Made by a program: the position numbers and the translations under genes. A model generated the notes under the pieces. It had not been told where the DNA came from. It searched no databases and saw nothing but the letters and a program-made list of their open reading frames with translations. From an uncultured Pseudorhodobacter sp. (GTDB lineage: Bacteria; Pseudomonadota; Alphaproteobacteria; Rhodobacterales; Rhodobacteraceae): a stretch of 32,245 nucleotides of DNA. Below, one piece after another: positions 1-32,245 of the stretch (positions within the stretch are counted from its first letter, which is position 1; every line of letters begins with the position of its first letter). The DNA lies in contig CAJXWJ010000043.1 of NCBI GenBank assembly GCA_913062925.1, forward strand, positions 1 to 32,245, written 5' to 3'.

Positions 1-1
1 G

Positions 2-319
2 GGGCGGATTTTGATTGCCGATGAGATCCATACGCCAGATTCAAGCCGCTATTGGTTGGCTGCGGGCTATGCCGAGGCTTTTGCCGCAGGCACGCGGCCG
101 CCAAGTTTTGACAAGGATGTGATCCGGTCTTGGGTGGGGGCACGCTGTGATCCCTATGTTGATGATATTCCAGCGATTCCGGCGGAAATGATCGCGGCGA
201 CGGCGCAGGTCTATATTGACGCCTATGAGGCGATTACCGGCGAGGTCTTTGTACCCGATCTGTCGGGAGAGACGCCTTTAGCGCGGGTACGGTCAAATTT
301 GGCGCCCTATTTCGTCTAA
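2..319 (+). CDS. purC: Phosphoribosylaminoimidazole-succinocarboxamide (SAICAR) synthase, C-terminal part
   Basis: This is the 3' end of a gene whose start lies outside the window. The reading frame is open from base 2, and about 105 residues are visible before TAA. PurC joins aspartate to CAIR with ATP in de novo purine synthesis in the cytosol. The visible part contains the family block ADEIHTPDSSRYW, which in PurC contributes to the nucleotide and substrate site, followed by a stretch like the SFDK(D/E) motif of the longer, about 300-residue PurC form. The helical tail ending near LAPYFV fits that form. The next gene starts 61 bases downstream and has an unrelated function, so an operon is not obvious. 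The family assignment is strong; which paralogue it is cannot be decided, because many Rhodobacterales also carry a short PurC. Confidence 0.88.
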   Translation, partial: GRILIADEIHTPDSSRYWLAAGYAEAFAAGTRPPSFDKDVIRSWVGARCDPYVDDIPAIPAEMIAATAQVYIDAYEAITGEVFVPDLSGETPLARVRSNLAPYFV

Positions 320-380
320 GCGGGTGTTTGCGCTAACAGTCGTAGGCCTATAAGCTCGGCAAAACTTTCGGGAGATCGAG

Positions 381-1304
381 ATGATTCTGAGTTGTGGCGA
401 AGCGCTGATTGATATGTTGCCGCGCACCAGCACTCTGGGCGAGGCGGCTTTTGCGCCCTATGCCGGCGGCGCGGTGTTCAACACGGCGATTGCATTGGGC
501 CGTTTGGGCGCGCCGGCAGGTTTCTTCAGTGGCATTTCCACCGATATGTTGGGCGAGATCTTGGCCGAGACTTTGGCGGCCTCGGGCGTTGAGACCAAGT
601 TTTGCGCACGATCAGGTCGCCCCACCACGGTGGCTTTTGTCAAACTGGTGCAGGGTCAGGCGACTTATGCGTTTTATGACGAGAACACCGCTGGCAGCAT
701 GTTGGCAGAGGCGGATTTGCCACAGCTTGACGCTTCGGTGCAGGCCTTGTTCTTTGGCGGCATCTCGCTTGTCACCGAGCCTGCGGCCAGCAGCTATGAG
801 GCCTTGCAGGCGCGCGAGTGTGCGGTTCGGGTGACGATGATCGACCCAAATATTCGTCCTGGCTTTATTGCGGGCAAAGAAGGCCCTTATCGCGCGCGGA
901 TCGAACGGATGATCGCGCGGGCTGATATTGTTAAGCTGTCGGATGAGGATTTGCACTGGCTGGAAGGCACGGGCGATATTGCCGCCTTGGCGCGCGGCAT
1001 TTTAGCCAAGGGGCCAAAGATAGTTTTTATCACCGAAGGGGCTGCGGGCGCGCGGGCCTTTACCGCGACGCAAGAGCGGTTTGTGGCGGCGCAAAAGATC
1101 GTCGTTGCCGATACGGTGGGCGCGGGCGACACCTTTAACGCCGGCGCTTTGGCGGCCTTGCATCAGGCGGGGGCGCTGCACAAGGCGGGGCTTGTGACGG
1201 TCAGCGATGCGGTGCTGGATGCGGCGCTGGATCTGGGCGGGCGCGCGGCGGCGATCACCGTCAGCCGTGCGGGGGCAAACCCGCCTTGGGCGCATGAGCT
1301 GTGA
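381..1304 (+). CDS. PfkB-family sugar kinase, probable fructokinase
   Basis: A 307-residue kinase of the ribokinase/PfkB family, cytosolic, probably phosphorylating fructose to fructose-6-phosphate. The N-terminus [14 protein letters not shown] is typical of bacterial fructokinases. Signature 1 lies around residues 29-55 ([15 protein letters not shown]). Signature 2 is [12 protein letters not shown] at residues 244-255, with D250 as the expected catalytic base. The length matches the family. The ATG at 381 follows a GGGAGA ribosome site. The stop codon overlaps the GTG start of dtd (GTGA at 1301-1304), so the two are translationally coupled. The exact sugar is inference: related kinases use 2-keto-3-deoxygluconate or other hexoses, and no sugar transporter lies beside it. 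Confidence 0.87.
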
Positions 1305-1744
1305 GAGCCTTGCTGCAGCGGGTCTCTCGGGCAAGTGTCACGGTTGAGGGCGCTGTGGTGGGCGAGATCGGCGCGGGGCTGTTGATCTTGGTCTGCGCCA
1401 TGCAGGGCGACACCGAGGCTGAGGCCGAGCGTTTGGCCGCCAAGATTGCCAAGCTGCGGATCTTCAAGGATGCGGCGGGCAAGATGAACCTGTCGGTGAC
1501 GGATGTGGGCGGCGCGGCGCTGGTGGTCAGCCAATTCACCCTGGGCGCCGATCTGCGCGGCAATCGGCCTGGATTTTCCTATGCGGCAGCGCCGGATCTG
1601 GCGCGCGGGCTTTATGAAAAGATTTCGGAGCGTTTGGCGTCGCATGGCATGGCGGTGCAAAACGGGGTGTTTGGCGCGGATATGGATGTGGCGCTACATA
1701 ATGATGGGCCAGTCACCATCTGGATGGACACGGCAGAGATGTAG
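1301..1744 (+). CDS. dtd: D-aminoacyl-tRNA deacylase
   Basis: A 147-residue protein of full family length. DTD hydrolyses D-amino acids wrongly attached to tRNA, and also glycyl-tRNA(Ala), and so protects translation. Both family motifs are visible: SQFT at residues 77-80 in the active site, and GPVT at 136-139, the Gly-cisPro motif that reaches across the dimer. The N-terminus [15 protein letters not shown] is diagnostic. Translation starts at GTG 1301 inside the stop codon of the fructokinase gene, so expression is probably coupled. Nothing appears missing. The assignment is secure. Confidence 0.95.
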
Positions 1745-1749
1745 CGCGG

Positions 1750-1842
1750 TTAGCGGCGCCTGCCTGAAGTGCCAGAGCTGATTGCCACCGCGGCGTTGCT
1801 GAGAAAGACAGCCGCGGCAAGGGCGAGATAAAGCATATCCAT
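1750..1842 (-). CDS. Small hydrophobic peptide, 30 residues
   Basis: A short minus-strand frame, tail to tail with dtd. The ATG (1840-1842) is preceded by an excellent Shine-Dalgarno sequence, AAAGGAGGC, read on the minus strand at about 1848-1856 with good spacing. The peptide starts MDMLYLALAAAVFLSN, continues hydrophobic and Ala-rich to about residue 20, and ends with a basic tail (SGRRR). This looks like a single-pass membrane miniprotein with the tail in the cytoplasm. I do not recognise its family. The evidence that it is real is the ribosome site and the membrane-peptide composition. Gene finders would usually miss it because of its size. It could also be the leader peptide of an unseen transcript. 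Confidence 0.5.
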   Translation of the reverse strand: MDMLYLALAAAVFLSNAAVAISSGTSGRRR

Positions 1843-1954
1843 TGCGAGCCTCCTTTGGTTAGGGGTTAGGCTCCCATTGATTTACCTTTCGGTCAAATAA
1901 CAAAGCCTATCAGGGATGAAACATCTGCGTGAACGGCTGTTGGATGCCGAGATT

Positions 1955-2016
1955 GGGGGGGCACCCCCCCAGCGCCTTTGGCGCTTCCCCCCTGGGATAT
2001 TTGTGCCAAGATGAAA
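1955..2016 (+). repeat. GC-rich intergenic hairpin repeat, copy 1
   Basis: A run of seven G and seven C separated by CA, then AGCGCC-TTT-GGCGCT, then a C-run and the conserved tail TGGGATATTTGTGCCAAG followed by ATGAAA. The core and tail recur almost unchanged at 14399-14449 in the same orientation. AGCGCC/GGCGCT forms a perfect 6-bp stem, and the G-run can pair with either flanking C-run, so two alternative folds are possible. It is non-coding. It looks like a dispersed extragenic element, or a terminator-like structure, of the kind common in Rhodobacteraceae intergenic regions. Confidence 0.75.
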
Positions 2017-2037
2017 TGGTGGTTTTGGCGCGACAAA

Positions 2038-2415
2038 ATGCATTACGGAAGCTGTGCCTGGCGCGGTTCGGTTTTCGGTGGCGGCGGAGTTAGCGGCGCC
2101 AAATGCCAGTCATTGCGGCATGTGCCGAAACAGCTCGGGGCATTATTTTGCATCGACCGAGGTGAAAGGCGCAGTTGCAAACCGAGCCAACAGCGGTACT
2201 GCGCTGGTATGCTTCTTGAGCCAAAGTGCGGCGGGGGTTTTTCGCGGTTTGCGGCGCATCGCTGTTTTGGGATCCAGCGGGGCGGAATTTGGCTTGCGGG
2301 GGCGATGGGGGCTTTTGACGGGCCAACGGCCCCGGCACTGGATCTGCATATCTTTGTCGGCGAGAAGGGTGATGATGATCAGATTTGTGATGGCCTGCCG
2401 CAGAACTTGGCCTGA
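2038..2415 (+). pseudogene. Decayed GFA-family gene (glutathione-dependent formaldehyde-activating enzyme-like)
   Basis: Pieces of one GFA-family protein appear in order but in three frames. Frame 1 from ATG 2038 gives MHYGSC. Frame 2 then gives GAVRFSVAAEL and HCGMCRNSSGHYFASTEV up to about 2185, including the family's Cys-x2-Cys zinc ligands. Frame 3 from 2205 gives WYAS, a stop codon, then GFFAVCGASLFWDPAGR. Frame 1 again gives GAFDGPTAPALDLHIFVGEKGD and ends ICDGLPQNLA with TGA at 2413-2415. GFA proteins are small (about 130 residues) zinc proteins with a CENP-V fold. The order of motifs and the total length match one intact ancestor. At least three frame changes and one in-frame stop make it non-functional unless the sequence has errors. 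Confidence 0.8.
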
Positions 2416-2781
2416 GACTGCGAATTTTGGACCGATGGAATTTGCGACGGCAATGGCCCGACAATCAGCGCGGCGTATTTTTTTCTGAATTTTGTTGCAA
2501 ATTTAACTTGACTTGCGCCGCCCACCCATGGCGGCGCTGCAAAAAATTCCCTCAGTAGGCTTTTGTTTGCATGAGAAAAAACCTTGGCGGCCCGCCTCAC
2601 GCCCTTAAATTTAAGGCAAAACTGTCAACTTTACTAGACAATTGCCAACGTCACAAAAGAGTGACAGCGTCAAATCAGCGCAGCAAGAAAACGTGAGTCG
2701 TTCGCTTGTCTGGGCTGGGCGGAGCTAATGTCGTCTCTCCGCCACGCTTTAAATGCGACGACGAGGGCACGGAGGAACATC
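2416..2781 (+). promoter_or_regulatory. puc operon upstream regulatory region
   Basis: No gene is supported in these 366 bases. They become A+T-richer than the surroundings and hold several symmetrical elements. There is an 8-bp perfect GC hairpin (2515-2522 with 2530-2537), a 14-bp perfect palindrome CCTTAAATTTAAGG (2603-2616), a CrtJ/PpsR-type site (2623-2640), and an inverted repeat GTCAC-N6-GTGAC (2650-2654 with 2661-2665). By analogy with puc promoters of Rhodobacter, the transcription start should lie between the CrtJ/PpsR site and the pucB ribosome site. I could not fix -35 and -10 elements, and saw no convincing FNR (TTGAT-N4-ATCAA) or IHF site. Confidence 0.6.
2623..2640. promoter_or_regulatory. 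CrtJ/PpsR-type operator, TGT-N12-ACA
   Basis: TGTCAACTTTACTAGACA matches the TGT-N12-ACA consensus exactly, including near-symmetric inner bases. It lies 142 bases before the pucB start. CrtJ/PpsR represses bacteriochlorophyll, carotenoid and puc genes under high oxygen and light in purple bacteria. Only one perfect site is visible; a second, usual for cooperative binding, was not found nearby. Confidence 0.75.
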
Positions 2782-2937
2782 ATGTTAAACGACCCTGATA
2801 AGGTTTGGCCAACCGGCTTGACCTTGAGAGAAGCTGAAGAAGTCCACAGCTATTTGATCGACGGCACGCGCGTTTTTGGCGTTATCGCCCTTATCGCGCA
2901 TCTTTTGGTTGCCGTTGCCACCCCCTGGCTTGGATAG
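2782..2937 (+). CDS. pucB: LH2 light-harvesting beta polypeptide
   Basis: A 51-residue beta apoprotein of the peripheral antenna in the intracytoplasmic membrane. It binds bacteriochlorophyll and carotenoid together with PucA. The family pattern is clear: N-terminal [19 protein letters not shown], an inner-side His in [12 protein letters not shown], one membrane helix [18 protein letters not shown] with the B850-type ligand His, and a C-terminal PWLG. The start is ATG 2782, seven bases after GGAGG (2771-2775). An in-frame ATG at 2728 would add 18 residues unlike any PucB and was rejected. It is the first gene of the operon, nine bases ahead of pucA. Confidence 0.97.
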
Positions 2938-2946
2938 GAGCGCATC

Positions 2947-3252
2947 ATGAACAATGCAAAGATGTGGCTTGTCGTCAAACCAACTGTCGGGATTCCCTTG
3001 TTTCTGAGCGCAGTCGCCGTTGGGTCGTTTGCCGTCCATGTGGCAGTATTGAGCAACACGACTTGGGTGGCGGATTTTCTGTCGGGTAAGCCGCTGGGCG
3101 CGGGGGCGATGTCGGCCTCGCTGGTCTTGCCAGAGCAAGAGGCCGCCAAGGCGTCTTATACTTTGTCGGGCCAAGAGGTGCTGATCACCTTGCCAGATGG
3201 CAGCACTGCGGTTGCTGTGATCAAGCAGCCTGCCATTCTGGCGTCGAACTAG
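2947..3252 (+). CDS. pucA: LH2 light-harvesting alpha polypeptide, blue-shifted type with C-terminal extension
   Basis: A 101-residue alpha apoprotein of LH2. Residues 1-47 align without gaps to Rhodobacter sphaeroides PucA from memory: [20 protein letters not shown], one membrane helix, His31 (FAVHVAVL) as the B850-type bacteriochlorophyll ligand, then TTW at 38-40. Positions 44-45 are Phe-Leu instead of Tyr-Tyr. In known LH2 proteins the aromatic residues there hydrogen-bond the acetyl groups of the B850 pigments, and Phe-Leu variants absorb near 820-826 nm. About 54 residues follow the usual end ([12 protein letters not shown] through AILASN); the tail is mildly polar with no second membrane helix. 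Extended PucA tails are known in some species. The LH2 identity is secure; the spectral shift is inference. Confidence 0.96.
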
Positions 3253-3287
3253 GCTGATCCGTCCTGTGCCAAGGGCGGTGTACGAAG

Positions 3288-3326
3288 GTGTGAGGCTCTT
3301 TGTCCTCCGGCACAAGGGTCTCACAC
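3288..3326 (+). terminator. Stem-loop between pucA and pucC
   Basis: GTGTGAG (3288-3294) pairs with CTCACAC (3320-3326), and the stem continues through GCTCTT with AAGGGT using two wobble pairs. There is no U-run after it. In Rhodobacter, hairpins at this place stabilise the abundant pucBA message and attenuate read-through into pucC. The same role is inferred here, which would explain high antenna and low PucC levels. Confidence 0.65.
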
Positions 3327-3378
3327 TGCAACTTTCGCGCGGGGAAGCTGGCCTTCCCTAGAAAATTGGAGCCGGCCA

Positions 3379-4860
3379 ATGTTCAAATACAAAAGCTTTG
3401 CGCTGCGCAAGATCTCGGGCGTTGGGCTGCGTTATTTGCCCTTTGCTGATGCGGCCTCGGAACAAGTGCCCTTGGCGCGGTTGCTGCGGTTGTCGCTGTT
3501 TCAGGTGACTGTGGGCATGGCCTTGGTGCTGATGGTGGGCACCTTGAACCGCGTGATGATTGTCGAGCTGCGGGTTCCGGCAACGCTGGTGGGCGGGATG
3601 TTGGCGCTGCCTTTGGTCTTTGCACCCTTTCGCGCCCTGATTGGCTTTCGCTCGGATCGGTTTCAATCGGCTTTGGGGCTGCGGCGATTGCCCTATATTT
3701 TCAGGGGTACCATGCTGCAATTTGGCGGCTTTGCCATCATGCCCTTTGCGCTTTTGGTGCTGTCTGGCTATGGCGAGGCGATTGATGCGCCGCGTTGGAT
3801 CGGGCTGAGTTCGGCGGCGCTTGCGTTTTTGCTGGTGGGAGCGGGGGTGCATATTGTGCAGACCATCGGCCTGGCCTTGGCGACGGATCTGGTGCCAGAA
3901 GAGGATCAACCCAAAGTCGTGGGGCTGATGTATGTCATGCTGCTGCTTGGCATGATCGTCAGCGCGTTTTGTTACGGCGCCTTACTTGAAAATTACACCC
4001 CGGGCCGGTTGATTCAGGTCATTCAAGGCTCGGCCGTGGTCACGGTTGCGTTGAATTTCTTTGCGATGTGGAAGCAAGAGGCACGCGACCGCAGGCGTGC
4101 CACGGCGCCAAAGGGGCCAGAGGTGGGTTTTGCCGAAGCTTGGGCGCGGCTGACCGAGCGGCGGGGCATGCTGCGGCTGCTGGCGGTGATTGCGCTTGGC
4201 ACCGCAGGCTTTGGCATGGCGGATGTGCTGCTCGAGCCTTTTGGCGGCCAAGTTCTGCATATGAGCGTGGCTGAAACCACGCGGCTTACGGTGTTTCTGG
4301 CCTGTGGCAGCTTGATTGGCTTTACCATGGCCTCGCGCTGGCTGGGCCGGGGGGGGCGGCCAATGGATATGGCGCTTTATGGTGCGGTGCTGGGGCTTGC
4401 GGGGTTTGGCGCAATCGTTTGGTCCTCGGCGGCGCTTTCGGTGCCAGTGCTGCTGATGGGCACACTTTTGGCAGGCTTTGGAGCGGGGCTGTTTGGCCAT
4501 GGCACCTTGACGGCGATCATGCGCTCGGCCCCGCGTGAACAGATTGGCCTGTCACTTGGGGCATGGGGCGCGGTGCAGGCGACGGCAGCAGGCTTGGCAA
4601 TTGCAGCAGGTGGGCTGATCCGCGACATGATCTTGGCGCATGAGGCGATCGGGGCCTCTGCCGCCACCCCCTATACATCGGTATTTCTGCTCGAGGCCGG
4701 ACTTTTGGCTCTGGCGCTGCTGTTTGCCCTGCCCCTGCGCAGTACAGAGGGTTTGCGCAACACAGGCGACAGTGGCGCAGAAACGCTTTATCCTGAGACT
4801 GCAAAAGCGGCGCATGGCACGGCGCAGCCTTTTGCCGAAGGGGGCGCAGGCTCTTTGTAA
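3379..4860 (+). CDS. pucC: LH2 assembly protein PucC (BCH/MFS-type membrane protein)
   Basis: A 493-residue polytopic inner-membrane protein with about twelve hydrophobic segments of MFS arrangement. PucC and its relatives LhaA and Bch2 are needed for antenna assembly, probably by handling bacteriochlorophyll or the nascent LH polypeptides. Family landmarks are the N-terminal cytoplasmic GLRYLPFADAASEQVPLARLLRLSLFQV, NRVMIVELRVPATLV, FAPFRALIGFRSD, LGLRRLPYIFRGTMLQFGG, and LVPEEDQPKVVGLMYVMLL. The C-terminal 35 residues after the last helix are hydrophilic. The ATG at 3379 follows a GGAG site. It lies 126 bases after pucA, separated by the stem-loop, and 45 bases before the next operon gene. 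The identity is secure. Confidence 0.95.
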   Translation: MFKYKSFALRKISGVGLRYLPFADAASEQVPLARLLRLSLFQVTVGMALVLMVGTLNRVMIVELRVPATLVGGMLALPLVFAPFRALIGFRSDRFQSALGLRRLPYIFRGTMLQFGGFAIMPFALLVLSGYGEAIDAPRWIGLSSAALAFLLVGAGVHIVQTIGLALATDLVPEEDQPKVVGLMYVMLLLGMIVSAFCYGALLENYTPGRLIQVIQGSAVVTVALNFFAMWKQEARDRRRATAPKGPEVGFAEAWARLTERRGMLRLLAVIALGTAGFGMADVLLEPFGGQVLHMSVAETTRLTVFLACGSLIGFTMASRWLGRGGRPMDMALYGAVLGLAGFGAIVWSSAALSVPVLLMGTLLAGFGAGLFGHGTLTAIMRSAPREQIGLSLGAWGAVQATAAGLAIAAGGLIRDMILAHEAIGASAATPYTSVFLLEAGLLALALLFALPLRSTEGLRNTGDSGAETLYPETAKAAHGTAQPFAEGGAGSL

Positions 4861-4905
4861 GACACGTTAACCGGTCCGTTCGGGCCCCGCGAAAAAAGGT
4901 GCAAC

Positions 4906-5541
4906 ATGACGACGATACTGACGCGACTCTATTCTGACCGTGCTGCGGCAGAGGCGGCACGGGCCGGCCTGCTGAGTATTGGCCAAGATGCGGCGACCCT
5001 GCATATCATCACCGCCCAGACCGAAGGCGGTGCAGCGGCGGCGATGAAATCGGTACGGGTCGTGGCGGCATTGGCGCAGGTCTATGCGCAGGCGATGACC
5101 GGCACGCAGGCGCTTTTGGTGGTGCAAGCCGCCTTTGCGCCAATTGGCACCGCGCGCAATGCAATGCGGTTGCTGCGGAAATTTCCGGCATTGGATGTCG
5201 GCCTGGAAGACGAAGACATCTATCTGCGCGAGCATCCGACGCCGGATTATTCCAACCAGATTATGGACAAGCATCCACTGCTTTTGTCGAACCCTTTCCG
5301 GCCCCTGCCCCACGGCCACATCCTTGGCAACGCGCCACTTTTGCCCCACAAACCGCGCACCTCGGCCATGCGCGGCGGGGCCTATATGTCAAAACTGGTT
5401 TGGCCGATGAAGCTGTTGTCAGCGCCCAAAGAGCGCGGCTCGGCCATCAGGGGCGGCAGACTGATCTCTGCGATGTTCGGCCTGCCCTTGCTGGTGAAAT
5501 CCTGGCCCTCGCGCGACGATTTGCCGACCTTGCTGCGGTAA
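4906..5541 (+). CDS. puc-operon distal protein (PucE/PucDE-like, function uncertain)
   Basis: A 211-residue protein encoded 45 bases after pucC and before the terminator, so almost certainly in the puc transcript. Residues 1-90 form an alpha/beta pattern starting MTTILTRLYSDRAAAEAARAGLL with an Ala-rich helix. From about residue 100 the protein is Pro-rich and basic, with repeated short phrases (LLSNPFRPLPHGHIL, APLLPHKPRTSAMRGGAYMSKLVW, SAIRGGRLISAMFGLPLLVKSW). There is no signal peptide or clear membrane helix, though the C-terminal segments are mildly amphipathic. The position corresponds to pucD/pucE of Rhodobacter capsulatus, whose products stabilise LH2, and this is the basis of the call. 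The sequence resemblance was not verified, so no symbol is given. Confidence 0.65.
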   Translation: MTTILTRLYSDRAAAEAARAGLLSIGQDAATLHIITAQTEGGAAAAMKSVRVVAALAQVYAQAMTGTQALLVVQAAFAPIGTARNAMRLLRKFPALDVGLEDEDIYLREHPTPDYSNQIMDKHPLLLSNPFRPLPHGHILGNAPLLPHKPRTSAMRGGAYMSKLVWPMKLLSAPKERGSAIRGGRLISAMFGLPLLVKSWPSRDDLPTLLR

Positions 5542-5567
5542 AACCGCTCTGCGGCGCAGACCCAAGT

Positions 5568-5593
5568 GGGCGCTTTCCTCTGCGCCCGCTTTT
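5568..5593 (+). terminator. Terminator of the puc operon
   Basis: GGGCGC (5568-5573) and GCGCCC (5582-5587) form a six-bp GC stem with an eight-base loop. Two bases later comes TTTT. It lies 27 bases after the stop of the last puc gene and has the form of an intrinsic terminator, though the U-run is short. Confidence 0.6.
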
Positions 5594-5753
5594 GCTGTGA
5601 CCAAGGCCGGCTTTGCCACCGCAAGCCCAAGTTTTGCGGCGAAATGGCAACGCATCCGCGCGGAAGCCTTAGACAGGCAAGGAGGCTCTGGCCAATACGC
5701 CTCAGATAAGCGCACTCTGAACGTAGTGTTTGGGTAAAGAGTCGAGATAAAGA

Positions 5754-6620
5754 ATGACACGGATTGCGGCTTTGACGCATGTGCGTAAGGACGACTATTT
5801 TCTGGCGCTTTGGATCAAATATTATTCCGAAATCTGCGGGCGCGCACATCTGCATGTGATGCTGGATGGTGATGACTGGACAAGTGCTGTCGATTTAAGC
5901 GGGCTTCAGGTAGAAGTCTTAACCGGCCGAGAAGGCCTGCGCGTTCGTGATGATAGCCGATTGGCAGCAGCTCATACCCGCAAACTGTCCGAGCTGTTTC
6001 AAAGCTATGACTATGTGATCCGCGGTGATTGCGACGAGTTTGTCTGCATCGACCCCGCGGCGGGCTTAAGCTGGCCCGAGGCCTTGTCCGAAACAAGGGC
6101 GGAAGGTTATGTTTATTGCAACGGGGTCGATGTTATCCATGATCCAACCACCGAAGCCGCCTTTGACTCCCGCAAACCCATTCTGGCCCAACGGCGCAAT
6201 GGCGTGCTGCACAAAGGCTATTTCAAACCAAATGTGATGTCACGCGCAGTAGCAAGTTCGGCTGGGGGGCATCGCGCCGATGGGCCTGTTGTGGTCAGCG
6301 CGCATTTCTACATGTTTCATCTGGCAAATTTTGACGAAGGCGTTTTTGCGCAGCGGATGCAGGCAAGAGTGTCAGATGCCAAAGGCGGCAGCTACGATTC
6401 CCACGCCGTGACCCGCCGCAGCGTCAGCGCGGTGATCGACACCTGCGACAGCCCGTTGGATTTTGACGAAGGGATCGCGCGCGCGCGCATCCAACTGTCG
6501 ACACGCGGCGGCAAGACTGTGGTCTACAGGCCACAAAAGTTTCGCGACGGAACTGTAGAGTTCGAGGGAAACAAGGCGTTTTTGGTCCGTATAGACCCAC
6601 GCTTTCGGGACATTCTGTGA
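5754..6620 (+). CDS. Family-2-like glycosyltransferase
   Basis: A 288-residue soluble protein starting MTRIAALTHVRKDDYFLALWIKYYSEI. This opening resembles the Glyco_tranf_2_4 / GT92-like group, which act on surface polysaccharides. The probable nucleotide-sugar and metal motif is in VIRGDCDEFVCID at about residues 84-96. Later segments (HKGYFKPNVMSRAVAS, GHRADGPVVVSAHFYMFHLANFDEGVF) match the same group. No membrane helix or signal peptide is seen, so it probably works at the cytoplasmic face. It has its own upstream gap of about 210 bases after the puc terminator and ends 37 bases before a convergent gene, so it seems monocistronic. Donor and acceptor are unknown. Confidence 0.72.
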   Translation: MTRIAALTHVRKDDYFLALWIKYYSEICGRAHLHVMLDGDDWTSAVDLSGLQVEVLTGREGLRVRDDSRLAAAHTRKLSELFQSYDYVIRGDCDEFVCIDPAAGLSWPEALSETRAEGYVYCNGVDVIHDPTTEAAFDSRKPILAQRRNGVLHKGYFKPNVMSRAVASSAGGHRADGPVVVSAHFYMFHLANFDEGVFAQRMQARVSDAKGGSYDSHAVTRRSVSAVIDTCDSPLDFDEGIARARIQLSTRGGKTVVYRPQKFRDGTVEFEGNKAFLVRIDPRFRDIL

Positions 6621-6656
6621 TGCCCCGAAAGCCAAACATGCGTGCAAAAAGCAGCG

Positions 6657-8552
6657 CTACTGTGCCGCTTCCCACTCCCAGCCTTGGGCGAATTGGCCCA
6701 AGACCGCGCTGATCTGCGCGTCATTGACCGCGCCCGAGCGGGTAAGCTTGGCCACCAAACCGCGTTTTTTGTCCTCGATCACGGCGGTCACTTGTGCGGG
6801 CAGACCTGCTTCGGTCAAAGCGGCGTTGTAGATACGGGTGATCGCCATACGCCGCAGATCGGGTTTGAACACCTTGCCGACAGCGGTTTTGGGCAGTTCG
6901 GGCAGGATCTCGATATGTTTGGGCAGCGCTGCGCGTTCAAGGATGTGATCGCGGGCATAGGCGTGCAGCTCGGCTTCGGTCAACCGCGCGCCCTTGGCCA
7001 GCTCGACATAGGCGCAGGGCAATTCGCCGGCATGGGCATCGGGCTGGCCAATAGCGCCGACAAAGCCAACGCCGTCGCAACCCATCAGCGCCTCTTCGAT
7101 CACGGCGGGGTCGATATTGTGACCGCCGCGGATGATCAGATCTTTGGCGCGGCCGGTGATGAAGAGATAGCCGTCCGCATCCAGCCGCCCCAGATCGCCC
7201 GAGCGCAAAAAGCTGTCTTCGGCAAAAAGATCGTTGTTCTTATCGGTCTCGGTATAGGTGCCGCCAGCAATCACGCCGGGGTTGGCGATGCAGATCTCGC
7301 CGACCTCATCCACCGCGCAATCGCGAAATCCTTCGGGGGTCTTTTGCAAGATCCGCACATGGCAATGCGGAAAGGGCAGACCGACCGAGCCGATTTTCTT
7401 GGTGCCTTCGGGCGGGTTGATCGAGACAAGGCAGGTGCATTCGGTCAGCCCATAGCCTTCGACGATCTGCACGCCGGTGATTTTCTCAAACCGGTTGAAC
7501 AGCTCGATCGGCAGCGGCGCCGAGCCGGAGAACGCGCCGCGCAGGGTCGAGATATCGGCATTCACCGGCCGTTGCAGCAGCGCCGACAGCGCCGTGGGCA
7601 CCGTTGCCATATAGGTGATTTTCCAGCGTTCGATCAATTGCCAGAAGTTATCAAACACCCCCTCGCCGCGATAGCCCGCGGGGGTGGGGAACACGATATG
7701 ACAGCCCGAAGCGATGGCCGACATCAGCATCGGATAAGCGGCAAACACATGAAACAGCGGCAACGGGCAGAACATCACATCAGATTCGTTGAACAACAGC
7801 CGCTTGCCCAGCCAGCCTTGGTAGATCATGCCGCGCGCGCGGTGTTGCGCGACCTTGGGCATGCCGGTGGTGCCTCCGGTGTGGAAATAGGCGGCGATAT
7901 GGTCTTGCTTGCGGTCGGCAAAGCTGAGCCGGTCGCTGGGGTGTTTGCGGCATTCGGCGTTAAAATCCAGAATGCGGGCGGTGTGGCGCGCGGGATTTTT
8001 CGGGCGCACCAGCGGCACGATCCAGCTTTTGGGCGGCGTCAGATAGCCGTTCAGATCAACCTCTAGCACATGTTTGACATTGGGCGCGTTGTTCAGCGCT
8101 TGGGCAACCTTTTGCGGCAGGTCGGTCTTGGGAAAGGCCTTGAGCGTGACCACCACTTTCGCCCGCGTCTCGCGCAAGATAGCGGCGATTTGTTCAGGTT
8201 CTAGCAGCGGGTTGATCGGGTTGACGATGCCTGCCGTCGCCCCTGCCAGCAAAGTGATTGCGGTTTCCAGCGCATTGGGCAGGATATAGGCCACCACATC
8301 GCCCTCGCCCACGCCCAAACTGCGAAACAGATTGGCAGCTTGGGTGACACGGCCATGCAGCGCCTGCCATGTCAGAGTTTGCGACGGCGCTTTGGGGTCT
8401 GACAGCAACTGAAAGCTGATCGCAGGGCGGCTGCCATGCGTGGCAGCAGTGTCCGAAAGAAACCCGTAGATCGATGCGGGCAGCGCGCGGTCTGCCCAAG
8501 CAGACTCGGCCTCAATGGCTTGCAGATCCGCAAGCGTCGCAAAACTTCCCAT
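6657..8552 (-). CDS. AMP-forming acyl-CoA synthetase
   Basis: A 631-residue member of the ANL superfamily that activates a carboxylic acid, probably a fatty acid, to acyl-AMP and then acyl-CoA. The motifs are in order: the P-loop TGGTTGMPK at 225-233, EGYGLTE at 365-371, SGDLGRLDADGYLFITGRAKD at 451-471, and the catalytic lysine in PKTAVGK (K560). An N-terminal extension of about 35 residues precedes the core (ASIYGFLSDTAATHGSRPAI). About 70 residues follow the catalytic lysine, longer than usual. There is no signal peptide. The nearest minus-strand gene upstream ends with its own terminator, so this gene probably has its own promoter in 8553-8663. The substrate cannot be read from the sequence. 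Confidence 0.88.
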   Translation of the reverse strand: MGSFATLADLQAIEAESAWADRALPASIYGFLSDTAATHGSRPAISFQLLSDPKAPSQTLTWQALHGRVTQAANLFRSLGVGEGDVVAYILPNALETAITLLAGATAGIVNPINPLLEPEQIAAILRETRAKVVVTLKAFPKTDLPQKVAQALNNAPNVKHVLEVDLNGYLTPPKSWIVPLVRPKNPARHTARILDFNAECRKHPSDRLSFADRKQDHIAAYFHTGGTTGMPKVAQHRARGMIYQGWLGKRLLFNESDVMFCPLPLFHVFAAYPMLMSAIASGCHIVFPTPAGYRGEGVFDNFWQLIERWKITYMATVPTALSALLQRPVNADISTLRGAFSGSAPLPIELFNRFEKITGVQIVEGYGLTECTCLVSINPPEGTKKIGSVGLPFPHCHVRILQKTPEGFRDCAVDEVGEICIANPGVIAGGTYTETDKNNDLFAEDSFLRSGDLGRLDADGYLFITGRAKDLIIRGGHNIDPAVIEEALMGCDGVGFVGAIGQPDAHAGELPCAYVELAKGARLTEAELHAYARDHILERAALPKHIEILPELPKTAVGKVFKPDLRRMAITRIYNAALTEAGLPAQVTAVIEDKKRGLVAKLTRSGAVNDAQISAVLGQFAQGWEWEAAQ

Positions 8553-8663
8553 TCGTTCCTCCCCCTCGGCCGTTTTCGGCCTGTTATCTGTCCAAGATGG
8601 GGAATGCGATAGGTTTTGCCAAGGGCAAGCTTGCGCGATGACGCAATGTCACCTTACAGGCGC

Positions 8664-8694
8664 AAAAAAACCCGCCTCAGAGGGGCTGAGGCGG
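8664..8694 (-). terminator. Intrinsic terminator of the BON-LysM gene
   Basis: CCCGCCTCAG (8671-8680) and CTGAGGCGGG (8685-8694) make a perfect ten-bp stem with a four-base loop. On the minus strand it is followed by seven U (A-run 8664-8670). It lies 20 bases after the stop of the gene at 8715-9149. This is a textbook Rho-independent terminator. Confidence 0.92.
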
Positions 8695-8714
8695 GGGGAA
8701 TATGTCGGATCAGA

Positions 8715-9149
8715 TCAGCCCTGTGCGGGAATGCGCAGCATCTGGCCGGGATAGATTTTGTCGGGATGGCTGAGCATCGGCTTGTTGGCCTCAAAGATGC
8801 TGGGGTAAAGGCTGGCTTTGCCAAGGGTGTGCTGGGCGATGGCCGACAACGTGTCGCCCTTTTTGACGGTATAGAACACTGGTTCTGCGGCGTCAGATTC
8901 TGCTTCGACCGTGGCCACGCCTTGGATATTGCCAGCGGCCAGAATGATTTTCTCTTTCATCTCGGGCGAGACCGCACGGCCTTCGACCGTGACCTTGTCG
9001 CCATCGACCTTGATCTCGACACCCTTGGTATCAAGACCCATCTTTTCCATATCAGCTTTGACGGCCTCGGCTTGCGGCAGCGTGGCCGCCTCGGCTTTGC
9101 TGCCAAACAGCGAGGAACCCGCGTCTTTTACGAAACTCCACAACCCCAT
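8715..9149 (-). CDS. BON-LysM protein (Kbp/YgaU family)
   Basis: A 144-residue protein beginning MGLWSFVKDAGSSLFGSKAEA. Residues about 25-85 are a BON domain (VEIKVDGDKVTVEGRAVS... IQGVATVEAE). Residues about 90-142 are a LysM domain (YTVKKGDTLSAIAQHTLGKASLYPSIFEANK... IYPGQMLRIP). This architecture and length match Escherichia coli Kbp (YgaU), a cytosolic potassium-binding protein of the osmotic response. No signal peptide is seen, which supports a cytoplasmic place despite the LysM domain. It is a single gene with its own terminator. The potassium role is by family only. Confidence 0.9.
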   Translation of the reverse strand: MGLWSFVKDAGSSLFGSKAEAATLPQAEAVKADMEKMGLDTKGVEIKVDGDKVTVEGRAVSPEMKEKIILAAGNIQGVATVEAESDAAEPVFYTVKKGDTLSAIAQHTLGKASLYPSIFEANKPMLSHPDKIYPGQMLRIPAQG

Positions 9150-9266
9150 AATCGTCTCCTTAGGCTACACACCCCACAACCGAGGTATAGGCTACCTAGT
9201 CGAAATCTGCGGCGCAAAGCAACGGCGGCTTGGCGCGGCTTGGGGGAAAAACGCGGGAAATTCCCC

Positions 9267-11045
9267 CTAAGCGGCACCATCGGTGAATTGCAGCCGCGCA
9301 AGCCGCGCATAAAGCCCGCCCTGTGCGACCAGATCATCATGGGTGCCGATGGCGGCGATCTTGCCTGCCTCAAACACCACAATGCGGTTGGCGCGTTTGA
9401 CGGTGGCCAAGCGGTGCGCCACCACAATCGTGGTGCGGCCTTCGGCCAGACGATCCACCGCCGATTGCACCGCGCGTTCGGATTCCGCATCCAGCGCCGA
9501 GGTGGCCTCATCCAGCAACAGCACCGCCGCATCGCGCAAAATCGCGCGCGCAATCGCGATGCGCTGCTTTTGCCCGCCCGAAAGCATCACGCCGCGCTCG
9601 CCCAGATAGGTGGCATAGCCCTGCGGCAGCGCGGTGATAAAGTCATCGGCAGCGGCGGCGCGCGCGGCTTCGATCACCTCGGCCTCGGTTGCATCGGGGC
9701 GGCCAAAGCGGATGTTTTCCAGCGCCGAAGCGGCAAAGATCACCGGATCTTGTGGCACCAGCGCCATCGCCGCGCGGAAATCCTGCCGCGTCATGTCGCG
9801 CAGATCAATGCCGTCAAAGCGGATTGCGCCGCCCTGCGGGTCATAAAACCGCATCAACAGTTGCAGCACGGTGGATTTCCCCGCGCCCGAAGGCCCAACC
9901 AGCGCCACGGTCTCGCCGGGGGCCACGGTCAGGCTGACACCATCCAGCGCCGAGCGTTCGGGCCGCGCAGGGTATTGAAACTGCACATTATCAAGCGTGA
10001 CTTCGCCGCGCACAGGCCGCGGCAGCGCCTGCGGATGCGCGGCACTTGGCACTGGATCAACGGCGTTGATCATCTCGACCAGCCGCTCCGTCGCCCCCGA
10101 GGCGCGCTGCAACTCGCCCCAGATTTCCGACAAAGACCCAACGGCCCCCGCCACCAGCACCGCATAAATCACAAATTGCACCAGCTGGCCGCCCGACATG
10201 GTGCCATCGCGCACATCCCGCGCACCGATCCACAGCACGCCGACCACGCCGGCAAAGACCAAAAAGATCACGATCATGGTCATCTGCGCCCGCGTCATGA
10301 TGCGCGCCTTGGCCGAGGCGAAGGATTTCTCGTTCACCGCGCCAAATTCGGCACGGGTGCGGTCTTCATGGGTAAAGGCCTGCACGGTTTGCACCGCCGA
10401 CAGCGCCTCTGATGCCTTGCCAGAAGATTGCGCGATCCAGTCTTGGTTGTCGCGGCTCAGGTTGCGCAACCGCCGCCCCAGCGTGACAATCGGCACCACA
10501 ATCGCGGGCACGATCAACAGCACCAGCCCGGTCAGCTTGGCCGAGGTCAGCGCCATCAAAATGATGCCGCCAAAGGTGGTCAGCAGATTGCGCAGCGCCA
10601 CCGAGATCGACGACCCAATCACCGATAAGATCAGCGTGGTGTCGGTGGTGATGCGGCTAAGCACCTCTCCGGTCATGATTTTTTCAAAAAAGGCCGGCGA
10701 AAGCCCCAGCACGCGGCTGAACAGGGCGGCACGAATATCGGCCACCACACGCTCGCCCAGACGGGTGACAAAGTAATAGCGGATGCCGGTGCCAAAGGCC
10801 AAAAGCAGCGCCAAAATCAGCGCCGCGCCAAAGTATTTGTCCAACAGCGAAAAGTCGCCCGCGCCAAAGCTGTCGATCACCCGGCGCACCGCCATCGGCA
10901 GCACAAGACTGACCATCGAGGTGCTAACCAACGCAAGGCCCGCAGCAATCGCCATGGGGCGATAGGGGCGGATGAACGGCCAAAGGCCTGCAAGATTGCC
11001 GACCTTTTTCGAGGTGGGACGCTGAGGAATTGGATCTTTGGCCAT
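9267..11045 (-). CDS. ABC exporter, fused permease and ATPase (lipid/drug export type)
   Basis: A 592-residue half-transporter that would work as a homodimer in the inner membrane. The N-terminal half has six membrane helices (LWPFIRPYRPMAIAAGLALVS onward, with FFEKIMTGEVLSRITTDTTLI as coupling region). The C-terminal half is the ATPase: Walker A GPSGAGKST near residue 383, signature LSGGQKQRIAIARAIL near 485, Walker B LLLDEATSALD, and the H-loop in VVAHRLATVKRA. The family includes MsbA-like and multidrug exporters. ATG 11045 is chosen because the protein aligns from MAKDPIPQ and an AAAGG-like site precedes it; a longer frame from 11204 would run into the divergent promoter region. The substrate is unknown. 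Confidence 0.9.
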   Translation of the reverse strand: MAKDPIPQRPTSKKVGNLAGLWPFIRPYRPMAIAAGLALVSTSMVSLVLPMAVRRVIDSFGAGDFSLLDKYFGAALILALLLAFGTGIRYYFVTRLGERVVADIRAALFSRVLGLSPAFFEKIMTGEVLSRITTDTTLILSVIGSSISVALRNLLTTFGGIILMALTSAKLTGLVLLIVPAIVVPIVTLGRRLRNLSRDNQDWIAQSSGKASEALSAVQTVQAFTHEDRTRAEFGAVNEKSFASAKARIMTRAQMTMIVIFLVFAGVVGVLWIGARDVRDGTMSGGQLVQFVIYAVLVAGAVGSLSEIWGELQRASGATERLVEMINAVDPVPSAAHPQALPRPVRGEVTLDNVQFQYPARPERSALDGVSLTVAPGETVALVGPSGAGKSTVLQLLMRFYDPQGGAIRFDGIDLRDMTRQDFRAAMALVPQDPVIFAASALENIRFGRPDATEAEVIEAARAAAADDFITALPQGYATYLGERGVMLSGGQKQRIAIARAILRDAAVLLLDEATSALDAESERAVQSAVDRLAEGRTTIVVAHRLATVKRANRIVVFEAGKIAAIGTHDDLVAQGGLYARLARLQFTDGAA

Positions 11046-11172
11046 GGCTCTGCCTTTAACAAGTTGCAGGCGGCATAGCGGCCCAAGGCCTTTGGTGCAA
11101 GCGTCGCAAATGCCGCGCCCCCCTTTCGCCGCGCGCGCGCTCGTGCCAACCTGCGGCAAAACGGAGGCCCCT

Positions 11173-11997
11173 ATGACCAGCTTTACCACCAGTGACGGCA
11201 CCAAAATCGCCTATTCGGATCAGGGCACGGGGATGCCCTTGCTGTGTCTGGCGGGCCTGACCCGCACCATGGGCGATTTTGACTATATGCGCGCCGGTCT
11301 GCCGCCCTGTCGGCTGATCCGGATGGATTACCGCGGTCGCGGTGGCAGCGATTGGACCGGGGCCGCAAGCTATACCGTGCCGCAAGAGGGGCGCGACGCC
11401 TTGGAACTACTCGATCATCTGGGCGTGGCCAAGACGGCCGTTCTGGGTACCTCGCGCGGCGGGCTGATCGGCATGATGCTGGCGGCGGTGGCCAAAGACC
11501 GGCTGCTTGGCCTTTGCCTGAACGACATCGGCCCGCAGATTGATGCAGGCGGCATGGCGCGGATCGCCGATTATGTTGGCCGCGCGCCCAGCGCTAAAAC
11601 TCTGGCCGAGATGGCCACGCGCCTGCCCGATCTGATGCTTGGCTTTGCCAATGTGCCACCCAGCCGCTGGCTGCAAGAGGCCCGCCTGCATTACCGCGAG
11701 GCTGCGGGCGGCGGTTTGCAGATCACCTATGACCCTGCCCTGCGCGAGGCTTTGCTGGCGGCTTTGGCACTGCCCGAGGTCGATCTTTGGCCGCTGTTTG
11801 ACGCCTGCGCGGGCCTGCCCTTGGCGGTGATCCGTGGCGCGAATTCGGATTTGCTGCGCCGCGATACTTTGGCCGAGATGCAGCGGCGCAGGCCCGATAT
11901 GTTGGTGGCCGAAGTGCCAGACCGCGCCCATATTCCGTTTCTGGATGAACCCGAGGCGCAGGCCCTGCTGCACGCCTTTATCGGAGCCTGCCAATGA
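11173..11997 (+). CDS. Alpha/beta hydrolase (first of three in the operon)
   Basis: A 274-residue alpha/beta-hydrolase-fold enzyme, cytosolic. The nucleophile elbow is GTSRGG with Ser94. The probable acid is Asp226 (RGANSDLLRRD) and the base His253 (DRAHIPFLDEP). MDYRGRGGSD at 51-60 is the usual strand before the cap. The ATG at 11173 follows ACGGAGG; the upstream in-frame extension overlaps the divergent promoter and lacks similarity. The gene ends in ATGA shared with the PLP-enzyme gene, so translation is coupled. Its divergent neighbour is the ABC exporter, 127 bases away. The substrate is unknown; esterase, lactonase or C-C hydrolase activities are all possible. Confidence 0.85.
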   Translation: MTSFTTSDGTKIAYSDQGTGMPLLCLAGLTRTMGDFDYMRAGLPPCRLIRMDYRGRGGSDWTGAASYTVPQEGRDALELLDHLGVAKTAVLGTSRGGLIGMMLAAVAKDRLLGLCLNDIGPQIDAGGMARIADYVGRAPSAKTLAEMATRLPDLMLGFANVPPSRWLQEARLHYREAAGGGLQITYDPALREALLAALALPEVDLWPLFDACAGLPLAVIRGANSDLLRRDTLAEMQRRRPDMLVAEVPDRAHIPFLDEPEAQALLHAFIGACQ

Positions 11998-12932
11998 ATT
12001 TGCAGATGATCCACGCAGCCCGCGCCCGCCTGCAAGGCCATGCAAGGCGCACCCCCTTGCTGAATGCGCCCTTGCTGGATGCCATCGCCGGACGGCGGGT
12101 GTTTGTGAAGGCCGAATGCCTGCAATGGACCGGCAGCTTTAAATTTCGCGGCGCTTGGGCGGCGGTTTCGGCGCTGCGTGGCGCGCGCGGGGTGATCGCC
12201 TTTTCCTCGGGCAACCATGCGCAGGGGGTGGCCTTGGCCGCCGCGCGCCACGGCCTGCCTGCGGTTATCTTGATGCCCGAAGGCTCGCCTGCGGTGAAAA
12301 TCGCCAATACCCGCGCCTATGGCGGCGAGGTGATTTTATACGATCGCCACAGCGTTGACCGCGAGGTTTTGGGGGCAGAGCTTGCGGCAGAGCGCGGCTT
12401 GGTGCTGATCAAACCCTATGACGATGCCGAGGTGATCGCGGGCCAAGGCACAATAGGGCTGGAGATTGCCGAGCAGTTTGAGGGTGCGGCACAGGTGCTG
12501 ACCTGCTGCGGCGGCGGTGGCATGACAGCAGGCATCGCGCTGGCGCTTGAAGGCCGGATGCAGGTGCGCACGGCAGAACCCGCAGGCTTTGACGATATGG
12601 CCCGCTCGCTTGCCGCAGGATCTCGGCTGCGCAATGCGCAGATGTCAGGCTCGATCTGCGATGCGATTTTGACACCGATGCCCGGCGAGATCACCTTTCC
12701 GATCTTGCAGCGCTTATGTGGCGCGGGGCTGGTGGTCAGCGATGACGAGGCCTTGCAAGCGATGGCTTTGGCATTTCAGCATCTGCGCATCGTGCTGGAA
12801 CCGGGCGGCGCAGTGGCGCTGGCGGCGGCGCTGTTTCGCGATGATCTGCCCGATACGGTGATCGCCATAGGCTCGGGCGGCAATGTCGATACAGCAGTCT
12901 TTGCAGACAGCTTGGCACGGTTCGGGGGCTAA
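11994..12932 (+). CDS. PLP-dependent threonine/serine dehydratase-like enzyme
   Basis: A 312-residue fold-type II PLP enzyme of the threonine dehydratase/serine racemase group. The PLP lysine is K50 in TGSFKFRGA. SSGNHAQGVALAA at about 74-86 binds the substrate carboxylate, and CCGGGGMTAGIALAL near 170 is the glycine loop holding the PLP phosphate. It has no C-terminal regulatory ACT domain, so it is the catabolic or biosynthetically unregulated type. It probably eliminates water from a beta-hydroxy amino acid to give a 2-oxo acid and ammonia; hydroxyaspartate dehydratase and serine racemase are alternatives. The start overlaps the stop of the preceding hydrolase (ATGA), and the next gene begins one base after its stop codon. 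Confidence 0.87.
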   Translation: MNLQMIHAARARLQGHARRTPLLNAPLLDAIAGRRVFVKAECLQWTGSFKFRGAWAAVSALRGARGVIAFSSGNHAQGVALAAARHGLPAVILMPEGSPAVKIANTRAYGGEVILYDRHSVDREVLGAELAAERGLVLIKPYDDAEVIAGQGTIGLEIAEQFEGAAQVLTCCGGGGMTAGIALALEGRMQVRTAEPAGFDDMARSLAAGSRLRNAQMSGSICDAILTPMPGEITFPILQRLCGAGLVVSDDEALQAMALAFQHLRIVLEPGGAVALAAALFRDDLPDTVIAIGSGGNVDTAVFADSLARFGG

Positions 12933-12933
12933 G

Positions 12934-13719
12934 ATGGCACTGGTTTATCTGGATGACATTCGGCTGAACGCCGAGATCAGCGGCCCGGTTGGCGGGCCTG
13001 CGGTGGTGCTGATCCATGCTTTGGGCACCAATTTGCACATCTGGGACGCAGTGGTGCCGCGTCTGCCTGCGGGCTGCCGCGTGCTGCGGTTTGATCTGCG
13101 CGGGCATGGCGCTTCGGATGTGCCGCCGCCGCCCTATGCGATGGGGGCGCTGATCCGCGACGCAGAACGCTTGATCGCGCATTTTGGTCTGCGCGATGCG
13201 GTGGTGGTGGGGCTGAGCCTTGGCGGGCTGGTGGCACAGGGGCTGGCGGTCAAACGGCTGGATCTTGTGCGCGCGATGGTGCTGTCAAACACCGCCGCCA
13301 AGATCGGCTCGGCAGCGCTTTGGGCCGAGCGGATCGAGGTGATGCGCGCCGGTGCCGAGGCCTATGCGCCCGCCGCCCTAGAGCGGATGTTCGGGCGGCG
13401 CTGGCGCGAGATCGAGGGCGTAGAGCCCGTGCGCCAGATGCTGCTTGCAACCGCATTTGACGGCTGGGCGGGTTGTGCGGCGGCGATTGGCGGCACCGAT
13501 TTCTATACCCCGACCGCGGCGCTGACCCTGCCGACGCTGGTGATCGCAGGGGCAAATGACGGCACCACCCCACCCGATCTGGTGCGCGAAACCGCCGAGC
13601 TGATCTTGGGCCACCGCTGGCATCTGATGCGGGGTGCGGGGCATTTGCCGATGGTGGAAAAGCCCGATGACTATGCGGCGGTGATCGCGGATTTCCTGCG
13701 CAGCCTTGGCCATGACTGA
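12934..13719 (+). CDS. Alpha/beta hydrolase, 3-oxoadipate enol-lactonase (PcaD)-like
   Basis: A 261-residue alpha/beta hydrolase with length and layout like PcaD: VVLIHALGTNLHIWDAVVPRL, RFDLRGHGASD, nucleophile elbow GLSLGG with Ser95, acid in GANDGTTPP, and base in GAGHLPMVEKP. PcaD opens 3-oxoadipate enol-lactone in the beta-ketoadipate pathway, but no pcaHGBC genes are visible, so a different lactone or ester substrate is equally likely. ATG 12934 is used, one base after the previous stop; starting upstream would overlap the PLP-enzyme gene heavily. The stop overlaps the start of the third hydrolase gene. Confidence 0.82.
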   Translation: MALVYLDDIRLNAEISGPVGGPAVVLIHALGTNLHIWDAVVPRLPAGCRVLRFDLRGHGASDVPPPPYAMGALIRDAERLIAHFGLRDAVVVGLSLGGLVAQGLAVKRLDLVRAMVLSNTAAKIGSAALWAERIEVMRAGAEAYAPAALERMFGRRWREIEGVEPVRQMLLATAFDGWAGCAAAIGGTDFYTPTAALTLPTLVIAGANDGTTPPDLVRETAELILGHRWHLMRGAGHLPMVEKPDDYAAVIADFLRSLGHD

Positions 13720-14377
13720 GGTTTTGCTGATCCATGGCGCCTGCTTTGGGGCCTGGTGCTGGGATCAGCTTGTGCCCGAGCTGGCGGCAGTTGGCATCGC
13801 CGCGCGGGCGATAGACCTGCCGGGGCGCAACGCCGCCGCCAGCCTGCAAGATCAGGCGCGCGCGATTGCAACCGCGCTGCGCGGGCCGACGGTTCTGCTG
13901 GGCCATTCGGCGGGAGGATTTGCGATCACCGCGGCGGCGGGGCTTTCGGCAGATGTTGCGGGTCTGATCTATCTTGCCGCCTATGTGCCGGTGGCGGGGA
14001 TGACGCTGGCGCAGATGCGGCGCGCGGGGCCGAGCCAGCCGATGGCGGGGGCCTTTGAGGTGGACCGCGCCGCAGGGCTGTTTGGCTTTCCGCCCGAGCG
14101 GGCGCGTGATTTGTTTTTCCATGATTGCGCTGACGCCAGCGCCCAGCTTTGCCGCCAAGCGCTGGCGCCGATGGAGACGGCTTTGGCAGAGGTGCGGACC
14201 GATCTGCCGCGCGGCGCGATTGTCTGCACCCAAGATCGCGCCATCCCGCCCGCCTATCAGCGCAGCATGGCCGCAGGCATGACGCAGGCCGAAATCGCCT
14301 GTGGTCATGCGCCGTTTTTGGCCGAACCACGGGCTTTGGCGGCCAGTATTGCGGCGCTGCTGGGGAAAATGCGCTAG
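13712..14377 (+). CDS. Alpha/beta hydrolase, plant-esterase-like subgroup
   Basis: A 221-residue alpha/beta hydrolase with a shorter cap than its two neighbours. It begins MTEVLLIHGACFGAWCWDQLVPEL, a pattern seen in the methylesterase/hydroxynitrile lyase-like subgroup. The nucleophile elbow is LGHSAGG with Ser66, followed by the acid in CTQDRAIPP and the base in CGHAPFLAEP. ATG 13712 overlaps the previous stop (ATGACTGA); an alternative TTG at 13706 adds two residues. It is the last gene of the operon, and the hairpin repeat begins just after its TAG. The substrate is unknown. Confidence 0.82.
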   Translation: MTEVLLIHGACFGAWCWDQLVPELAAVGIAARAIDLPGRNAAASLQDQARAIATALRGPTVLLGHSAGGFAITAAAGLSADVAGLIYLAAYVPVAGMTLAQMRRAGPSQPMAGAFEVDRAAGLFGFPPERARDLFFHDCADASAQLCRQALAPMETALAEVRTDLPRGAIVCTQDRAIPPAYQRSMAAGMTQAEIACGHAPFLAEPRALAASIAALLGKMR

Positions 14378-14449
14378 TGGGGGGATGGGGGTTTCACACC
14401 CCCAGCGCCTGCGGCGCTTCCCCCGTGGGATATTTGTGCCAAGATGAAA
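14378..14449 (+). repeat. GC-rich intergenic hairpin repeat, copy 2
   Basis: This is the second copy of the element at 1955-2016, immediately after the stop of the third hydrolase gene. G-runs and a CACACCCCC block precede AGCGCC-TGC-GGCGCT, then CCCCC and the tail TGGGATATTTGTGCCAAG and ATGAAA. The core 14399-14449 differs from copy 1 only in the loop, the C-run lengths and one base before TGGGATA. It probably ends the hydrolase operon transcript or is a dispersed extragenic element. Confidence 0.75.
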
Positions 14450-14526
14450 GCGACGAAAGCTGTCGGGCTTGGGATAGTTTGGCGGGTTTGGCCGGTTAGG
14501 CTTGGGCTATATCAGGAGGGCTTGCG

Positions 14527-15765
14527 ATGAAGTTGAAGGATCTGGAGATTTTCGTGGTGGCACCGCCTGCGCCGGGGTGGGGCGGGCGCTATTGGATTTT
14601 TCCAAAGCTGACGACGGAATGCGGCATTGTGGGCTATGGCGAATGCTATGCCTCGACCGTGGGGCCACGCGCGATGAAGGCGGTGATCGAGGATGTGTTT
14701 GAGCGCCATATGCTGGGCGAGAACCCTGAGAATATCGAGTTGATGTATCGTCGCGCCTATTCCTCGGGCTTTACGCAGCGGCCGGATCCGACGGTAATGG
14801 GGGCATTTTCGGGCCTTGAGATTGCCTGTTGGGACATTCTGGGCAAGGCGCGCAATCGGCCGGTTTGGGCGCTTTTGGGCGGCAAGATGAACGAGAAGGT
14901 GCGGTCCTATACCTATCTTTATCCCGAGCCTGATGAGGATGCGGCGGAGTTTTGGGTCAACCCCGATATGACGGCGCAGGCGGCGGCGCGGGCGGTGAAG
15001 CAGGGCTTTACGGCGGTGAAATTTGATCCCGCCGGCCCCTATACCATTCGCGGCGGCCATGAGCCTGCGATGAGCGATATTTCCCGCTCGGTCGCGTTTT
15101 GCGCCAAGATCCGCGAGGCCGTGGGCGATCGTGCTGATCTTTTGTTTGGCACCCATGGCCAGTTTTCCACCCCCGGTGCGATCCGCATGGGGCAGGCCAT
15201 CGCGCCCTATAATCCGCTTTGGTATGAAGAGCCGATCCCGCCGGACAATCTGGCGGAGTTTGCCGAAGTGGCCCGGGCGGTGCCGGTGCCATTGTCAACC
15301 GGCGAGCGGTTGACCACCAAGGCCGAGTTTGGCGCGCTTTTGCGCTTGGGCGGGGTGAAGATCTTGCAGCCGGCTTTGGGCCGTGTTGGCGGCATTTGGG
15401 AGGCCAAGAAAATCGCCGCCATGGCCGAGGTCTACAACGCCGAGATGGCGCCGCATCTTTATGCGGGGCCAGTGGAATGGGCGGCCAATATCCACTTTGC
15501 GGCCTCGATCCCCAATATTCTGATGGCCGAGACCATTCAGACCGGCGGGGCCTTTCATCTGGCGTTGATCAAGAACAGCATCACCTGGCAGGACGGCTAT
15601 ATCATCCCAAGTGAGGCGCCGGGGCTTGGCATCGAGTTTGATGAAGACCTTGCCCGCGCGCATCCCTACACCGGCAACGGGCTGCATTTGCAAATGCAAG
15701 AAGCGCCCTGCGATTACCGTTATGGCAACCGCTTTGAAGGCGGGGCGCCCACGGCGAAAACCTGA
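14527..15765 (+). CDS. Enolase-superfamily protein (mandelate racemase/muconate lactonizing group)
   Basis: A 412-residue protein with the capping domain (residues 1-125) and TIM barrel of the mandelate racemase group, whose members dehydrate or racemise sugar acids by abstracting a proton alpha to a carboxylate. Visible are K165 (AVKFD), acids E234/E235 (WYEEPIPPDN), E260 (LSTGERLTT) and H310 (MAPHLYAGP). Where most members have the metal ligand Asp of DxN there is G208-T209-H210, and where the Asp of QPDxxRxGG pairs with the catalytic His there is A283 (LQPALGRVGG). It is therefore a divergent subgroup, and its reaction is unknown. A strong AGGAGGG site precedes ATG 14527. It is transcribed alone and followed by a strong hairpin. 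Confidence 0.85.
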   Translation: MKLKDLEIFVVAPPAPGWGGRYWIFPKLTTECGIVGYGECYASTVGPRAMKAVIEDVFERHMLGENPENIELMYRRAYSSGFTQRPDPTVMGAFSGLEIACWDILGKARNRPVWALLGGKMNEKVRSYTYLYPEPDEDAAEFWVNPDMTAQAAARAVKQGFTAVKFDPAGPYTIRGGHEPAMSDISRSVAFCAKIREAVGDRADLLFGTHGQFSTPGAIRMGQAIAPYNPLWYEEPIPPDNLAEFAEVARAVPVPLSTGERLTTKAEFGALLRLGGVKILQPALGRVGGIWEAKKIAAMAEVYNAEMAPHLYAGPVEWAANIHFAASIPNILMAETIQTGGAFHLALIKNSITWQDGYIIPSEAPGLGIEFDEDLARAHPYTGNGLHLQMQEAPCDYRYGNRFEGGAPTAKT

Positions 15766-15798
15766 GGGCACTGCCCGCCTAACGGCCAATTTCATTCC

Positions 15799-15837
15799 CC
15801 GCGCCCTGCCCCACCGCAGGGCGCGGTGGCATTTTGG
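15799..15837 (+). terminator. Strong hairpin after the enolase-superfamily gene
   Basis: CCGCGCCCTGC (15799-15809) and GCAGGGCGCGG (15816-15826) form a perfect eleven-bp stem with a six-base loop, followed shortly by ATTTTGG. It lies 34 bases after the stop codon. It is a probable intrinsic terminator, although the U-run is short and offset. The rest of 15838-16036 shows no gene. Confidence 0.65.
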
Positions 15838-16036
15838 CCCGCGTTACAGAACTGAAATCTTCTTGTCATCCTGCTGTAGGTAAAGCCCGCCAAGTTTACA
15901 AAGACGTAAGCTTGCTGACAGGCGGCTGTCGGCTGGCTTGGTCACATTGGGCCAAATCGGGGTCTGGCGGCTTCACAGACAGCGCGGCATGGCGCCAAGC
16001 CTGCGGCGCAAGACGAACAGAAAGGGTGGCAACACC

Positions 16037-16852
16037 ATGCAAGGCCAAAGCAGCAACCAGCGCGGCGCGAATGGATTATCCAGCCTGTTTATCTCGGATA
16101 TGCACCTTGGCGCACGCGCCTGCCGAGACGCGGCCTTGCTGGGATTTTTGCAAGCCCATCCGGCGGATAAGATCTTTTTGGTTGGCGATATTTTTGACAC
16201 TTGGCACGGGCTGGGCGCGCATTGGACGCCGAACCAACATGCGATCCTTCAGCTGTTGCTGGCCCGTGCGCAGGCGGGCACGCAGATCATCTATACCCCC
16301 GGCAATCATGATGCGTTTTTTCGCAACTATATTGGCACGCAGTTTGGCAATATCAGCGTGGCCGATCATGTGATCCATCATGGCGCGGATGGGCGGCAGT
16401 ATCTGGTCATCCATGGTGATTGCGTCGATCTGCTGACGGGGCGGTTCCCCCTGCTGACGCGGCTTGCGGCCAAGGCGGAAAACATGCTGCGCGGTTTGGG
16501 CGATTTTGCCCAGCATTGGTTGCGCCGCTTTGATTTGCCAATTGCCCAGCGCGTAGATTGGCTGGTGGCGCGGGTCAATGACATCATCCGCAAGCAAGAC
16601 GATTTTCAGGGCCGTCTGATTGCCCTTGCGCGGCATCATGGCGCCGATGGCATCATCTGCGGCCATTTTCATCAATCGGCTTTGCTGGAAGAAGCCGGAA
16701 TGGTCTATGCAAATTGCGGCGATTGGGTTGAGAACACCACTGCGCTGGCCGAGCGTCGCTCGGGTGAGATGGTGCGGCTGACTTGGCAGCTTGCGGCCGA
16801 GGCCAAGCCCTTGGGGCATCTGGCCGAAGCCCGTCTGATCGGCGAGGCCTAA
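16037..16852 (+). CDS. Metallophosphoesterase, UDP-2,3-diacylglucosamine hydrolase (LpxH)-like
   Basis: A 271-residue calcineurin-like phosphoesterase. All metal-site blocks are present: D21-x-H23 (FISDMHLG), G50-D51 (FLVGDIFD), G89-N-H-D92 (TPGNHD), VIHGDCVD, and the C-terminal GHFHQS. DMHLG and GDIFDxW are typical of the LpxH group, which cleaves UDP-diacylglucosamine in lipid A synthesis at the membrane. It is longer than classical LpxH (about 240 residues), and it stands first in a four-gene glycolipid operon, so the substrate may be another nucleotide- or phospho-lipid. ATG 16037 follows an AAAGGGTGG site; an upstream in-frame start at 15938 lacks family similarity. The next gene begins two bases after the stop. 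Confidence 0.8.
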   Translation: MQGQSSNQRGANGLSSLFISDMHLGARACRDAALLGFLQAHPADKIFLVGDIFDTWHGLGAHWTPNQHAILQLLLARAQAGTQIIYTPGNHDAFFRNYIGTQFGNISVADHVIHHGADGRQYLVIHGDCVDLLTGRFPLLTRLAAKAENMLRGLGDFAQHWLRRFDLPIAQRVDWLVARVNDIIRKQDDFQGRLIALARHHGADGIICGHFHQSALLEEAGMVYANCGDWVENTTALAERRSGEMVRLTWQLAAEAKPLGHLAEARLIGEA

Positions 16853-16853
16853 G

Positions 16854-18005
16854 ATGGACTTTATTGCAATCGTTTTGGCAAGTTTTACCGGGTTTTGCCT
16901 TTTGGTGCAGCTGGCTAGTATCGTTTTGGCGCAGATAAAGCAGGGTTTCGCAGCAAAAGCGGGGCTCAGCGCGCAGCCAAAGATCACCGTACTGCGGCCA
17001 GTTTGTGGCTTGGAAAACAACCTGCAAGAGACGCTGGCCAGCAGCTTTGCCGCCGATTATCCCGATTTCGAGATCATTTTTTGCGTCGCCGATGCCCGCG
17101 ATCCCGTGGTGCCATTGGTGCAGCAGTTGCTTGTGGCACATCCCGCAGTGCAGGCGCAGCTGCTGATCGGCGAAGACCGGATCTCGGGCAACCCCAAGCT
17201 GAACAATCTGGCCAAGGGCTGGGCTTTGGCCAAGGGCGCCTTTGTGGTGATGATTGACAGCAATGTGCTTTTGCCGCGCGATTATCTGCAACGGCTGTTG
17301 GCAGAGTGGCGTCCGGGCACGGGGCTGGTGACATCGCCACCCGCAGGCATTCGGCCGATTGGCTTTGCCGCAAGGCTGGAATGCGGGTTTTTGAACAGCT
17401 TTCAGGGCCGCTGGCAATTGGCTTCAGCGGCCATGGGCAATGGCTTTGCGCAGGGCAAGATCCTGTTTTGGCAGCGCGATTTTCTGAATGCTGCGGGTGG
17501 CTTGGCGGCCTTGGGCCACGAGATGGCCGAGGATGTCGCCTCGACCAAGCTGGTACGGGCGGCAGGGTTGCAGGTGCGGCTGACGCGCGCCTTATTCGAC
17601 CAACCGATTGGCGCGCGCAGCTTTGGCACAGTGTGGCGGCGCCAGCTGCGCTGGTCGAAGGTGCGGCGCTTGGGCTTTCCACGGCTGTATCTGGCGGAAA
17701 TTCTGGCGGGCTCTGCCCTGCCGCTGCTGGCGGCGCTGATCTTGGCGGGCTTGGGCGTGATCGGCCCCAGTCTGGTGCTGGCGCTGATGCTGCTGTGGTA
17801 TGGCGCAGAGCTGGCCTTGGCGCGGGCCTCGGGCTGGCCTGCCGGGCCGCTGGATCTGTTGGCCTGGCTTTGCCGCGATGCGATTTTGCCGGTGCTTTGG
17901 GTCGCGGCTTGGGCCAGCGATGGCTTTGACTGGCGCGGCAATGCGATGCGACCCGAAGATGTGCCCACCCCCGCAACCAGAGGTGCCGCCCTTGCCAAGC
18001 CATGA
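16854..18005 (+). CDS. GT21 ceramide glucosyltransferase-like membrane glycosyltransferase
   Basis: A 383-residue protein with an N-terminal membrane anchor (residues about 2-27), a family-21 catalytic domain and three C-terminal membrane segments (about 280-355). The GT21 signature is complete: D80/D83 (FCVADARD), D135 (MIDSNVLLP), D227 (GHEMAEDVAST), and R263-Q-L-R266-W267 for the (Q/R)xxRW motif. Enzymes of this group move glucose from UDP-glucose to ceramide, to other lipids, or in hopanoid synthesis (HpnI). Bacterial GT21 enzymes in alphaproteobacteria can make glucosylceramide or glycosyl-diacylglycerol. The acceptor here is unknown. It is the second gene of the operon, overlapping the DedA gene at its 3' end. 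Confidence 0.87.
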   Translation: MDFIAIVLASFTGFCLLVQLASIVLAQIKQGFAAKAGLSAQPKITVLRPVCGLENNLQETLASSFAADYPDFEIIFCVADARDPVVPLVQQLLVAHPAVQAQLLIGEDRISGNPKLNNLAKGWALAKGAFVVMIDSNVLLPRDYLQRLLAEWRPGTGLVTSPPAGIRPIGFAARLECGFLNSFQGRWQLASAAMGNGFAQGKILFWQRDFLNAAGGLAALGHEMAEDVASTKLVRAAGLQVRLTRALFDQPIGARSFGTVWRRQLRWSKVRRLGFPRLYLAEILAGSALPLLAALILAGLGVIGPSLVLALMLLWYGAELALARASGWPAGPLDLLAWLCRDAILPVLWVAAWASDGFDWRGNAMRPEDVPTPATRGAALAKP

Positions 18006-18564
18006 AACCGTGATTGCCCTGATCCAAGCCTATGGGCTGTGGGTTTTGGCGCCCTTTGCCATTCTGGAAGGCCCGATTGTCACCGTGGTCGCATCCTATC
18101 TGGCGCATCAGGGCGCTTTGAACCTGATCGGGGTGTTTTGGGTCTGCGTGGCGGGGGATCTGATTGGCGATGGGCTGATCTATGCGCTTGGCCGTTTTGG
18201 TGCCACGGCTTTGCCGGACCGCGTGGCGCGCTGGCTGGGGCTCAGCCAAGCGCGCAAACTGGCTTTGGGCACGCATTTCGCCACCAAGGGCGGGCGCACC
18301 TTGCTGTTTGGCAAATGGACGCATTCGGCGGGCCTGCCGATCATGCTGGCCTCGGGGCTCGCCCATATGAACTTTGCCAGCTATCTGTGGTATAACCTGC
18401 TGGGAAGCCTGCCAAAAACCCTGCTGTTTTGCACGATTGGCTACTATCTGGGCGCGGCTTACAGCGCGATTGATGGCTATATCTATCGCGGCTCCTTGGC
18501 GCTTTTGGCGCTGGGGCTGCTGGCGATCACGGGCTATCTTTTGCACCAGCGGCGGCAAGCATGA
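17992..18564 (+). CDS. DedA-family membrane protein
   Basis: A 190-residue DedA/VTT-domain protein with about four membrane segments. Family marks are FAILEGPIVTVVASYLAHQGALN near the N-terminus (the conserved E and P), VCVAGDLIGDGLIYALGRFG, and HFATKGGRTLLFGKWTHSAGLPIMLASGLAHMNFASYLWYNLLG, the G-R...G region. DedA proteins support membrane-lipid homeostasis, and some flip undecaprenyl phosphate or phosphatidylethanolamine. The start is uncertain: TTG 17992 has an AGAGG-like site and the right length. GTG 17983 and ATG 17959 are in frame and lie deeper inside the upstream gene. The 3' end overlaps the next start (ATGA). By context it may move the glycolipid or its carrier. Confidence 0.82.
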   Translation: MPSHETVIALIQAYGLWVLAPFAILEGPIVTVVASYLAHQGALNLIGVFWVCVAGDLIGDGLIYALGRFGATALPDRVARWLGLSQARKLALGTHFATKGGRTLLFGKWTHSAGLPIMLASGLAHMNFASYLWYNLLGSLPKTLLFCTIGYYLGAAYSAIDGYIYRGSLALLALGLLAITGYLLHQRRQA

Positions 18565-19241
18565 GCGTCAGCTGCATCATTCCCGCCTATAACGAGGCCG
18601 CGCGGATTGCTGCCGTACTGGAACAAGTGCGCGCGCATCCGTTGATCGACGAGGTGATCGTCGTCGATGACGGATCAAGCGATGGCACTTCGGCGGTGGT
18701 GGCGCGGGTGGCGGGGGTGCGGCTGATCTCGCTGTCGCAGAATGTCGGCAAGACCGCCGCCTTGGCGCAAGGCATTGCCCAAGCCATGGGCAGCTTTCTG
18801 CTGTTGGTTGATGCCGATCTGATCGGGCTGTCGGCGGCGGATCTGACGGCGCTGATCACGCCGGTGGTGCAGGGCAAGGCCGATCTGTCGATCAGCCTGC
18901 GGCGCAATGCGCCCCTGCTATGGCGGCTGATCGGGCTGGATTATATCTCGGGCGAGCGGGTGATGGCCAAGACCCTGATCGCGCCGCAACTGGCGGCTTT
19001 GACCAGCCTGCCAAAGTTTGGCTTCGAGGTGTTCTTGAACCGCCTGAGCATTGCCGCAGGTCAGCGCATCGCGGTGGTGGCTTGGCCCAAGGTGATCAGC
19101 CCGATGAAAAGCGCGAAATATGGCGCTTGGGCGGGGCTGCGCGGCGATATCGGCATGATCCGCGACATGATGCGGGCGGTGCCGCCTTTGGCGCTGTTGG
19201 CGCAAATTCTGGCGATGCGGCGGCTGCGCGTGGTGGCTTGA
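18561..19241 (+). CDS. GT2 glycosyltransferase, dolichol-phosphate-mannose-synthase-like
   Basis: A 226-residue soluble-type GT-A glycosyltransferase. It has SCIIPAYNEAARIAAVLEQV, the nucleotide-binding VVDDGSSDGT (D36-D37), NVGKTAALAQGI and the metal motif DAD (84-86, LLVDADLIGL). The size and this set match the catalytic domain of polyprenyl-phosphate glycosyltransferases such as DPM1. There is no C-terminal membrane domain, though VPPLALLAQILAMRRLRVV at the end may touch the membrane. Such enzymes load a sugar onto a lipid carrier. Its ATG overlaps the DedA stop, and it is the last gene of the envelope-lipid operon. Donor sugar and acceptor are unknown. Confidence 0.85.
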   Translation: MSVSCIIPAYNEAARIAAVLEQVRAHPLIDEVIVVDDGSSDGTSAVVARVAGVRLISLSQNVGKTAALAQGIAQAMGSFLLLVDADLIGLSAADLTALITPVVQGKADLSISLRRNAPLLWRLIGLDYISGERVMAKTLIAPQLAALTSLPKFGFEVFLNRLSIAAGQRIAVVAWPKVISPMKSAKYGAWAGLRGDIGMIRDMMRAVPPLALLAQILAMRRLRVVA

Positions 19242-19271
19242 CCAAGGCGACGCAGCCTCTAAGTTGGCGGC

Positions 19272-20558
19272 ATGAACGCCCCATCCCCCTTCCCCGCCGA
19301 AGCCCTGCTGCGCCAGCTGTTTGACCGTGCCGTCGAGGTGGCCGACCCGATGCGCTCTTTGGCTGCGGCCTTGCCGCCAAAACCTGCGGGGCGGGTGGTT
19401 GTGGTGGGCGCAGGCAAAGCCAGCGCACGGATGGCCGAGGCGGTCGAGGCGGTTTGGGGCCCCTGCGAGGGGCTGGTGATCACCCGCTACGGCTATGCCC
19501 GCCCCTGTCAGGGCGTCGAGATTGTCGAGGCAGCGCATCCGGTGCCCGACCGCGCGGGCCAAGAGGCTACAGCGCGGATGCTGGCGCTGTTGCAAGGCTG
19601 TGGCGACGAGGATTTCGTGCTGGCGCTGATTTCGGGCGGGGCTTCGGCGCTGCTGGTTTCCCCTGCCGAAGGGGTCACTCTGGCGGAAAAGGCGGCGGTG
19701 AATGCCGCACTGTTGGCCTCGGGCGCGCCGATTGACCGGATGAACACCCTGCGCAAACACCTTAGCCGCGTCAAAGGCGGGCAATTGGCGGCCGCGGCCT
19801 ATCCGGCGCAGATGTTGTGCCTGATGATCTCGGATGTGCCGCGCGATGATCCGGCGATGATAGGATCAGGGCCCACGGTGGGCGATGCCTCCACGGCGGC
19901 AGAGGCGCTGGCGGTGCTGGCGCAGTGGCAGATCGATGTGCCAGACAGTGTGCGCGCTGCCTTGGCGCGGCCAACTGGGGTGATCGCGCCTGCGGATCTG
20001 CGGCTGTCGCGGGTGACAAACAAGATCTACGCGGCCCCAGCGCAATCGTTGCAGGCCGCAGCCGAGCTTGCGCGCGCACAGGGCATTGCGGTGCAGATCC
20101 TTGGCGACGCGCTAGAGGGCGAGGCGCGCGAGGTCGCAGCTGCCCAAGCCACGCTTGCGCGGCAGGTGCAGGCGGGCCTGCGCGCAGGCGATGCGCCGGT
20201 GCTGCTGCTGTCGGGCGGCGAGCTGACAGTGACGCGGCGCGGCGATGGCATCGGCGGGCCGAATGCTGAATTTTGTCTGGCGCTGGCCCTTTCGCTTCAG
20301 GGGGCGGCGGGCATCCATGCGCTGGCCTGCGACACCGACGGCGTCGATGGCGCGGCCGAAGTGGCAGGCGCGGTGATCGGCCCTGACACTTTGACGCAGG
20401 CGCAGGCCTTGGGGCTTGATCTGGCAGCAGCCCTTGGCCGCAATGATGCCCATAGCGCCTTTGGCACCTTGGGCGCGCAGGTGGTGACGGGGCCAACCCT
20501 GACCAATGTCAACGATTTCCGCGCCATTTTATGCCTGCCACTCCAGCCGCCCGCTTAA
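19272..20558 (+). CDS. Glycerate 2-kinase, MOFRL family
   Basis: A 428-residue protein of the GckA/TtuD family. These ATP-dependent enzymes phosphorylate D-glycerate to 2-phosphoglycerate in the serine cycle, glyoxylate or tartrate metabolism. Some older annotations call them hydroxypyruvate reductase. Visible are VVVGAGKASARMAEAVE, the ISGGASALLVSPAEGVTL block, NTLRKHLSRVKGGQLA, ISDVPRDDPAMIGSGPTVGD, and the C-terminal MOFRL region (LLSGGELTVTRRGDGIGGPNAEFCLALAL... ACDTDGVDGAAEVAGAVI). The length is as expected. It starts 30 bases after the lipid operon and may be read from it, but the function is unrelated. Downstream lies the first FMN riboswitch. Confidence 0.93.
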   Translation: MNAPSPFPAEALLRQLFDRAVEVADPMRSLAAALPPKPAGRVVVVGAGKASARMAEAVEAVWGPCEGLVITRYGYARPCQGVEIVEAAHPVPDRAGQEATARMLALLQGCGDEDFVLALISGGASALLVSPAEGVTLAEKAAVNAALLASGAPIDRMNTLRKHLSRVKGGQLAAAAYPAQMLCLMISDVPRDDPAMIGSGPTVGDASTAAEALAVLAQWQIDVPDSVRAALARPTGVIAPADLRLSRVTNKIYAAPAQSLQAAAELARAQGIAVQILGDALEGEAREVAAAQATLARQVQAGLRAGDAPVLLLSGGELTVTRRGDGIGGPNAEFCLALALSLQGAAGIHALACDTDGVDGAAEVAGAVIGPDTLTQAQALGLDLAAALGRNDAHSAFGTLGAQVVTGPTLTNVNDFRAILCLPLQPPA

Positions 20559-20597
20559 GCATTGCCATGCTGGCGATCTCTTGCTAGACCAAGGTTG

Positions 20598-20725
20598 TTC
20601 TCAGGGCGGGGTGTAATTCCCCACCGGCGGTATAGCCCGCGAGCGCCTTTGGCCTTACCGCCGAAGGGTCAGCAGATTCGGTGTAACTCCGAAGCCGACG
20701 GTATAGTCCGGATGGAAGAGGACAA
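20598..20725 (+). ncRNA. FMN riboswitch (RFN element) upstream of ribH
   Basis: All conserved blocks of the RFN element are present in order: TCTCAGGGCGGGGTG, AATTCCCCACCGGCGGTA, AGCCCGCGAGCGCC, GGTCAGCAGATTCGGTG, TCCGAAGCCGACGGTATAGT and CCGGATGGAAGAG. It binds FMN and lowers expression of the gene downstream when flavin is plentiful. A hairpin CGACCC/GGGTCG (20733-20750) follows directly and may be the expression platform. There is no good U-run, so control could be of translation as well as of transcription. Confidence 0.96.
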
Positions 20726-20805
20726 AGGCTGACGACCCTGCTTAGGGTCGGCTGGCGTTTGGCTTTACGCTCTGGGACCTGTCGCAAACATGCAAAGGTT
20801 CCAAA

Positions 20806-21270
20806 ATGACGACCACAGACAAAACACTCCGTATCGCTTTTATTCAAGCAAGCTGGCACGCCGACATCGTGTCGCGCGCGCATGAAGGCTTTGTGGCAGA
20901 GGCCGCCAAGCTGATGCCCACCGCCCGCGTCGATGCCTTTGCGGTGCCCGGCGCTTTCGAGATGCCACTGCTGGCGCAAAAGCTGGCGCAAAGCGGCAAA
21001 TTCGACGCCGTTGTTGCCGCAGCCTTGGTGGTGGATGGCGGCATCTATCGCCACGATTTCGTTGCAAGCGCCGTGGTGGATGGCTTGATGCAAGCACAAC
21101 TGACCACTGGCGTGCCAGTGTTCTCGGTTTCGCTGACACCGCATAACTATCAGCCCGTTGACGTACTGAACGGCTTTTATCAGACGCATTTCGTCAAGAA
21201 AGGCGCCGAAGCCGCCCATGCCGTGGCACAGGTGCTGGCGCTGAACCAAAGCCTTGCGGCGCTGGTCTAA
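20806..21270 (+). CDS. ribH: 6,7-dimethyl-8-ribityllumazine synthase, RibH2 type
   Basis: A 154-residue lumazine synthase, which condenses the ribityl-pyrimidine with dihydroxybutanone phosphate in the penultimate step of riboflavin synthesis. The N-terminus IAFIQASWHADIVSRAHEGFV, the block DAFAVPGAFEMPLLAQKLA, VVDGGIYRHDFVASAVVDGLM and VSLTPHNY resemble the decameric RibH2 of Brucella more than the usual icosahedral RibH1. An FMN riboswitch controls it, and AAAGG precedes ATG 20806. It is convergent with ribA, and the two stop codons overlap. A second, RibH1-type enzyme may exist elsewhere in the genome. Confidence 0.93.
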   Translation: MTTTDKTLRIAFIQASWHADIVSRAHEGFVAEAAKLMPTARVDAFAVPGAFEMPLLAQKLAQSGKFDAVVAAALVVDGGIYRHDFVASAVVDGLMQAQLTTGVPVFSVSLTPHNYQPVDVLNGFYQTHFVKKGAEAAHAVAQVLALNQSLAALV

Positions 21271-22172
21271 GGCAGGCTCTGCACCGGCAGCACATGGCCG
21301 AACTTCTGCGCCTTGGTGTGCAGATAGGCGCGATTGAAAGGGTTGGCGGGGATCACCAAAGGTTCGATCCCCGTCACCGCAATGCCGTGGTGGCGCAGCG
21401 CAATCGCCTTATCGGGATTGTTGCTAAGCAGCCGCACCGCGCTATGGCCCAATGCGCGCAGCATTTGGGCGGCTTGGGCATAATCGCGGGCATCTTCGGG
21501 CAGGCCAAGCGCGGTATTGGCCTCGACCGTATCCATCCCCTGATCTTGCAGCGCATAGGCGCGCATTTTATTGGCCAGACCAATGCCACGGCCCTCGTGT
21601 CCGCGCAGATAGATCAAGATCCCACCCGGCGAGGCCGCCAAAAGCCCAAGCGCCGCCTGCAACTGCGGGCCGCAATCGCAGCGCAAAGAGCCAAAGGCAT
21701 CCCCCGTCAGGCATTCAGAATGCACCCGCACCAAAGGCGCACCCGTGGCGGTGCCGGGGGCGACAAGGGCGATCTGTTCGCTGCCATCATCGCGGCTGAT
21801 AAAGGCATGCGCGCGAAACGGCGTCGGGCTATAGGCGGTCGGCAGATCGGCCACCGCCACCAGATCAACCCCGCGCGTGCTGCGCAGATGATAGGCGGCA
21901 AGCTCGGCCAGCGTCAGCACAGGCAGCGCCTGCTGCGCCGCCCAATCGGCCAGCCGCGCCGCAGGGGCTGGCAGCAACCGCGCTTGGGCCAGCGGCAGAT
22001 CGGCCAGATCCAACAGCGCCGCCACCGCCTCGGGCAGATCAATCGGCGCGGCATCGGTCAGCCGTGCAGCGGCTTGCGCTGCTGGCCGCGTGCCAGCTAG
22101 CAATCCGCAGTCGGGAATGACCAGCAGATCGCCACGGCGCAGCTGCTCGATCGCTAGGGCTATGGCTTGCAT
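21267..22172 (-). CDS. ribA: GTP cyclohydrolase II with short, degenerate N-terminal domain
   Basis: A 301-residue protein. Residues about 120-300 are a complete GTP cyclohydrolase II: the zinc site SECLTGDAFGSLRCDCG (three Cys), the catalytic arginine region RGHEGRGIGL, then VEANTALGLPEDARDY and LLSNNPDKAIALRHHGI. It opens GTP to the first pyrimidine of the riboflavin pathway. The N-terminal 115 residues (MQAIALAIEQLRRGDLLVIPDCG...) lack the acidic ENEGD motif of dihydroxybutanone-phosphate synthase and are too short for that domain. The protein is thus RibA, not a working RibBA. ATG 22172 overlaps the 3' end of ribE by 13 bases; a longer in-frame start would cover far more of ribE. Confidence 0.9.
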   Translation of the reverse strand: MQAIALAIEQLRRGDLLVIPDCGLLAGTRPAAQAAARLTDAAPIDLPEAVAALLDLADLPLAQARLLPAPAARLADWAAQQALPVLTLAELAAYHLRSTRGVDLVAVADLPTAYSPTPFRAHAFISRDDGSEQIALVAPGTATGAPLVRVHSECLTGDAFGSLRCDCGPQLQAALGLLAASPGGILIYLRGHEGRGIGLANKMRAYALQDQGMDTVEANTALGLPEDARDYAQAAQMLRALGHSAVRLLSNNPDKAIALRHHGIAVTGIEPLVIPANPFNRAYLHTKAQKFGHVLPVQSLP

Positions 22173-22759
22173 AGACGCTCCACATATTTGGCAAAGACAT
22201 CGGATTCGACGTTGATCAGATCGCCGACCGCGCGGGTTTGCAGATTGGTATGGGCCCAGGTGTGCGGAATGATCGTCAGGCCAATCACCGCCTCGCCCGA
22301 GGCCAGATCGGTGACGACATTCAGCGTCAAGCTGATGCCATCCAGCGCAATCGAGCCCTTTTCGACGCAATATTTGGCCAGATGCGGCGGCAACAAAAGC
22401 TCGATCTTATAGGCGCCGGCTTCGGGGGTGATGCTGTGCAGCTTGGCCAGCCCGTCAACATGGCCCTGCACCAAATGCCCCGACAACCGCGTTGACAGCG
22501 ACACCGCGCGTTCCAGATTGACCAAGCCGCCTTGGCGCAGCGCGCCCATATTGGTGCGCGCCAATGTCTCGGCGCTGGCATAAAACGCAGCCAACCCCTG
22601 CGCGTCAAATTCCACCACCGTCAGACAGGTGCCATTGATCGCCACGCTTTCGCCAAGCGTCAGATCGGGAAAGCCGGTGGCCACCTGAAGCATCAACTTG
22701 CCCGCGTCAAAATTGGCGGCCTCTACGCGGCCAAGGCTTTCGATTATGCCGGAAAACAT
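22160..22759 (-). CDS. ribE: Riboflavin synthase, alpha chain
   Basis: A 199-residue riboflavin synthase that dismutates two lumazines into riboflavin. The two tandem lumazine-binding repeats are clear: MFSGIIESLGRVEAANF... SVAINGTCLTVVEF in the first, and GHLVQGHVDGLAKLHSI... GSIALDGISLTLNVV in the second. The opening MFSGII is diagnostic, so ATG 22759 is chosen over the longer frame from 22804; an AAAGGA site precedes it. It starts 13 bases after ribD ends and overlaps ribA, so ribD-ribE-ribA is one unit under the downstream-facing FMN riboswitch at 23830-23978. Confidence 0.96.
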   Translation of the reverse strand: MFSGIIESLGRVEAANFDAGKLMLQVATGFPDLTLGESVAINGTCLTVVEFDAQGLAAFYASAETLARTNMGALRQGGLVNLERAVSLSTRLSGHLVQGHVDGLAKLHSITPEAGAYKIELLLPPHLAKYCVEKGSIALDGISLTLNVVTDLASGEAVIGLTIIPHTWAHTNLQTRAVGDLINVESDVFAKYVERLCKP

Positions 22760-22772
22760 CTGGTCGGTCCTT

Positions 22773-23768
22773 TCAAAGATTGCGGGTCGTGGTGACGGTG
22801 TCACCTGCGGCGGTTTGCTGGATCAAAACCCATTCATCCCAAAGCCCCAGCTCGCGCACGGCTTGGGTCAGGGCGGGGCCTGCCTCGATCAACACCTCGT
22901 TGCAGCCAAGGGCCGCCAAGGCCTGCAGGGCTTGGGTCAGGTCGGTTTCGATATGGGGGATAAAACCATTGGCGCGGGCTTGGTCCAGATAGGCAGGCGC
23001 GATGCGGCCGCGTCGATCCAGCAGGCTAAGATGGCGGATCTTGCCCGCAATATCGGGCAGATGCCGCACGGTAAAGCTGGGGGTATCGGCCAAAACCGTG
23101 CCCGATCCGGTCAGGATCGCATCGGCCCGCCGGCGCAATTGATGCGCCAGCAGCAAGGACGCCGCAGTGGTAAAGGTCTTTTGCCCCGCAGGCGGGATCA
23201 TGCTGCCCTGCGCATTCAGCGCCTGTTTGACGGTCACAAAAGGCCTGCCCCGCTGCACGCGGCTGGCAAAGGGCGCAAGCAAACGGCGGGCCTTGGCCAA
23301 AAGATCATCGCGCGCCGGATGCGGCAAATCGGCCAGCGCATGCACCGCAAGCCCCGCCGCACGCAGCCGATCTGCGCCACCCGCCGCAGGCAGATTGGGG
23401 TCGGGCAAGGCATACCAGACCACACGCACGGGCGTGGCCAACAGCGCCTCGGAACAAGGGCCGGTGCGGCCGGTGTGGTTGCAAGGTTCAAGCGTGACAA
23501 CGGCGGTGTGGATCGCAGCCTCGACCCCAGCCGCCCGCGCCATCGCAATCGCGCGGGCCTCGGCATGCGGCTGACCCGCCCCCAGATGCGCGGCCGCCAC
23601 CAGCACCGCGCCCTGCGCATCCAGCAGCACACAGCCCACGGCAGGATTGGGCGCCGTCGCCCCCTCTTGCGCCGCGCCAAGCGCAATCGCCTGTGCAAAA
23701 GCCGCCGCAATGCGACCCGCCTCTGCCTCTGTCTGATCTGTTACCGCCACGCGCAAACCCCGATCCAA
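22773..23768 (-). CDS. ribD: Bifunctional riboflavin deaminase/reductase with divergent reductase domain
   Basis: A 331-residue RibD, which deaminates and then reduces the ribosylamino-pyrimidine. The N-terminal deaminase is intact: zinc ligands in QPHAEARAI and EPCNHTGRTGPC, with APNPAVGCVL before them. The C-terminal reductase (from about residue 172, GRPFVTVKQALNAQGSMIPP) differs from typical RibD. The usual S-L-D-G block reads N-A-Q-G, and the usual S-K/R-W block reads K-T-F. ADAILTGSGTVLADTPSFTVR and VLIEAGPALTQAV are preserved. It is shorter than the common 360-370 residues. The start is a TTG at 23768; a GTG at 23750 is an alternative. It is first in the ribD-ribE-ribA unit. Confidence 0.9.
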   Translation of the reverse strand: MDRGLRVAVTDQTEAEAGRIAAAFAQAIALGAAQEGATAPNPAVGCVLLDAQGAVLVAAAHLGAGQPHAEARAIAMARAAGVEAAIHTAVVTLEPCNHTGRTGPCSEALLATPVRVVWYALPDPNLPAAGGADRLRAAGLAVHALADLPHPARDDLLAKARRLLAPFASRVQRGRPFVTVKQALNAQGSMIPPAGQKTFTTAASLLLAHQLRRRADAILTGSGTVLADTPSFTVRHLPDIAGKIRHLSLLDRRGRIAPAYLDQARANGFIPHIETDLTQALQALAALGCNEVLIEAGPALTQAVRELGLWDEWVLIQQTAAGDTVTTTRNL

Positions 23769-23829
23769 TCCGTCACAGGGGCGTGCGCAAATCCAAAGCC
23801 GCCCGGCAAAGCGCAGGCGTCTTTCGATC

Positions 23830-23978
23830 TGTTCTCTTTCATCCGGACTATACCGTCGGCTTTGGAATCACACCAAATCTGCTGACCCAAGGTTTTCTAC
23901 CAAGAAAACCAAGGCGCTCGCGGGCTTTGGGCAAAGCGCCCTTACCGCCGGTGGGGAATTGCACCCCGCCCCGAGAAC
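23830..23978 (-). ncRNA. FMN riboswitch (RFN element) upstream of ribD
   Basis: Read on the minus strand it holds every RFN block: TCTCGGGGCGGGGTG, AATTCCCCACCGGCGGTAAG, GCCCGCGAGCGCC, GGGTCAGCAGATTTGGTG, TTCCAAAGCCGACGGTATAG and TCCGGATGAAAGAG. The variable stem between blocks three and four (GGTTTTCTTGGTAGAAAACC) is longer than in the ribH copy, so the two are diverged and not a recent duplication. It should repress ribD-ribE-ribA when FMN is high. About 60 bases separate it from ribD. Confidence 0.96.
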
Positions 23979-24102
23979 TCATGTGAACATAAAGCCTTAC
24001 CAGCCAAGTTCAAGCGGCCTTGTGACCAGCGCGCAGCAGAGCGCTTTACACGGCAGGGAAATTGCGGATAGCTGGCAGCGAATTTGGACAAACGAGGCGG
24101 AA

Positions 24103-24567
24103 ATGAGCTTTACCATCAGCAAAGAAAGCCCGCTTGGCGCGGATCTGGCCCTGTTGATGGCGCGCCATACCGCCGATATGCACGCAGACACCCCGCCCGA
24201 AAGCATCCATATGATGGATGCAGGCCAGCTTGCCGTGCCGCAGGTGGCGTTTTTCGTGCTGCGCGAGGCAGGTGTGGCGCAAGCCATGGGGGCGTTTAAA
24301 CGCCTCAGCGGCAGCCATGCCGAGATCAAATCCATGCATGTGCTGGCCGAGGCGCGCGGGCGCGGGCTGTCAAAAGCCATGCTTGACCATCTGATACTTG
24401 AGGCCCGCGCGGCAGGGGTGACGCAGCTTTCGCTGGAAACCGGCGTACAGCCGACCTTTGTCGCCGCCCGCGCGCTTTACACCAAAGCCGGTTTCACCGA
24501 ATGCCCGCCATTTGAAGGCTATGCTGAAGACCCAAATTCGGTTTTCATGACGCGCAGCCTTGCGTGA
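24103..24567 (+). CDS. GNAT-family N-acetyltransferase
   Basis: A 154-residue acetyltransferase of GCN5-related type. The acetyl-CoA loop lies in VLAEARGRGLSKAMLDHLILEAR, with the R/Q-x-x-G-x-G/A-like ARGRGLS. It is preceded by the strand HAEIKSMHV and followed by LSLETG and ARALYTKAGFTECPPF, all typical. The size equals a single GNAT domain. ATG 24103 has GAGG upstream; earlier in-frame codons run back into the divergent ribD riboswitch region and are not supported. It is read alone, divergent from ribD and just ahead of a tRNA gene. Substrate unknown. Confidence 0.85.
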   Translation: MSFTISKESPLGADLALLMARHTADMHADTPPESIHMMDAGQLAVPQVAFFVLREAGVAQAMGAFKRLSGSHAEIKSMHVLAEARGRGLSKAMLDHLILEARAAGVTQLSLETGVQPTFVAARALYTKAGFTECPPFEGYAEDPNSVFMTRSLA

Positions 24568-24598
24568 CGCCGCGCGATACAGCAAATAGACAGAATGC

Positions 24599-24675
24599 GG
24601 CCCCGTAGCTCAACTGGATAGAGCACGGACCTTCTAAGTCTGGGGTTGGGGGTTCGATTCCTCCCGGGGTCGCCA
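24599..24675 (+). tRNA. tRNA-Arg (anticodon UCU)
   Basis: A full cloverleaf: acceptor GGCCCCG with CGGGGTC (one G-U pair), D arm GCTC...GAGC, anticodon stem CGGAC/GTCTG with loop CTTCTAA giving anticodon TCT, T arm GGGGG-TTCGATT-CCTCC, discriminator G and encoded CCA. It reads AGA, and AGG by wobble, which are rare codons in such G+C-rich genomes. No integrase or attachment duplication is visible beside it. Confidence 0.97.
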
Positions 24676-24882
24676 TTAGGTGAGGGGCTGCATGGAAAGC
24701 GGCAAAACTGAAAGAAAATCAGTTTCATCAGCCGGCTACACGCAGTAGGCTTGGCGCTGCCGCTTAGACGGATATCGCAAATAGACCTCGTGCTTCTGTT
24801 GGTTTGCGGGCTTTTATACCCTTTGACATCACCACCATTGGTTTCAACCAGAGGCCAAGACGCGGTCGAATGATGTCGCGCG

Positions 24883-26940
24883 TCACGCCGCAATGCTAGA
24901 GCGGGCTTCAAGCCGGAAGGCCCCAACGGCTTGTGCAAGGCTTGTGGCCTCTGCTTGCAGCGATCGAACGGCTGCGCTGGTTTCTTGGAACACGGCTGTA
25001 TTGCGCTGCGTCGTGCGATCGATCTCGTTGGTGGCATTAGAGATTTCGCCGATGCTCAGCGCGGTATCGCGCGACGCTGCTACGATTTCCGTGATCTTAG
25101 CGGATACATCTGCAACGCTTGCCACGATATCATGCAACGCACGGCCAGAGTCGTAGACCAAATCAACTCCGTGTTTGACGTTGCTGCCTGATGTGTCAAT
25201 CAATTCCGAGATTTCATTTGCAGCATCTGACGATCTCTGGGCAAGGGCGCGCACTTCAGAAGCGACAACCGCAAAGCCACGACCCGCTTCACCCGCGCGC
25301 GCGGCTTCGACCGCGGCATTCAAAGCCAGAAGATTGGTCTGAAACGAGATTTCACCCATAAGCTGCAAGATCTTGGTGATGCCGTCTGAAGAGGACTGAA
25401 TTTCATCAATTGCAGCGACGGCGCGGTTCACAATCTCTTGGCCCGCGGTCGCCTTGGCCGAAATTTCTGCCACAGCAATCCGCGCGGTCTCGGCCGAGGC
25501 GGCAGAGGTTTTGATCGTGTTTGACATCTGTGCCAGCGCTGCGGCGGTTTGCTCCAGCATCACGGCATTTTGTTGCGAGCGTTGGGCCAGATTTTCGGTG
25601 GCATCAGAAATCTCACGCGATGAGGCATCCACGGCTTCTGAGGAAACCGAAAGATCAGACAGCGTATTTGTGAGATTTGCCGCGGTCTGGTTCATGGCCA
25701 TCGCAATATCGGCAAAAACGCCCCGGAAATGTTGTGGCATCCGGTAGGTGAGATCGCCTTTTGCAAGATGATCCAAGGCCTTGCGTACCGCGCCAAGGCC
25801 TTCATTTGTCACATCACCAATCTGGTTCATGCCTTGGCAGAGGTCGGCAAAAACGCCTGCCTTGTCATCAGTCTTAAGACGGCGCGAGAAATCGCCCACG
25901 GCACAAGCAGCGACGACTTCGGCAATTTCTGTCGCGGTCGCGCGCTCGCGGCTCTGCACAGCCTCGGCTTCGGCTTTTTCGGCCGCCGCGCGTCGCGCCT
26001 CGGCTTGCGCCTGTTCAAGCCGCATATGCTCAGCCTCGCGGCGCAGACGGTCTTCTTGTTCGGCGGCAGCGCGAATTGACGCTTCTTGTTCGCGGCCAGC
26101 AATCAGGCTGCTGCGAAAGGCCGTGATGGCGCGTGAGACGGGCCCGAATTCATCCTTGCGCGCGGGGTCCAGCCGCAGTGCAGATTCGGCATCACCGGCC
26201 ATAACAGTCGCAATATCAGCATCAAGACTGTTAAAACAGGTTGATAAATTGCGAAACAAATACGTCAGCCCGACGCCTGTGACGGCAACAGCCGCCAAAG
26301 CTAAAAGCCCCATTTGCAAGATCAGGGCGTTGTTGCCGGCAGATGCCGCTGCTGCGCTGCTGGAAAGCTCGGCGAGCGTTGCCGCCGCCTCGTCCTCGAC
26401 AGTTGCCACAAGCTTGTCGGTGGCAATGCCCATCACCTCAGCCACACTGTCAAAGGCACCCATTTGCAAATTACCGCCCTCGGGCCCCTTATCGATATAG
26501 ACCTGCGCCATAGTGCGTCCGCCTGCGTAGAAGGCTGGAAAGGCCGCCTCCAGCTCTTTTAGGGCGGTAAGAACCTTGGTCAGGTCAAGCTCGGTTGCAA
26601 GCCGGCGCGCCTCAGCGACATCGGTGTTAAAGCTTTCGGCATAACTGGCGGCCTCGGCAAAGCCGTCATCGAAGCCCGGGGCGCCTCGGGTTGCAGAGAT
26701 ATCTGTCAACCATTGCTGCACCTGAATCACATTGGTCTTGATGTCTTTGATGCGGATCACCAGCGGCAAATACCCCTGCGCCACCGCAGCGGTTTGTTCC
26801 GAATCGTGTTCGAGTGACTGGTTTTGTGACAGCAAGCCGCGCGCCACAAAACCAAGCGCCCCCCATGCCAGCAGCAAGGACAGCGCAAAGATGCCAAATA
26901 TTTTCATTTTCACTGACACCGCCGGCCTCCGAATCATCAA
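24883..26940 (-). CDS. Methyl-accepting chemotaxis protein
   Basis: A 685-residue chemoreceptor. TM1 lies at about 12-32 ([20 protein letters not shown]), a periplasmic sensor of about 170 residues follows, and TM2 is at about 205-230 ([24 protein letters not shown]). Two HAMP-like stretches follow (about 230-285, and [14 protein letters not shown]... [14 protein letters not shown]), separated by a long charged coiled coil rich in E, R and A. The signalling hairpin is [21 protein letters not shown] at about 525-560, the invariant tip that contacts CheA and CheW. There is no C-terminal CheR/CheB pentapeptide. The sensor domain is mostly helical and its ligand is unknown. No other chemotaxis genes lie nearby; the adjacent peptide/amide transporter may share a stimulus, which is only a guess. 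Confidence 0.94.
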
Positions 26941-27045
26941 GAGCAGTTCGGTTTAAGATCGTGCCAAGTGTTTTCCAAAGTCTTAAAGCCGCCGAAAATC
27001 GCTTTGAGCGTGGACGGCGACCCTGCGCAAACGCGCCGCGCCTGC

Positions 27046-28830
27046 CTAGACCTGCTCGGCCACCAGGTGGCCTGGGCTGACTTCAAGCAGCCGATTACGC
27101 AACACCTGCGCACCCTTGCTATAAACGGGGCTGACGATCTCATCGGTAGGGCGCGTCTCTGCTGGGCGCAGATAGGCTGGATCGGCCACGGGAACCGCTG
27201 CCATCAAGCGGCGCGTGTAGGGGTGTTGCGGATTGCCAAACACTTGGGCGCGGCTGCCCATCTCGACGATCTGACCGCGATGCATCACGCCGACCCGATC
27301 CGAGATATTTTCGACCACTGCCATATCATGGCTGATGAACAGCATGGCGATGCCAAACTCTTCTTTCAGGCTTTGCAAAAGCGCCAGAACCCGCGCTTGG
27401 ACCGAGACGTCAAGAGCGGCGACGCTTTCATCGGCCACCAAGAGTTTGGGCGTCAGCGCCAAAGCCCTTGCGATGCAAATGCGCTGTCTTTGACCGCCTG
27501 AAAATTCATGTGGGTAATTGTCCAACTGCGCGGGTGTCAGACCGACCTTCTGCATCAGCTCGGACGCACGGGCGCGGCGACTGAGCGCATTGTGATCGCC
27601 GTGGATCAGCAGCGGCTCGGCAATTTGGTCGCCCACCGTCATGCGCGGGTCAAGCGAGGACATCGGATCTTGAAACACGATCTGGGCATAGGTGGAAAGG
27701 CGGCGTCGCGCAGCCGCCGTCATTGTGCCAACTGTTTGACCAGCAATCGTGATCTGCCCCTGATGCGGGACAAGCCCGACAATGGCGCGCGCGATGGTGG
27801 ATTTACCGCAGCCAGACTCGCCCACAAGCGAAAATGTCTCGCCTGCACGGATGTCAAAGCTGACGCCTTCAACCGCATGCACGCGGTGGGTAACGCGGTT
27901 CAGAACCCCGCCGCGGATATCAAAACCGACTTTAACCTCGCGCAGATCGGCGACGACGGCCGTATCGGGGCGCGCCTTTGCGTTGCCGCCTTGTCCCATG
28001 TGCGGCACTGCGGCCAGCAACTCGCGGGTATAGCTTTGCGCGGGGGCCGCAAAAATCTGGGCGACATCGCCAGTTTCCACCACGCTGCCCTGACGCATGA
28101 TAACAACGCGGTCGGCCATTTCGGCGACGACGCCCATGTCATGCGTGATCAATAAGATCGCCGTGCCCTGTGCTGCCTGCAAATCGCGCAGCAGTTCCAG
28201 CACCTCGCGCTGAACCGTTACATCAAGGGCGGTGGTCGGCTCGTCAGCGATCAAAACCTCGGGCTTAAGCGCCAAGGCCATCGCAATCATCACGCGCTGA
28301 CGCATGCCGCCCGACAGCTCGTGCGGATACTGGCGCATCCTTCGCGCCGGATCAGACAGGCGCACGGCGGTCAAAGCTGCAATAGCCTCGGCCCGTGCGT
28401 CTTGCTGCGACAGGGTCGAATGCGCTCTGATCGCCTCGATCAATTGCGCACCGATGCTCATCATCGGGTTCAGCGAGGTCATTGGTTCTTGAAAGATCAT
28501 CGCAATGCGGTTGCCGCGGATCTGGCGCATATCAGTTTCGCCCAGCGCGGACAGCGGCTGACCGTTCAACTCGATACTGCCACCGGTGATCCGCACCGCA
28601 GGAGGCGGCAACAGGCCCATGATTGCAAGTGATGTGATCGACTTTCCAGACCCACTTTCGCCCGCAATCGCCAGAGTTTCCCCACGCCGCAGGTCAAAGC
28701 TGATCTGGCTGACAAGCGGCACCAGCCCAGCTTGGCTGCGCACCGAGACAGTCAGATCACGCAGTGACAGGACCACGGGAGGTGCCGAGACAAAACTGGT
28801 CTCGGCTGCAATATCGCTTTGAGGGGTCAT
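27046..28830 (-). CDS. Fused double ATPase of a peptide/nickel-type ABC importer (DppD-DppF type)
   Basis: A 594-residue protein made of two complete ABC ATPases. The first has Walker A GESGSGKS at 57-64, LSGGMRQRVMIAMALA, and Walker B VLIADEPTTALD. The second has Walker A GESGCGKS near 337, FSGGQRQRICIARALA, and LLVADESVAALD. The C-terminal part (HPYTRRLMAAVP, with YTRELLAAVP after the first half) is the oligopeptide-type tail that can bind an Fe-S cluster in DppD/OppD. It powers uptake through a DppBC-type permease. ATG 28830 overlaps the stop of the acetamidase gene (ATGA), so the two are coupled. An in-frame codon at 28842 would add four residues. No permease gene is present in the window. 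Confidence 0.93.
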   Translation of the reverse strand: MTPQSDIAAETSFVSAPPVVLSLRDLTVSVRSQAGLVPLVSQISFDLRRGETLAIAGESGSGKSITSLAIMGLLPPPAVRITGGSIELNGQPLSALGETDMRQIRGNRIAMIFQEPMTSLNPMMSIGAQLIEAIRAHSTLSQQDARAEAIAALTAVRLSDPARRMRQYPHELSGGMRQRVMIAMALALKPEVLIADEPTTALDVTVQREVLELLRDLQAAQGTAILLITHDMGVVAEMADRVVIMRQGSVVETGDVAQIFAAPAQSYTRELLAAVPHMGQGGNAKARPDTAVVADLREVKVGFDIRGGVLNRVTHRVHAVEGVSFDIRAGETFSLVGESGCGKSTIARAIVGLVPHQGQITIAGQTVGTMTAAARRRLSTYAQIVFQDPMSSLDPRMTVGDQIAEPLLIHGDHNALSRRARASELMQKVGLTPAQLDNYPHEFSGGQRQRICIARALALTPKLLVADESVAALDVSVQARVLALLQSLKEEFGIAMLFISHDMAVVENISDRVGVMHRGQIVEMGSRAQVFGNPQHPYTRRLMAAVPVADPAYLRPAETRPTDEIVSPVYSKGAQVLRNRLLEVSPGHLVAEQV

Positions 28831-29786
28831 TCGAAGACGCACCGTGGGAAGTAAAAGCTAACCACCCAATTCGGCATATCCACGATTTCAGAAATCCGCA
28901 GATCGCCACAGGTGCTGACCAGCATATAGGCGTCAACCGCCGCCATGCCGCGCGTGGCACACAGGAAATCGACCATATTGGCCACAGCATCACGGCTGGC
29001 GGTCATCAGGTCGGGACCAATGCCCGTGGTCACCTCGTAGCCCTTGGCATCCAGATGCCGCGTTACGGGGCCGGGCGTGGTAAAGCGTGGCGTTTTCAGA
29101 TTGGCGCCTTTGACCAGATCAAGCGTCAGGATGACGTCCATCGGGCTTTCAATGGCGGTGCCGCAGACTTCACCATCGCCTTGGGCGGCATAGGTGTCGC
29201 CCACGCTGAACAAAGCGCCTGCAACCTCAACGGGCAGATAAAGCGTCGTGCCGGCTGCAAGATCGCGGATATCCAGATTGCCGCCAACGCGCCGTGGCGG
29301 CACGATCGAATGCAGGCCTTTTTCCGCCAAAGCATTGCCGATTGTGCCCGCGAAGGGCTTCAAAGGCACGCGCCCCTCTTTGCCAAACATCGCAGGTGTC
29401 AGCGTATCGGCCTCATAAGACCAGATATGCAGTGCCGGATCGGTGAATTGATCGGCAAGCAAACCAAAGCCTGGGATATTCGCCGTCCAGCCCCAGCCTT
29501 TGCCACCTTGAGTTTGTGGGGCAAAACTGTCGAGCGTGATTTTTAGGGCATCCCCTGGTTCTGCGCCCTCAACCCAAATTGGGCCGGACACCGGATTGAT
29601 CTTACCAAAATCAAGCCCTGCCACATCCGCCACTGTGGACGACGGGCCAAGCTGGCCCGCCGAACTGTCGTGGCAGTGAAACTTGATCGTCTGGCCGGGC
29701 TCTACCCTTTCGACCGGGGCAAATGAATTGTCCCAGCCAAAGTGATGTTGCGCGCCGTGGATCGTGTAATCACAAGCCTTGCACAT
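28827..29786 (-). CDS. Acetamidase/formamidase family amidase
   Basis: A 319-residue enzyme of the FmdA/AmdA family, which hydrolyses short amides such as formamide or acetamide to ammonia and the acid. Typical stretches are HFGWDNSFAPVERVEPGQTIKFHCHDSSAGQ, INPVSGPIWVEGAEPGDAL, GDTYAAQGDGEVCGTAIESPM and the Asp/Gln/Gly-rich C-terminal part. It is shorter than FmdA (about 400) but equal to the AmdA-like members. It lies between the binding-protein gene and the ATPase gene: the ribosome site AAGGAG is in the end of the former, and its stop overlaps the latter's start. The transporter may therefore import an amide or peptide that this cytosolic enzyme deaminates. Confidence 0.92.
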   Translation of the reverse strand: MCKACDYTIHGAQHHFGWDNSFAPVERVEPGQTIKFHCHDSSAGQLGPSSTVADVAGLDFGKINPVSGPIWVEGAEPGDALKITLDSFAPQTQGGKGWGWTANIPGFGLLADQFTDPALHIWSYEADTLTPAMFGKEGRVPLKPFAGTIGNALAEKGLHSIVPPRRVGGNLDIRDLAAGTTLYLPVEVAGALFSVGDTYAAQGDGEVCGTAIESPMDVILTLDLVKGANLKTPRFTTPGPVTRHLDAKGYEVTTGIGPDLMTASRDAVANMVDFLCATRGMAAVDAYMLVSTCGDLRISEIVDMPNWVVSFYFPRCVFE

Positions 29787-29791
29787 GCAGC

Positions 29792-31193
29792 TTACTCCTT
29801 AACGTAAACGTAGTCGTAGTTCACAGGGATCGAGACCGGATCGACATAGAGATTGTCAGCCCCGCCCATACGCGCCGATTTCATGGTGTAGCGCTGTTCG
29901 TTGAACACCGGCACCCAAGGCGCTTGCTCCATCACCTTCATATAAACATCCGACCACATCTTCATGCGCTCGGGTGCTGCAGGATCAATCATGCTGTCGG
30001 CAGCAGTTGCCTCGGCATCAATCGCAGCGTCGCAGAATTTGGACCAGTTCCAGCCGCCATCAACTGCGCCAGAGCAGCCAAGGATTGGACCAAAGAAGTT
30101 CGACGGGTCGGGGAAGTCTGCAATCCAAGCCATGCCGCCGGACCAGATCATTGGGGCTGTGCCCGCGCCACCGGCTTCGATCACATTGGCCTGAGCAATA
30201 GATTGGATCGAGGCTTTGACGCCAATCGCTGCCAAGTCTTGCTGGATGGCCTGTGCGATCCGTGGATTTGGATCGGTGTTCATCACATAAAGCTCGGTGT
30301 CAAAGCCATCAGGCAGACCCGCATCAGCCAGCATCTTCTTGGCTTCTTCAGGGTTATAGCTATAGCCCTTATAATCCATCGTGTAGCCGGGCATCGACGG
30401 CGGCAGCGGCTGGTTTGCCACCACAGCGCGCCCGTTGATCAACTGCACGATACGGTCTTTGTTGATCGCCATATTGATGGCCTTGCGAACTTCGACATTA
30501 TCCAGCGGCGGGATGGTCACGTTCAAAGTGATATAGCCGGTCTGTAGCTGACCGCCTTCGACCACTTGCGCGGCCTGTGCTGGATCCCCCATGACTTCTT
30601 GGAATTTGGCAGGTGGAATGCCGTCGCCGGGGACATCGACTTCACCGTTTTGCAGCCGAAGCAGCGCCACGATAGGCTCTTGGCCGACTTCAAAGGTCAC
30701 AGTGTCCAGATAGGGCAGGCCAGCGCGCCAGTAGTCGGGGTTCTTGGCAAAGATCAACTTTTGGCCAATGGTCCATTCCGCAAGTTTGAAGGCACCTGTG
30801 CCGACAGGCATCTTGCCGAAATCACCATTCGCGGCCTCGACTGCTTCTTTTGGCACCACAGAGGCAAAGTTCAAAGCCATGACATGCAGGAAGGTTGCAT
30901 CTGGACGCGACAGTTTGATCTCAACCGTCGCAGGGTCCAGCACGGTCACGCCCGCAAGCGAGGTTGCCGATCCGTCTGCCATCGCGTCATAGCCTGCAAT
31001 CGCGCCAAAAAAGCCAGCACCTGGCGATTGGGTGGCTGGCGTGGTGACGCGGTCCAGCGAATATTTCACATCCTCGGCGGTCATCACGCGACCGTTGTGA
31101 AACTTCACACCTGCGCGCAGATGAAAGGTAAAGGTCATGCCATCCGCCGAGATGTCATAGCTTTCCGCCAGACCCGGGCGCAGTTCAGTGGTG
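29792..31193 (-). pseudogene. Peptide-type ABC substrate-binding protein, 5' end removed by an IS
   Basis: A family-5 extracellular solute-binding protein (DppA/OppA type). The frame is open from the IS edge: TELRPGLAESYDISADGMTFTFHLRAGVKFHNG and onward through VGTGAFKL, NPDYWRAGLPYLDTV and the C-terminal lobe, to TAA 29792. About 467 residues remain of the usual 520-540, with a whole C-terminal half. The signal peptide and the first part of lobe I are missing, and a stop codon in the IS closes the frame just upstream. Translation could restart at ATG 31138 (448 residues), but the product could not be exported. It is the head of the operon with the amidase and the double ATPase. Confidence 0.88.
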
Positions 31194-31221
31194 TGTAGGA
31201 CCTATCGATTCAGCGAGACAC
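31194..31221 (+). repeat. IS481-family left inverted end
   Basis: It starts TGTAGGACCTATCG and ends GCGAGACAC. The outer TGTA and the inner nine bases match the right end; the middle is poorly matched. Confidence 0.7.
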
Positions 31222-31260
31222 CTTCATTAATCTCCATTTAGGAGAGGGAGGGTGAGTCCA

Positions 31261-32154
31261 ATGGCCAAAGATCAACAGGAAATCCGGCGCAAATTGCGTA
31301 TTCTTGATCACGCCAAGCAATCCGGTGATGTGAGCAAGACCTGCCGATATTTCGGGATTGGCCGGGCGAGCTTCTATCGTTGGCGAAGTGCCTATCAGGA
31401 TCGTGGCGAGGCCGGTTTGACCAACAACAGGTCAGTGCCACACAATCATCCAAACAAAACGCCCGACGCCGTGGCCCAGAAGGTCTTGCATCTGCGCAAA
31501 AACTATCACCTTGGGCCGATCCGCATCGTTTGGTATCTTGAGCGCTATCATGGGCTCAAGATTTCGGACGCGGGGGTTTATAGGATCCTCAAACGCAATG
31601 GGGTGAACCGGCTACCAGGTGGCACCAGGGTGCGCAAGATCCATACCAAACGGTATAATAAACAGGTCCCCGGGCATCAAATTCAGATGGATGTTAAGTT
31701 CCTGACATTCGTGGACAAAACTGGCAATAAGACCCGCCGCTTTCAATATACAGCCATCGACGACGCCACCCGCATTCGCTCTCTGAAGATCTACGAACGC
31801 CATACCCAGGCCAATGCAATCGACTTTGTGGATCACATCGTTGCAACATTTCCATTCCGAATTCAGGAAATCCGAACTGACAATGGCCACGAGTTCCAAG
31901 CCAAGTTCCACTGGCACGTCGAGGACAAAGGCATGCGCCACGCTTATATCAAGCCAAGCTCACCCCAGCTTAACGGCAAGGTTGAGCGCTCACATCGATC
32001 TGATGAGCAGGAGTTTTACCAACTCCTAAGCTATACAGGCGATGTCGATTTGAACGCAAAACTGGCGGAGTGGGAAAAGTTCTATAACCTTGCCAGACCT
32101 CATGGAGCTCACAACGGAAAAACACCTTACGAAGCGCTCGGGGAGAAGCTATAA
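31261..32154 (+). CDS. IS481-family transposase (DDE integrase type)
   Basis: A 297-residue transposase, complete. The N-terminal part holds a helix-turn-helix (VSKTCRYFGIGRASFYRWR, about 24-42), followed by a second DNA-binding stretch (GPIRIVWYLERYHGLKISDAGVYRILKRNGV). The catalytic core has D144 (IQMDVKF), D207 (RTDNGHEF) and E242 (GKVERSHRSDEQEF), that is D-62-D-34-E. The C-terminal YNLARPHGAHNGKTPYEAL is the usual end. ATG 31261 is preceded by GGGAGGG; a GTG at 31252 is a possible earlier start. There are no frameshifts, so the element may still be active. It is read opposite to the gene it interrupts. Confidence 0.93.
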   Translation: MAKDQQEIRRKLRILDHAKQSGDVSKTCRYFGIGRASFYRWRSAYQDRGEAGLTNNRSVPHNHPNKTPDAVAQKVLHLRKNYHLGPIRIVWYLERYHGLKISDAGVYRILKRNGVNRLPGGTRVRKIHTKRYNKQVPGHQIQMDVKFLTFVDKTGNKTRRFQYTAIDDATRIRSLKIYERHTQANAIDFVDHIVATFPFRIQEIRTDNGHEFQAKFHWHVEDKGMRHAYIKPSSPQLNGKVERSHRSDEQEFYQLLSYTGDVDLNAKLAEWEKFYNLARPHGAHNGKTPYEALGEKL

Positions 32155-32166
32155 TCAAGCAATAAT

Positions 32167-32193
32167 GTGTCTCGCCGGATTGCCGATATTACA
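32167..32193 (-). repeat. IS481-family right inverted end
   Basis: Read on the minus strand it starts TGTAATATCGGC and ends GCGAGACAC, mirroring the left end. Beyond it only 52 A+T-rich bases remain, with a small hairpin GCCCA/TGGGC (32231-32245) and no recognisable gene. Confidence 0.7.
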
Positions 32194-32245
32194 CTTTTAA
32201 GAAAGCTGTCAACAAAACCCTTTAAAACCTGCCCAAAGACTGGGC

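Follow-up and report, generated by a model that had tools for sequence, protein, structure and literature searches.

We found that the pucBA pair in the window (the whole 32,245-nucleotide stretch of DNA that was analysed, from an uncultured Pseudorhodobacter sp.) is the only LH2 of its genome, and the antenna that it encodes is probably blue-shifted, with a single band (High-800 / LH4 type). Because the alpha chain carries Val41, Phe44, and Leu45, comparison with published LH2 spectra leads us to predict one absorption band at about 803-806 nm (800-806 nm in a wider statement). The operon and the positions concerned are the following, where the named loci are the best 80 of 205 loci from a scan with peptide patterns from PucA, including its 44-45 region.

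2623..2640, no strand assigned: TGT-N12-ACA box upstream of pucB (pattern match)
2782..2937, + strand: pucB, LH2 beta chain, 51 residues (Pfam LHC; homologue in 80 of 80 named loci)
2947..3252, + strand: pucA, LH2 alpha chain, 101 residues, with a C-terminal extension (open reading frame, Pfam, alignment to solved chains)
3067..3069, + strand: Val41, a position occupied in B800-820 complexes by a hydrogen-bonding Tyr (Val in 73 of 77 aligned sequences; role of Tyr41 from an excerpt of PMC6988754)
3073..3075, + strand: Asp43 (Asp in 77 of 77 aligned sequences)
3076..3081, + strand: Phe44-Leu45, in place of the hydrogen-bond donors to the B850 acetyl groups (codons and alignment)
3379..4860, + strand: pucC, BCD/MFS-family assembly factor for LH2 (Pfam PUCC on 3379-4857, E 1.6e-142; homologue in 80 of 80 named loci)
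4906..5541, + strand: orfX, 211 residues, directly 3' of pucC, with an alpha/beta N-domain and C-terminal repeats of about 22-24 residues

The pair was assigned to LH2 by its alpha and beta chains (both matched by Pfam LHC), by its ligand histidine (His31, aligned to solved LH2), and by the adjacent pucC. The reading frames of pucB, pucA, pucC, and orfX were all intact, and pucB, pucA, and pucC are under purifying selection. Together they form a pucBAC-orfX operon behind a PpsR-type box, TGT-N12-ACA, which we take to be the PpsR/CrtJ consensus. This pattern occurred within 400 nt 5' of pucB in 74 of the 79 loci that had at least 300 nt present upstream; the number expected after mononucleotide shuffling was 6.3. 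Many loci carry a pair of boxes spaced by about 26 nt, and the window has one exact box. A genome-wide search for a second LH2 (3,147,326 bases in 111 contigs, estimated to be 99.9% complete) found none beyond this pucBA. The four antenna-family matches in the assembly were this pair and a pufBA pair, which lies apart from it on contig C24, followed by pufL and pufM, with a presumed pufQ ahead of these genes and a presumed pufX behind them. Since the other antenna pair is pufBA, the statement of the initial annotation that this was the only LH2 in view is valid for the genome as a whole.

The pucA frame runs from the ATG at 2947 to a stop ending at 3252 and encodes 101 residues (Pfam LHC, E 2.3e-12). 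The best match in the PDB was the alpha chain of Rhodopseudomonas palustris PucD-LH2 (7ze3, E 4.2e-15), and matches were also obtained to the R. sphaeroides LH2 alpha chain (7pbw, 2.9e-14) and to B800-820 (1ijd, 7.2e-12). Residues 1-50 aligned gap-free to 7ze3 and residues 1-48 to 7pbw, and His31 and Trp40 were in register with the solved LH2 alpha chains, which bears out the gapless alignment of residues 1-47 to the R. sphaeroides chain that had been proposed with His31 in register. Around positions 44-45 the window reads TTWVADFL, 7ze3 TTWVAKFM, and 7pbw TTTWLPAYY. Phe is encoded at position 44 by TTT (3076-3078) and Leu at position 45 by CTG (3079-3081), so that the codons and the alignments with solved chains and relatives agree with the earlier reading of Phe-Leu rather than Tyr-Tyr; the range originally given, 3076..3084, takes in a third codon, which encodes Ser46. 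Residue 26 is Gly.

Among 77 distinct aligned sequences, positions 44-45 were Phe-Leu in 72, Tyr-Leu in 3, and Phe-Ala in 2. Phe44 was encoded by TTC (64) or TTT (10) and Leu45 by five different codons; because the pair is found in 72 of 77 sequences while its codons vary, it is not a matter of chance. The pN/pS of residues 1-47 was 0.00-0.11 (11 pairs). Asp43 was considered as a hallmark of the Phe-Leu form and rejected, since a Tyr-Tyr PucA (L134) has Asp43 and three further genomes of the Phe-Leu or Tyr-Leu type do not (Gly in G207, Asn in G285 and G068). In an ALOHA genome (L083, PucA at 3001-3336), the chain is Phe-Leu, Arg replaces the otherwise conserved Trp40, and residues 10-16 or so are altered.

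According to excerpts of PMC8775250, the B850 acetyl groups accept hydrogen bonds from alpha-Tyr44 and alpha-Tyr45 (wild-type R. sphaeroides, Tyr44-Tyr45, 850 nm), the R. sphaeroides Y44F/Y45L mutant is a B800-826 complex, and the Rhodoblastus acidophilus B800-820 structure (LH3, 1IJD) carries Phe and Leu at the hydrogen-bonding positions; what the initial annotation said of the aromatic pair, the mutant, and the acidophilus complex agrees with this. In the B800-820 complex, Tyr41 makes up for the loss with a hydrogen bond of its own; the PucD form loses the bond without replacement and is bluer still (PMC6988754, in part), and PucD-LH2 has one band, at 803 nm (excerpt of PMC9618040). In the window, Phe44 and Leu45 cannot act as hydrogen-bond donors for the acetyls of the B850 pigments, and Val41 supplies no replacement bond; the B850 band would then reach or merge with the B800 band, at about 803-806 nm, and the complex would assemble and serve as a constitutive antenna feeding LH1. 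A 44-45 pair without hydrogen-bond donors, the lack of Tyr41, and the status of sole peripheral antenna are all as expected of the High-800 / LH4 type. In the parts of a 2025 review available (PMC12654162), F44L45 is the motif common to AAPs with single-band LH4 (Roseobacter, Dinoroseobacter, Roseicyclus), which use LH4 as their exclusive peripheral antenna, and the bands tabulated there lie at 804 nm (Dinoroseobacter shibae) and 806 nm (Roseobacter litoralis and Roseicyclus mahoneyensis). According to this review, the High-800 / LH4 antennas of R. denitrificans, R. litoralis, D. shibae, and R. mahoneyensis share with the window both F44L45 and the role of sole peripheral antenna, and the passing remark that the LH2 of R. 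denitrificans is even bluer proved a better analogy than B800-820.

The initial annotation had proposed a short-wavelength, B800-820-like LH2. The short wavelength stands, both hydrogen-bonding residues being lost; the value of 820 nm is probably wrong, given Val41, the nearest solved chain, and the LH4 motif. A two-band, LH3-like complex at B800-820/826 is a minority reading to which we would still give some weight: the Phe-Leu pair is shared with 1IJD and with the B800-826 mutant of R. sphaeroides (PMC8775250, in excerpt), and Met26, which belongs with F44 and M45 to the Rhodopseudomonas rule for LH4 in Table 2 of PMC5069747 (seen in part), is missing, the window having Gly26-Phe44-Leu45 under a rule made for one genus. 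Phe-Leu alone does not force 806 nm, because the R. sphaeroides mutant likewise has no Tyr41 and absorbs at 826 nm (PMC8775250, in excerpt). However, residue 41 is Val rather than the Tyr donor of B800-820 (PMC6988754, in part), the closest solved chain is that of the 803-nm PucD-LH2, and the Roseobacter-group F44L45 antennas so far characterised in the parts of PMC12654162 available are single-band. An LH2 near 840-850 nm, with the red shift restored by other residues or by carotenoid packing, is very improbable. LH2 is also tuned by ring size and exciton coupling, which are invisible in sequence, and Asp43 and the long tail near the pigment site could matter outside any model, but in the papers examined every case that lost both bonds is blue-shifted (PMC9618040, PMC8775250, and PMC6988754, each in excerpt). 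We therefore favour the single-band High-800 / LH4 reading.

The solved chain nearest to the window, that of PucD-LH2 (7ze3), has Val41, Phe44, and a non-aromatic residue 45 (Met) in identical register. It differs in Lys43, in Met26, and in its 59-residue PDB chain without the hairpin tail described below, and it is one of several puc sets, made in low light. Compared with 1IJD, the window has Val41 in place of the Tyr41 that gives the replacement hydrogen bond (PMC6988754, in part), and the 1IJD chain is 53 residues long.

PucA extends 54 residues past position 47, a part of the chain that the initial annotation did not mention and that falls into two main regions.

3088..3174, + strand: PucA residues 48-76, variable linker, predicted to be mostly disordered (alignment and AlphaFold2)
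3175..3219, + strand: PucA residues 77-91, beta-hairpin by prediction (strands 77-81 and 87-91), its turn an invariant Asp84-Gly85 (alignment and AlphaFold2, modest confidence)

This tail was kept in 45 of 46 genomes of the Phe-Leu or Tyr-Leu type and was shortened in the remaining one (G207). Mean entropy in the 77-row alignment was 0.31 for the core, 1.97 for the linker, 1.51 for the hairpin, and 2.51 for the end, and Asp84-Gly85 was invariant; the conservation of the hairpin region lies between that of the core and that of the linker. The pN/pS of residues 48-101 was 0.16-0.41 (11 pairs), with synonymous change near saturation in the pairs that involve the window. AlphaFold2 predicted a membrane helix at residues 12-36, a short helix at 40-46 that holds Phe44-Leu45, and the hairpin strands, with modest confidence for PucA as a whole (pLDDT 66.4, pTM 0.29). 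A fold search of the tail against the PDB gave nothing at E 0.001 or better, and no description of the PucA tail or of orfX was recognised in searches of openly licensed literature. Extra residues after the membrane span, as here, also occur in Rubrivivax gelatinosus, in R. palustris PucAb/c, and in the 263-residue second PucA of an R. sphaeroides-type genome. However, the long extensions of other alpha chains seen in the sample are rich in Ala, Pro, and Glu, whereas the tail of the window has a conserved, predicted hairpin with an invariant Asp-Gly. The R. sphaeroides-type gene in the sample encodes 54 residues without the hairpin tail, and Tyr-Tyr chains in the sample were either short or carried Ala/Pro/Glu-rich extensions. 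An assembly role has been reported for the alpha-chain extension of R. gelatinosus (excerpt of PMC5069747). We think that the tail is a conserved accessory whose candidate role, on the periplasmic side, is assembly or packing.

The gene that follows pucC, orfX, had no match in Pfam or NCBIfam. In its model, the alpha/beta N-domain (about residues 1-110) is predicted with confidence and the repeats with low confidence; these repeats reach high copy numbers in some loci of the Roseobacter group (L027, L037, L045, L047, L051, L057, L058, and L075). In a fold search, the best matches were CutA-like and none was significant (E 0.11 at best). A whole-genome search with an orfX profile (alignment A2) found it in 34 of 34 genomes of the Phe-Leu or Tyr-Leu type, in none of 4 with Tyr-Tyr only, and weakly in 2 of 257 without PucA (G058 and G126). 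In the larger sample, orfX was present in all 11 further Phe-Leu genomes with a fetched flank, the stretch of G699 being too short. It was present in 76 of the best 80 of 205 named loci, 75 times on the pucA strand and once on the opposite strand (L069); the negative loci were L048 and L072, with full flanks, and L019 and L030, whose contigs end early. A strict tie between orfX and the Phe-Leu form was rejected, since one genome (G763) has orfX beside a short Tyr-His PucA, two without PucA gave the weak matches mentioned, and L048 and L072 are without it. We think that orfX is a conserved accessory with a candidate role in biogenesis.

The window's antenna probably adds one more High-800 / LH4 to a family in which this form is common, and its spectral motif is already known. 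In a first family sample of 295 genomes (nearly one per genus), PucA was matched in 38, which comprised 31 with Phe-Leu, 3 with Tyr-Leu, and 4 with Tyr-Tyr only. A larger sample of 394 genomes, which contains the first, gave PucA in 55: 43 with Phe-Leu (a count that takes in the frameshifted G699), 3 with Tyr-Leu, and 9 others (Tyr-Tyr, Tyr-His, Tyr-Trp, and one genome with both Phe-Tyr and Tyr-Tyr). Among the best 80 of 205 named loci, 75 were Phe-Leu, 3 Tyr-Leu, and 2 Phe-Ala. The family figure of 43 of 55 is less biased than that of 72 of 77, because the 77 sequences came from a scan that used patterns of this very region. A class-wide sample of 385 genomes yielded 12 PucA matches. Beyond the window's own, one more was Phe-Leu with the hairpin tail (L115); the remaining matches were other pairs or short chains, with L123 and L125 being Phe-Leu in a different setting. 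Named Roseobacter species had Phe-Leu with the same tail as the window. In G699 (L254), a Phe-Leu-type pucA lies in two frames, by mutation or assembly error. Tyr44-His45 was seen in four PucA genes of three genomes (L258, L259, L260, and L261; two in G742, one each in G763 and G766), and this pair was not recognised in the literature searched.

On a PucC tree of 88 rows, built by a quick method, Tyr44-Leu45 requires five changes among rows of the Phe-Leu type, four of which accompany V41Y and N37K; the fifth, in Tateyamaria pelophila (L030), is Tyr44 alone. The link between F44Y and V41Y was not significant: of the five events in the sign test, four agreed, none was opposite, and one showed no difference (p 0.125). 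Five of the six Tyr44-Leu45 rows (L030, L041, L059, L225, L226, and L227) have Tyr41 and Lys37, the PucC of L041 and L225 being identical, and Phe44-Ala45 occurs in two loci with Lys37 and Phe41. Named strains are available for both forms: Tateyamaria pelophila DSM 17270 and Thetidibacter halocola KMU-90 for Tyr-Leu, Thalassobacter stenotrophicus CECT 5294 and Roseobacter cerasinus AI77 for Phe-Leu. Since PMC5069747, in the part available, lists Y44-M45 as an 800/840-nm form, Tyr-Leu complexes would be expected to be redder than Phe-Leu ones.

The operon occupies a site that holds no such cassette in 7 of the 10 relatives compared.

1745..6656, no strand assigned: interval from dtd to an AMP-ligase gene, with pucBAC-orfX and a glycosyltransferase gene (4912 bp here; 74-908 bp in 7 relatives)

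The dtd gene was present in 15 of 15 genomes of the genus. Among the 10 relatives with a fetched dtd region, the gap to the AMP-ligase gene was 74-908 bp in 7, and the ligase lay outside the stretch in 3. PucA was found in 1 of these 15 genomes, several of which are incomplete, namely the window's own, and reaction-centre genes in 10 of 15. The window's PufM is 83-95% identical to those of the same genus and 78-88% to those of ten other genomes, whose PucC is 71-85% identical to the window's. Across the ten genomes (45 non-independent pairs), PucC identity did not follow AMP-ligase identity (r 0.01), and the correlation for PufM was 0.59. Because the site is empty in 7 of 10 relatives, PucA was not found in the 14 other genomes of the genus, and PucC identity does not follow the AMP-ligase, our results suggest that the cassette was gained by horizontal transfer; loss in sister species is a possible alternative. 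The base composition of the operon (0.603, against 0.607 for the window) gave no sign of transfer, a search of 1700-6720 for direct repeats marking an insertion found only short imperfect ones, and a search of PLSDB for plasmid-borne named relatives gave no match. Near the contig end, an insertion-sequence transposase that includes an integrase core is the presumed product of the reading frame at 31252-32154. The neighbouring peptide-binding protein frame at 29792-31138 (- strand) seems to be without a signal peptide; the transposase-like frame may have cut it short. Among close freshwater relatives, for which measured spectra were sought, partial sources describe Rhodobacter M37P and its clade as without puc genes and Stagnihabitans lacustris as having no LH2 peak, and a paper on a Manitoba marsh gave no such spectrum.

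The same distribution bears on the suggestion that the operon is silent or non-functional here, perhaps through recent acquisition. No PucA was found in the 14 other genomes of the genus and the site is empty in 7 of 10 relatives, but the four frames are intact, the core is under strong purifying selection, the upstream PpsR-type box is kept, and the base composition fits the window, so that we regard silence as highly unlikely. For the functional antenna that we prefer, we offer one tentative and rather doubtful extension: pucBAC-orfX may be a mobile, self-contained cassette, with orfX and the hairpin tail as working parts (for assembly, or as a periplasmic ring brace), which moves between genera apart from the reaction-centre genes and has been re-tuned redward by repeated N37K, V41Y, and F44Y changes.

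The survey adds scale to a known motif: the Tyr-Tyr LH2 of the textbooks is a minority of the family sample, and Phe-Leu is the rule (43 of 55). Moreover, the repeated changes at positions 37, 41, and 44 would offer natural replicates of the way in which hydrogen bonds set antenna colour, and the tail and orfX are concrete candidate assembly factors of such antennas.
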